From Clavelina lepadiformis (lineage: Eukaryota; Chordata; Ascidiacea; Aplousobranchia; Clavelinidae), in the NCBI RefSeq assembly GCF_947623445.1, contig NC_135240.1, positions 28,582,001-28,646,000 on the forward strand: a stretch of 64,000 bases of DNA. Direction: 5' to 3'. Below the pieces are notes generated by a model. The model was not told the DNA's origin and made no database searches. It saw nothing but the letters and a program-made list of their open reading frames with translations. A program made the translations under genes and the position numbers. Numbering within the stretch: the stretch's first letter is position 1; every line of letters begins with the position of its first letter. Below, piece by piece: positions 1 to 64,000 of the stretch.

Positions 1-295
1 TCCGTGTGTAGTGCAATGCTGGAACTTGTATAATATGGGATAGCAATGTTGCAGTCATTTTATCAGTAATACGGTGTGGGTAGTCTATGACGCGTTCGAT
101 ATACTGTCTGTCATTCATTCATTCATAGATAGAGGGGGTTAGGTTAGTAGGTGAGGGAAGTGGACGTGCTAAAAGTTGATTTTAGTCATTTAGGGTTTAA
201 TTAAACTGAGTTTTAGATTACAAGGTAGATTTAAGTTTTTATGTTATAACGTTTACATCAGGTTAACGTTAGGCGGTAATATTGCCTTCTTCTTT

Positions 296-430
296 GTACG
301 ACTTGATTTGACTTGTATTATATTTTAGCATGACTTGACTTCACTCGAGCAAATTAGTAATTTGACTCGACTTGACTTAAGTCAACTTCCCAAATGACTT
401 GACTTGACTCGAGTCTTAGAAAAATGACTT
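296..430. repeat. TGACTTGACT-type short tandem/dispersed repeat
   Basis: The stretch is built from irregular copies of TGACTTGACT and ACTCGAG-like units. It lies in what should be an intron of the C2CD3 gene. The rest of positions 1-490 is AT-rich with no coding signal I can support. Confidence 0.5.
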
Positions 431-490
431 GGTTACCGTACTGGTAGCCATTCAGAACTACACAATATATTATGATGTAATAATTGTCAC

Positions 491-3400
491 CTTTTTATCT
501 TTTGGCTTTCTATGATAAACAACAAACTCAATGTTGTCATTGCTCCATCTAGTGACCGCACGGGAATCAAAAGAAATTGAGAAAACAGAATGTTGGTCAA
601 ATTTTACGAGGCCACCTGGTAGCAGCAAACAACAATGTAAAATGACCCACTGGCTCCATCTAGTGACCATATGAGAGATATTAAAGAATGAAATCGAGGC
701 ATAAACCGACCTGCTGTCGACTTCCTTGATGCGACCCTTGTCACTTCATGACTCGATGATGTCATAGATGGATGTCGTTGGGAGTTGGAAGTGAATGGAA
801 ATTTGTATTCGACAAAGAAAGTTCTGGAAATATTGATTAGGATTAAGAAATGTCGTTCGCTCACTTTGTGTCAGTTAAGTGTGAGCTTAAGTTATAACCA
901 CAAACAAATAACGTTGACATTCAAAGCAGAATAAACCGTGGCCCTGTCGTATCTTTCACAAATATTAGCAACGACTTCAAACAAAATTATCCCAAACCCA
1001 GCTTTCTTCTTCACGGAGCTCATTGCAGGAGCGGGAGGTTTAACTTTCTTCCACTTTGCGATTCCCTTCTTTCCCACATCCACTTTATTCGATGTCTCCT
1101 CGTCAGAGTCCGTGGAGGAAGCAAACTGCAGAGATCGGATGAAGACGCGAGCAAGATGAACTCTCCTCAACCTCTCTTCTGACAATTGGGTGATGTCATC
1201 CTGGTTTCCATGGAAACCAGCTGTGGGCGCCACAGCGTGCTGTGGATGAAAATATTAAACGTCAATCGACATCTAAATGTGCGTGGAAGCTGACACGAGT
1301 ATGCGAAGAGGCGCCAACCTTTTCATCTTCACGATGTGGAGACTTCTCTGATGCGGGTGCAGGGCCCCCAACAGGAAGAGCCTTGAATTAAAGGAGGACA
1401 ATGAGTAGCGAAGACAGATGATGAATATTTACAACCTTGTACAGGAGTTGAGAAGACTAACCTGATGTTGATAGAAAAGATGTTGAAGAATCGATTGATC
1501 ATGAAGAGGATCGTCGAGATCTGAGACCATGCTGGCTGGTGGTGAGCTCACATCGGACATATTGGCCGAGTAGAAAGAGTCATCTGGTTTGATTCCCTTT
1601 GCTCGGAGTACCATGTCCACAATCCTCAGCTCCGGGTCAGTCCTGGAGAAATTACATTGATAATAATCAGATCCTGCTGCTTCATCACTTCAGTGAAGAT
1701 CCAACTCACTTCAGATGCTGGACTTTTGCTGGAGGATTTCTGCAGATCTGAGGCAACATGGAAAGATCAACTTCCGGGGAAGGCTGTGGACAGAAAGGTC
1801 GAGCTGGGTGCGGGACGCTCGATATCTGTGAAGATAAAATCGAACATCTGGCAACATCATCTTGGGAGAAACAACAAATAAAATGTTAACAAATTTGTGA
1901 TCTTTCTACCGGATGTTGGATGGGCAGGGGAACAGACTGAGGAGGGATTGATTCTTGCCTCCTTGGTGATGATGGAGAATGGGCGGAGGTTGCTGACTGA
2001 GTGATCTCATCTCGAAGTCGCTTCCCTCTGCTCAAGAGATCTGGAGCAACATCGAGTTTAAAAACCAACAGGAGGAAAATGTTTCTTTGAGTTGTGTCCA
2101 AGGACTAAACTAAAACATTGAAGATTAGGTAGAATTGATAGCCACTGACCACTTATTGCATCATAATGAACACTTTGTGTTGGTTTGCTCGAAGAGACGG
2201 TGGTGTTAATCGGGACGGAGTCTGCTGCAAAACAATGGCAGCCATCGATGAGGATTATGAGCATCTAAAAAGCAACCACGAGCCCGGTACAATACCTATG
2301 TTCGTGAGGTCTTTCCTGGCTGGTGCATACAAATCGTGGCCATTCCTCTCCAAGAGCGCGTCAATGCCACGTGGGGTTGGAATCTCAACACTCTCAGTGT
2401 TTCTTGCTGAACCTAATCGACCTTTCAAGCTCAACAAACAATTTCTCCAGAACAATAAAAACACATAATTTGTTTTCTTCAATAATATTGCATCACAATA
2501 AGAACCTGTTCTGGAGCGTTGAGATGCCGCTGATGCTTTCGAGTCGACTGATCGACTCCTGCTTCGACGACCACTAGATGTCACTCTCTTGGCTCTTCTT
2601 GAACTGCTGTTGCTACGGCTACGAAATCTCTGGTTGACGATACTTCTAAAAATTCAAAGTAGTGTTAAGGCTGGAGCATTGTTCAAGTGATGTCATAATA
2701 ATATCAAGGGGAATACCCTCGGCTGCTGCTTCTTGATCGAGCAGATCCGATGCTGGAGGCTCGAGATCTGCTCCTCCTGTTCCTTCCTCCACTCGCTGTG
2801 AAGGATCTGCAAAAAAGTCAAAGCATCATCAAGAAGAGCTCACTACCCTGCATAGAAGCCACGACTACCGACCTGGCTGACATGGAGCCGTCAGTTGCCG
2901 TGTCGCTGCCATTGTCGAACGCCCCCTTCAGCGACTTGAAACTCATCGAGACGTGGAGTTCACCGAGCTTACGAGAGGATGCTGAGATGATCGGGAAGTA
3001 TCCTCGGATCGGATTATCGGATGAAAGTGAACCCACTCCAGGAACCTTTTTAGTTCATATTTATTTTTAGATTGCTGATAATTTTTATTTATTGTTCTAG
3101 GCCTGCTGGTAAGTTGACTTGTTTATAAGCAAATGAAACTATTTTAGTGAACAAACACAGTTAAGACACCACATAAAAACGCCACCTGCTTGTGTTTTCA
3201 TGATAAGAACATGAATTGCTGTGAGAATACCGTCACGCATTATTTCTCACCTGCACTCTGCCTATAGGCAGACTCTTTGGACTTGACAAAACATCAAATG
3301 TGGCTGAGCCCATATCATTGAAGTAAGCCGCAATCTGCTTGGGGCCAGATCGAACGCAGAACTGTCCCCGAGATCTTACCGGGCACTTTCCCGTCATTCC

Positions 3401-4320
3401 TTCAGGTCTAAATTTAACAAAAATATGATAAAGCATGACTAGAAAAACAAATAGGTCTGTACCTTATAAGACTGGTTAAAAATTCAAATGTATATTGCAT
3501 TTTATATTAATAGATCAAATCCATGTAAGATGACTTCACAAACTATTTATCATAACACCAGGCCACTGATTAATGGTTTTTCACATATAGTAAAATTTCC
3601 ATGAACTGGGCACATTCCATCATGAAAACCTAACTACTGTGTTTCTTAACATTGTGACTTATCCGCAAGAGCTCTTTGCATAATGGATCAAAAACATATA
3701 AAGGATGCAACCAGGCATCTATTTATATTGGTGGCAGCTTGAGCTTAATGTGCACTGAATATAGCTGAAGCACTATGCAAATTAGGTTTGTACGAGGCAG
3801 AAATTATAATTTACCACATAAAGCTGAACTTCACCTAAATATCGTTCCATCAGATGCCTCCCCCCACCAGCGAAGGCGGATGTAAGCGGGTGACGCCGGC
3901 GGGGTCCGGGAGGGGACTATCGAGCCCCACACCAACTTGCCAATAGTAACAAACAAAAAACAACGAAGCTCCCCTTCTACTAATGGAGGAAGATCGGTGG
4001 TTGGGACGACATCAACATATTCAGCTGAAACAACAACAATTCAACAATCATCAGGACATGACAGAAGGCAAATCATTTATCTGGCCAACTTAATAAATCA
4101 AACAATTTTCAGCTCTCTTGTACTATTGCACTCCTCATAAATAGGAAGGAGACAGGGGTTATGAGGTAATAGAGGAGATGTTACGACACATACATTCCAC
4201 AATACTCGATCCTGATATGGGGGCGCAAAAGTTAAGGAGACACCAATTTTGCAAAATTGCATCATAAATAAGCAAATACCTCTTCTTCGTCTTCTTCCTC
4301 TTCCCTCAGATTTGTCCATC
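491..4320 (-). CDS. C2CD3: C2CD3-like centriolar C2-domain protein, 5' part
   Basis: N-terminal part of a C2CD3 orthologue, a distal-centriole protein needed for appendage assembly and ciliogenesis. Exons seen (minus strand): 4320-4281 (ATG, basic RGRRRRR start), 4024-3835, 3407-3251, 3045 to about 2884, about 2808-2719, about 2645-2506, about 2240-2140, about 2012-1913, about 1821-1707, about 1643-1460, about 1383-1319, 1239-998, 823-711 and 615-491. The best-placed junctions keep frame (40, 190 and 157 nt, then phase 0). Diagnostic matches to vertebrate C2CD3 recalled by eye: PPLVEGELRCF then RLRWWGEASDGTIF, GPKQ then SLPIGRVQ, SRKLGELHVS, DPLHDQSILQHLF, TFFVEYKFPF, GLVKF. An Arg/Ser-rich stretch lies near 2500-2800. 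The remaining C2 domains lie beyond the left edge. Middle exon borders are less certain than the outer ones. Confidence 0.85.
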
Positions 4321-4889
4321 TCGGCAGCTACAACAAACACGATCAGACTCTTGTTATGTCATAATCAAAGAAAAAACTGTTGAACTAACCTAACGATTTT
4401 ATTGAAAAAAACCTGGAAAATTTTGCAAGCACAACCAAGTTAGAATTTTCACTGAAAGCAATTAGCATGAACAAACAAACCTGACAACCTGTGCTATTGG
4501 GTTCCAATCATACGATGACAAACAAAACTTTGCACAAAAATTATCCAATTGGAAGAATTCTTTACACTGTCACTGATATACACAGACCAAAGTTTACAAG
4601 TAAATCACAAGTACGCTACGACTGTATTAGATCATACTGCCTTAGACTACCGGCATAATACATGATACAAAACCTAAAGGCTGAAAGGTCAGTAGTTTAA
4701 ACGTATACAGGTACAGGCTTCAAAAAACAAAACAAGCTGTAAGATAACTTAAGGTCCTAAGTATAGATTAAAAACTTTGGGAATTTTTGTAGTGAATAAG
4801 TTTATGCTCACAGCATATTGCAAAATCAATAACAATGCAAGCAGCAGACAGAGATTTATCATTCTCGTTTTATACAAGGGGAAGAAAGC

Positions 4890-4962
4890 TTGCAGTGTTG
4901 CAGTGGTTAACAATGGGGCTCTTAAGCTGGAGTTCTTGGGTTCGAATCTTTTCAATGTTTGA
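4890..4962 (+). tRNA. tRNA-Lys-like pseudogene or SINE head
   Basis: The segment has a B-box-like GGGTTCGAATC near its 3' end, an A-box-like AGTGGTTAACAATGG, and a CTCTTAAGC anticodon-loop-like motif resembling tRNA-Lys(CTT). The acceptor stem does not pair, so a working tRNA is unlikely. A decayed tRNA or tRNA-derived SINE fits better. Confidence 0.35.
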
Positions 4963-5137
4963 CTTCTTTTTTTGTCTAAATTTATTTTTGATCTAATTTA
5001 GTTATAAAACGTGAAAGCTTGGGTCGGAGGGGATTTGTTTTAAATTAATTTTATATTTTGGAAAAAGTTGTGATTTTAAGTTGAAAACTAGGCCTAGCGT
5101 TTAGTTCAATTTTCTGCATTTGAACTTTTGAAAAAAC

Positions 5138-5275
5138 TACCGAATTACCGGTATTTTTTGAAGACATTTCAGTCGGTCCCGGTACTTTTCATGTGATAAT
5201 TTAAAAATTTTAACAAGTATGTTTTCAAAAGTACATGTTAATTAATCCTTAATACTACTTTTAGCAAAGTACTGA
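5138..5275 (-). repeat. truncated inverted copy of the 28-kb hAT MITE
   Basis: The reverse complement of about 28262-28400 aligns along this stretch, sharing CAGTCGGTCCCGGTAC-like and TTAATCCTTAATACTA blocks. Neither terminal repeat is visible here, so it is a fragment. Confidence 0.6.
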
Positions 5276-6368
5276 CTAGCCACTGCTGAGCAGAATACAA
5301 CAGCTCAGCAACATACCAACTCGTACAGACTCAACCAACCTGATTCTTCAAAAATTTGCACAGTTGCGCGAATAATGCATCGTGAACAGCGCCACCCATA
5401 ACGATCAGAGTAATTTTTAACAAAGATTGGGGATGTTTACGTTTTCGACTAGGGCTAAGAAACTTTGGTCGGCGAATAGCCGCAAAAAGCTCCATTCGAA
5501 TCAGGATTTTTTTATCCATTACCCGATAATGCACATGTAGGAGAGAATTTAGAACAAAAGAGTTTTGGTAATCTATTGACTCCCAGAAATTTGGAAATCA
5601 TTTCTTAAATACTTTGTTTTCCTGATAAACTTTGTGGTGTAGCATGACATAAATTGCTAATACAATCCTTTTCATCATATTTCTTTATAATAAATAGCAC
5701 TTTTGCTTGCAATTAACAACTCAGTTATGGACTACGGCAGCTAACGGCTAAATTTTCAGCCATACTTCAAACAGAGTGCTGGCCATTTTGTTTTAACAAA
5801 TGCCAACCTAAACGTCAGAGAAAAAGCGTAACCGAGTTAAAATTGACGTAATCAGACGGTGAAAATTTTCATGTAAAAATCTAATTGAAAAACAACCTTC
5901 TGAATAAAATTTATCTTTGGTTTCCACAATTGATCTTCGGTAGGTGTACATTATAGCATCATAATATTTCTTTGTGAACTGAAGAAAGCTTTCCTAGTCA
6001 ACCCTTAAATATGAAGTTAACCACTGCTTAATGAAATGGCTTCCAAAGTTCTGCTTTGTGACATGGCCTTTGCATCTTTCACTCTTTTTTTATTGTTATC
6101 ACCGTGTGCGTATGCAAACATGAATAAAAGCTTTTAATGACCACATCCTGCATAAGGGAGGCAGACAATGAATGGTTGTGCAGGTGACAATATGAGAACA
6201 ACAGGTTGGCACTAAAGCATTCTGATCAACCATTAAACTTTTTAGAACTGAAATAAAATTAACAAACAATTGCAGTAAAAATAAAACAAAAATATGACAA
6301 CAACAACAACTCAGAGAAGTGCAAGATGACATCCTCACAAAACATTGCGATAAGAACAACAAATGAAC

Positions 6369-6935
6369 TTAATTGACCTGGTTCTCATCACTGCTCAGTG
6401 TAGCAAGTGGCTGTAATGGAAACACTTCTAATTTTCTATCTAAAGATAGTTGAAGGTTTATTTTCTGCTGCAGCTCCTCCACATCAACTGATGATGAAGA
6501 GCTTGCAACATCTTCTTCATCACTTTCGCAGTGTTTCAAGAACAAGCTGATTCTGTCTCCTGTCTTGGTTATTCCACAGGAATTTAGAGTTTCAGTGCCG
6601 TTATCAAAAAGTCTCGATTTCACCAGAATCTTCTGCATGGACGTTGGTATCAGAAAAGATTCAGAAATTTTCTTTTTCACATCTTTACATGTCCAAGATG
6701 ATCTGCAAATAATCTTGAAAGGTCCTTTTCTCGTTGCCATATCTTGGACATACAAGTCGAGTACAATAGGAAAGTCAACACTTTGTTCTGTGACTGAGTC
6801 GGGAGTGAAAGTATCAAACGACTTCAAGAGATGACGCAGCAGTTTCTGGTCGCATCGACTTAAATCACAACGACTCAACTCCTCGAGGTTGGAAAGATAC
6901 TCGTCTACATCTGAGTCTGTTACAGCAGAGGTCAT
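6369..6935 (-). CDS. ubiquitin-like-fold protein, 188 aa, downstream cistron
   Basis: Single-exon gene. Residues about 55-135 (VLDLYVQDMATRKGPFKI through ITKTGDRISLFLKHC) have the spacing of a ubiquitin-like beta-grasp: strand, helix with a KDVKKKIS core, MQKILVKSRLFDNG, then a TGDRISL strand. An acidic, Ser-rich tail follows (DEEDVASSSSS). No RING, UBA or zinc finger follows, and no Gly-Gly processing end is present, so it is probably a stand-alone adaptor and not a modifier. ATG 6935 was chosen: the codon just upstream is GTG, and another upstream ATG meets a stop at once. It starts 73 bp after the LRRC41-like stop on the same strand. I do not recognise an orthologue. Confidence 0.7.
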   Translation of the reverse strand: MTSAVTDSDVDEYLSNLEELSRCDLSRCDQKLLRHLLKSFDTFTPDSVTEQSVDFPIVLDLYVQDMATRKGPFKIICRSSWTCKDVKKKISESFLIPTSMQKILVKSRLFDNGTETLNSCGITKTGDRISLFLKHCESDEEDVASSSSSVDVEELQQKINLQLSLDRKLEVFPLQPLATLSSDENQVN

Positions 6936-6968
6936 CACATGACAAGTTATTCGACTCTATCCGCACCG

Positions 6969-6990
6969 CCTGCAATGACAAGTATAATTG
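6969..6990 (-). promoter_or_regulatory. putative spliced-leader acceptor between two cistrons
   Basis: On the minus strand the 73-bp gap between the LRRC41-like stop and the next ATG contains a pyrimidine-containing tract ending CATTGCAG (AG at 6971-6970), 34 nt before the ATG. No clear AATAAA lies in the gap. Both flanking genes are intronless. This is the layout of ascidian operons resolved by spliced-leader trans-splicing. The site is visible; its use is inferred. Confidence 0.5.
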
Positions 6991-7008
6991 ATAGATTTAG
7001 AAAGAATT

Positions 7009-8784
7009 CTACATCTGTGATATGTAATCTGCTAAAGAATTGCTACGTTTGTCAGTGCTTGACAATATCGTCTTGACAACAACATTTTCCGCACATTGTT
7101 CAAATGAGTCAATCAGATCTGGGTGAATTGGGTTGTCGGCGGTCTGTTGAATTATCAGTTGATGAACCTGATTTTTTAGGAAAACATCAGTGAGATTTTT
7201 GACCTGATTAGTAGATAAGATGCATTCACTTGGTATAGAAAAGGCAACCTTTAATGGACAAACTTTTGATTTTTTTGACAAAACATAACAGAGCATTGGA
7301 ATGTTAACGATTGAACCATCTGGTTCGAGTATACATGAACCGGTGAGACAGACTGAATTAAAATTTAAACATCTTACGAATTGCTTAAAATAGGTAAAAA
7401 CTGAATTGCCAGAAAATGTTCCACCTTCTATTACAACACCTTTGACAAGAGCCGGAAACACATTGTTCACAATCATGTCATTAGTTCTGTTGCTCTCGAC
7501 AAACTTACAATTATAAAAACAAACTTCACGAAAAGGAGAAAATTTCAAAGCAACAAACGTGTAAAGGTCGTTGTGAAAATCACACAAATCAACCTGATTC
7601 AGAACAAAGTTACTTAAGTGCAAACTCTCAAGTTTTGAATGAGGTGCTAAAAGTAATGTTTTTATGGCAAATGTAATTATGCGAATACTCTCTGTGCAAT
7701 TTACAAAAGTAGTGGGGCCAACAGGCCACAGGTTGATAGCAAGCTTGGAAAGTATTTTGGCATTTTGTAAAACACTGAAACAATTTTCAAATAATGGCTG
7801 AGAAAATCCCAGAATATCAAACTCAAGGACGAGTTGTTTTGCACCAAGACACTGTTGAAGTTTATGTCGCGCATTTCTTTCAACACAGACTTGATCTAAA
7901 CTTTCATCGCTTATAAAATGGTCGTAACAGTCATAGACATCACCACTGGGCTCACTCACTGCTGGACAGGGATTTCCATCCAATGCGTAGTCCCAGATAT
8001 CATCACTGACAAAATCTGGAACAGTTTCTTCGTATTGTTTCACTTTACCACAGCATAGTTCCAGAATTTCCACAGATTTTTCGATGATATGGACGTCGTT
8101 GATCATTACAGTCCAAACTTTTCCACCGCACATGACACTATGCACTATCATGTAATAGTTTTTATAAAGAGGGATATTCACGTTTAAAGTAAAGTTCAGC
8201 CGCAGTTGAAGGTGTTCCACATGACCGCTGATGTTATCCAACAAATCATTATTTTCAGCCAAGAACGTGGCATGGCGCGGGTAAAAATGAAAACAGTTTA
8301 TTTCACAAGAAAGCAGCAAAAGCCAGCCAAGATCGTTCAAGCTCGGAGAGTTTCCAGCAGTAGCTTCATGCAAAGGGTACACCGGCAAACCCTGGGCTTT
8401 TTTGTGAGAGTGATACATTCTGTCCAGGGATTCTTGGAATAGACAATTTAAAAGAACTTGCCTTTTGTGTTCTGCAAGGTCAAGGTCAGATTCTTCTCTG
8501 AAACCTAATTTCCACTCAAAAGGGTTAAAGGTCAAGTGAAGTTTTGCCCGAAACGCATTATTTGCTTCCGCACATTTTTCTACCAAGTTTTTCCAGAAAC
8601 AATGAAAGAATATCCCACAAATATTTTCGATTTTGATAATTTTGTCCATTGACAAATGTCTTGAAATTGCATGAAGGGTTCCTTCTGGAAGTTGGAGTGT
8701 TGAAAGAATGTGAACAATACTTGACAGAGGACATTCGCTAGCGACAAAATATCCACACAAATCAATCAATGTCGGGAAAGTCAT
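7009..8784 (-). CDS. LRRC41: LRRC41-like leucine-rich protein (elongin BC-box type)
   Basis: Intronless, 591 aa. The N-terminus (PTLIDLCGYFVAS, then LPEGTLHAI) matches the start of vertebrate LRRC41/MUF1 (PALFELCG, then LPGPILQSI), the region carrying the elongin BC box. Leu-rich repeat-like segments recur through the protein, for example KLESLHLSNFVL and FREVCFYNCKF. The extreme C-terminus NSLADYISQM corresponds to LRRC41 AFADYVSTM, an unusually specific end match. LRRC41 is a substrate-recognition subunit of a Cullin-RING (elongin BC/CUL5-type) ubiquitin ligase. The long low-complexity middle of the mammalian protein is absent here. Start ATG 8784 is the first in frame. The next cistron on the same strand is a ubiquitin-fold protein. 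Confidence 0.75.
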   Translation of the reverse strand: MTFPTLIDLCGYFVASECPLSSIVHILSTLQLPEGTLHAISRHLSMDKIIKIENICGIFFHCFWKNLVEKCAEANNAFRAKLHLTFNPFEWKLGFREESDLDLAEHKRQVLLNCLFQESLDRMYHSHKKAQGLPVYPLHEATAGNSPSLNDLGWLLLLSCEINCFHFYPRHATFLAENNDLLDNISGHVEHLQLRLNFTLNVNIPLYKNYYMIVHSVMCGGKVWTVMINDVHIIEKSVEILELCCGKVKQYEETVPDFVSDDIWDYALDGNPCPAVSEPSGDVYDCYDHFISDESLDQVCVERNARHKLQQCLGAKQLVLEFDILGFSQPLFENCFSVLQNAKILSKLAINLWPVGPTTFVNCTESIRIITFAIKTLLLAPHSKLESLHLSNFVLNQVDLCDFHNDLYTFVALKFSPFREVCFYNCKFVESNRTNDMIVNNVFPALVKGVVIEGGTFSGNSVFTYFKQFVRCLNFNSVCLTGSCILEPDGSIVNIPMLCYVLSKKSKVCPLKVAFSIPSECILSTNQVKNLTDVFLKNQVHQLIIQQTADNPIHPDLIDSFEQCAENVVVKTILSSTDKRSNSLADYISQM

Positions 8785-11700
8785 CCCTAAACTTTATAAA
8801 GGAAAATCCACTTACTTAGGTCACAATTGCCATTTTAAGACAAAACTGTTCTAAGACCAGGCTATTACTAATAGAAGATGATGCAAACCTGAAAGCTAAG
8901 AATAAATACAAGAAATTCATATATATAGGCCTATATATATATATACATAGGCATATATGCAAGTTGCTTTTTTGGCTTTGGAGCAAAGTTTGGCATGATG
9001 GTGTGTATCAAAGTCTTAATTCTTTGCTTATTTATTACTATATTATAAACAAACAAACTACCACTTTTACTTTGTTTGTTTATTATAAACCGGCGTCAAG
9101 ATAAAAAATTTGGCGTACACGTTGATGAATCTCGTGCGAGAAGCCGCCACACTTTCCACTACGTGGTATGTGGACAGGTTTTTTGCAGTTCGCAAATACA
9201 TTCAAAGTTTTGGTACGCTGTGTTTTTGAGCGCAAAATCCGCTGTTTTACAGTAAAATACACATTATGGGGTGATAAGGCCTTTTTACATAGTTAATGGC
9301 GAAAAATAAACAATACAATTTGGCTAACGTCACAGTATTGTGCGAGGATAAAAACATGCGATGGTCTTAACTTTTTGTAGCACGCAAGGACACAAACAAG
9401 CAGAAATTATCAAGCAGTGCGTTATTAGTTGTGCAGAGAAAAATCCAGTCAGTAAACACAGACTTTCTTACGTTCACTAACATTATTAGAGTTTCCCCAG
9501 ATCCACCAGTATTGAAGAAAAGCGTAACAAACATGTCCCGTTCACAGCGTAGCTATCTGGTACACACACTGGCGCACAACATAGGTAGGTGTCTGGTGTG
9601 CGAAATGGGCCAAAAAAGCTACTTTGTAAGCTAACTAATTCCCAAACAGCGACATTTGGTACACATTCGCAAACACCAGTGAACATTTTTGAATTTGACA
9701 ACTTTTGGAGGAAATTTGTGATAAATATATCAATTAATGTAATATAAAATTGTGTAAAACATAGAATTCTCGTCTATCGAATCAGCGAAGCATAACACTG
9801 CGTGACGTAATCAATTGCTTCTCTGTTACTGTGCGTGAATTACGAGTCATCACTTTTCAGTCGTACGTTCAACGCCGCAACATGTCTTTGTGCTGTTGCT
9901 GTAACAATGTTCTATTTTGATTTATTCGTTCAATGAAGCTCCAATATAATCAGATTATACAGTTGTCATTCCTGTGTCATTATTGCTGAAGTCTATCAAA
10001 GTTCACTGTTAAGATATACACAAGTAAACAGACTTTGTAAGGAAGTGGGCAAACCTTACAGGTTAAGGTACCATATACCACTTTTCATTACAAATTTTAT
10101 TATTTGGTTCTATTACGAATAGATTCGAGATTCGCTCGTGTCGGCCTTCATGATATTTGGGTTTGCACGAACCCGAATAATCTTACTCGAGATACATCCC
10201 TAATAAAATTATACATTCCACACTGGCATTTGCGGCCCGCCATGTTTTCCTCCAACCCTAATGTGGCCCTCTGCTAACTGAGCGTTTTGTTGGGGTTGTG
10301 AACTGTTGTTCATTATTGCTTGATCGATCCAGAACCGATTTGTTAATTTCTTGAATAATTATTTATTATTGGTTCTCAACGAAACGGTTTCTGTTTCCAG
10401 AGCAGAGAATGAAGCTGCGTTGGGTAGACTGTTAATTACAGACTGTCCTTCCGAGACTGACAATAAGAGAACTAACACATTGAGTGCTGTAGTACGAATG
10501 GCGTAAATCGGAAGTAATCAAAACTGTATATATAGTATAAAGAAAATATAGTAGCCTACAGCGTTTGTTGATAAACACACGAAATAGTACACAAATAACA
10601 TTATAATATCATCAGATCTGCACGAGAATTCCGTAGGAATAAGAGTTAATTATGACGATTAGCTCTTTATGCTCACAGTCTTGGACGACCCTGTTACAGA
10701 CTATAGCTATGGTCGTTCTAATTCTGTTGTTCCAAAGTTATTTCTAACTTTCCAGACAAGCAAGGATTAATATGCAAAAGTAACCTTACCTATTTGGTAT
10801 GTTTTTATGGTTACGAGATCAGAAGAAATTTTATAAGTGTTTGAAAATTGTCAGAAATCACCGATTAAATTCTAAAGTTGAATAGCAGCAAAATTTTATC
10901 GAAGGTCATAATTACACCCCCTTCCCTACCAAAGGAAATAAGTCAATTCATCTGTAGCGGCCACTCCGCATTTTTTGTATAATCGCGGTATTTCAACCGC
11001 TGCATGCGCATTTGCCGTTCATCTACTTATACTACAATTATACTCGTTCTACATTAATTTTTCTACTCTTCTGCTGTTAAAATATGAGTCTTAAGGTTGT
11101 GACGATTACGTCACGAGTCACGAGTTGTTTTCGAGATGTTTGGAATTTAATTTGGGATCTTGTAATTCAGTTGTTTTCCAGACTTGAGTTTTCCTTAATG
11201 ACGTCAGATAAATTACCTCGCTTGAACTGGTGTGCCATATATATATCGATGCAATGTTTACAATCTTCCTTTTTTTACATGATCGATTTCACTGGTTACT
11301 ACCGCGCTATGTAACATTCAGTAAGCTTTGCCCGAAGGCAAAAGCCTTTGTGTTATAATAAATAAAATGGGAATTTTATAATTTAGTAATTTGTATAGAC
11401 AGAATCAAGCAACTAACAGCATAGTCACGCAAATTTGAGAAATGAGAACTCATCCATCGAAGCAGAAATAAAACAAGTTATCAACCATCTATCGTCCTCG
11501 CTCATATTCAAACAATTACCGCCTGCATACGCGGTCTTTATGACAGATGAGTTTCTTGTAATCTTGTGTAATACCTCACACAAGTAGTGCACAAGCGAAC
11601 TAAAATTCGTCTTAAGGTCATGAACTCTGGAGGATATTATTTATTTAATATATGAGCGAGGATACTAGCAGCAGCTTTTGAAATCAGGAGTCAGCTCTAC

Positions 11701-13104
11701 GTCTACCTTTCGGACAAACTCAGCAACATAGCATCGCCATTTAGTACATCTTCACATTTTCCATATACGTTTATTTATTTACGGAAGGTTTAAAACTTGT
11801 ACGTTTTTATCTATGATTTATTATTATCTTTAAACATCTGGAATATCGTGGCCTGGTGCCACATAACTGTTGACACCCTGTTGTTGACAACAAAAAAGAA
11901 ATAACAATTTTAACTACGCACGTGCTAAAATTTTTTCGTGGCGTCAGAAATTGCAAGCTGTTGTTTCTGAGTACTACCCTGCTATTTGGGACGTTATGTA
12001 ATGCTGATTAGTAATTTTCTGGGGCAAGGTCGTATAGTATTATTTTGTTTATTTGTTGTCGTTTTTTGTGGGGGAACGAAAAGTAAAATGCTAACCATCA
12101 TAGCGTAATAAAATAATAATTCCACCGGCAAACACAATGCGGGAAAATGAAGCAACGCCAAAAAAGCTTAAAACGTGCTAATCTAACCAAATGATAAAAA
12201 CGAATAGTGGTAAACACGGCTACTAAACCCAACATACAATAAATAACCCACAAAAATTACTACAGAAAAATTACGCTCACAAACATAAGTAATAAATTAT
12301 CTTAAATTTGCATAATGATGCAGTGCGGTAACTAGGCTATAAATAAGCTGATAAAACAGACTTGTAAAGATACACTTAATAATATGGCAATCAATCGATC
12401 AATCAATCAATCAATCATTTTATTTTTCGTCAAAAGCGAGTTGAGAAGAACGGCTGTTGTTGTTGCACAGCAGCCTGCTGTGATCATGTAGCGCCCTCTT
12501 ATTGTTTACTGAGCACTCAGCCATTGACAGGCTGCTGTTAGTAGTGTGTAACGCAAGGCTGCTGCTCAAGACGTAATAAGCCGGAGACCGTGGTTTCTCG
12601 AGTAGCACCCTGCTGTTGTATGTTGCTGAAAACTGGACAACTTACAGTTTGTTTACATCAAGGGTGTTCAAGACGTGAATATAACTCGCGCTATTCTCAC
12701 CCACACAACCAATGGTTAAGTATCTCTTTTTTAAAAACCAACGCATACTTTTCTTGAAAAAAAAATCCACATCAGCTGCTCACTTTGTTGAAAAACTAAA
12801 CTGCAGTTCATTACGTCACGATTAGCAGCCTGTAAATCACTGAGCAGCAAGCAATAGCAGGGTGCTATTAGAAAACAGCACGCTGCAGCAATTACTCCTT
12901 TGGTTACGACCCCGCTTCCTAAAATGATCTACAAATGTTGCACGCGTGAACGTGATTCAAATTATTAGTCTAATCTAAGCATCAAGCTTGGATTGATTTC
13001 TGTACATTGTCGGTGACTGAGTGGCCCCAATTCATGTACCAATAGGTAGTAGACTGATGTTAATGTTCTCCGTTTACTTTTTAGAACCGGAACCAAAGTA
13101 ATGA
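8785..13104. other. gene-poor intergenic region
   Basis: I see no supported exon in about 4.3 kb. It holds an AT dinucleotide run around 8920-8950, a dispersed repeat (10310-10600), a short repeat shared weakly with 37.5 kb (9085-9165), an (ATCA)n run near 12390-12418, and a cluster of CAGCAG/CTGCTG words between about 12455 and 12890. Confidence 0.5.
10310..10600 (+). repeat. dispersed repeat, copy 1
   Basis: It shares long blocks with the METTL27 intron copy at about 26925-27265, for example TTATTATTGGTTCTCAACGA, GCAGAGAATGAAGCTGCGTT and GGAAGTAATCAAAAC. Similarity looks like 80% with indels. No terminal repeats or coding potential seen. Confidence 0.7.
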
Positions 13105-13116
13105 ATGTTAATCTCC

Positions 13117-15700
13117 ATGTCGGCGAAGAAAAAGACAGTTCAGTTTCACCGAACCAAGACCGGTTTTGAAGAGTTCGACCCAGAAAATTGGTGCGACCTT
13201 ACGTTAGCTGAAGGGTATGACAAGTCAGTGCAGCCTTATAACGAGGACGTTGACATGATCGAACCCGATGGATTAGTTCTTGGGGCCGACTGCTGCGTGG
13301 AAAGCTCCTTTGATACGACAGGCGATGCCGGCGAAGTAGTGTGGAGTAGGTCTTCTGGAGTTACGATAGTCAAGGATGGCAACCAGCAGTCTCGTCAACA
13401 CACAGAGCAACCAGCTGGGGGGGCTGATCCAACAACTACAAATTTGAAACGAAAAAAGAAAAAGAACAAAGGACGGAGGAAAAAGAAACAATTTAGAGGT
13501 AGGTCAGACTACAGAGTATAGGAATAGGCTATGGACATTTTCAGCAAAACCATTTGTGCGACATTCAACCAAAATTGATAAATGACCTCCAGAAAAAAGA
13601 GAAAGGAATGAAAACTGACCAGACTTTCAGAGCCACCTGAAGAAATTACAAGGAAATTGACTTGATTCAATCTGTTTATGACCTAAAAATTGAGGAGAAA
13701 AGGAAAGTTCCCTGCGATCTTTTTCGCCTAAACAAGATCAAAATAGAGGAGTAAAGCGAATTTGCAGTTGCCACTGTTTCACCAAAATATGAATTTCCTC
13801 TGAGCCACGGCCAGGTCAAACCGAGTTTAAGCCGCTTGCCTGTGACTTATATCTTATATCACCACTGTTTAGTGTGCTCATGCCAAACCAAAGTGGAAAA
13901 CGTGGCAGCTGCTATAGCATACTTCCCTATATATGTTTCGGCATTTTTTACAACTTATTTTTTTTTCAGAAATATAAGTTTTTTTTTAAATCATGTTTAA
14001 GTTTTTGCCCTTTTAGTAACTTTATTTTCTCCTTAACATTTTTTTAAGAAAACAGTTTTTTGAGCATATCAGGCGGCGGTTCTTTTTACTAATATCAAGC
14101 TAGTGTAGAAATTTGAGGTTTTACAAACTGTGATGAGACCAAAAGTAGCAAACATTGTTACGTCATCGTGTCATTCAAATGACTCAGTTGTGATGTCATA
14201 ATGCCCAATTAAAATTAATAACTACGAATCAGTATCAAACAAATAATGTCAAATGAGCTCGGCTGATCGCAGTTTATAAACCTGTGCTAATTGCTCTGTC
14301 ATTCTCCATACAGTAAGGTAGAGAAAATGCCACCAACACATATCCGGCTACAACATAGTTTGGGACTGTGCGTGAGGTAATGTTTGAAATTATTAAATAG
14401 TTTTTAATATTTCATTTGAAATAACTAGGCCAAGCTCATCTTAGGTTTCCAGGCACAGCTCGCCACTTTGCTAGATCTTTCCGATGTGGCCCTAGCTGCG
14501 ATTCAAGTCGTCGCTTTTGATGTGAAAATAAAAAAGGAGAAATGTTTCAAGCATGAGACAGAACAACCCGTCTCTTTCCATTTTTCTGCAAATATTCCTT
14601 CATCATTCAGAAATTACTTTTGCTTAAAAAATCCTAGTTGTGAAAATACATGATAAACTCTGCCAGGTGTGCTGCATGTTAAGCTCATACCATGGGCATG
14701 ACCTGGTGCTTCTAGGGTTTGTTTTGCTCATGTTAACCTGCTAATTTTTCCAGGCAGAGCAAGGTTGCAGCTTAGCGTGCTTTTTACCGCATTGATTTTT
14801 TTGGTTTATTCCTGAAATATAAACAAAAACACATTTAAATCAACATCTGCTGACATATCTAACTTACTTGCGGGGGCATTCCCACATTTTTGCGCAATCC
14901 CAGACCTTTCTCTTGTGTAGGTTGGTATTTCTATGGTTGCCAATTATGATAGAAATATCGTCAGTATCAATCATTTTGCTGGTTTTATAATTTTGTGTTT
15001 TTTGTCCAGTTCTATTTTTTTCTTAACATCTTACTGGAGCAATATCTAAGCAGTTGGTAATTTGCTTTCATTACATCATAATCATGCGACATTGTTGTCA
15101 GGTCAGGTTCAAGGTAGGAACTCGACACAGTGGAAGGCAGGAGATGACTGCATGGCGCTCTACGAGGACGATGGACTTTATTATCGAGCAACAATCACCG
15201 AAGTCCACGAAAATGAAGGTCTCGTGCTCGTCAATTACAACGACTACAACGAGGACGACGCAATCGCAATTAAAGATATTTATCCAGCGAGTCTTTGGGA
15301 GAATGCCGGGATCAATGTGACTCAGCCGACATCTTCCGCACGAAGCACAACCGACAACAATTTCCTCAAACCAACGACAAAAGCGAAGAAAACTTTCAAA
15401 GTAGTTGACAACTCCGACCAGAGATCTTCGTCAAATTTTCACTCGTTCCAGAATAACTTGCCTGGGGCTGATTTTATGGCGACCCCTGGTGGTGAGTTTA
15501 CCCCTCCTGCTTTTCCTTTCGCCCCTCCTACCATGCAAAATGGGTTTATCCAATCAAACCTGTTTGAAAATGTTGCGCAATCAAAAGAAGCTCTCTCGAA
15601 GATGCTGACCAGTTGGTACATGGCGGGTTACCACACGGGTTATTACAGGGGATTCACCGCAAGCCCCACAGCATCGAACTTGAAAAACAAACCACCGTGA
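13117..15700 (+). CDS. SMN1: survival motor neuron protein (SMN)
   Basis: Two coding exons: 13117-13498 and 15102-15700 (phase 1 junction AGAG|GT...CAG|GTCAGG), 326 aa. SMN oligomerises, binds Gemin2 and assembles Sm cores on snRNAs. Visible parts: N-terminal Gemin2-binding region (VQFHRTKTG, then WCDLTLAEGYDKSVQPY, like vertebrate WDDTALIKAYDKAV); a Lys/Arg-rich stretch before the intron (KRKKKKNKGRRKKK); a Tudor domain at about 138-185 (WKAGDDCMALYEDDGLYYRA, NYNDYNEDD); a short Pro-rich segment; and a C-terminal YG box (LTSWYMAGYHTGYYRGF). The long poly-proline runs of mammalian SMN are missing. ATG 13117 best fits the family; an in-frame ATG at 13105 adds four residues. The 1.6-kb intron shows nothing coding. 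Confidence 0.95.
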
Positions 15701-16620
15701 AAAGTTTCATGAAATTTGAGACTTTCTTGTCAAATTATCCTAAATTTGAAATTTTCCTGTTAAATTATTTCCTGAATTAACAGGCTATTTTGTGGGTGCC
15801 TCAGTTAACAGGTGACCTTATTGACTTGATTTCTATTTGATTATCTTCACGTCACGTGGTCGCAAGTACCTAATTTTTGCAGTGCTATAAAATTTTGTTG
15901 TGCGAATAAGTTGTGTGTGCAGGTTTGTTTGTTTTTTTGTTGTTGACGATTCTTAACCAAAGATAAATTGCAGTTGTCCCGAGTAAGTTTAGCTGATAAC
16001 AGTTCGGTAAAAATGACCTTGGCGTTGTGTGTTGTTCGAGATGTTTTGTCGTAAATCCTTGGCCAGCTTCTTGTTGACCTTTGACCTTTCTGTGGACAAT
16101 CCGTTGTTGGATCTCACACACAACAGATCACGTGCTTTCAGCGAACTACTCGTGTTAATATTTAACCGTAGTATATTTGCTTTATGTCGTCATAATACAG
16201 CCATGGCGTTGAAAATATCAATTTCAGTTCCGTAAATGAAATCAAAAATTAAACAAGTTGTTTCCCAGCCGCGTTGGTCTTGATCAGCAAATACTTAGTC
16301 AGATAAAATTGCTGGAAAGTTATTTACGACTCATCACAACATGGCAGTGCAAAGTCTGGGCTGGAGATGACGAAAGCAGTCAGTGATAAGCTCGTCTTGG
16401 TTGTTAATCATTGGCTAAATGTTTAACTGGTTCTTTTTTGCCAGGCACAAAGATGTTCTGATTGGAACAGGCGCAACGAAAATATCTGACTCGTGAAAAC
16501 ACTTTTTCAGAATTTGAAGAATTACTAAGAACGACTGCAGAGTGACCAGGTTTTAAATCGCAACATAAGATTAAGGCAGATTATCTGAAAGCGACCGCTA
16601 GCTGCACCGAACGAAGTGTA
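15701..16620. other. intergenic DNA between SMN and the LRR genes
   Basis: No exon, RNA gene or repeat that I can support. It should hold the SMN 3' UTR and the promoter or 5' UTR of the LRR gene that starts at 16621. Confidence 0.4.
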
Positions 16621-19600
16621 ATGAAGTTTCGAAGGAGATTACTGGTTGTGTTTATGTTGTCGTTGATTGGTCGAGCCAAAAGCGATTCTGAAACTGAAGT
16701 TGATGATTTGGACAATGGTTGCACCGTCACAAGACTGAAACCAAATGCTGAAGACACCAAAACGTAAGATAATTTCTATCCACGCCTGCTACCATAGTCG
16801 AGGACTCAATTCAATTTGTAAGAAATTACGCAAGTGCCACGGCTACGGTCAGGGCCGACGATTTTTTCTTCTGTTCAAACAAATTAAAATTCAAAGTTTT
16901 TTGTCCACGAACGCGCCGGGACCAAAAGAAAGCAAAGTTGTGTGGATTCTAAATGTTTCTTGTTGACTTGATTAGGACTCTGGCTGCTACGGTTGAAGCT
17001 TTGTTGTAAATTCAGCCGTTTAAAGAATAAAGTAAAAAACGTTCATTTATCCACATAGAAATTGGTGGAAGATGCCACTGCCACATCTCAACTGTTCTAA
17101 CTTAAACGCCACAAGATTTGATCCAACCGGTGTGCTGGGTGACGTCAAGAGCATCTCGCTCTCCTACAACAAGTTGATAGAATTCCACATCAGCGACCTC
17201 GAGATCTTCACCAACCTCACCAAGCTGGAGGTGAGGGCCAACCAGCTGCAGCGCATTGTTGCTTCTCCCCAAGACAACTTCACGATCGCCTCTGTGACGT
17301 CAGTGCATTTCACGTAAGTCGATATTTTAACCGGCCGTGTTGCTGTAAATATACTGTGTACGACAAAAGAAAGCAAGTTGAAGGAATTGTGGCTTCATAA
17401 ATCATCTGTTTGTTGGCAGACATAATAAACTTGAAGCAATTCCAACGAAGGCGCTGAAGAGTTTTCCAAACTTGGAAGCGTTGACGATATACAGCAACAA
17501 TATTCACACCGTTACGGACGATGACTTCAAGTTCAACTCCAAGCTCAAGGTAATGCGCTAGAGATGAATTATTATTTTCCTTATCTTGCTTTGTTTGTGC
17601 CAAAAAATGCGAAATTTGTGAAAGGAAACCGAATTTGTTCAACTATCAACGAATGACGCAGCAGTCAGTAACTTGTGACGTACATACCACCTCTTGTATG
17701 TTCTTTCTTCTGCATTTTAAGATTTCTATGTGCAATAATAAATGGTCATTAATTGTGTGGTCGCCCTGCAAGTGGTCATATGTGTCTTGAGCAGTGCCGT
17801 TATGTCTGTTTTATGAACATACTAGGTCTGATTCCTTGTGGAATTCTGAGCATAACAACCGGCTCATTATTATTCACGAGCACAATTAAACATCCATATT
17901 TATGCAAATACACATGTCATGTCCGACATTCATTTTCAAATCTTTTTCCGAAGTGATTTTGATATTGTGGCATTACGTTGTATATTAACTTATAAACATT
18001 CTTATTTTCTTTATGCTTTGATATTAATTTTAGCACGTTAGTTTAACCCTATTTTAACTACGCTTGGTCTCTCCCGCACACAGTCACAGCAAAACGTGGC
18101 GTACAGTTGCATTGTTTGCTGTAGAAACTTGAAATCTGGTGACTTTTCCTAAAAAAATGTTCAGCTATCTGTCCATGTTTGTTTGATAAAGTTGGATTTT
18201 GTAATTTTTGAGATATTGTGATATTTTCATAATTTTGCTCTCTCTCCGCATTGAAGCGTATTACTCATTTACGCACCAATAACTCGACTAACTATTCTCT
18301 TGCGTTTTCTTCTCGCGGTCAGTTGGTCTTCCGCACAGCGGGGGCGCGGCGTAGCAAGAAAAATTTCTAGAAATGTGTCACTTTTAGAAATACTTAATTT
18401 ACACTACCTTCACTTTCTTTAGTTTTACAATTATGATGTATACAGAAAGCCAGATGTTTTTGCTACAAACCTGTAAAAATCCGATCAGTTTACGACGTAT
18501 AGTTTTCTAGTAATTAACGATTGAAAATGTGTGTGCGGGGTCGGCCACACCTAGTTAAAATGGTAAAGTCGCGAGCCTGGTTAGGATAGGGTTAACTTAT
18601 TAAGCCTAACTTGAGCTTTAAAATTGCAAACTGCATGGCCAGCACCTTCAAATTTCCTGTGCTGAGAAAACTCACCGCATTCGTGTAGGAAGCACACGAC
18701 TGTTAGCCCAAGTCTTTTCCCTCTTAAGCTGCCTGTGAGCTTCGTCTTGTTCTCTTACACTTGATCACATTAACTCATAATTGTGACCAAACAAATCGTG
18801 TTTCCGCAGTACTTGTACCTTGGCCCCAACCCCATTACGTCATTCAGTGGTGGCTGGCTGAGGAAGATGACTCAGTTGACTGGACTTAGTCTGCGAGGAT
18901 CCAACCTCGAGAAGGTTCCCCTCCCCATCTCCAACATGAGCTGTGAGGTTTGCCGCTCTTGCCTGCTCCTAACGGTAGTTTTGTAAATTTCTCCGCTTTC
19001 TCTCAAAGCGCTTATTTACCTCGACCTGTCTGGGAACCACATTGACAAGATCGACGCCGGCGCTTTTAAAAACTGCAGCAAACTTAAATGGATTGAGCTA
19101 TCTGGCAATAACATGACCGCACTTGACCGGGATGCTTTTCGAGGTAGAGTCTGCTTGCATTGTTCCGTCATAATAAGACAATTGACCACTTTTACTATTT
19201 AGGAGTTCACCAGTTGAAGGCGATGGACTTCTCGGATAATTTGCTTGAGACGCTTCCTGAAAACTTGTTCTCTGACCTCAACAAAGAATCTTTGAACATA
19301 GATCTCTACGAAAATCCCCTAAACTGCAACTGCAGCTTGAGTTGGTTCAAGACATGGACCAATGAGGTAATAACAAGATTATGTTACGTCACACAGAGAA
19401 AGACAGGCTAAGACTTATATTTTCGAAATTTCAGTTGGAAGACTTGGACATTTCGAACGAGATTCGTTATAAATGCGAACAACCCGCCCGAAACCACAAC
19501 AAAAAGTCTCACCAAGTCAGTCTAGACGACTTCACTTGTGAAAGTGATGACGTCATTTGGACAGGTCAGTTGCGTAATGTTGCAAATAATTCCGCCGAAA

Positions 19601-21751
19601 CTTCTTTTCATATCATGGCCTGCATTCAATTTCAGTTTAGCTTAATCAAGAGTAGGCTATGTAGGCCTACTCATCCAACAGAAACCTTCATATACAGTCT
19701 CTTATGAAAATATCACTGTTATGTCATAATGACTTACTCTGACCGTTTTTCGGGGCGTTTAGATTGTCAGGGACGACCCAAGACAACCACGACTCTGCCG
19801 CCTTCAACCACAACGACCACCTCCACCGCCCCAAGACCGTGCCCAGACTCGTGTGTCTGCTTTGATGGTTCAGGCAAGATTCACTTAAGCTCGTCTGGTG
19901 CGTCCTACGTCGAACCAGCACCGCTGTGAGAAGCAGTTCGTTGTTTCCCGCTCTGCTTAGATCCCGCTTTTTATTTTTGTATTTTCTTTTCAAAGCCCTC
20001 ATTGGCTGGCTCACATTTTCCCGCGCATTCATTGCGTCAAAGCCGGACTGAAGGCAATCCCCGTTGACAAAATCCCAACCGATGTGAAAATGATATCGTT
20101 ATCCGGCAACAAAATAACAACCTTGGACTTTAGCGATCTGAGCAAGTTTCCAAAACTTTCGGTTCTTGACCTGAAAAGTGAGTGAGTGAGAAATTCTTCG
20201 TGTTTTTGTAATATTTTGGGTCATTTTTAAAAATTTTTGAAGAAAATGAAATCGCGAAAATCAAAGCGACCAAGAAGCAGCTCCCTCAAGTGACCAGTTT
20301 AAATCTCCGCTTCAATAATCTCAGTAGCATCACCAAGGATCACTTTAGGTGCTTCCCCAACCTTAAAACTGTGGCCTTATACCACAACAAGCTTACCCTG
20401 ATTCCTGAAGACCTTTTCGCTTTTAACAGGTTTATGGATAATTTTTCTTTTATCTACTTAAGAAAACAACAACGCTTTCGCAGTTGTAGAGCGTTGTATT
20501 GTGTGTGTGTGTGTGTGGCCTCATCATCATCTTAATCCTTATCCTGGTGTTTTTGTCTTGTTCAAGGAAACTAACTAGCCTTTATTTGGGTCCGAATCCT
20601 GTGAAAAAATTTAAAGAAGATTTCGTGAAAAATTTGAACCTAAGAAGTCTCTCGCTGCGTAATATGTCTCTGACCGCAGTTCCCGCGTCAATCGGACAAC
20701 TGGTGAGTTAACGTCACACAGAATCGCTTCTCCGCACGCGATGTGAGGTTATTTAAGTTCATGTGATTTCACCATCACCCAGGTTAATCTCTCTTACGTC
20801 GATTTGAGCGACAACCTCATCACCGAAGTGAAGAACTCGACGTTTTCAAAATGCACCAAGCTCTTCCGGCTGAGCCTGGAAAACAACAAGATCTCAAACA
20901 TAGAAGCGAACGCTTTCAAGTAAGACGACTCTTTCCCGAGCTCTGATTAAACTCGGTGTTGTTGCCTGCTCATGGTTGTTGCTCTAGATTCTAGAGTCTA
21001 GAACACCTTAAGTTTCTTGAATCGATAAACCGACGCTTCTTTTTGTGCACCATCTAGCGGCGCCACATCGCTGAGTAGCTTGCTTCTCTCCGAGAACCAG
21101 ATAAAGAGTTTGCCGTCTTCCGTCTTCACCAACATCAGCCAGGAAGAGCTTGAGGTTGAATTGTGGGAGAATCCCTTCGTCTGCGATTGCAAATTGAAGC
21201 CTTTCAAGAAGTGGGTCGACCAGGTGACGTAGGCAAAGACCGCTTTTTACCGGTTCCCACCGGTTGGCAGTGGCTCAGTGCGGCCGCAAAGCAGTTTACA
21301 AATTTGAATTCAACTTTACTTGTAATTCTTTTGAACTTGCCCGTTCAGATGGAAGCGATTGATCCAACCATCGACATCCGCTTCCAGTGCAACCAACCTT
21401 TGACGCTTCACGACCAATATTCCGATCAACTCTCATCTGATGACTTCACATGCGATGACGACGGGAGTCCATTCGTTCCAACAAGTAAGTGGCACTAATT
21501 CATGTTTAAATATGAACCATTATGAATGAACTGTATTTGAGTGTGACGCAAGAATTCTCTTTGTTGCGTCAGGTCAATGCAAGGTACCTAACACCGCTGG
21601 ACAAGTGGCGCTCGCAGTGGTTATAACTTTCTTATGCACTTTGTTATGTGGGATTGTGGCGTGGCGTTGCACTTTTAAACGCAAGTACGGCCACTTGCTG
21701 AGATACGCCAGTCAGAGAGACGACTACGGTGACATGGAGGAGCTCCAGTGA
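16621..21751 (+). CDS. LRR transmembrane receptor with two LRR ectodomains
   Basis: Fifteen exons assembled: 16621-16763, 17059-17313, 17420-17549, 18810-18942, 19009-19143, 19203-19366, 19435-19564, 19763-19925, 19996-20177, 20243-20429, 20567-20702, 20783-20919, 21058-21223, 21349-21484 and 21573-21751. All junctions use GT/AG and keep frame. The protein has a signal peptide (RRLLVVFMLSLIG), LRR domain A with a C-terminal cap (NPLNCNCSLSWFKTW), a Thr-rich linker (TTTTLPPSTTTTTST), LRR domain B with N-cap CPDSCVC and C-cap PFVCDCKLKPFKKW, a membrane span (VALAVVITFLCTLLCGIVAW) and a short tail (KYGHLLRYASQRDDYGDMEELQ). Ligand and pathway are unknown. Domain A could in principle be a separate gene, but the 19564/19763 junction is in frame and A has no membrane anchor of its own. 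Confidence 0.8.
18047..18591. mobile_element. piggyBac-type MITE in LRR gene intron
   Basis: 545 bp bounded by TTAA on both sides (18043-18046 and 18592-18595). The ends begin CCCTAT and finish ATAGGG, and the subterminal sequences are imperfect inverted repeats (TTTTAACTA and CCCGCACAC blocks). No transposase. TTAA duplications with CCCTA ends are the hallmark of piggyBac elements. It sits in the 1.26-kb intron between exons 3 and 4 of the first LRR gene. Confidence 0.8.
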
Positions 21752-21892
21752 AGAACTTCCGTGAAATCTCTTGATATGAACATCTCTGTGGTCTCCTTCT
21801 ATCTCTGTCGTAGATTGCTGTAAAAAAATTTTAATCAAATTTCCCAAACTCTCGCGGCGAGTGTTGACGTCAGTGTTTGTGTAAATTACGTC

Positions 21893-21898
21893 AATAAA
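21893..21898 (+). terminator. AATAAA poly(A) signal of the first LRR gene
   Basis: AATAAA lies 142 nt after the stop at 21751, with a TG-rich stretch just downstream (TTGTGTGTGG). Confidence 0.65.
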
Positions 21899-22317
21899 AG
21901 TTTGTAAAATATTGTGTGTGGCACAGTCGGTGTACATAGCCATCATATCTGTCACTTGAGTTTTGGCGCTTATAATCAAATCAATGCAAACCATCCATCA
22001 CCGTGAAACTGCTGTTGGTGTGACTTGCATTACTCGGTTAATGATTAACATTTCTATGTGTAGGCACTGGTTCTATCGTTTTGTTAATCAGAACAACACT
22101 GACAGATTAAAGCTCGGCTGTAACAGCGATGAAGGGAGTAAACGCAACAAATCAGGGAAACTTCTCAAAGTAGATCAAGACTTTTAAATCAACTGAAGCG
22201 ACTTGATGCGTTTTATGAGGTTAGAAAAAAGCAGGCAAATGAGAAACAAAGATCTCTGTCTTGTATTTCAGTGAAAAAAGTCACTAAGGTTGTGGGTTAG
22301 ACATAAATATAAGTAAA

Positions 22318-24223
22318 ATGGAATCAACTTCAAGTCATGTACGAGTCATCGTTGGAGTCATGCTTTGTTCCGTTCTTGCTCCTCTCCAGGACGTAACTGG
22401 ACAGTTGTTCAGGCCCCCGAAGTTTTGGAGTTGCCCCCAGAACTGCTCGTGCTTCGACGAGAGCGGAATACAGCACTGGCCTCTACCTGGATCGACACCG
22501 GCTCGTAAAGATCCAACCCGGTAAGTTCCATCGGAGATTGATCGAATCCTTTGATGTGGAGCCCCCTTCTTCACCATCCAGGTCGCTCTGGATGGAGAAG
22601 AATCCCCGAGTGGAATGCATCGGATCCGGACTCACCCGGATTCCGGTGGAGGAGATTATGGATGACGTCGAAATGCTTTTTATGTCTTCGAACAACATTC
22701 CGAAAATCTCATTGGCTGATTTAAAGAAGTTCAAGAATTTGAAGGTTTTGAATCTAAAGCGTGAGTAGTTACGTGTCAACAAACTTCATCGCCCACTATT
22801 GGCGTTGATGACGTCAAACCTCATTCACACATGTTGCCAGGAAGTTAAACTTGGTTGGAACTTGCAGGAAATAAGATCCGCTCCATAATAGCGGACGCGG
22901 ACACGACTCTGACAAATGTAACCACTCTCACTCTTCGCTTCAACGAGATCGCTTTTCTCTCCAAAGAGCATTTTCAGAGTTTTCCGAACCTGAAGTATCT
23001 ATCCATCTACCACAACCACATCACCACCTTACCGGGCGATATGTTCAGATTCAATCCGTCAGTTGCCGACTTTATTAAGCAGATTATCTTTCACTGAAGC
23101 TTTGTTGTGCACCTAATCCTTGTTCTATCTACGTTGTTCTTGTTGCAGATATCTTAATAGACTTTATCTGGGGCCGAACCCGATCAAATCTTTCTGCGAT
23201 GATTTCCTGAAGGAATTGAACCTAAAGCGGCTCACGTTGAGGAACATGTCGTTGACCGCCGTCCCCCCCAGCATCAGCAGGATGGTAATATCCGCCATGT
23301 CATGGTCGCGTTCCAGACTTCCAGCGATATCGTCATTCGAGAATTTCTTTCGCAGAGCAACCTCGTGTTTGTTGACTTAAGCGACAACCAGATAAGTGAA
23401 GTGAGAAACAACTCCTTCTCTCCTTGCAAGAGTTTAATTCGGGTTATTCTGGAGAATAATTTTATCACATCAATCGAAGAAAACGCTTTCAAGTAAATTC
23501 AACCCACAGATAGTTTTTTGCGAAGTAAAGTGAGCCCATAATGCTGTTTGTGATGCATCTGCAAGGCGTCTTATTACCATATTTGGTGTGTTTATAGCGG
23601 AGCAACTTCTCTGAGAACAATCCAGTTATCGGAAAACAGACTGACGTCACTTCCTGGTGGCATACTTTCTAATGTGAGCGTTGAAAGGCTGGACGTGGAA
23701 TTATGGGAGAACGAGTTTTTCTGCGACTGCAGCTTGAAAGATTTTAAAATCTGGGTGGATCAGGTACCGCACGTGGGCGCTTGAGCGCTAAAAAGTTTTC
23801 AAGAATTTCAAGAATTTTTCAAGAATTAAAATTTTTTTCTTTCCAACGGTTCGTAGAGGAACGCGATAGACCCAACCACTGACGTTCGATTTCGTTGCAG
23901 CCAGCCAATGAGGATGCGCAATAAATATTCCGATGACGTCACATCCGATGACTTCACTTGCCAGAGGAAGAACGTCATATACAAAGGTATTGACGTAGCT
24001 TCAATTTTTTTATTCACTTGAAATAAAACTTCATTGTTTTCTCACAGAGAGAAAGACGATTTACACCGGGGAGGAGATGGCTATAGCGGTCATGCTCACT
24101 TTTCTGTGCACTTTGTTATGTGGGATTGTGGCGTGGCGTTGTACTTTTAAACGCAAGTACGGCCACTTGCTGAGATACGCCAGTCAGAGGGACGACTACG
24201 GTGACATGGAGGAGCTCCAGTGA
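22318..24223 (+). CDS. LRR transmembrane receptor, single ectodomain (tandem paralogue)
   Basis: Starts at ATG 22318 with a signal-peptide-like segment, then N-cap CPQNCSCF. Exons seen: 22318-22520, 22582 to about 22759, about 22868-23058, about 23149-23283, about 23356-23491, about 23598-23763, about 23859-23985 and about 24047-24223. LRRs: MLFMSSNNIPKISLADLKKF, TLRFNEIAFLSKEHF, LYLGPNPIKSF, VDLSDNQISEV. C-cap: FFCDCSLKDFKIW. Membrane span and tail match the upstream LRR gene almost exactly (CTLLCGIVAWRCTFKRKYGH, then DMEELQ). Exon for exon it resembles domain B of that gene (LRNMSLTAVP in both), so the pair arose by tandem duplication. Probable role: cell-surface recognition; ligand unknown. 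Confidence 0.8.
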
Positions 24224-24345
24224 AGAACTTCCGTGAAATCTCTTCATATGAACATCTCTGTGGTTTCCTTCTATCTCTGTCGTAGATTGCTGTAAAAAAT
24301 TTTAATCAAATTTCCGAAACTCTCGCGGCGATTGTTGACGTCATA
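24093..24345 (+). repeat. near-identical membrane/tail/3' UTR block shared by the LRR pair
   Basis: This block and 21630-21870 differ at only about seven positions over roughly 230 bp, across the end of the membrane span, the tail, the stop and into the 3' UTR. The ectodomain exons of the two genes differ widely. A possible poly(A) signal AATAAA follows at 24349-24354. Confidence 0.8.
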
Positions 24346-24354
24346 TAAAATAAA

Positions 24355-25563
24355 AGTAGATTTGTTTGGTCATAATCTTCAAAAGCATGTTGATAAGTTA
24401 TAACGTCAGAACATGATGGGTCTGGTATTACAGGTTTTGCATTAGGGGAATTACTTTCAGCAGAAAATTTTTACGGTGTTCCGTTAACATTTGAAGACAT
24501 GGCGCATGTGTAACGAACCAAACGTGTTTAATGGGTAAGTTTAAGAAAGATAAGGGACGTTAAAGATGAAAATGAAGGTAAGTTTGCAAAATCAACTCGC
24601 CTTCAAAGTTATCAGTCAAACGAAGCCTACACATGACATTTCCTCAAAATGCATTTCATCTGTATCTTATATTCATGATTTTACTCATGACGTATAAGAC
24701 TGACTGCAGGCAGGAGCAGGCAGCGATGGGTAGAGCCATAACTTGTAGTAACTGTTCACTATTTTCGATGCCGTCTTCAAGGAAACACCCGAAATGAAAA
24801 CGGAAATATCGAATTGGCCGGATAGTGCAGGCTCTTTAGCAAGAACTCGAGAACGTAGAGACCAGTGAATTATCGCCGAGATGGGTCGTGCTTCGGTTCC
24901 TTCAGCCCAAAAGCCACAATATTTCAACACCACAAGCTTTGGTTTTGTTAAAGTTTTGTAAAAAATGTGGTTTCTTTGATCGTCAGCAAATTTTGCCACC
25001 TTTGTTAACCTGTGCAAGTCTATTGGCCTATAAAGTAGATAACATAACATATATACAACAAAGTAGATAAGTCAGCTGAAGGTCAGCTGTATGTGGAATG
25101 ACAACAAATTCAACTCATTCATGGATGGTCCAAATTTTGCCACGCGTCGGGTGTTGAACTGCATCTCCATAAACCCCGCTATAATCCGCAGCAGATGATG
25201 CGGGACACATTATTGCGGCCTAATTCAAGCCATGTAGGCGATGGGTTATGGGTGGTCCAATCAACGATATAAAGAGCATGACAGGAAACTGCTAGGGGAA
25301 GTACCGTTTTTATTTCGCCCTCGTCACGCTTCAGTGCTGGCACTTCCGAGTTTGACTTCGGTTGAGCGTTTGGACTTGTGTAGCATAACATAACTATGAT
25401 TAGGGGAAGGTGACCTTTGGAAGCGTATATATCAGTATAGCCTATAGGCCTAGCTGAATTTGGTTAACTTTGAAGTTTAAAATGGTGAGAAATTTTTAAA
25501 ACTCGGTGAAACTAGGCCTAAATATCTACAGGTATGCTTGCAGATTGAGACTGCAATATAAAA
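24355..25563. other. intergenic DNA, nothing recognised
   Basis: No supported exon or structured element. TAGGCCTA palindromes appear near 25443 and 25513. Confidence 0.4.
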
Positions 25564-26148
25564 ATGCCACGTATATGTTGCATGCCTGAATGCAACTACT
25601 GTCCTCCTCAGCACAATTTGTTTATTGCACCAAACAAAAAAATTTGTATCAAAAAAAAAGAAGCATGGGCAGAAGTATTAGAAAGAAAAATTTTGTCGTA
25701 CCGAGAGGACAAGTTTATACAAGAGTTGTACAGCAAAGATCAAGTGAAAATCTGTGAGGAGCATTTTGTTGAAGAAGATGTTAGCACGAGTAAGCAGTTT
25801 TTTTGAAATTACTTTTGAGTGTGTGACCCATGCTTCTAAAAATGAAATTTGTAGGTTACCATACCGTTAGTACAGCATGTGCTTACGTTTTAGAGGGAAG
25901 TGGAGGAGAATTGTGAGCGAGTAAATGTACGCAACCATGCAAAAACTTTCAACAGAAACAAAACCTTCTCTTCTCATAAAAATGAAACAAACGAGGAGGA
26001 GGTAGTTTCCCGCGATGTTCTTTATAAGGTTGGTTCAATCCAGGGCACAGAAACGTCATACCTTCTCAGCTCGATTCTTATTGGATCGCCCAGAGCAGAG
26101 TCGTGCGCGAAACTTAGTGACGCAATTTCCTTGGACGGGGTGATGTAA
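25564..26148 (+). CDS. small THAP-domain-type protein (splicing uncertain)
   Basis: The first exon from ATG 25564 encodes MPRICCMPECN, then EAWAEVLERKI, then KICEEHF. The spacing Cys-x-Cys near the start, an invariant-type Trp, and Cys-x2-His-Phe is that of the THAP (C2CH) zinc finger, a DNA-binding module shared with P-element transposases. The family's C-terminal AVPTIF-like motif is not visible. A strong donor (A|GTAAGC) lies at 25790, but it does not join in frame to the next open stretch (about 25894-26148, ending GVM-stop). A weaker donor at 25780 does. The second exon is therefore provisional. It could be a transposase remnant or a small host gene. Confidence 0.5.
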
Positions 26149-26249
26149 AGTATAAGATAGATACTGAAATAGCAGTCAAGCGAGTCAAGCAATTACGACG
26201 ACGCATATTCTTTGCTTTGTTAGACTTTAAACGGCGCAAGAACAGTCAG

Positions 26250-27772
26250 ATGGCAGACCCCGATGTTGACGTGGCGCTTCAACGAATCGAAAAAGACTAT
26301 CCGTGTAGTGACGTCAAAGGTACTTTTGTGACTTATTTCCGTAATTATCTGCTTAACCACGTGATCGGCGACGAACTTGACATTGTTGAAACAGAAATGA
26401 CAATCTACTACGATCAATGCGCCCAGACTTACGAACTAGACGTCGCCAACTTGAATTACGCAACACCGAGGGCGATCGCGGAAGCAGCGAGTAATCTCGC
26501 CCTCGACGATCAAAAGAGGACTTGGAACATTCTCGACCTTGCGTCAGGTGAACGGAAACACGTCATAAACTACTCGAACTTAACAAACTATCAACACCGC
26601 GATTTATTTTGCATCAAATCCGCAGAAATGCAGCATGTCAGTGGCTATATTTTGAAATTGATCAGTTTGCGCAGGTTGTTTACCTCGGTTTTCCACAAAT
26701 TAAGTCTTCGCCTCATATTCGCCAATGCTTGTCACGTCACAATGCTCACGTATGATAATTAATAGGAACAGGTCTCGTCGGTGAAGCGTTACGCAAGAGT
26801 GGTTTCAGCGGGGAACTTACTGCGTTGGATTGCTCCAAAAATATGCTGCAGGCGGCCATGAATAAACCTGGTTTGAACAAGTGAGTGCGACTTTGTTAAA
26901 TAGGCGTATTGTTCGGTTGTCAACTGTCGTTAATTATTGCTTGATCGATTGTTCGTTAACCTGACTCCACAGATAACGCGTTTATTAACCCCTGATAGCC
27001 AGTTAAGCATCATAGTATCAGGACCAAACTGTCAATGTCTTGAATAATTGTTTATTATTGGTTCTCAACGAAACGATTGCTGTTTTCAGAGCAGAGAATG
27101 AAGCTGCGTTCGGTAGACTGTAAATTACCAACTGTAAATATCAGACTAACTCATTGAATTCCGTAGTACGAATGACGTAATTCGGAAGTAATCAAAACCG
27201 GGTCGTGCATGCTAAACACGACCAAAATATAGTACAGCGCTTGTTGTTAAAGACACGAAATAGAACACACGCGCGCGCACACACAATAAGGTGACAGGCC
27301 AATCTAGATTCAGTTGCCATGCATCGACAACAATTATCTTGATCGTATTACAGCGCTGGAATTCTTCACACTCTCACGGTGGATTCCCCTGTTCCACTAC
27401 CAGATTCCACTTTCGATTTAATTGCTTGTGGAGGGGGCTTCGGCAAGGACGCAATTACAGCCAAATGCTTTCAAGTATTTAAGGCTTTTTGTGATGTAAT
27501 TTGCTTTGGGAATACGCCTCAACAGAGATTTAATCCTGCAGGAAGTCATCCGGTTGCTCAAAGTTGGCGGATTTTTCATTAAATCTTCAAGAATTTCCGA
27601 TCAATTGAAGGAATTTCATAAAGAGTTCGAAGAAGAATTGAGGCATCTTGAAACAAGCCAGCGAGTAAAAGTTGTTGCTTCTGATATGTACAGTCAGTAT
27701 CACTGGAACACCAGTGTTGAAGGGAACACCGGCATCGTGCCTGGAAAACTTGACGTTTATCAAAAGCTTTGA
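26250..27772 (+). CDS. METTL27: METTL27-like SAM-dependent methyltransferase
   Basis: Four exons: 26250-26547, 26766-26880, 27354-27474 and 27542-27772; total 765 nt, 254 aa, all junctions in frame. Class I Rossmann methyltransferase: YYDQCAQTYELDVANLNY pre-motif (like METTL27 YDRWAPDYDQDVATL), motif I ILDLASGTGLVGEALRKSGF formed across the first intron, acidic post-I loop TALDCSKNMLQAA, motif IV-like PLPDSTFDLIACGGGF, and post-motif EVIRLLKVGGFFI. Substrate unknown, as for the family. Intron 2 carries a dispersed repeat. ATG 26250 was chosen because it immediately precedes the aligned region; an upstream in-frame extension exists only through a non-ATG codon. Confidence 0.85.
26925..27265 (+). 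repeat. dispersed repeat, copy 2 (METTL27 intron 2)
   Basis: Same family as 10310-10600, same orientation. This copy has an extra internal segment near 26950-27030 absent from copy 1. Non-coding. Confidence 0.7.
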
Positions 27773-27998
27773 CATTTATTTCGCCATTAACTGTGTCGAG
27801 CGAAAAATACGATGCCAATTGTTACAGCACAATAACAACTTGGCTATTACGAACCACTAACAAACGAAAGAAATGTTGCAAAAGTCTGAAAGCAACACGT
27901 ATTGTAAAGAATGCTTTTACCTCTAAACCACTTCACCTCTCTAATTCCTGTTCTTTGGTAATGAGTCATTCACACGAGTACAATAATATGCTCCTTAG

Positions 27999-28500
27999 CA
28001 GAGGTGGGCAGTCGGTACTTTGAAAGTATCACCGGTACCGGTACTTGGCAAAAAATGTATCGAAGGTTCCGGTATTCGGTACTATTTTTAAAAAAGTGGT
28101 TCGATGCTTTGCCGGTACTCGGTACCAGTACTTTTTGTGTAAAAGATGCTGCTGCAAATGCAATGTTTGTCGCTATTATGCCCCCGGTAAAGTTTACTCC
28201 AGGTCAAAACATATGTTATTTTAATTGTTTGCAATTTTACTTGAGCTTTGTCGATTAAAAGAGATCAACAGTTGCTAAATTTAGTATTAAGGATTAATAA
28301 ACATGTATTTTTGAAAACATATTTGTTAAAATTTCGAAATTATCACGTGAAAAGCATCGAGTACCGGGACCAACTGAAATCTCTTGAAAAAAGTAATTCG
28401 GTACAGAGATTCTGTATTTTTTTCAAAAATATCGACGGTATCGGTATTGGTGCAGGAAAATACGTACCACGACATAGCAATTTGATACTATCCACCTATG
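27999..28500. mobile_element. hAT-type MITE
   Basis: 502 bp flanked by perfect 8-bp duplications CTCCTTAG (27991-27998 and 28501-28508). Ends: CAGAGGTGGGCAGT and, inverted, CATAGGTGGATAGT. The interior is rich in GGTACCGGTAC words with no transposase. 8-bp target duplications and CAG-type ends are typical of hAT elements. Confidence 0.85.
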
Positions 28501-28508
28501 CTCCTTAG

Positions 28509-29050
28509 CTATGGGTTCAGTTTTTAAAATCTTAAATTTACTGTTCAAACAATCGTTTGTTATTAATTGTCAATATAGTTTGTATTTTTTGACGCCTTGT
28601 TTTGTTGCCTCACCGAAGTTGGACGCAAGTTATTAAGCAATTGATTAAAGTGACTTGGGTAAACAAGGTGGTGGAACCGCGTTAACCCAGCATTGTATAT
28701 AATGTAGTAAAATGTGGAAGTGGTGGAACCCGCATCATGGCAATGAGTTGCAGGATAAATATAACGACTGAGAAGAATGGATTCTGCGACAGTGCAAGGA
28801 GTAACGTTTTTCTTCAACCGCCCGAGTGTCTCGAGTGAGATTTAGCGCTGATTTCCCTACTAGCAGTCGTGAGCCAGATTTCCATTCTTGCAATCGACTG
28901 TAGATTATCCTCCTCCCGTTGGGATTAAAGTTTCGTTACCGCCATTTTGGTCAGATGCACCGCGCGTGTGGTTTCAATCAGCAGCTGGAGTCTTTAGGCA
29001 GAACGGAATAAATTCTGAGTATAAAAAATATTATCTTGTGCGCTAAATTT
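28509..29050. other. non-coding DNA before the LTR-element fossil
   Basis: No gene seen. It may include the element's 5' flank or a decayed 5' LTR, but I found no matching copy on the 3' side. Confidence 0.3.
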
Positions 29051-32000
29051 AAGACATTTAATTCGTGTCGAACATATTATTTATCATAAACCACAAGATA
29101 AGCAATATAGGCCTACCGCCTTAAATAAAGCGTTATTAAAGGAATTCGAACTTGATGAATCTCAAAGGTTAAATCAGTTACTGTTTAATGTCCAATTGGG
29201 TGACCTATGACCTGCCGAACTTTTATTTCAAATGAAAAAGTTAGTTGGAACCTTTTATGATGAAAATCCAGTTGTTAAATCCTGGTTGAAGAAGTTGTTT
29301 CTTGACAAATTGCCATTACTTTGTCGTCAAATTCTTGCTCTTTAGAAGCTGATTGAGGCATCCTTGCTTGTCGTGCAGACAAAATTATGTCGCAATCTGA
29401 TAAAACTCAATCAACACAAGTAAGTATCCAAAATGTCATTTCAAATCTTTCTTCCGTAAACGCTTTCCTCACCAAACGTGTGAAAGAAACCGAACTCGCG
29501 AGGCTGCGAATGCAACGTTACGTTACCAATAATAGGCGAGATGTGACAAATCAACGCTCGTTCACCTGCAGCAACTGGTCGAGTCGACCAGCCCGACGTG
29601 ACCGCTCCTACAGCAATCAATTTCGGCCGACTTTTCTCCTAACAGCCGAGGTGCTGAATATTCAGGCAGAGCTTTCAACAACGAACGACCACGCTTCAGT
29701 CGGCTCAAAGAGCTAGGCGAAATTTTAATACGCCTAACCGCAAATCAAATGCTCCCAATTTATGCTTTTATCATAGCAGATATGGCCGAGATAATTTAAG
29801 ATGTCAATCACCTTGTGGTTGGAGGCGCAATTCATTGACAAAAAACGCCTAAGGCCATCAAAAGTTATCGGCGGCGTAAAATCACCTTCTTTGATGTACA
29901 TATATGATGATAAAACCAAGCTTGATTATATGATTGATACTAGATCGCCTAAATCAGTTATTTTTGCAAAGCATTGCTCCGATTTTACAACAGGAAGTTA
30001 TTACAATTTTCAAGCAATAAATGGCTTTACTATTAAAGTTGTTGGAAAGAGATGCTTAACTATTTCTTTAGGTTTAGAGGATGATTTCACTTGGGAAGTT
30101 TTGGTAGTCGAAAACATTACGTTCAATATAATTGGCTGTGATTTCTTGGCGTCTTAACGTTTTCTTGAAAACTTAGGCTTTAGGCGTTTGACGAAAACCT
30201 CAGGCACAGCCCACTGCGCACCAGACAGTTCTTCTTCACGTAATTTGCCTTTTTCTGCAGATGCTGAACAAGACCAATTAAGCAACGAGTTTGACTTTTC
30301 CCCAGAAATATTCCAAAGTATCCAACGCGCAATACCAGGTGTCACCCATCATATAGTCACAGACCCGAATGCTCCGTAAAGCAGGAAATGTTTCGTTTCT
30401 CGCCTGAAAAGAAACTATTATTCATGAAGAATTAGGCCGAATCTTGGTGTAATTATTTCTAGCTCTAGCCCATACCGTTCTAATATTGTGTTGGTTCAGA
30501 AATCAACCCCAGGGGGTACCAGGTTTTCTATCGACCATCGTTGTTTGAATACGATGACGTCACCAGATACTTAGCCTACTCTGTTCCATTTTTGTCTGAT
30601 TTTGTTAACCACATGGCTGGGAATTGCGTTTGTTCCCGCCTTGATTTGAAAAATGCTTATTGGCTAATTAAAGTAGCTCCAGAAGATATCCCCAAAACTG
30701 CTTTTAGTTTTAAGGGAGCTACTTATTGCTTCCAACGAATGCCATTTGGACTTGGAAATTCTATGGCCACTTTCCAACGAGCAATAGACCACGTGTTACA
30801 AGGTTCATCTAACTGTTTTGTATGTTGTCACGACATCATCATCTTTTTCAGTTCTACCGAAGATCACAAAACCAACCGCACAGCTGTTTTTTACAGGCTT
30901 TTGTAGTTCAACCTTATAGTGAAAAATTGTGCGTTGGGTGCTAATACTTCAACGTTCCTTTGTCACACACTTTCCAAACATGGAGTTCAACCTCTGAAGT
31001 CAAAGGTCAAGGCTATTGTTGATTTCCCCGTCCAAGTAATATGCGTGACCTTCGCAGGTTCTTGGGAATGATTAATTTTTATCGCAAGTTTGTTCCCAAA
31101 TGCTCAACTCTTCTAGCACCACTCAACAAGCTGATCAAACCCAGTCAAAGAGGAAAGAATCCCATCAATTGGACAACAAAAGCCGATGAAGCCTTCGACA
31201 AAGTTAAGAACGTGCTTGCAAATACGGTGACCTTAGATTTTCTTGTCAGGAATGCGACAACACGCCTACGCACTGACGCCTCACTTTATGCAGCAGGCGG
31301 TTTACTGACACGGAACGTTGGCGACACCGAGCGACCACTTGAATTTTTCTTTACGAATTTTAACCAGTGCCAATCGAAGAACAGCACTATTGAGAGGGAA
31401 GCTTTGTCGCTTTCAATGGCTGTACGTCATTTCCGCTACTATTTAGAAGGAAAAGACTTTGTTCTTTTAACTGACCACAAGACCTTAGTGGACATGGCCA
31501 AACGTGACTTGTCCTCAGTATCCCAAAGTTTATATAGATACTTATCATTTGTTTTAGAATTCACGTCGGACTTTCAATACATAGATGGAGATCAGAACCT
31601 AACTGCAAATCTCTTATCGCGTTCGCCCGTGACTGATCCAGCTGAAGATGCCTCTCCTCTTATTTTAGACGAGAAACAGGAAAACCAAATTGAAGAACAC
31701 TATCCAATTGTTGCTGGGAATGCCAAAGATTCTCCAACACTTGATTTTAAGCGAACGGCGGCTGAACAATTTACAGACCCCACACTACAAGATTTGATTG
31801 CAGGCGATACGTCATTACAACTTCGCCAAATACCAATGACTAATCAGACTTATCTATTATTAATATTTATATTATTTCAATCGTATGTGACGTCAGCCAA
31901 GGTCAACTAAGGCCTCTTCTGCCACAGTCATTTCGTCGACAGGTATTCGATAAAATACACGGACTTTCTCATGGTGGTATAAAAGCAACGCAAAAATTAA

Positions 32001-34810
32001 TTTCAAAACGATACGTGTGGCCTCAACTTCTTCTCGATTGTAGAGATTGGGTTCGAAGATGCATAGCTTGTCAACAATCCAAAATACATAGACATGCTAT
32101 AACCCTTTTGCAGAAATTCAAGAAACCGGATGGAAGATTTTCTCATATTCAAGTCGACATCCTTAGCCCTCTAGTGCCCAGTTGTGGTTGCTCGTATGTG
32201 CTAATGATCACCGATAGGTGATGACCGGGTTCATTGTTGCAGCTCCGTTCAGAGAAATCACTGCTAAAGAGGTTGCCAATGCCTTCATCTTACAATGGGT
32301 CTCATGTTTTGGTGTTCCTATGAAAATGACAACTGACTGCGGTTTCCAATTTACTTCTTTGCTTTTTCATGATCTGGCAGCTTCCATGGGAACTCAGCCG
32401 ATTCATACAACAGCCCACCGTCCTATTAGTGACGGCGCCATCGAGCGGAGAATACAAACGTTGAAGAGAGCCCTTAGAGCCCAAATACAAAATGCTGACT
32501 GGATAAGCAACCTTGGCTGGGTTGTACTCAGCTTACACGCAACGATGAAAGCTGATATACAAACTTCCCCTGCCCAATTAACTTTTGGAACCACTATTCG
32601 TCTCCCAGGAGAATTTTTTGAACCACCTGACGAGGATCATCTTTCCCTTTCTAGGTATGTCACTACGCTCAGCAAAGATGGAAAAGATGACAAAACGTAA
32701 ATACGTTCCACCACGTGACCCCTGCCCCATTAAAACGTATGTTCACAGGGATTTTCGCACTTGTCCTTATGATTTTGTACGTCATGCACATAGGAAGCCC
32801 CTTTCACGTTTATATGATGGCCCATTCCTTGTCTTAGATCGAACAGAAAAATATTTCCCTCTGATAATTAAGAACAAACCGAACAATGTTTTCTTGGATC
32901 GTCTAAAGCAAGCTACTTACCAGGCCTAGATTTCGACGATGATATCAACAAGAGGAACAGATGCTCCCTCACTGGCCACAACTTACACCCAAACATTCCA
33001 TTTCAGCTCACTGACTCAGTCAACGCCTCAGAGTCAGACACAGAAGAGGACATTCCCATTAGTGATATTCCTGAAGACATTGACGAGCTACCGGCAGATG
33101 CCTACACTACTAGACGATCACGTGAGAGGTAAAATGAGCAGCCAAAACGGATCGATGTCCTCTTATAGAGTCACTCAAGGTTCATGCGTTTCGGGCACAA
33201 ATGCCTAGATATGGGACTATATAGGTAGCCAAATAAATTGCCAATATGAACGCATAGGGCACGACAACGAGACGCTTTTAATGCATTTCAATAAGAACAA
33301 TGAACTTTTCCGTCTTGAAATTAAGTCACTAGGTGTATCTATCCTCTAGAGTCTAGAGGATGCCATGGCCTCTACCGGTAAAGACATGTCTCCACGGCAC
33401 AGCAACATGCACACCTGGCGGCCTTATACTTGTCCCTTTCAGTTGCAATCGCATCAACACGTTGCAAGTCGCTCGGGATTCTTTAAAAACTGCGTTTCTT
33501 TTACACAGTTTTTCTATATACGCTGCAGAAGCTTATTTGTTGAATGAAGCAACAGATTTCACTAAAGAACCAATTCATCACCTGACGAGTGATATCCATT
33601 ACGTAGAATACGAAATCAAATCATCTCTGGCTGATATTGTTTACGTCATAGGCCATTTGTTCCCTCATGAGGACCTCAGCTATCTGCTTGGACGACCAGC
33701 AGATGCAATAACCTCAGGTGACCTTATGGTGGAATTAGCAACCACTCCAGTTAATGCCAATGTTCTACACGATCTACGATACAAGGGAACCTATTCTGTT
33801 TGACCCCTCGTAGCCTTTAGCATCAACTACACTTCGTATATCGGACAAGTTTGAATATGTACACAAAAGTATGCGTTTGGTCGAAAATTACATCCCTGAA
33901 AAATAGTTACTTTTGTTGTTGGTGGAAATGTCCATCACGTGTGTCACCGTTACACCCTGACCAGACGTCACAATGACCCTCACTCCATTGCTCCGTCTTT
34001 GGTGAATGTAGAAGCTCCAATGCCCCCCCTTGAATTCTCTTCCTCATCAACTTGTTTCCTGGCAACATTGATGGACATGATGATCTCAGTGGAATCCTGG
34101 AAGCAGTCCGTCAACCTCGCCTCATACGGGATAAGCTTTACACTTTTCTTGGCGGCACACCCCAAGCCAATACCCAAGCCGATTTATCCTATATTCAGAA
34201 TACTGTCTCTACTACCTTTAAAAAAAACATTTCTACAGATGATCTCTAATATTACCTCCCCAGTCATCAGTGGTATTTTATCGATCTTATGTATTTTATC
34301 ACTTGCTTGGACCATTAGGCTATTTGGCTATTCTGATTTTTCAAAATTCTTATCCTTTTTTTGGTGAAATTGACAAGTACTCAGATCTGTCGCCTTAACC
34401 CAGTGTTTCTCAAACTTTTTGCGATCGCGTACCACTCATTCGTTTTTTTTGCTACACTGCGTACCACCTGGCTCCTGAATGACTTATTTTACTCAAATGT
34501 ACCGGTATTTATTAGTTATTACCGTTATTACTATACCATAACACCAATGAATAGCAAGAAAACACAATTTAATTTGATAGATGCAACTGTTTCTTCTGCA
34601 CAAGCTTGTCTATCCGGGGCAACACATTATTCACAGCACATCGAAAATCATGTTCAGCGGTACGCGGTACCACTTAAAAAGCTCTCGCGTACCGCTAGTG
34701 GTACGCGTACCACAGTTTGAGAACCACTGCCTTAAACGAACTCCCCAACTTAATTCTGATCTTATTGCTGGAGCAAACCCTCTAGTTCAGGAGAATGCTG
34801 ATAATTAAAA
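29050..34810 (+). mobile_element. Ty3/gypsy LTR-retroelement fossil with envelope-like region
   Basis: Parts in order: gag-like region (about 29.1-29.75 kb), aspartic-protease region (about 29.8-30.2 kb), reverse transcriptase (about 30.5-30.95 kb), RNase H (about 31.0-31.65 kb), zinc-binding and core integrase (about 31.9-32.7 kb) with a tail to about 32.93 kb, and an envelope-like region with a hydrophobic C-terminal stretch (about 33.2-34.4 kb). The pol order RT-RNase H-integrase places it in Ty3/gypsy. It is broken in many places (roughly ten or more). No LTR pair could be matched by eye, so both ends are approximate. It is probably old, and a hAT MITE has since inserted near its 3' end. 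Confidence 0.8.
34401..34729. mobile_element. hAT-type MITE inserted in the gypsy fossil
   Basis: 329 bp. Ends are CAGTGTTTCTCAAACT and, inverted, CAGTGGTTCTCAAACT. Flanking 8-mers CCTTAACC (34393-34400) and CCTTAAAC (34730-34737) match at 7 of 8. The interior has GGTACGCG/CGTACC palindromic words and no transposase. Confidence 0.85.
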
Positions 34811-36097
34811 TCATCGTACTGAACACACCCAAACTTGCCCCACAATATGATGTGATGCACATACTTATGTTTATGCTTGTATATTTGTACGGTATCTGCT
34901 TATGTTACTCCACTACTACATATCCCGCCATGCATTATTACTTTGACCTTGTTCTACTTATTTATTACACCTGCAACTATCTGCTTGTGTTTGTGATAAT
35001 CGATGTACTTTTGAGTTTCAGACGTTGTATCTTAAATGGTCGCCTATATCGTGGAGGAACTCCGGTTCCAGATCGACGCTTCTTCTTTTGTGTCATTCAT
35101 CGTTTGCTTTCAACCATTGAGCCAGTCGCCTGCGTCCATGCAGCCTCCCCCTGCAAAACCTTCCTACGTCACGTTCCGGTCTAGGTTGGAGGGTCATGTG
35201 ACAACCGAACCATACCCACGTAACTCTATGCTACGTCATAAGCCTACGTTTGGAAAAACATCTACGTCAGAATTCCGAGGTTAAAATTAGCAAAAGATGG
35301 TGAAATTTTTGGAAGTCAACAACTGAATAAACCGAAGAAAGATTTATGCTTTACAAAAACGTTACGTAACCAAATAAATAAGCGATGCATTCCATTTTTA
35401 GAAAGGAGAGAGGAGAAGAAAAAGAGGAACACGAGAAGTCACTTAAACGAGCAGAGGGACGATTTATGCCAAGAAAAGGAATCGACTGTCTTAGGGTAGT
35501 TTGCAACATTAAATTAATGCAGTAGTACCGAGAGCTTTTAAGACAATCCAGTGTACTTTGACTTGTCAACGAGCGACTGACGTTGTAAATAAAGGTGGTG
35601 CTCAGTTACTACTGTGGTGTTTGTTTCTTTCAGGCGATCGCATCAATAAGTAAGCCTACGCTAAATTGCATTTTCATATTGGTATGAACCGAGTAATCAA
35701 ATTCCTCGGTAGAAGAGAGAGAGACTTATCAGCCAAACTCAAGACAACCAACTAACGTGACGAGTTGGGGATACTGTTTTGTCGTAATAACTTATAGTTA
35801 CGTCACATTTACGTCAAAAATACGACTCAACAATATAAAACGTCATAACATAAGCCAAGAGAATGCAAACACGTAAGCAGCAAACAATAGAACATGTTGT
35901 GTTTTTAATCAGAGAAACTTTTCGGCGCAATAATTTTGCGACCAGTCCGAGAAGTAATGACGGTGGCAGAAAAAGTAGCTTTTTAAACCACCAAAAATAT
36001 AAAGATTAATTATTTCTTTTAGTGGTTGTGGCTGCAAAATTTATGATTTTATACTTTGATTTTTTATCAACAGTTGCAATGTAATTTGGTTGCAGCA
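34811..36097. other. non-coding region after the gypsy fossil
   Basis: No supported gene. A purine-rich tract lies near 35401-35440. The 3' end of the retroelement may lie in this stretch. Confidence 0.3.
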
Positions 36098-36117
36098 TTA
36101 AATTGGGCGATTTCCAC

Positions 36118-36307
36118 GAAAATTATGAAAATATCGCAATATCTCAAAAATTACAAAATCCAACTTTATCAAACAAACATGGACAGATAGCTGAACATTT
36201 TTTAGGAAAAGTCACCAAATTTCAAGTTTCTACAGCAAACAATGCAACTGTACGCCACGTTTTGCTATGACTGTGTGCGGGAGAAGCCAAGCCTAGTTAG
36301 AATAGGG
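36118..36307 (-). mobile_element. truncated inverted copy of the 18-kb piggyBac MITE
   Basis: The reverse complement matches 18045-18240 closely (for example AGATAGCTGAACATTTTTTA and GCAACTGTACGCCACGTTTT). The retained end reads ATAGGG followed by TTAA (36308-36311). The other end is missing. A 20-bp direct repeat, TTAAATTGGGCGATTTCCAC, lies exactly on both sides (36098-36117 and 36308-36327). Confidence 0.8.
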
Positions 36308-36327
36308 TTAAATTGGGCGATTTCCAC

Positions 36328-38100
36328 CTTTCATTCTTAGTTAGCTCGCCCATCCGTTTCAATCGCAAAAATACCGGTGTTATCCACAAACATGGCTACT
36401 TCCAAACCTTTTAAACATTTTGCGAAATCATTGATATAAATTGGAAAGAGTAACCGTTCATATCGGTAAGATTACTCCTCACTGCAAACTGAATTCATTA
36501 ATGGTTAGTATGTTTTTGAATTAAACCACTTTTTTCCCTTTATGGAGGTAGGTTTTCAACCAAAGACCATGATTCTAACCCAATTAAACATTTGCTTTCT
36601 GATCCATAATAGACTATTACGAATTTTAGCTATTATATTAATAGTTGATTGCGTGGGGGTTTTAAACAATGAAGTTAACAACCATGTTATAAGTATTCTA
36701 TGGTTTTAGTCTACTTCTCCCTCTCGCACCCCACGGTGGTTGATATTCAGAAAAGATTTGTTGTTGTTTGTATTGTGACGTCATTTTCTACAGCTGCTTT
36801 TCTGTGATGAAATTTGGAGTGACGTAATAGACACTGCTAGCAAGTGAACATTCACTAATTTGGTGAAAGACGGACATATTAAGACTTCAGTTGTCTGCGT
36901 TGTATTGACGACAATGTAGGCTGTGTTTGAGTTGTCATGTTTTTCCAACTTTTCAAATTCAACAGATTGTTATAAATCAGATATATCACTATCGGGGTAT
37001 TATTGTAATATATGGTGTTGTTTTAATTTTGAATAGGCCTAGGCCTACCTTCAGCCTGGACAGTTTGCAGCCTGACCGTCCGATGTCTGATTGTGTTTAT
37101 TTCCAAGAAAATGTGCAGATACGACCCTTCTTTAACTTGCAATCGTAGATAGAAACGTAGAAAGCGTAAAAGTGCATCGCCAGATAACGTCACACTTTGA
37201 GCCTAACCTAGTATACAAAGGCATTGTGTGGTTGTGCACTTGTATAACTAGACCCATTTAAACAGAGTCTTTAACGTAACACAGTAGATGTTTATTTGGT
37301 ACTTAATTTGGAGTATGCAAAACTAATTTTGTCCAGTTTTTTTAATCATAAATCGGTGTGAACATGAAAAGTTTGATGTACAAGTTCAAAGTTGATTTTG
37401 TCCGGCCACCCAACAGCAAAGACGCCGGTTTTTGACGTGATCGCTTGAACTGAAGCTTTAATTTTTTGTTTGTATCAGAAATTGGCGTTTAAACAACCAG
37501 CCTTCTTTTTTACAACTTTATCGGCGTGAAGATAAAAGACGTTTGGTGTGCACTTTGATGATCTAATGCGTGCAGTTGCCCCACTTTCCAAGTTACAGTC
37601 CGTGCATGTGTCAGACTTTTTACTTTGCTGCTGCCTTAAATCTACATCAATCTTCAGTAATTAAATGTTTGTGTCTAAACTTTGAATATTGTTACTGGAA
37701 GCAGCTGACTGCTATAAATCTTCTGAGAAAAAAGTGTGTCAGCTTTAGATGCAGCAATCATCGTGACCTTGTAATAAGCTGCTTAATCCAGACACACAGA
37801 GCTTGATGGGCCAACAGGTGACCAGGAGGCTGCAACCTGAAGATCAAAATGCAAACACATGGAATTCAAATTACAGGCGTAAGTGACAATTTCATCACTT
37901 CCACACCAGAACTGAAGGTGACTGACCAACACAAGTACCTGGGGGTGCATTCAGTGGTTTTGCATTTCAGCTGCGCAGCCATTCACCGAATAAATTGTTG
38001 TTTCTTCTTGTACCTCCCAAACTATAAGCAATGAACCACATATGCTGCGTGTGTTAGTGTCATGACACCAAATGTATAGTGACTCAATTAATTTCCCCAG
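36328..38100. other. intergenic DNA upstream of FBXO8
   Basis: No supported exon. A stretch at about 37513-37592 resembles 9085-9165 (CGGCGTGAAGATAAAA against CGGCGTCAAGATAAAA), suggesting an old dispersed repeat. A first FBXO8 exon may lie here but was not found. Confidence 0.35.
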
Positions 38101-39806
38101 GTCAAAATCTTCTGGGCCGTTTACTAAGAAACAGGTCGAGTCGTAGTCAGAGTCCGAGAATGACTCAAAATTTTGTTGATCTTCATCTTCTTCCTCCTGA
38201 GCTTGGCTTGGAGGTGACACTTTTGCTGACATATGAGTGTTGCCGTGCGTCATATTTTGAGACGTCATTTTACAACTTTTATTGATTTCAGATCTTGAAG
38301 AATTTGAACGCAACCGACCTGTGTCTTGCATCGTGCGTTTGGTCTGACCTGGCCAATGATGAAAGCTTGTGGGAGGGGTAAGTCTTATTATTACATCATA
38401 AACTATGACGTGACCTGCATTGAGAATTGGTTTTTGTTGCAATTGCGTTGTTAATTTATGATTCATACAATATATTTTTGGAACTTGTTTGTGCAGATTA
38501 TGCATGACACACTGGGGTTCCTGTAGCGCTTATCACACATGGAAGTCAGAGAGAAAATCTTTTAAGAAGCTGTTTATGCTTTTAGATGAAGGAAGTCTCA
38601 GTTTTAACACCCAGCCTGAATGGGTCTCTATTTTCAAACCTTAGTTAGTTTGTTCTTTGCTGTAAGACCGGCAGTACAATTGAATCTTTCTACCTATGCA
38701 GGGAATTCAGTATCTTATTGAGCACGGCGTCTTGAAAGATGATGTGAAAGATATTGCCCAGTTTTTTCACTTCACAAACCAACTATGTTGGCAGAAAGTT
38801 CGAATTTACCTCCGTGAAAGGTGATGTTACTCTACAGGGATTATTTTTTGATTAAAAATGGGCAATCTGTTTCACTTTTGAACTTGCAAGAGCTCAGTAC
38901 GAAAGCAACAAGTTTTTTTTTATTTAACTTTAGCATAAAAGTTGTAATAAATTATTTTATGAAAACCTTTGGTCCAGTTGAGTGGTTTCGATCAAAAACA
39001 TTTTAAATTTTGTGATGAAATGATCTCCAGTACTGGAAGGTGTAAAACTTCTTTGCTAAGTTCACCGACTGACCAAACTCAACTTTAAAACGGAAATGTT
39101 GTAAAAACTCTCCCTCTCTAAATATAAGCTTTTATATTTTGAATTTCTTGGAGTAATGTCTGTGCTGCCAGATAGCTCGTTGGATTAAAACCAAAATAAA
39201 ATTTTTAGGCAGGATATTTTAGAAGAAATGATCAAACTACAAAGTTACAAGGACCAGTTTCTTCCCAATGCTCTCAGGTGGGGTTTATAGATTTATGATG
39301 TGTTTGTGTTCACCATCAGTCGTACCGGTACTTGATTTATCATTCATCGGTTAATAAATGTACAGGAAGTTCTTCCATGCAGTGGATTCACCAACATCGC
39401 GGGGAGACTACCTCAATCTTTTGATAGAAAAATTTGCCGAGAGATTTTGCATCGACAATCCCAACTTGAGATTGACCCCGGGTGAGTTCATTGTGCTCTC
39501 GGTCTGTGGTTAAGATTTTATTGCATTATCTCTTAAGATTTCAATGGTTTTCTCTTCTTAGACGTGATCACAATTCTATGCTACTCCCTTATTCTACTTT
39601 CTGTTGATCTTACGAGTCCGCACGTGAAGAACAAAATGTCGAAGCGAGAATTTGTGCGAAACATCTGCCGCGCGATTCAACGAGATGCTGATCATGAAAC
39701 TGTGGTTGATCGTGATTTTGCCGGACACTTGTACGACAATGTTTATTTGGTGGGACACATCGCCCCCCAGCGGTGGGAAAGCGCCCAATCATTACAAAGA
39801 AACTAA
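38101..39806 (+). CDS. FBXO8: FBXO8-like F-box and Sec7-domain protein
   Basis: Exons: 38101-38213, 38292-38377, 38497-38623, 38702-38820, 39209-39277, 39366-39481 and 39562-39806, all in frame with GT/AG borders. F-box: FVDLHLLPPELGLE-ILKNLNATDLCLASCVW, then SDLANDESLWEG. Middle: FKKLFMLLDEGSLSFN. Sec7-type domain: DQFLPNALRKFFHAVDSP, LCYSLILLSVDLTSPHVKNK, MSKREFVRNICR, ending FAGHLYDNVYLVGHIAP. This is a near residue-for-residue match to vertebrate FBXO8, an SCF-type adaptor acting on ARF-family GTPases. The true start is unclear: 38101 follows a good acceptor (TTTCCCCAG), so either an upstream exon supplies the start or translation begins at the in-frame ATG at about 38159. Confidence 0.93.
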
Positions 39807-40003
39807 TATCTCTATGACAAACCTACTGTGACTGTGTTTCTTTTTATTCACAAGTTTCATTTTCGATAAGTTTTCAACCAAGTTGTACCTTCCTTTTTCG
39901 GATACGCATAATTTGGCATTTTTACTGGATGTTGTGACTTGACATTTTGCTGATGTCTATAATTGGCTGTGATTACAACTTACCCTGTTGTGTGGTGAGC
40001 TCT

Positions 40004-40009
40004 AATAAA
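40004..40009 (+). terminator. AATAAA poly(A) signal of FBXO8
   Basis: AATAAA about 200 nt after the FBXO8 stop, followed by T/G-containing sequence. The next gene is convergent and begins its 3' end at about 40166. Confidence 0.6.
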
Positions 40010-40165
40010 TATGATCTTGTTCAACTGATTGAAAGAGCGACAAAAATTCATGAGCTTAAGCCTCTGAAGTAAGATTGAGCTAATTTTACGTTTAACATGA
40101 TTCCATGGTGCAAGCACCAGATGAGATATTACCAATGCACGAAACAAATATCAAATGAAAAGTTG

Positions 40166-41940
40166 CTATCGTAGTGTCCCATCATGTTGTAAGTGGTTTA
40201 AGTTGGACAGGTCTTGCTGAATTGTTATCCCGTTGCCGTGGAAATGTGCTTCACCTCCTATTACTCGCTCCACCAAGGATGGAAGGACAGCTTGGTCTGA
40301 CTCCATCAGTCTGCTGAACGTGGTGATGTGCACATCAGGTACATGGGGCAGGCTAGGTTGCAGGATATTAACATTCGAAAGGTCTTCAGTGGCGACTGGC
40401 GTGAGAGTGATTTCATCGGGGATGCTAGCACTCACCACCAGAGGTTGCTGTGGTGTCGTGCTCATGCTGCCACTGCTGGCATTTTGTGTAAAATTGTCCA
40501 CTGTCTTTGCCTTCTTCGATGAATGATCATATTGAGGCATCGTTCGCTTTCTGTGCTTCTGTTGGTTGCTCGCCTGTTTCACTCTCTGTATGATCCGGTT
40601 CATCTGCTTCTTCACTTTCTGCAGCGTCTCTTCATCCTTACAAGACTCCAGCAGTGATGTCAACTCATTGATACTCTCCTCCACGCCATCAGGGACCTGC
40701 GATCTTCCCTCCATGTTGCTCTGGTCGTTAGCGAGAAGCTCAACAACTGTGGGCTCTGATATTGACGAGAGGTAGACGTAATCGTTTATTTCCTGCTCCG
40801 AGGGGTACAACACATGCTCCGGGTAGTTAATCAATCCATTCTTCATCAGAGTCTCATGAACATGGTCATTAATTATCAGCTGGATGTGTCTCACTTCATA
40901 GACCCCCATCAGCAGAAGTTCGTCGATTTTGCTCCGAACAAAAGGGTCCATGGACCTTATTGAGCAAACACTGGCATCAAGTGGATGATCTGCATGTGCT
41001 TCAGGAAGGGGGATGTTGACAAAAAACCTGTGAATAGTTTTTAAACTTCCAACAATCATCGCTTCCTTGAGGCGCACGATGATGCTTGATTTCTCTTTCC
41101 TTAAGATGTGCTTCGATGCATTGTAAAACTCGGGGCTTAGCGCATACTCGGGAAACAAAACGACTTCCCTGATGTACATATATGCCGGGCAATTTCGCTT
41201 CTTTGACGGCTTCATCCTTCGTCTTTTTAGCACAGCTGGATTTTGCATGTGATGAGGTTGCGGCGTGGACTGGTCATAACTAGTTTGTTGCAAAATGTTG
41301 CTAAAAGCATCGTCTGTATCGACGCCCTTTTGCGTGCAGTCCTGCAATAAGAAGAGGATTTTGAAAAAGCTTTAGCTGGATTTCGATGCCAGGGTCACTT
41401 ACTTGTGAGTTTAATTTATCTGCCTTTAACTTATAATACTGGGCGCCGTGCTCACAATGTTTGATCTGCGAGCTCTTCGTGATAAACGGAGTACCAGTGA
41501 ACGGGACAACCAAGTTGCGGTTATTAAATTCCCAATATATCCGGTCTGTAACAACCATAGACATCAAACAACCATACTCATAAGCATCACGCTTTTACTG
41601 ATCGTTTATTACCTGCCCTGCCATAACGAGTACAATTTGTCGCATTTCCAGTCTCGTTCGATGAAAAATCTTTGGCCTTCTTGCAAGATGATCTTATAAT
41701 AAATTTAGTCTGCGACGATATCGTGTATTCCTTCAAGAACATCTCAAGCTTGTCCTTTTCATCAATGTAACCTTTTATGTAATTACCAAATTTTTTAGCA
41801 TGGTCAAGATAAACTGATAAAACTCGATAAACAGATTTTGAGTTTCCTTCGTTCATGTCGACCCATCCCTTGCACTGCCTGTCGAAAATAAAGTTCAAAG
41901 CATCACAAACTGATTTTGTTAAAAGATTTGCCAAAACCAT
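40166..41940 (-). CDS. CARF/ALS2CR8-domain-like transcription regulator
   Basis: Three exons: 41940-41613, 41545-41403 and 41341-40166; 1,647 nt, 548 aa, junctions in frame. The product contains RYGRADRIYWEF, VPFTGTPF, a CEHG motif, then DELLLMGVYEVRHIQLIINDHV and LYPSEQEINDYVY. This series (VPF-GxPF, C-x-G, ELxxxGVxxVxxI, YPxxxDIxxHxY) is what I know from the ALS2CR8 domain of calcium-responsive transcription factor and its invertebrate and transposon-linked relatives. Downstream there is a Lys/Arg-rich predicted coiled coil (ESCKDEETLQKVKKQMNRI, then KQASNQQKHRKR) and a Ser/Thr/Pro-rich tail. A nuclear DNA-binding role is inferred. A domesticated transposon origin is possible. Confidence 0.6.
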
Positions 41941-42530
41941 TTTGATTCTTAATTATCACAGATCCAATGATGCTACATGTTGTTGACATGAATTTATGTA
42001 ATTGGACCGAACTGCAGAGTATATCTCAGGCGTGCTCCTGCAGTCTGGATCGTAGACCCTCAAGATTTGACAGTTTGCTGTTTTCGGACGAGGAATCCCT
42101 GGTGCAACAAGATAAAACAATAGCCGGGTCTAGTGCACAACCACAGGACGCATTTGCATACTAGACCCCATCTACTCAAATTGTGACGTCATCTGGTTGT
42201 GTACTTCTGCACAAGACCCCAACAACCATAATAAATGCAATTAAATTTAATCCCCCGTGCATACTCATTAGCAAACTTTCCAATCTGGTGGACGCTGGTA
42301 TTTCCTTTATACTTTGAAATGCACGGCATGCGGATACTGTTACTAGTTATACGCCTAGTTTGACACTTTTTGCTTCTGCACATATTGTTTAAAATCTGAT
42401 AATCATTAAAGCCTAAACATATCAACTTGCAAGTTTACTTAACCGCTTCGAAGTCACATTATTTCGTTGAAAATATTGAGAAATTTTTACGTCATAATTT
42501 CTTTTATTCAACTTGATAACTCCTTTTCAT

Positions 42531-42752
42531 TCATGCCTTGAAGTCAGAAGGCAAAGATGCGAACAAAAGACCTGAAAACAAAAAGCTTTTCACTATGCAG
42601 TGAACTTTCCTCAAAGCTTGTCCAAGCACCTGAAACAATACCCCGGCTCCATAGAAAACATATAATATAAAAATAACCGCAACAATTGCCAAGCTAGCGG
42701 CAAGTAGTCCATTGCTGGTGGAGCTCCCTGATCTACACTGCTCAGGCATCAT
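42531..42752 (-). CDS. possible small membrane protein, 73 aa
   Basis: Starts MMPEQCRSGSSTSNG and has one strong hydrophobic span (LLAASLAIVAVIFILYVFY). No homologue recognised and no supporting splice or poly(A) evidence. It could be chance. Confidence 0.2.
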   Translation of the reverse strand: MMPEQCRSGSSTSNGLLAASLAIVAVIFILYVFYGAGVLFQVLGQALRKVHCIVKSFLFSGLLFASLPSDFKA

Positions 42753-45743
42753 CGAGGCACAACCACTTCATTCGTTATCTGCAGAAGATCTAAAGAGAGT
42801 AACTATTTCACCACAAGCGAGTTACGTACCCGTTGTTAAAGATCTGCGGTCAGGTTTGGATTATTGTCGTAAAAAGTTGATTTTAGCTATTTAGGGTAAA
42901 TTTGAAGTTAGTGAAACATGAACAATTGACTTGGTTATAAACAAAACGCAGATATAGTGGTGAGTGGTGACTAATTGGTTGCATGGGTGGTCACACAAGA
43001 ACCACATACAGTATATCGTGGTTGGGCGTCACAGCCTTTATATTCGGACTAAGGAAACGCTTCGCACGACTTATACCGAGCGACCATCGCTTGATGCCCA
43101 GATTTCCGAGCTAGTCTTGGCACAGGTTCCGATAGACGAAAATATTTTTATTTATTTTTTTATTTTTCAATTTGCATTGCTGGAATCTGGAACTGTTTAT
43201 CAGAACTAATGCACAGGAGCAAGTGTCGTTAATGCTTTGTCCAAAAGCATTCCTACGCATTGGCCATCGCTGGCACTGGGCATCGGGCAGGGGACGCGTT
43301 GTTGAATTTGTATCGATTAAGTGTGAGCATGTCATTTTTTTTAAATGACGTAGCAAAGCTAGGACCAATTATCGTTTCCTAGAGCCAATGACAAAAATCA
43401 ACGATATAGCCTACAAAGCTCAGCGTTATTTTTACTCGGCTGCCGAGACGACATTACGCATGAACAGGTGGCGATGAATCAACAACAAATCTATGTGACT
43501 ATCATCTAGCCTACAAATTACCCCTGCGTATTAAAACGTATTGTAGCAAAATAGGTCACGCGTATACTCAGAAGATGGTGACGACTTTAGTCGATATCAG
43601 TTTCATTTCATTCGGTGAAAAATCGTGACATAACATCAAAATCGTGACGTAACATCAACACAACCAGAAGCAAAATCATAGTTTTGAGAGAGAAGAGAAA
43701 ATGAAATTTTTCATTGGACATTTTTTCATTGTGACATTGCCAGTGAAAATGCCTGAATTGCGAAATGAAGACAGGATTGCTCATTTATGGAACACAGCGG
43801 AACGAAGCAAACTCGAAACTGGTGGTGAAAATGGCGTCGAAATTGTGTCAAATGAAGCATGAAACGAAGGGCATTTTACATCAGAGGTGTGGCATATCGG
43901 CCACAAGGTGCCAGGGTTTATTCCAGTCTTAACTCTTACAGGATTTCTTCATGTACAAGAGGAATCAACGAAAAACCGCCCCAGTTGTAAAACGAAGATG
44001 TGGAAACCTGATTATATGAAATAAGTGATCCATGTTAAGACATCCACTGTGTGCCGGACCTAGGAGAATCAGAAAATGTTCACAATTTACCTGAAGATGA
44101 GTGGAAAAATGTTGAAGTTGTTCTCGTCAACGATCCAATTGAACTCAGAGATTACTCCCAGGAGTATGACCTCAAGCTCTTCAAATCAGCAAAGACCTGC
44201 AGAGGCGCGTAAGATGAGGACTGGATAAACCAGTTCAAGGCTCACTCACCACCAACTGTATAAGTTGGCCAGTCTTGAGTCTAGGTGGCAGGATCATGAG
44301 CACAGGGCAGGGCGACAAGCTCGCATGCCGGAAGGTCTAAGCTTGGAAGATGTAAGAAGACACGAGAAAGAAACAAAGCATGAGCTGGATCAGTTAAGAA
44401 TTTTTGGGAGGTGTAGCGACCTGGGTGGTATTTTTACCATTACATCATTTTTTCCAAAAGTGTTTTCTAGTTTCTCATTGAAGTTTATTAATTTAGTTTT
44501 TGATAAACACTTCAACTGTCGTTTGGAAACTTGCTCTGAATAACTTCGTGTGAACACTCCTTTTAGTACATCCCCAGGTTGTTTCCAGCGTCTGTGCTGA
44601 TAAGAAGTCTTTATTGGAAATTCTCGCTTCTTAACCTTAACACTGATTAAATTATCATTAATCTATTTCTCAATGTGTCAGCTTTAGCTATAGGTCTATG
44701 AAGGCTACCTCACATTGTCAAAACATTATTTCGCCCGCTGCACCGCTACAACTTGCTGCGTTTTTCATGTCTACATTTTAATTCCCATCGCTATCTCGTT
44801 TTATAAGCTCACACTTCTATTAGCGAACAGAGGGAGAGTTAGCTGAATCAATCACCGAAGCCAACAGATGAATTGTCCAAGTTAGTCATGGTGATTGCAA
44901 CTCAATAGACATCTTATAATCAACAGCATTGCTTATGTTCTTATTTATTTGTAATATTCTGAAAGTGTACAGCACCTGCAATAAAAACCTTTTCTTGTAA
45001 ACTATTTCTGTTGTACTATTAAAAGCTTTCTGGCTGTCAAAATGTTAGAGTATTCTAATTCTAACCGCACACAACGATAGAGTCAGATAAATCAACAGGT
45101 AAATTAAGTTAAGATACCTTCATAAGTCAAAAGAGTTCTTCATATGAATGACAGAAAAATAATCCCACATGAACGAGATCGGATTGTTTTTTAACAAACC
45201 CGCATTATTGGGACAGAATTAATCTCATAATTTTTAAATCTCTAAGAACCAGTTGTTTGACTCCTCAACTTCTCCTGCTGTTGTTGTCTTTAATGCGTTA
45301 TTGACGTAGAAGATTATGATCTCATTAAACTGCAAACACTGCTGGCTATAAGACAACATTTATTCATTTATATTGTATTTTAGGAAACCACGTATATGTC
45401 TTACTATTTGGCAAGAAAGAAGTTGCTCCGTCAGATAAGAAGGATGGGGAGAAATGAGATGATATGACAGTTTGTGCTCTATAAATGTCTCAATTCTCTC
45501 ATGCCACCATTTGACGAAGTTGCTTGCATAAAAATATTGGCCGGTGAATGGGCTTGCAATGTATACCTTAGGATTTATCAAGCTAAATACTTCTTATTGG
45601 TGGCCGGTAAAGTTTTGGATAAACAGGAAAAATCTAGCAACAGTGGGCCTATAATGTATTGTTTTGCTTTTCCATGTTTGAGCACACTGACATACTGTAT
45701 AGGCCCAGGGCTTAGGCTATGCTTGCTTTTTCTAAGCCTGATA
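42753..45743. other. gene-poor region with coding-looking remnants
   Basis: No intact gene supported. Between about 43701 and 44540 several short open stretches follow one another (MKFFIGHFFIVTLPVKMPEL at 43701; a GESENVHNLPEDEWKNVEVV-like stretch near 44070; a DVRRHEKETKHELDQLRIFG stretch ending near 44411). They look like a decayed coding sequence of unknown origin. Confidence 0.35.
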
Positions 45744-45751
45744 CCCTATCA

Positions 45752-45927
45752 CAGGGATGTCCAACCTTTTATTATAGTGGGCCGCATTGTCACTTGAAAT
45801 AATTGAATGGGCCGCAAAACCTATTAAATTTCAAGAAAGATGGGTACATAAAGTACATACTTTTGGAGTGAAAATGACTAGCGGGCCGCACAAAAATCTC
45901 AGGCGAGCCGCAGGTTGGACATCCCTG
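45752..45927. mobile_element. hAT-type MITE
   Basis: 176 bp with perfect 8-bp duplications CCCTATCA (45744-45751 and 45928-45935) and 15-bp inverted ends CAGGGATGTCCAACC / GGTTGGACATCCCTG. Non-coding interior with GGGCCGCA words near both ends. Confidence 0.92.
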
Positions 45928-46148
45928 CCCTATCATATTAAACAAAACGTCATGCCTTTTAAGAATGAAAGTGTTATTGCCATTTGCCAACAAACATGTA
46001 GCGGTTGACGTTACCGCTATTATTGGTGGAGATTAAGCCACAGTGCCCATGAAAGCTTACCGCAAAATTCCATAAAATGAACAAGTTCGCAGGATGGTAC
46101 TCGTCCAATATCTCGACAAATGCAAAAAATATGTCTCTTTTGATTATA

Positions 46149-46675
46149 CAGGGTGCGGCAGAAAAACCTACAACATTTCAAATTGTTACTGTACCAAAGC
46201 TGTAGCAGTCTGACATGAGATTTTGCAGCAAAGGTCTTACCATTTGTGTTTCAGATTTTAGTTTTTATAAATAATGTTTTGTGCAAATTTTTAAAATTTT
46301 ATATCTGTATGTAAAATGGCTTGGACTGGCGAACACCGTACATTTATTGTGGAAGATTTGTTAGAAATGGGAATCTGTGACTCAAACGCTAAGAAATTTT
46401 AAGACTCATTTCAAACTAAACCGTAACGATCCTGGTCCCAATCGAAAATCTGTAATGCTCTGGGTCAAACATTTCAGAGCTACGGGTTCAGCACTAAAGC
46501 GAAAGCCACCTGGAAGGCCTCGAAGGGCGCCACCTACAGGATGTAATCTTTAGAACATAAATACATCAAATGGTAACCTTTTCACTTTGAGATGAGACAA
46601 TAATGTTTTGACTGCTTTTAAATTTTGTCTCTTTTTCCTAGTTTGAAATGTGGTAGGTTTTCCTGCTGCACCCTG
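46149..46675 (+). mobile_element. nonautonomous mariner element with transposase remnant
   Basis: 527 bp between TA dinucleotides (46147-46148 and 46676-46677). The ends are imperfect inverted repeats of about 33 bp starting CAGGGTGCGGCAGAAAAACC and CAGGGTGCAGCAGGAAAACC. The interior keeps only the N-terminal, DNA-binding part of a mariner transposase; the catalytic DDE part is deleted. Confidence 0.85.
46316..46543 (+). pseudogene. mariner transposase N-terminal remnant
   Basis: Begins MAWTGEHRTFIVEDLLEMG and later has MLWVKHFRATGSALKRKPPG then RPRRAPP, the helix-turn-helix and GRPR-linker pattern of mariner transposases. One stop interrupts the reading frame after KKF (TAA near 46400), and the frame shifts or loses sequence around there. 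The catalytic domain is absent, so no active enzyme is encoded. Confidence 0.75.
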
Positions 46676-47210
46676 TACAATCGAATATGCGTAATAATTG
46701 AATTGCGTTTGTAAACTTAACAGAAGAGATAATGACGCAATAACCATTTGAGATTAGACTAGGTAAAAGTCTGTTTTGCGCTCATCACAGTATTGCTGTT
46801 GGACAGTGGTTTATTGCCAGAAAAGTTTTTGTCATTTGCAGAAATTTTGGAAATGTTTGCATGTTGTGGTCTACGAGCATTGTTCATAAATGCGTAAGTC
46901 GTGTTTAGGTCCAGGTTGGCAGTGAAACTAAAAGTATACCTTTCGAAAATCAGTTCAACCTCAGAATTAGTTAGATTCATAGACTTTTGACAGGCCTAGG
47001 AAAGTTTAGTCTATTTACTCTAGTATAGTCTACATAGAGTAAAGGTTACAGAAGATATAAGAAGTAATTTCGTAGTTGAGATAATGTTAGGCATGGGAAT
47101 AAGTTCCGGTGTTACTGTGGGCAAAATGCAAATGATCTTTCCAATCTATATTTTGTTGCAGATAAGTTTTTTCAAACTTGGCTCTTTTTATTTTATCTGT
47201 CTACAGTGCG

Positions 47211-50200
47211 ATGGATGTGGAGAATGACGAAATCGCAAGCGTAAACTCCCAACCAATCGCACAGCAGCCGGCGTGTGTAGTAGCCTGTGACGTGTTAGCG
47301 TGTGACGTGGTAGCCTCACAAGATGTACCGTCGTGCTCTCAGGGTTCAGAGATTGCTGATGTGCAGCTGCTGGGAAAGCAAAGCGATAAAGACGTAGAAA
47401 GCGATAGGACGACTATAGTGGACGACAACCACGATGATGGTGACATTGAAAATTTCGAGAAGACCTCACCCGAAGAGAAGGTCGTGATCGCCAGCACAAC
47501 ATCTTTAAACAAAAAGCGAAGGTACAGTTTGGGAGCAGAGCCTAGCGCTCTTGGTGGCGAGTCTCCCTTCGCGAAACGGGCACGAAAGCAAAGTTTTGGA
47601 GGCAAGCACGGGACTGGAAAAAAGCGAAAAGACGCCCTGACCGACGACACAGAAATTCAGAAAATTCTGAAAACTCTCGGTCCGATTTACAGAAGGCGAA
47701 TATTCATAGAACAGCTGAAATCGCGATGGTACGTCATCGCGGGCCCGGGACTGGTGCTGCTCACACTTTTCGTTGTTATTTTTGCCGTGGTGTTTCCGAT
47801 GCTGTCAAAAGTAGTTGAAGTATTTCGACCGCCGCCAGCGATCGAAGCGAAGTTCTCACTGATTAGCATGGAAGGTAAGACAGTCATGCTTATAGCCAAC
47901 AACCTATTGTTCTAGCGCTATGAGTCAATTTAGAACCGGATATAAATTATATTTCGTAGGCATAGATTTGATGAAAGTTGGAGAGGACTGGCCGTCTAAG
48001 AGAGCACACGATTGGTCGGATAATTATCTGATACCTAACTTGACCATAATTTACCAAAAGGCGTCATTCCCTGTGAAAAATATCACAATCGTCGAATTAA
48101 AATTGCATGAAAGTCGAAATCAGGTAGAATTAACATAAATTGGTTCAATGGAATTTGACGAAAGGAAGCTTAATAATAAGTTTCAATCATCACTGATGCG
48201 CCACAGATCTTTTACACTGCCGCCAGTCTTGTTGAAGTAATCACACAAACTCATCAATAGAATTGACGAGCGGGAGAGTTTTCTAAACCTTTTTGCTTAA
48301 AAACAGCGAATAACGGACGTTTTTTACTCGGTCTCTAGCATAATGCTTTCGGAAAATACTTGAGAAATTTGATTTATATTTTATCCTGCTGTTGCCCGCT
48401 GAAATTTACGCAGGAAAATTTGAAATTTTTATACTCTTACATTCCAATGCAAGTGTCATGCAAACATAAACGTAATTTTCTTGTATGATGTCACTATTCC
48501 AATTGTACGTGTCATAATGACCTTATATTTGCAACATATTTTTGGCGATAAACACAAACATTGTTACGAAAAGTTCTTTCATAAATTCTTTATTAGTTTT
48601 TTATTGTATTATTATGTCCTCGACTTATGAACGAGTCTCGTTCCGAACGATCGTTCGTATGCTGAATTGTCCGTAAGTTGAATACGAAAGTTGAATACGA
48701 AATATACAACCATAGGTTCGTAGTTTTACTAGAACGTTCCAGAAGCTGCGTGTGCTACAAACCGAGTTAAAAACAATGGCCTTTGTCATTTGCAGCTTTC
48801 TACCCTCAAACTAAAGCGAGATAATAGCAAACCTGTTCGAACACGGCGGGCGCGGAGTGAAAAGATCTATGTGTGTTACATTTATGTGCGTGGGTGACAT
48901 ATGACATGTGACGATTGCTTGCAGATCACGAAAAGGTCAATTTCCCTGGAAGCTCCGTTGATCATCGAGTACGTCGTCTATCCGAGTGAAGATAAGGCCG
49001 ACCACGACGCAACTGAACCAACTTTGAAGGTGATCGTGGGAAACGTCCGCAAGCTGCTCATCAAGGAAAGTTCTTGGAAGGTCGACCCGAACACGATCGT
49101 TTTAAAGCAGGGTGCCGAGGAAGTCCGGGCTTCTTCAGCAAGAAGCTTTCTCGCCTCTGAAATACCTCCAGTGGAACTTTACATGGAAGTCGACGTCACT
49201 TTTCGACGGAGAAAATCTCCCGTGACAGATTGTACGAAGATGGACCTACCGGAAGGGGGCGATGTTGAGCCCTACGAATGCAAGTTGAAGCAGATATTTG
49301 AGCCGGGGACAATCTGCTCATTCTCATGCGAAGATGCCTACGTCATGGTGGGAAATCGAGAGCGGATTTGTTTATCCAGCGGGGTCTGGAGCGGAGTTGA
49401 CGTTGACTGCATAAAACTCTGTCCCACTCTTACCCCTTTACATAATGGGTTCATCACGCCATATAGCTGCATCGCCACAAACGCCACCGTCGCACCGGCC
49501 ACCAGGTGCATCCACGGCTGCAAAGAATACTTCCGCCTCGTCGGCTCGATGCAGCGAGTGTGCCAAGATGATGGGTTATGGAGTTCGTCGGCGCCGGTTT
49601 GTAAGCGAAAGTGCCCGCCACTACAAGCGCCACAAAATGGTGGCATGAAGCCAGGACAGTGCGAAGAAATGGTGGAAGGTGACGCATGTACTTTCTCCTG
49701 TGATCAGTCGTTTGTTCTGCAAGGAGAAACTTCGGCGAGCTGCGACAGTGACGGGAGGTAAGTCTCTAAGCTCATAGACATCAAATATAATCAAAGGAAT
49801 ATTTTTGATCACGGTGATGCTTTATACCTGGACTTATCTGTTTTTTGCAGGTGGACCGAGGACGTACCAGTTTGCAGAAAACAGTGCAAGACCCTTGAAC
49901 CTGTGACGTATTCGGACGTACACCCTCCAGTATGTGCGCATTCATCGCTGTACGAAGGTATGACGTGTGCCTACACCTGCCACGGCGGGTATCAACTGGT
50001 TGGCAGCAGTTCACGAAACTGCGATTCTTCTGGAAATTGGTCAAATAGTGCGCCCACTTGCGTGAAGACCTGCGAAGTGCTACTTGAGCCACAAAATGGC
50101 GTCATTACACCAATTTCCTGCACAGTTACGTCATCACTAGGTGGGGCGAAATGCAGTTTCTCGTGCGATGCTGGATACACACTGAGAGGTTCAGAAAACC

Positions 50201-53200
50201 TGACCTGTCTTTACAACGGCGGCTGGGACAGAGATACGCCGGAGTGTGTTGCTCAGTGCCCGGGGATGGCGGCCCCTGAAAACGGCGATCTGCTGTGTTC
50301 TGGTACCACAGCCGAGTCGACGTGCGCGTTATATTGTTTGTCTGACCACCGCCTTGTCGGCGCCAGCTACGTCATATGTCAGTTAGATGGGAGCTGGTCG
50401 GAGCCTCTGGGTAATTGCGTCATCACCTGTTCGAAGCTTTCAGCTCCAGACCACGGTGGTATTGCTCCAGATGAATGCAGACTCATCGAGAGCACCATTG
50501 GACAAAGCTGCTCGTTTTGGTGCCATTTGTCCTACGGGTTCGCAGGGTCTAGAGTCCGCTCTTGTCTGGAAAACGGATCTTGGTCGGGTGTCGCCACCAC
50601 TTGCGAGTTGGAAGAGCAATACATGGTCGTTCTTGACTTGGGGCAATTAAAAGTTTGTTTAAGCAGCGAAGATGAGAAACTAAATGCACCAATCAAACGA
50701 AACTTTGATGACTGTGAAAATGAAGAAAGAAATCTTTGGTCCATTGCAGATGAAAAACTTTTGAAGCATTCTCGGAATGGTTTGTGCATCGGTTTCGAGC
50801 AAACAACCTATTTATCCAGACTCGTATTTCTTGAGTGTGATGAATTGGATCCCATGCAAATATGGGCCTGGCCTATGGTGGCCGGAGAGCAATATACAAT
50901 CAAATTACGTGACTTTCCACTCTACATCTGGTATGGATATAGCACCTCTCCGTATCTCCTGGCTACTGATGAACCTCTCACGTTGACTAAGTGGCTGCTG
51001 TATCGTCACGCATCGCTTTCCTTTTCTAGCTTTTACGGAGCAATGAACGACGGCAGGTGTCCCAGCTTGCCAATCCTGGCGAATGGAAGGTGGGCGCCAA
51101 ACACTTGTGGACTCGGCGACACCGCGTCAGGCACACGCTGCTCATTTCTATGTACACCCGGGTACGAAACAGAATCGGGGAAATCGACCGCGTTATGCTC
51201 CAATGGCCTCTGGGAAGGAGAAGAATCCCCGCGGTGCGTCCGGTCTTGTGTCGCTTTCAACGCGTACTCGATGCGAAACGGCACAATCTCACCTTCTTAT
51301 TGTACTTCGAGTCCATACGTGAGCAGGGGCACGATCTGCACCTTCAGGTGCGAGGATGGCCACGAACTTGTGGGTGAAAAGAACGCAGCTTGCTTGTTAA
51401 ACGGCCAGTGGAGCTCAGACGTGCCAGAGTGTCATCGTAGATGTTCGCCCGTAACTGTGCCCGCTCGTGGGAGTGTTTCTTCCACAACAACTTGTCCCAA
51501 CACCGACAGCTTACACGAGGTCGGCAATGTTTGTAAACTCGCCTGCGACGATGGCTACGTGGTTCAGGGTTCAGAGTACAGAGTATGTCAAGCCAATGGT
51601 ACTTGGAACGACTCATCTTCAACCTGCATAAGAGCTTGTTCGTCCCCACAGACACCGAATAATGGAGCATACAGCTGTAATGGCGAAAACTCAAAATATC
51701 CAGTTGGAACAACCTGTACTTATACATGCGAGGGAACGCGCTCTCTTTGGCCTTCGTCGGGTGACGTCATCACTTGCTTGTCATCGGGGGTTTGGAACGC
51801 TTCAAGCCCGACCTGTCAAAACTTCTGCGAACCTCTCGCTCCTATTTTAAATGGAACCATTGAACCATCTGCTTGTCTGAATCTAACAAATGAGTCTCTG
51901 CCTAACCAGCAGGTTTGTTACTTTGAGTGTGACCACGACTTCGCATTGAGTGCATCGGGAACCGTCATTTGTCTTGAAGACGGATCTTGGAGCAATTCAC
52001 TGCCATCGTGTCAGGAGGAGAAACATTTCATGATTCAACAAAATTCGAGCAGCGGAAGATTCTGTCTCGCGGTGGAGCATCATCCACATCATAACCAGTA
52101 TGAGGTGGTGCTGCTACCAACCAGCCAGTGCAATTCCTCCGACAGAATGCACTCGTGGTCTCGCACTTCAGCCGATCAGATACGACACGTGGACACAGGT
52201 TGGTGCCTCGCTGTGTCGGGGCCAACGGAATTCGAAGTTCTATATTTACGCGATTGCGACTCAAGCAATCTAAACCAGCGATGGAAATGTCAGTTAGAGG
52301 ATGAAAAACTTGTCGTGAAACTCAGTGCGACTGAATACATGATTTATGGCGGTGTGGGGCCTTCAGCAAGCCTGAGATTGAAAAGCAATGCAAACAACAA
52401 CGAATACACGTCGTGGATTGCGAACGATACCGCAGGAAACGATGGATCCGTTTGTGGGATGACGTCGGAAGGAAACGGGAGATGTCCGAAGTTGATCTTC
52501 CGTGAAGGTGCAACAGTTTCTCCAGCTCTATGCAGGGAAGAGGTTGAAATTGGTGATAGCTGCACGGTCACGTGCCTTCAGGGCTACGAGTTTTTCTCTG
52601 GCGCAACATCAAAGGTCTTGGAGTGCTTAGAGCACGGAAAATGGAGCATCATGGACGTTTTATGCAGTAAACGCAAATGCAATGCTTTAACTTTGCCCAC
52701 TAATGCAGCCGTAAGCGACCCTGATTGCCAAAATTCAAACCAGACAGCGTGGTCGTCGGCCTCCTGTGAGGTCACTTGCAATGCCGGAGTGTACCAGTTG
52801 ATTGAGCCTGGAAACACTGGAACGCTGCGCTGTCTTGGAAACGGAGTTTGGAGTGAAGCAATGCCACAATGTTTGGACTATTGCTCGGCATTTACAGCCC
52901 CGGCAGATGGCGCCATACAACCGTCAGCTCGATGTACCGCCGCTGAAAGCTCAAAACATGGCGACGTCTGTCGATTCTCATGTTCCGCCTTGCATTCTTT
53001 GTCCGGCTCCGAGTACTTAAAGTGCCAAAACGGGACCTGGAATACGACCGCACCAACATGCTCGCTTATCACTGGCTCAAATACATGCACGGCGCCTTCC
53101 GCTCCTAACTATGGTCGGGTTGTCCCCATCTCTTGTTCATTCAATGGAGCTTCAGAAAATGAAACCTGCAGCATTGAATGTGTGCTGGGATTTGCCGTTG

Positions 53201-56200
53201 TCCCTTTGCGAGATGTCATTTCAGTCTGTAGAGCGGATGGAACCTGGAGCTCGCCCTTTCCCACTTGTAAGAAGCTTTGCCCAAATATAGATGCACCAGC
53301 GTATAGTTCGGTCCAACCAGAGCGATGCAGAAGTGGCGACAACATTCCTGGGGACGAGTGCTTGGTGGTTTGTGATAAGTTATACGCGCTAGATGACGCT
53401 GCTGTGCTAACCTGCGAGGACAATGGGCAGTGGGATCGAGTTGCTCCTCAATGCATTCGTCGGTCGCAGTTTCTCATCGCAAACGACACTTTCTGTGCTT
53501 CGGCGACAAATGAAACTGACCAGCGCATCATCACCAAAGATTGCGAGTTTGACGACAACTACCAGCGCTGGGAGTGGGTGGACAACCGCAAGATACGAAA
53601 TGTTGCCAAACAAAAATGTTTGGTTCCTGAAACCGAAACTTCTTACGCTCCTCTCATTCTCCTTGCTTGTCAGGATGTGGAAGAAGCGTGGGAATGCCCC
53701 TTTAACGAGAATCTGCCTCAAGAAATCGTCTTCAAAGATCTCTTGATGGCGCACTCCTATGGAGACATTGAACACTTATTTGTGGTGAATGAAAATGAAG
53801 AAGAGGAGAGCTGGAAAACAAAACGCGGGACGCAGTTTTCGTTTCTGGATCAAGTTTTTTCAGGAAGCGCGTGCTTGTTTCGGACCACTCGAAACTGCCC
53901 GTCCTTGCCTGAGGCGCACGGCGGTTACACTGATGCCGGCTGCAGTTCTCCCAATAGTGACGTCACAACAGGTAGAGTGTGTCGTTACTTCTGTAATAAT
54001 GGATATAAGCTAAGTGGACAGCCGGCGAGATTGTGCTCGGACGATGGCACTTGGAACGACACTTCCGTGTCTACTTGCAAAAAGTTATGCCCAGCGCTGG
54101 AATTACCTGATTTTGCTTCTGTGACGCCATCAGCATGCTCTACAGGCAGCATGGAAGAAGGTGACTCTTGTGGATTTCAGTGCACGTCGGGGTTGTCCAT
54201 GGCTGGTTCACGTGACCGAGTGTGTCGTGCAGAAGGGACTTGGTCCGGGGTCGACGTCATCTGTCATCGTACGTGTCCGCCGCTTAGTCTGGGAGATAAA
54301 CTCGTAGTTTCTCCAACGAGCTGCTCTTCGCTCAACAACACGATGGGCACAATATGCACCTCGTCTTGCTCCAACGGCTTCAAGCTCAGTGGCACGTCGG
54401 TGCGTTCTTGCACAAATGATGGTTCGTGGAGTGGCAGCTCTACGCAATGCCACAGGTCCTGTCCTGCTTTGCGTTCCATCACAAATGGCAGAGTACTTCC
54501 CGCAGATTGCCTCGGGAATAGCAAGAAAGAAGGGGACGCCTGCGTTTTTTCTTGCACAACTGTTTTCGGAATAGATGGAGGTCACATTCGCTCGTGCACG
54601 ACCGACGGCGTTTGGACTGGACAATATCCAAAGTGCCTGAGAACTTGTCAGAACTTGAGAGCGCCCACTAACGGGTTGGTTACTTGTGATCGCGCCACAC
54701 ACTTGGCTGGCGATATCTGCACCTATTCCTGCATCCCTGACTACGTCATCGACGGGCCATCAGCGCGACGAACGTGTCAAGAAACGGGGCAGTGGTCAGA
54801 CAGTGCGCCGGTGTGTGTCCGCGAGCACCAATTCATTCTCTTTCAGAATTCTCCACCGGACAGTTTGTTGTGTCTTCACGCCGTCGACAATCAATCAGTG
54901 ACGATGGAAAGTGAGGACGACTGCCATTTTGACAACGCATCGAGTCGATGGGCCTGGTATCACAAGAGAATGTTTCGGAGCGTCCTGCATGGAACCTGCC
55001 TTGCTGGAAACATCCTTTCGGTAGGAAGTTATCTTGTCTTGGATGATTGTGACGACACTGACCCTAGTCAAAGATGGGATTGTCCTGACGAAGAACGCGC
55101 GTGGTTTGTTCGCCTTTCAACATCCAAAATGTACCCTTTGTTCTCTCACCTCTCAACATACAAGGTTTTGCTGTTTGATGACGACCAGCTTGATTTTGTT
55201 CAGAAGGGAGACGCGAGTATATCGAGTCACACCCAGTGGTATGTCAAGACAGCTCTCTCTGACCGCGTGCCAGTCTGCTCAGCCAAGGAAGTTGATTCAT
55301 GCCCCGGCCTTAAATTGTCCGACAAGTTGATTTTAAGTCCACAAGCCTGCTCAGACTATTCAGTTAAAGTCGGTACCGAGTGTTATTTACATTGCGAGAT
55401 GGGCTATGCGTTAAGTAGGTCAATAGGAACAACTTCTTGCTTAAGATCCGGTCACTGGTCCCACGAGGTGCCTGAATGTGTTCCAGCATGCCGGGCTTTC
55501 ACCATCCCGCAAGCCAGCACACTACAGGCAAGTCCAACATCGTGTACAACCACCTACCAGCATTCGGAGGGTTTCGCTTGTAAATTCTCGTGCCCTTCTC
55601 CCTCAGTGCTTGTCGGCAACGCGGTGTTGACGTGCATGGCGAATAGCAACTGGAATTTTGACCAACCGACGTGCAGAGCAACATGCGCGGCAGTCAACAC
55701 ACTCGCCCACGGGATGATCTCGCCACAGTCGTGCTACGAAGCGGGCTCGAGAGTGCTTGAGGGCACCAGGTGTGTGTACACCTGCCTTCAAAGCGAGCAC
55801 GTCCTGAGCGGCATTAGCGAGCGCTTGTGCACACACACCGGTCAGTGGAGCGAACGGGAGCCGAAGTGCGTGAAACCTTGTCTTCCACATCTACCAGTTA
55901 CAGGAGGAGATGTGCTTCCAGCATCGTGTCTAGAGGAGTCTTCTCTCGCCGACACTGTCTGTGCATTTTCCTGTGACAATGATTTAGTTCGGATAGGATC
56001 GCAATATCGCGTTTGTCAAGCAAATGGCACCTGGTCAGGATCAAAGTCGTTTTGCCAGGCTGGCTGTCCGACAATTCCGCGTGTCTCGAATGGGTCGTTG
56101 AAGCCAGGAACTTGCGAGAAGAGAGCGACCACTCCTGGCCACACTTGCTCACTGACGTGCAGCCCCGGCTTCCATGTTCGCGGAGAGAAAGTCGTCGTTT

Positions 56201-59200
56201 GCCGCGAAAACGGAACTTGGAACGTAAAACTGGGCCAGTGCATACCCATGTGCACGAAGCTGAACAAACCATTGAACGGTCAAGTGCAGCCTCCTTCGTG
56301 TTTGGGCGGAGATCTTTACGAGGGAAGCGAATGCACCTTCTCTTGCGAGCCGAGCTTTATTCTTCAAGGTTCTGACGTCAGACTTTGCCAGAATAACGGC
56401 AAGTGGAGCGGGAAAGAAGCGAGTTGCCGGCTTGCCTGTCCCGCTTTAGGTCTAACTCTAAATGTTTTGTATAATCCACCAGGGTGCGCCAACGATCCTC
56501 AAATTCCGTTTGTCACGTGTGTGACGTATTGCCCTAATGGCATGGCAACTAGAGAAGGTGTGACGAGTATCGTGAGCAAATGCAACGAGAATGGCACTTG
56601 GAGTGAAGCTCCTTTGAGTGAATGCCACCGGAGATGTTATACGCCAGTTATTGAGAATGGCGTCGTGGATTGCTGGACGTCAAGGGGCGATGTAACGTAT
56701 GCTTACGTCACAGGGACGGTCTGCCGTGTAGTTTGCGAAAAAGATCATATTCTGACGTCGGCTGCGCGGTCAGTATGCGAGGCGGACTTGGAGAAACCAA
56801 ACTCTGGTGTGTGGTCCCCGCCGTTGAGTCAGTGCGCTTATGAACCGGATCCAATGATTATATTCAACAGAGTTCGATCGAAATCAGTTTGTTTTGGCGT
56901 GGAAGACTTCAAAGTGATATCGGTTGATTGGAATCAATGCCAAAACGATTCATTCATGACAGGTTGGGTATGGCGAGACAACAACTCCATTAGAAATACC
57001 AAAAACGGCCTCTGTCTTTCGGTTTCTGAGGCGAAACTAAACGTTTATGTAACTACTTCGACGTGCAATGATTCGAACCCCCTGCAGTATTGGACGTGCC
57101 GCGGAGATACTTCTTACGCCCTCACTCTGTCTGGGACCAGCCTGGCTATGACGGTGTCCGCAGCCAGCCTGGGTGGGGTGATCCTGTCAAACGACATGAG
57201 TGTGAGAAACATGATCTACACCTACAACCCAAACTCCGACTCAGGGGTCGGCACCGTCTGTTCCAGGAAAGAAACTGGGACGTGCTCGACCCCATTTCTG
57301 CCGGTTTACGCGCGAGTTGAAGGGGGTGAGTGTGGATTTTCCGGCGCCACCGAAGGGACAGTTTGCCCGGTCATATGCCAGGGCAATAGAATCTACTTCA
57401 CTGAAATTCGATGTTTGTCCAATGGTCTGTGGACGCCCAGCGCGAGTGAGGTCTGCCAAATCAATTGCGACAGGCACCCCGCGCTAACAGGCGGCGCATT
57501 TTTTCTTCAACCGCAATGCAGCGAAGATAGTGTTCCCCCTTTCACCGCTTGCAGCGTTGGTTGTCCAGCTGGATATGTACTGAGCGGAAAACAAACGAAA
57601 ACGGAATGTTTAAGAAATGGGAGTTGGGCCCCGTTGAAGTACGCTTGTGTGAAGTCATGCCCAAAGATTTCATCAGTCGACAACGGCGTGCTAGTTCCAA
57701 GCGTGTGTGTGACAGGGCAATGTATGCTTCGCTGCAACCCCGGATACCGTTTGCACGATTCTGCATCAAGTTTGTGCCTGCCAACAGGGCAGTGGTCAGG
57801 CAAGGAATTTTCCTGTGTCATGGAGGTTCAATTTGTCATTTCAAGTGAGAAGAAATTTAACAACATAGAGTTGTGTCTGGAGGTGGACGAGTCAGAGGCC
57901 GTCTATAAACAGCCGTGCACTTCAGACAAACTTACTCAGCTCTGGCGCTGGTCGTCGCACTACACTTTAGAAAGCGTATTCAATGGACAATGTCTGTCCG
58001 TAAGAAACATCACTTCGGGGAGTAGTTTGTCGGCCACGGTTGCCAGCTCACAATCATCAAACACTGCGCAAGATGGAAGCAACAGTGAGTTTATTGACAA
58101 CAGAAACGGGCCCGGTAACATAATCACTTCAAGTTGTGACCAAACCGACTCCAACCAACGATGGAGTTGCGGCTCCCATCCTGAACATTCTTTTCTTAAA
58201 CTTCTCGAATCTTCGGTGTATTTAGACGCAGACCCGATATTTCGCAGTCAGCTTCATACAAAGTCAGACGGACACTTCGGTTCGCTCAACTGGGACGCCA
58301 GGCGCTATTCGGGTCGGAGAAAAGTTTGCGCGTTCCGTGCAACCGGAGTTTGCCCGCCAGTGCAAGATATCTACGGAGGTTCTGTTTCACCGGCGGTTTG
58401 CAAGACCGGTTTCGTCGTTTTAGGGACCCATTGTCGCTTTTCATGCTCTGATGACTTCACTCTGGAGGGTGAGGATGTGATTATATGCAACAGCAACGGC
58501 AAGTGGTCGAATTTGCCGCCATTTTGTGTTGGGCTGGAACAATGCCCGGAACTCGATCCCGTCAAGCACCTGAGCATCGGGCCGGCATCGTGTGTTGAAG
58601 GTTTGGTGCCTGAGGGCTACAGCTGTCGATTCCTGTGCAGGGACAACACGGTGCTCATCGGCACAACGAGTCTTCTGTGTGGTTCTAGAGGCGAGTGGAA
58701 CGGCAGCTTGCCTGAGTGCAGAGTCACCTGCCCCGCTTTATTTCCTCCCGCAAACGGCCACGTCTCGCCAGCTCAATGCGAGCAGGACAACGTTGAGATT
58801 GCGATAGTTTGCAGTTTTTCTTGCGACCCGGGACATACGATGGTCGGAGGCATGAATCGGACTTGTACGGACGATGGATCTTGGTCGGAAGAACAAGTTT
58901 TTTGCAAACGTTACTGTCCTATCTTAGTAGCGCCAACTAACGGCCTGATTACCCCCACGTCATGCCTGACCAACGACAGCGCTCACGGTACGACTTGTGA
59001 CGTCAGTTGCGACTTCGGTTTCGCCTTGAAAGGTCCGAGAAAGTTGCGATGTAGCGAGGGCAACTGGACGTTGGTGGAAGCAGTTTGTGCGCCAGATATG
59101 TGCGCTAAGTTGGTCGCATTGCCACAAAGCATCGACGCAATTGAATACCGAGACACGCAGAACGGAGCAATAGTTCCCAACACTGTAGCTTTTGTCACCT

Positions 59201-61167
59201 GCAGACCAGGATATGACGTAATTGGGCCACAAGCGAGAGTCTGTCTTCAAGATGGAACTTGGTCTGGAGGCAACGACACTTGCGAGGTTACAAAATGTCC
59301 ATTTGTCAGACGCTTGTACCGTGGCAGTGTTAACCCGAGCAACTGCACAGAGAATGTCGGGGTTGCGCCAGGAGTGCATTGCTACTTTGCCTGCGATGAA
59401 GGGTACAAGCTGTCCGGGCCCACATCCGTCGAATGCCAGCCTGGTGGGTCTTGGTCTGATGTGAGCCCGAGGCAGTGCGAGGACACGTACTCCAAGCCCT
59501 ATCTCGTAACCTTTGTGATGATCTTAAGAGAAACCGGAGCAGTTGGATCAATTTCCACGTCTTGTCTGGAAGCAAGAAAGAACATGAAATCGCTCACCTC
59601 CTCGAAATGTAAGCAGGGCGACCCCTACCTAATATGGAGGTGGTTCGGCAGCTACCGCATTCAGAATGTCGGCAATCAACTGTGCTTGAAAGTGAATGAA
59701 GATTACAGCCTGGTCACTGACACTTGCCTGCTCAATGATACGTCACAATATGTGTTTTGTGGCGACATAAATTCACCAGCAAGTAGGTTAAGGTTGAAGA
59801 TCGGGAAATTATATGTCGGAAGAAGTTCCGTCCACGAAAAGTCGACAGGTGTCAAAGACTTGGCGTGGAGTGCATCCATGGTGGGTTATTCCCATTCTAG
59901 ATTGCTGGCAAGTCCCGAAACCATCGTTGAATCGAGCCAGCAACCGATCTGTAGCGCCATGTGTGGTGGGAACATAACATCAGGGGATGGTCATCTCTCC
60001 TCGCCGAGCTTTCCCAATTTCTACCCGAGCAATGTTCACTGCGTTTGGAGAATTTCGACCGATGTCCCCAACAGTCAGTTAGAGATTGACTTTTCGGACT
60101 TGTCTTTGAGAAGTGGGACCGATGAGGTTATGGTGGAGGGCAAGAGGACGTGTCAGGGAGATTACCTTGCTGTCTACGGAGGCACGTCCAGCCAATCAGA
60201 TCTCCTTAAACTATTGTGTCGATCTACGTCATCATTCAGGACAAAATCACTGCACGGGTCGATCCGCGTCGAATTCTACTCAGGTCATGAAAGAAATGAC
60301 GCCGGGACCGGGTTTTCTGCTCGCTGGGTTTCGAACAAATGGTCAGAAGCCCAGACCCAGTGCGGGGTACACCCTGGAGATCTCCCGATTTCATCCAATG
60401 ATGGAAAAGCACCAAGTCGGGCTCCATGGCAGATAGCGATCACCTACAGGAGCCAGCACGTGTGCAACGGTGCCCTGATAACGAAGCTGTTTGTCGTGAG
60501 TGCGGCTAATTGCGTTGGCAAGTTCTTGACTTTTGGCGAAAGCTCGGTCATTATGGCGGTCAACTTCTCCAGTCAAATGGATTTGATCGAAAAGAAGCAA
60601 AACGGGAAATTTCACCAAGTTCGGAAGATCTGGGTTCACAGCGAATATGACGACACGACTTTAGAAAACGACGTCGCCATAGTGATGTCACAGAACGAAT
60701 TCGAACTTGACGTGATTGTACAACCGATCTGTCTGCCAAAAGCGAGCGTGGGAAGAATCCAACTTCCGGGTTCAGCGAATTGTTGGGCTGTGCAGTGGTC
60801 ACGTGATATGTTCTACCAGGTGGCAGCAGAGTGGGAGTTTACGCACTACAACAAGATGGAAGTTCTAGAAGAGGCGGAGTGCCGAAGAAGGACCCGCGCG
60901 AGCAGAGAGTGGGGGGAGCGGACCACATGCGCGGTGAGGTTGAACGACGATAGAATCGCAGCAAGCAACACAAAGTCAGTCGACGCCGACCAAGACTCGA
61001 TCCTGCAGTGTCGGTGGAACGGGAACTGGTATCTCGTCGGAATGCAATCGTTTGTTTTCTATGACGTCATAGAAACCTTTGTCTACACCAGTATTGTTGA
61101 TTACGACGCATGGATTCACGAACAGATTATAAACGCTTTTTACAATCTCCGAAGTGAAGCGTCATAG
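47211..61167 (+). CDS. giant type II membrane CCP/ricin/CUB/pseudoprotease protein
   Basis: Four exons: 47211-47874, 47960-48123, 48925-49757 and 49851-61167 (GT/AG, all in frame; 12,978 nt, 4,325 aa). Order: Lys/Arg-rich cytoplasmic tail (1-172), one membrane span (about 173-198), stem (to about 378), sushi/CCP modules from residue 379 (about 39 counted by four-Cys plus Trp pattern such as CxxSC...CxxNGxWS), seven ricin-B-like segments separating CCP blocks of about 7, 5, 5, 5, 8, 3 and 6, then CUB (3925-4046) and a trypsin-like domain (4058-4320) lacking catalytic residues. No upstream signal peptide is seen, so the span acts as signal-anchor with the C-terminus outside. The layout echoes type II transmembrane serine proteases. 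Surface recognition or adhesion is inferred. ATG 47211 directly follows a good acceptor (TCTGTCTACAG), which could be a trans-splice or 5' UTR intron site. I recognise no orthologue. Confidence 0.85.
47727..47804 (+). other. membrane span of the giant protein
   Basis: Encodes WYVIAGPGLVLLTLFVVIFA and onward, preceded by RRRIFIEQLKSR, so positive charges flank the cytoplasmic side as expected for a type II signal-anchor. The cytoplasmic tail also carries two Arg-Arg/Lys-x-Ser sites (RRYS, Ser106; RKQS, Ser128). Confidence 0.8.
50611..51057 (+). other. ricin-B-like segment 1 of the giant protein
   Basis: Between CCP modules 7 and 8. Pattern: KVCLSSEDE, CENEERNLWSI, RNGLCIGFEQ, FLECDELDPMQIWAW. 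The paired C-x-D/W strands resemble half of a ricin-type beta-trefoil (the QxW motif reads QIW). Confidence 0.65.
52015..52482 (+). other. ricin-B-like segment 2
   Basis: Between CCPs 12 and 13. Has RFCLAVEHH, HSWSR, RHVDTGWCLAVSG, LRDCDSSNLNQRWKC (a canonical QRW strand). Confidence 0.7.
53458..53894 (+). other. ricin-B-like segment 3
   Basis: Between CCPs 17 and 18. Has DTFCASATN, CEFDDNYQRWEW, KIRNVAKQKCLVPE, LLACQDVEEAWEC. Confidence 0.7.
54820..55299 (+). other. ricin-B-like segment 4
   Basis: Between CCPs 22 and 23. Has LLCLHAVDN, CHFDNASSRWAW, RSVLHGTCLAGN, LDDCDDTDPSQRWDC. Confidence 0.7.
56839..57282 (+). other. ricin-B-like segment 5
   Basis: Between CCPs 30 and 31. Has SVCFGVEDF, TGWVWRDNNSIRNTKNGLCL, TSTCNDSNPLQYWTC. 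Confidence 0.7.
57820..58350 (+). other. ricin-B-like segment 6
   Basis: Between CCPs 33 and 34. Has IELCLEVDE, LTQLWRWSS, ESVFNGQCLSVRN, SSCDQTDSNQRWSC. It contains an extra Ser/Asn-rich loop compared with the other copies. Confidence 0.7.
59482..59950 (+). other. ricin-B-like segment 7
   Basis: Between CCP 39 and the CUB domain. Has STSCLEARKN, YLIWRWFGSYRIQNVGNQLC, TDTCLLNDTSQYVFC; the last QxW strand has lost its Trp. Confidence 0.65.
59962..60327 (+). other. CUB domain of the giant protein
   Basis: CGGNITSGDGHLSSPSFPNF then YPSNVHCVWRI, DYLAVYGG, LCRSTSS, VEFYSGHERNDAGTGFSARW: the standard CUB pattern with four cysteines in place and the acidic D-YLAVY calcium-site type residues. Confidence 0.9.
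60361..61155 (+). other. trypsin-like pseudoprotease domain of the giant protein
   Basis: Begins CGVHPGDLP, APWQIAITYRSQHVCNGALI. The His box is VVSAANC (Asn4107 in place of His), the Asp box LENDVAIV is kept (Asp4161), and the Ser box reads QDSILQC, two residues short and without Gly-Asp-Ser-Gly-Gly. No IVGG activation cleavage site. Fold-level landmarks PICLP, CWAV, WNGNWYLVGMQSF and a final helix DYDAWIHEQI remain. Confidence 0.88.
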
Positions 61168-61298
61168 CAGAATGACTCTGCTGATCAATCATGCATAGCT
61201 CGCTGCGCTTCAAGCGGTCAAATTGTTCGACGCAGATGTTCGTGCAATCGCTTAAGTGTCAGTTTCGTGTTGGCGTTTTACTCGTTAATTATTTCTTC

Positions 61299-61304
61299 AA
61301 TAAA
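61299..61304 (+). terminator. AATAAA poly(A) signal of the giant gene
   Basis: AATAAA about 132 nt after the stop at 61167, in TTCTTCAATAAAATTAAG. Confidence 0.65.
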
Positions 61305-61897
61305 ATTAAGACGTTGCAAAATGGACGAACAACCTCGCCCACAATGGCAGAATTTTCGGCAGCCGCAGTGTAACGAGTTGTAGCAGAGCGGTTTGATTCT
61401 AAGCTCGTAATATCGCCGCTTGTATCCAACACCTGGTGACGCTATAATGCCATAAAGTAAAGCAAACGACACTTGCTCCTGGTCAGAGGTCAGCTTATTT
61501 GAAAATTTTTAAATAAGAAATCTTTTATCTATCGGAGCTCACACAAAAACTACAACTCGAGCGATTAGGAATCATCGCCGGGTTTATGTCGCGCAAAGAC
61601 TTTCCTCGCAGAAGATGAAGATTGTGACATCATCACCAACAAAGCTGTAGCTGGGTTGTTAATTTATTAAATATAGCGATTTGCTAAAAAAACAAATAGA
61701 GTAAGGCACAAGAATTGTTTGTGAGAGCGACTCGAATAATTTAGATCATTCAAAATTGACCAAGTTATTATCAGGCTACAAAGCTGGTTTATACACGCGC
61801 TAAATAATGCTTATATGCCTGATATGACTTTCAACGCTCAGAAATAAATATCACGCGAATACACGTAATAACTGCACGGCTGTTCTAACTTGTTACA
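61305..61897. other. short intergenic gap between convergent genes
   Basis: No gene seen. A minus-strand AATAAA near 61661-61666 may serve the Ser/Thr-rich gene to the right. Confidence 0.4.
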
Positions 61898-63967
61898 TCA
61901 TAATATGCAAGGAAGCTTGTCTATTGTATGTGACGTAACGAAAGGTTCCCAGGCGTATATGACGTCATTGTCAAACCGTTTCTTTCTCTTCAAGGTTAGA
62001 GGATCACGTGACTCGACTTTGCTGCTGCTCTCTGATTGGTTGAGGCGTCTGGCCATTTGCCGCCTTAACTCGACTTTGTTGACGTGGAGAGGTTCCCGGA
62101 GATGGGCCTCGCCCCACATCACGTGATAAGCACGAGTCACGTGCTTACTAAAAATTGAAATGTATGACGTCAATCTGTGCATGCTACCATGGGGTCATCA
62201 GGTGTAATAACCTCACCTTATATTGACGTCATAATTCCTTATTACCCTCCTCCGGCTGCTGTCAATTCTCGTCATTCGTCTGCTACGTAAATGCTCAATG
62301 ATCCCACGCCATTCTTGCGTCATTGGTGCGTCACAATCTCCTCTGTCTTGCTTTCCTTTGCGTAAGGTCGCCACTTGCTTCTGAGCTCGTGACGTCAACC
62401 GCTGTTGCGTCATCTTCTCGCTCGGCAAAGAGACTGAGGTCGACATCCGGCGCTCGCTGCCCTCTGTGATGTCAGAATGGGCAGGGTAAGCGGTTGAAAA
62501 GGAATTCGTCTGCAAAATAACACGTCCATCAAGTCGCCAACTCTCGCGATTTCCATGTAATGACGTCATTATTACGTGGATGAGCGGAGGCGGGGCGGGG
62601 AGAGATGACGACGTTATTCTTACGTCAGCATTTGTCTTTTCTCTGGAAGCTGAGTCATCAAATAAGGAGTGACTCATCGATGTGGACTGACGGGACTGAT
62701 TAAGAAAATAGAAGGTAAGCCCCCTCTTGAACAAAGGCGATTATGACATAACTTACATGAAGAGCTTGGGGAGTAGGAGAAGATGTGCCGGAAGACTCAT
62801 CGTGAAACAGTAGCTGTGTAAAAATTAAAACTGGATTAAGCAACACATATACTAGCTCAGAATAAGCTACATTACACATTTCACTTCAATGTGGACAAAT
62901 AAACAAGTTATCCCACCGATTCATTTGACGTGATTGTGCTAACTCGAACGTCATTTCCGGGCAGGGGAGCAGCTGAAGGAAGTGATGTCATAGAATGTCT
63001 TCTGGAGGCAGAGCTGGCTTTAGTTTCAGGGTTTTGCTATAAAAATACCATCTGTGCCAATTGCCATATATTTCACTGTTTGTATTTTTACAATCGTTTC
63101 AATTCCCAGTTCGTTGGACCTCATGATGTCGTCTTATTCTTACAAATTATTCTATTTTCTAGTTTTTAATGGAAGTCGACTTTTCAGGTCTCCTGCCTTT
63201 GCATAAAAAATAACCATTCTGATCATTTTCGAACTAATTTCAATTCCCCATTTTCTATTAAAAACGAGACAAAATCAGAAAATAATTTGGAAAATTCCCG
63301 GCTTTAGAAGCAATAAATTTTGAAACAAAACCTGGACACTCAAAAGATATGAAAATAATTTCACATTTGGAATAAATATTTCAAACTTCTTCACATGCCA
63401 CACCAGACTATTTCCAATTGAAAAATCATGAAAAATGGAAAGTCTAAAATACTAGCTCAGAATAAGCTACATTACACATTTCACTTCAATGAGGACAAAT
63501 AAAAAAGTTATCCCACCGATTCATTTGACGTGATTGTGCTAACTCGAACGTCATTTCCGTGCAGGGGAACAGCTGAAGGAAGTGATGTCATAGAATGTCT
63601 TCTGGAGGCAGAGCTGGCTTTAGATGGAGTTGAAACAGATGTGCTTGTCTCATCCAGTTTATCACTGACTCGGCACAGACTGACTGACTTCACTGGTGTC
63701 AAACTTTGCTTGGATTCCTGGTGTGACATATTTGCATGATGTGAGTTATACACGAGGATTATCTCCTTAACCTAGCATACAGCTGTAACCACTAACAGAG
63801 CCACTTAGAGATGTTGAGCTGGACACAGATGCTTCATCGACCAGAACTGACTCTGCTGATGAGGGGACGTCAACTGGCTTCTTCCTGGTGATGCTCACCG
63901 AGATCATCACTGGATTCGGAGGAAATGTCTCTGAAGAAACTATTTCCTCATCCGTGCTCGATGGCAA
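61898..63967 (-). CDS. unrecognised Ser/Thr-rich protein, C-terminal part
   Basis: Minus-strand exons running off the right edge: about 63967-63770, about 63726-63512, about 62814-62761, about 62680-62606, 62510-62217 and 62147-61898. The last junction (ATAAG|GTGAGG to TTTTTAG|TAAGC) restores a Ser codon and keeps frame to stop TGA at 61898-61900. Content: SSTSLSGSVSG, then SKASSASRRHSMTSLPSAVP, KQVATLRKGKQDRGDCDAP, a basic RSRRMTRIDSSRRRVIRNYD, and a C-terminus VKVELRRQMARRLNQ-like region ending HTIDKLPCIL. It is Ser-rich and basic with no domain I can name, probably intracellular. Exon borders in the Ser-rich part are tentative. Confidence 0.55.
62852..63023 (-). repeat. duplicated exon block, copy 1 (truncated)
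   Basis: About 97% identical to 63451-63623, 600 bp away in direct orientation. On the minus strand it keeps the open frame of the exon (SSASRRHSMTSLPSAAPLPG) but lacks that exon's 5' half. About six differences including one single-base gap. Confidence 0.85.
63451..63623 (-). repeat. duplicated exon block, copy 2 (complete exon)
   Basis: Lies within the longer exon at about 63512-63726 of the Ser/Thr-rich gene. The duplicated block ends exactly at GGCTTTAG, after which the two copies diverge. Confidence 0.85.
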
Positions 63968-64000
63968 AGTTGTTGACGATAGAAGAGATGAAAGCTACCA

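Follow-up and report, generated by a model that had tools for sequence, protein, structure and literature searches.

What is the origin of an ascidian gene whose single product joins a membrane anchor, dozens of CCP modules, ricin-type lectin segments, a CUB domain and a trypsin-like end, and what might such a giant do? The locus lies in a window of 64,000 nucleotides (the whole stretch of DNA that was analysed) from Clavelina lepadiformis, contig NC_135240.1 of assembly GCF_947623445.1, positions 28,582,001 to 28,646,000 of the forward strand. This window is part of contig C1 (28.8 Mb) of the genome searched, which comprises 209 Mb in 95 contigs; the published assembly is given as 210.1 Mb, mostly in 9 chromosomal pseudomolecules (PMC10884593). 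The reading favoured here, with a probability of roughly 0.6, is that the protein is an ascidian giant adhesion receptor, derived from a protease and no longer catalytic. Its predicted architecture and family assignment are held with high confidence; the function proposed for it is far more tentative.

Gene model and module layout

Four exons separated by GT/AG introns form one open frame of 4,325 amino acids, in agreement with an earlier note on this DNA that had proposed four in-frame exons and ~4,325 residues. Alternative splice choices likewise keep the frame open. The chosen set is preferred because it alone agrees in length with the database model P0004, an 'unnamed protein product [Clavelina lepadiformis]' that derives from another contig than the window. 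P0004 is equal in length to the window product, with substitutions at 38 of the 4,325 positions and no insertion or deletion. The uninterrupted frame of 3,801 codons is not due to chance, as the next longest among the open reading frames listed reach only 594 and 401 amino acids. Exon 1 has a single match in its own genome, and a candidate poly(A) signal, AATAAA, was seen by eye ~130 bases 3' of the stop codon. The features are as follows (window coordinates).

47211-47874, +, exon 1 (spliced model)
47211..47735, +, cytoplasmic tail, residues 1-175 (exon 1)
47736..47804, +, predicted signal-anchor/transmembrane segment, residues 176-198 (Kyte-Doolittle)
47805..49230, +, stem, residues 199-378, across exons 1-3, containing introns 1 (phase 1) and 2 (phase 0)
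47960-48123, +, exon 2, 164 nt (spliced model)
48925-49757, +, exon 3 (spliced model)
49231..50604, +, CCP 1-7 (profile)
49758-49850, +, intron 3, phase 2, within CCP3, immediately 5' of a conserved Trp
49851..61167, +, exon 4, 11,317 bp, intronless, from the remainder of CCP3 to the stop codon
50605..51057, +, ricin-type segment R1, between CCP blocks
51058..52011, +, CCP 8-12 (profile)
52012..52482, +, ricin-type segment R2, between CCP blocks
52483..53454, +, CCP 13-17 (profile)
53455..53895, +, ricin-type segment R3, between CCP blocks
53896..54816, +, CCP 18-22 (profile)
54817..55299, +, ricin-type segment R4, between CCP blocks
55300..56835, +, CCP 23-30 (profile)
56836..57282, +, ricin-type segment R5, between CCP blocks; also folded
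57283..57816, +, CCP 31-33 (profile)
57817..58350, +, ricin-type segment R6, between CCP blocks
58351..59469, +, CCP 34-39 (profile)
59470..59958, +, ricin-type segment R7, after the last CCP block
59959..60327, +, CUB domain (Pfam CUB, E 7.3e-14; cubilin and neuropilin CUBs in the PDB)
60352..61119, +, trypsin-like pseudoprotease (Pfam Trypsin, E 5.4e-18, 66 bits; TMPRSS2 alignment)
60508-60510, +, Asn replacing His57 (TMPRSS2 alignment)
60991-60993, +, Gln replacing Ser195 (TMPRSS2 alignment)

Elsewhere in the window, a survival-motor-neuron-like piece (SMN Tudor plus YG-box) is found at 15050-15697, + strand. Retrotransposon RNase H-like and integrase domains, the latter below cut-off, occupy 31023-32700, + strand, ~15 kb upstream of the gene.

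The membrane anchor

The product contains one strong hydrophobic segment. Its 19-residue Kyte-Doolittle maximum is 2.84 at residues 180-198, against 1.73 for the best value elsewhere, consistent with the N-terminal signal-anchor of a type II membrane protein that had been claimed. The 15-residue flanks carry nearly equal charges, +1 before and 0 after; the orientation with the N end inside is therefore assigned because the downstream modules are extracellular in nature. A single N-terminal signal-anchor with a cytoplasmic N end is the predicted topology. Pfam gives no meaningful match in exon 1 or in the stem part of exon 3 (48925-49230), and a SEA domain, considered for the stem, found no Pfam match there. 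Two basic stretches of the tail noticed by eye, KKRRYS and KRARKQS (window ~47500-47640), resemble basophilic kinase sites or a nuclear signal.

CCP and ricin-type modules

A profile iterated on the window protein and its relative P0008 (see below) identifies exactly 39 CCPs, where ~39 had been counted by inspection, in blocks of 7-5-5-5-8-3-6; the weakest has an E value of 3.9e-6. Pfam searches of P0004 return 36 Sushi stretches (E 8.7e-207), seven Ricin_B_lectin matches (3e-38), six CysR_MRC2_N, one CUB (8.4e-14) and one Trypsin (8.1e-18). On the spliced product, Sushi, Ricin_B_lectin, CysR_MRC2_N, RicinB_lectin_2, CUB and Trypsin each score above cut-off; the CUB and trypsin-like end lies in the same predicted product as the membrane exon, as had been supposed.

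The seven ricin-like segments noted earlier are likewise borne out, both by the Ricin_B_lectin count in P0004 and by the ricin-type character of all seven segments that separate or follow the CCP blocks. They measure 147-178 amino acids each and have Cys and Trp positions common to all. When a profile of these trefoils is compared with the PDB, the best match over most of its length is the CysR domain of the mannose receptor (E 6.6e-13); plant lectin B chains score equally over shorter stretches. A fold predicted for R5 from the seven segments has a mean pLDDT of 60, residues 1-90 of 149 being better than the remainder. Searched with this weak model, Foldseek again ranks the CysR domain of the mannose receptor first (E 2.3e-4, but TM only 0.44). 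These matches identify the segments as predicted trefoils of the mannose-receptor-CysR/ricin type.

The protease-like end

The top PDB match of the trypsin-like end is TMPRSS2. Relative to this enzyme, Asp102 is kept, His57 has become Asn, Ser195 has become Gln, and IVGG reads ISSN; the triad His57-Asp102-Ser195 is thus not intact (Asn, Asp, Gln). An activation site of the R/K-IVGG type is absent from both the window protein (PISSND) and P0008 (PVTIND). As judged from its residues, the domain has no usable catalytic triad and is predicted to be catalytically dead, and the term pseudoprotease used in the earlier note is apt. A deletion of GGP in the active-site loop was considered and rejected, as the ungapped TMPRSS2 alignment contains substitutions only. 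The predicted fold of the domain (pLDDT 33) is too poor to use.

A collinear relative and an intron-rich paralogue

The homologue search with the whole protein yielded 28 proteins among 3,117 candidates. Ricin, CUB, Sushi and Trypsin are listed together for only two of the 28. One is the window protein; the other is P0008, an unnamed ENA entry 3,770 amino acids long. P0008 is collinear with the window protein from residue 587 to the C end (1,410 identities in 3,808 positions, 37%), with CCP blocks 4-5-5-5-8-3-6, a CUB and a Trypsin domain. At its protease end His57 and Asp102 are kept, Glu stands for Ser195 and the activation site is missing. Among the 35 of 39 CCPs that could be compared (P0008 lacks the first ones, and pieces with no more than 40 aligned residues were left out), the best match lies on the diagonal in 29, and the diagonal pairing of ricin segments ranks 1 of 5,040 orders. 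P0008 probably represents one long exon, since its N end is missing and its sequence begins 33 residues into the region of exon 4. Searches with C-terminal parts returned the protein itself with three cubilin-type proteins (4 of 1,953 candidates), or itself alone (1 of 9). P0008 was listed in neither, so the small number of further relatives found says little.

The genome itself contains an intron-rich paralogue on C7, a separate chromosome-scale contig. Family searches for ricin (13 matches) and for CUB/trypsin (21 matches) have the region C7:19.39-19.43 Mb in common. Here a gene of 29 kb on one strand (C7:19394147-19423473, L028-L031; start codon at L028:2660) has the same module order: seven CCPs, R1, five, R2, four and a half, R3, five, R4, eight, R5, three, R6, six, R7, CUB and trypsin, located with profiles made from the window protein and P0008. 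The draft model has at least 55 short exons, mostly one or two per CCP; it consists of 54 pieces, one of which merges two matches in different frames, plus four 5' exons placed by eye, and the CUB and trypsin exons are not joined in it. Its junctions are in phase at 52 of 53 sites, a figure that is not independent evidence because path-finding rewards matching phases. By profile 38 of the 39 CCPs are present, a row at 13696-13737 (E 0.37) being excluded from the count; CCP16 was recognized by eye, and only as its second half. All seven ricin sites are found, R7 weakly (E 0.014), and a second CUB piece has an E value of 0.099. Among seven translated pieces searched in Pfam, three exceed cut-off for the expected family (two Trypsin, one CUB), three match that family below cut-off with E values of at most 0.012 (two ricin, one Trypsin), and nothing is matched by the seventh.

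All the protease motifs looked for are present in the C7 gene (RLVGG, TAAHC, NDIAL and GDSGG), and from these motifs, in an incompletely assembled domain, its protein looks like an active protease. The 5' exon of this gene codes for a tail that is short and basic and for a hydrophobic segment with a Kyte-Doolittle value of 2.04. Acceptor-like hexamers precede both start codons: CTACAG at window 47201-47206, four bases 5', and TTACAG at L028 2652-2657, two bases 5'. They may mark an intron in the 5' UTR or a site of trans-splicing.

Module by module, the resemblance to the C7 gene is low. The CCPs of the window protein (15 compared) are 33.3% identical to those of C7 and the CCPs of P0008 31.8%, against 31.3 +/- 4.7% for 210 mismatched window-C7 pairs, and the best match lies on the diagonal for only 6 of 38 CCPs (window) and 4 of 34 (P0008). 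The tblastn chain of 23 pieces (29.5% identity) is in order and locally at least one CCP out of register, as repeats of about equal likeness would lead one to expect. An order-specific similarity is nevertheless significant, though faint. The diagonal sum for window and C7 CCPs is 441, against -1 +/- 92 in shuffles (p 5e-5, 38 of 39 CCPs, the first four residues of C7 CCP1 being taken in the wrong frame), and the mean score is 73 at offset 0 versus 56-65 at offsets 1-4. For P0008 the diagonal also exceeds shuffled orders (p 4e-4, n 34). With incomplete pieces for R3, R4 and R7, the ricin order against C7 ranks 24 of 5,040 for the window protein and 2 of 5,040 for P0008. The window gene and the C7 gene seem to be sister genes in one genome.

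Intron history

Introns 1 and 2 agree in phase between the two genes, and exon 2 measures 164 nt in the window gene versus 167 nt in C7. The CCP3 intron is also shared, in place and in phase (phase 2); in both genes it splits an Arg codon before the conserved Trp. The window gene has none of the C7 introns 3' of this position and also lacks four 5' of it, and the modules of its exon 4 correspond to about 50 exon-like pieces on C7. Relative to the intron-rich C7 gene the window gene has lost introns, the C7 state being presumably the parental one. A simple replacement of the 3' end does not describe the case, because the four introns upstream of the CCP3 intron are missing as well.

We suppose that an ancestral intron-rich gene for a type II protease was duplicated by way of a partly spliced RNA, or underwent mass intron loss; that the duplicated copy would have retained introns 1, 2 and the CCP3 intron; and that the window copy then may have lost catalysis while keeping every module. 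The location of the paralogue on another contig fits retro-copying and mass intron loss alike. A reverse-transcriptase model is one of three for intron loss in the literature (PMC3652778). No poly(A) tract or target-site duplication is expected, because the copy is old, its dead-protease state being shared with P0008. The window gene is probably an ancient, semi-processed copy of the gene for an active giant type II protease, and the protein that it encodes is probably dead as an enzyme.

Other accounts of these data differ in how much they leave unexplained. That the giant is artefactual, more than one gene or misassembled repeats having been fused in one frame, has a single point in its favour, namely that the gene is known here from genomic sequence alone; this account is already contradicted by the uninterrupted exon from CCP3 to the trypsin end, the indel-free copy from another contig, the collinear P0008 and the split-exon C7 paralogue with identical module order. 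Independent construction of the CCP and ricin arrays from a shorter common protease would suit the low module identity and the few diagonal best matches, but both genes have blocks of 7-5-5-5-8-3-6 (one C7 CCP by its second half only), CCPs and trefoils alike have significant order-specific similarity, and intron positions are shared, which makes it very improbable. More weight, while still unlikely, is given to many separate intron losses after ordinary DNA duplication, with no retro-copied RNA. Three introns remain, one of them inside the CCP array, and the four that precede the CCP3 intron in C7 are gone, neither of which a clean retro-copy would show; against this, ~50 losses would be needed, and not one intron of the exon-4 part has been kept.

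Comparison with described proteins

The closest described protein is HrTTSP-1, of which Harada and Sawada 2007 is reportedly the original study; the comparison is with a review description only. According to this review, HrTTSP-1 from sperm of Halocynthia roretzi is a type II protein of 337 kDa. It has a membrane segment at its N-terminal end and a serine protease domain at its C-terminal end, together with '23 EGF-like' and two ricin-B domains, and binds the egg-coat protein HrVC70, as confirmed by pulldown (PMC9265791). So described, the two share very large size, ascidian origin, type II topology with an N-terminal membrane segment, a long repeat array, ricin-B modules and a C-terminal serine protease or protease-like domain. 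They differ in that the window protein has 39 CCPs, seven ricin-type segments, one CUB and a dead protease, and Pfam finds no EGF family match in P0004, in contrast to the EGF-like array of the description. No protein named HrTTSP-1 occurs among the homologue-search matches. The same review text describes HrOvochymase, an ascidian follicle-cell polyprotease in which one serine protease domain is without the typical catalytic triad (PMC9265791). An atypical triad, CUB modules and, for HrOvochymase, a reproductive setting recall the window protein, whereas HrOvochymase has a signal peptide and several protease and CUB domains, and its description there includes no CCP/ricin array.

Type II transmembrane serine proteases such as TMPRSS2 and enteropeptidase likewise combine an N-terminal anchor, stem modules and a C-terminal S1 domain; the window copy differs from them in lacking His57, Ser195 and the activation site. 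Some of these proteases have a CUB in the stem, and in the human members the stem is several times shorter. With the mannose receptor family (1dqg; CysR_MRC2_N) the protein shares ricin-type trefoils of the same subtype, seven of them set between CCP blocks, but by Pfam neither C-type lectin nor FN2 modules. SVEP1/polydom and CSMD proteins, which fill much of the homologue list, have similarly long CCP arrays; their entries list VWA, pentraxin, EGF or CUB, and none lists ricin and trypsin together. Neither the alternating CUB-CCP layout of CSMD nor the VWA-EGF-pentraxin-CCP layout of SVEP1 is found in the window protein, in which Pfam identifies one CUB and no VWA, EGF or pentraxin.

The earlier description of a derived type II transmembrane serine protease with an enlarged CCP/lectin stem is supported. 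The implication that nothing comparable had been described is not supported, in view of HrTTSP-1 as reviewed. No CCP/ricin/CUB giant of this kind was recognized in the literature searched, a body of work that mostly excludes subscription papers. What appears new is that the gene belongs to a family: its own genome holds a sister gene, intron-rich and apparently active, and the databases hold a collinear relative. The finding offers a sequence, an architecture and a genomic partner for ascidian giant surface proteases, otherwise found only as the reviewed description of HrTTSP-1, and, with active and dead copies in one genome, a test case for evolution from enzyme to receptor. The layout of ~45 modules has been conserved in order at 37% identity.

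Possible function

The protein may be a receptor in glycan binding, fertilization or immunity, as suggested in the earlier note. The favoured model is a non-catalytic adhesion receptor on a long CCP rod. At ~4 nm per CCP, a rod of 39 CCPs and seven trefoils could place the CUB/pseudoprotease head over 100 nm away from the membrane. Trefoils of the mannose receptor type bind sulphated sugars, and those of the window protein might make repeated, individually weak contacts with glycans, perhaps sulphated ones, in an extracellular coat. Protease folds that have lost catalysis can act as binding domains, and the dead cleft may be a protein-binding site here. The likeliest setting would be the attachment of sperm to the vitelline coat, where the C7 protein would be the catalytic partner; the sperm side is favoured because the review gives HrTTSP-1 as a sperm partner of the egg-coat receptor HrVC70. 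Gamete adhesion, proposed by analogy, is put forward tentatively. If true, it would make the sperm side of egg-coat recognition testable in Aplousobranchia.

Nearly as likely as sperm-side adhesion, and like it short of an even chance, is an immune role, as a receptor on blood cells or epithelium that recognizes patterns or regulates complement; its CCPs and trefoils would bind microbial glycans or complement fragments and its protease end would be a relic. Complement proteins typically contain CCP arrays and CUB/trypsin modules, and the trefoil profile matches lectins. The only similar ascidian protein found in the literature searched is, as reviewed, a sperm protein, however, and the module order kept between P0008 and the window protein from CCP4 onward is unexpected for a fast-evolving immune receptor. 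There is no support for a function as a polymorphic self-marker, because the one allele pair compared, P0004 and the window product, shows no clustered variation: the 38 changes reach at most 4 per 100 amino acids (p 0.80). The adhesion reading can be extended to a fuller scenario that we consider rather improbable, in which a partly spliced RNA from a transmembrane protease with ~40 CCPs re-entered the genome long ago as DNA and has lasted as an intact gene with ~13 kb of coding sequence, its dead head became a recognition tip, and the C7 and window proteins form a catalytic/non-catalytic pair at the sperm surface that serves egg-coat recognition.

Other loci

A possible third relative lies on the minus strand at C5:5886088-5895360 (L032-L033), where 14 CCP matches come after a CysR/ricin exon; within C5:5880001-5906000 neither CUB nor trypsin was matched. 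Ricin matches at C4:8.566M and C1:10.53M were set aside, as they look to us like GalNAc-transferase pieces. A match at C8:19164739 was rejected as a paralogue. It belongs to a single-frame ORF of 1,802 amino acids (C8:19164691-19170096; L036:2691-8096) with a ricin-type segment near its start, eight FN2 and five kringle stretches and a weak TSP1, and forms a second intron-poor multi-domain stretch in the Clavelina genome. On the same contig, at 18.63-18.91 Mb, several Sushi exons occur in equal-score pairs about 79.4-79.5 kb apart, a spacing which suggests that a large stretch with a cluster of CCP genes was recently duplicated in tandem.
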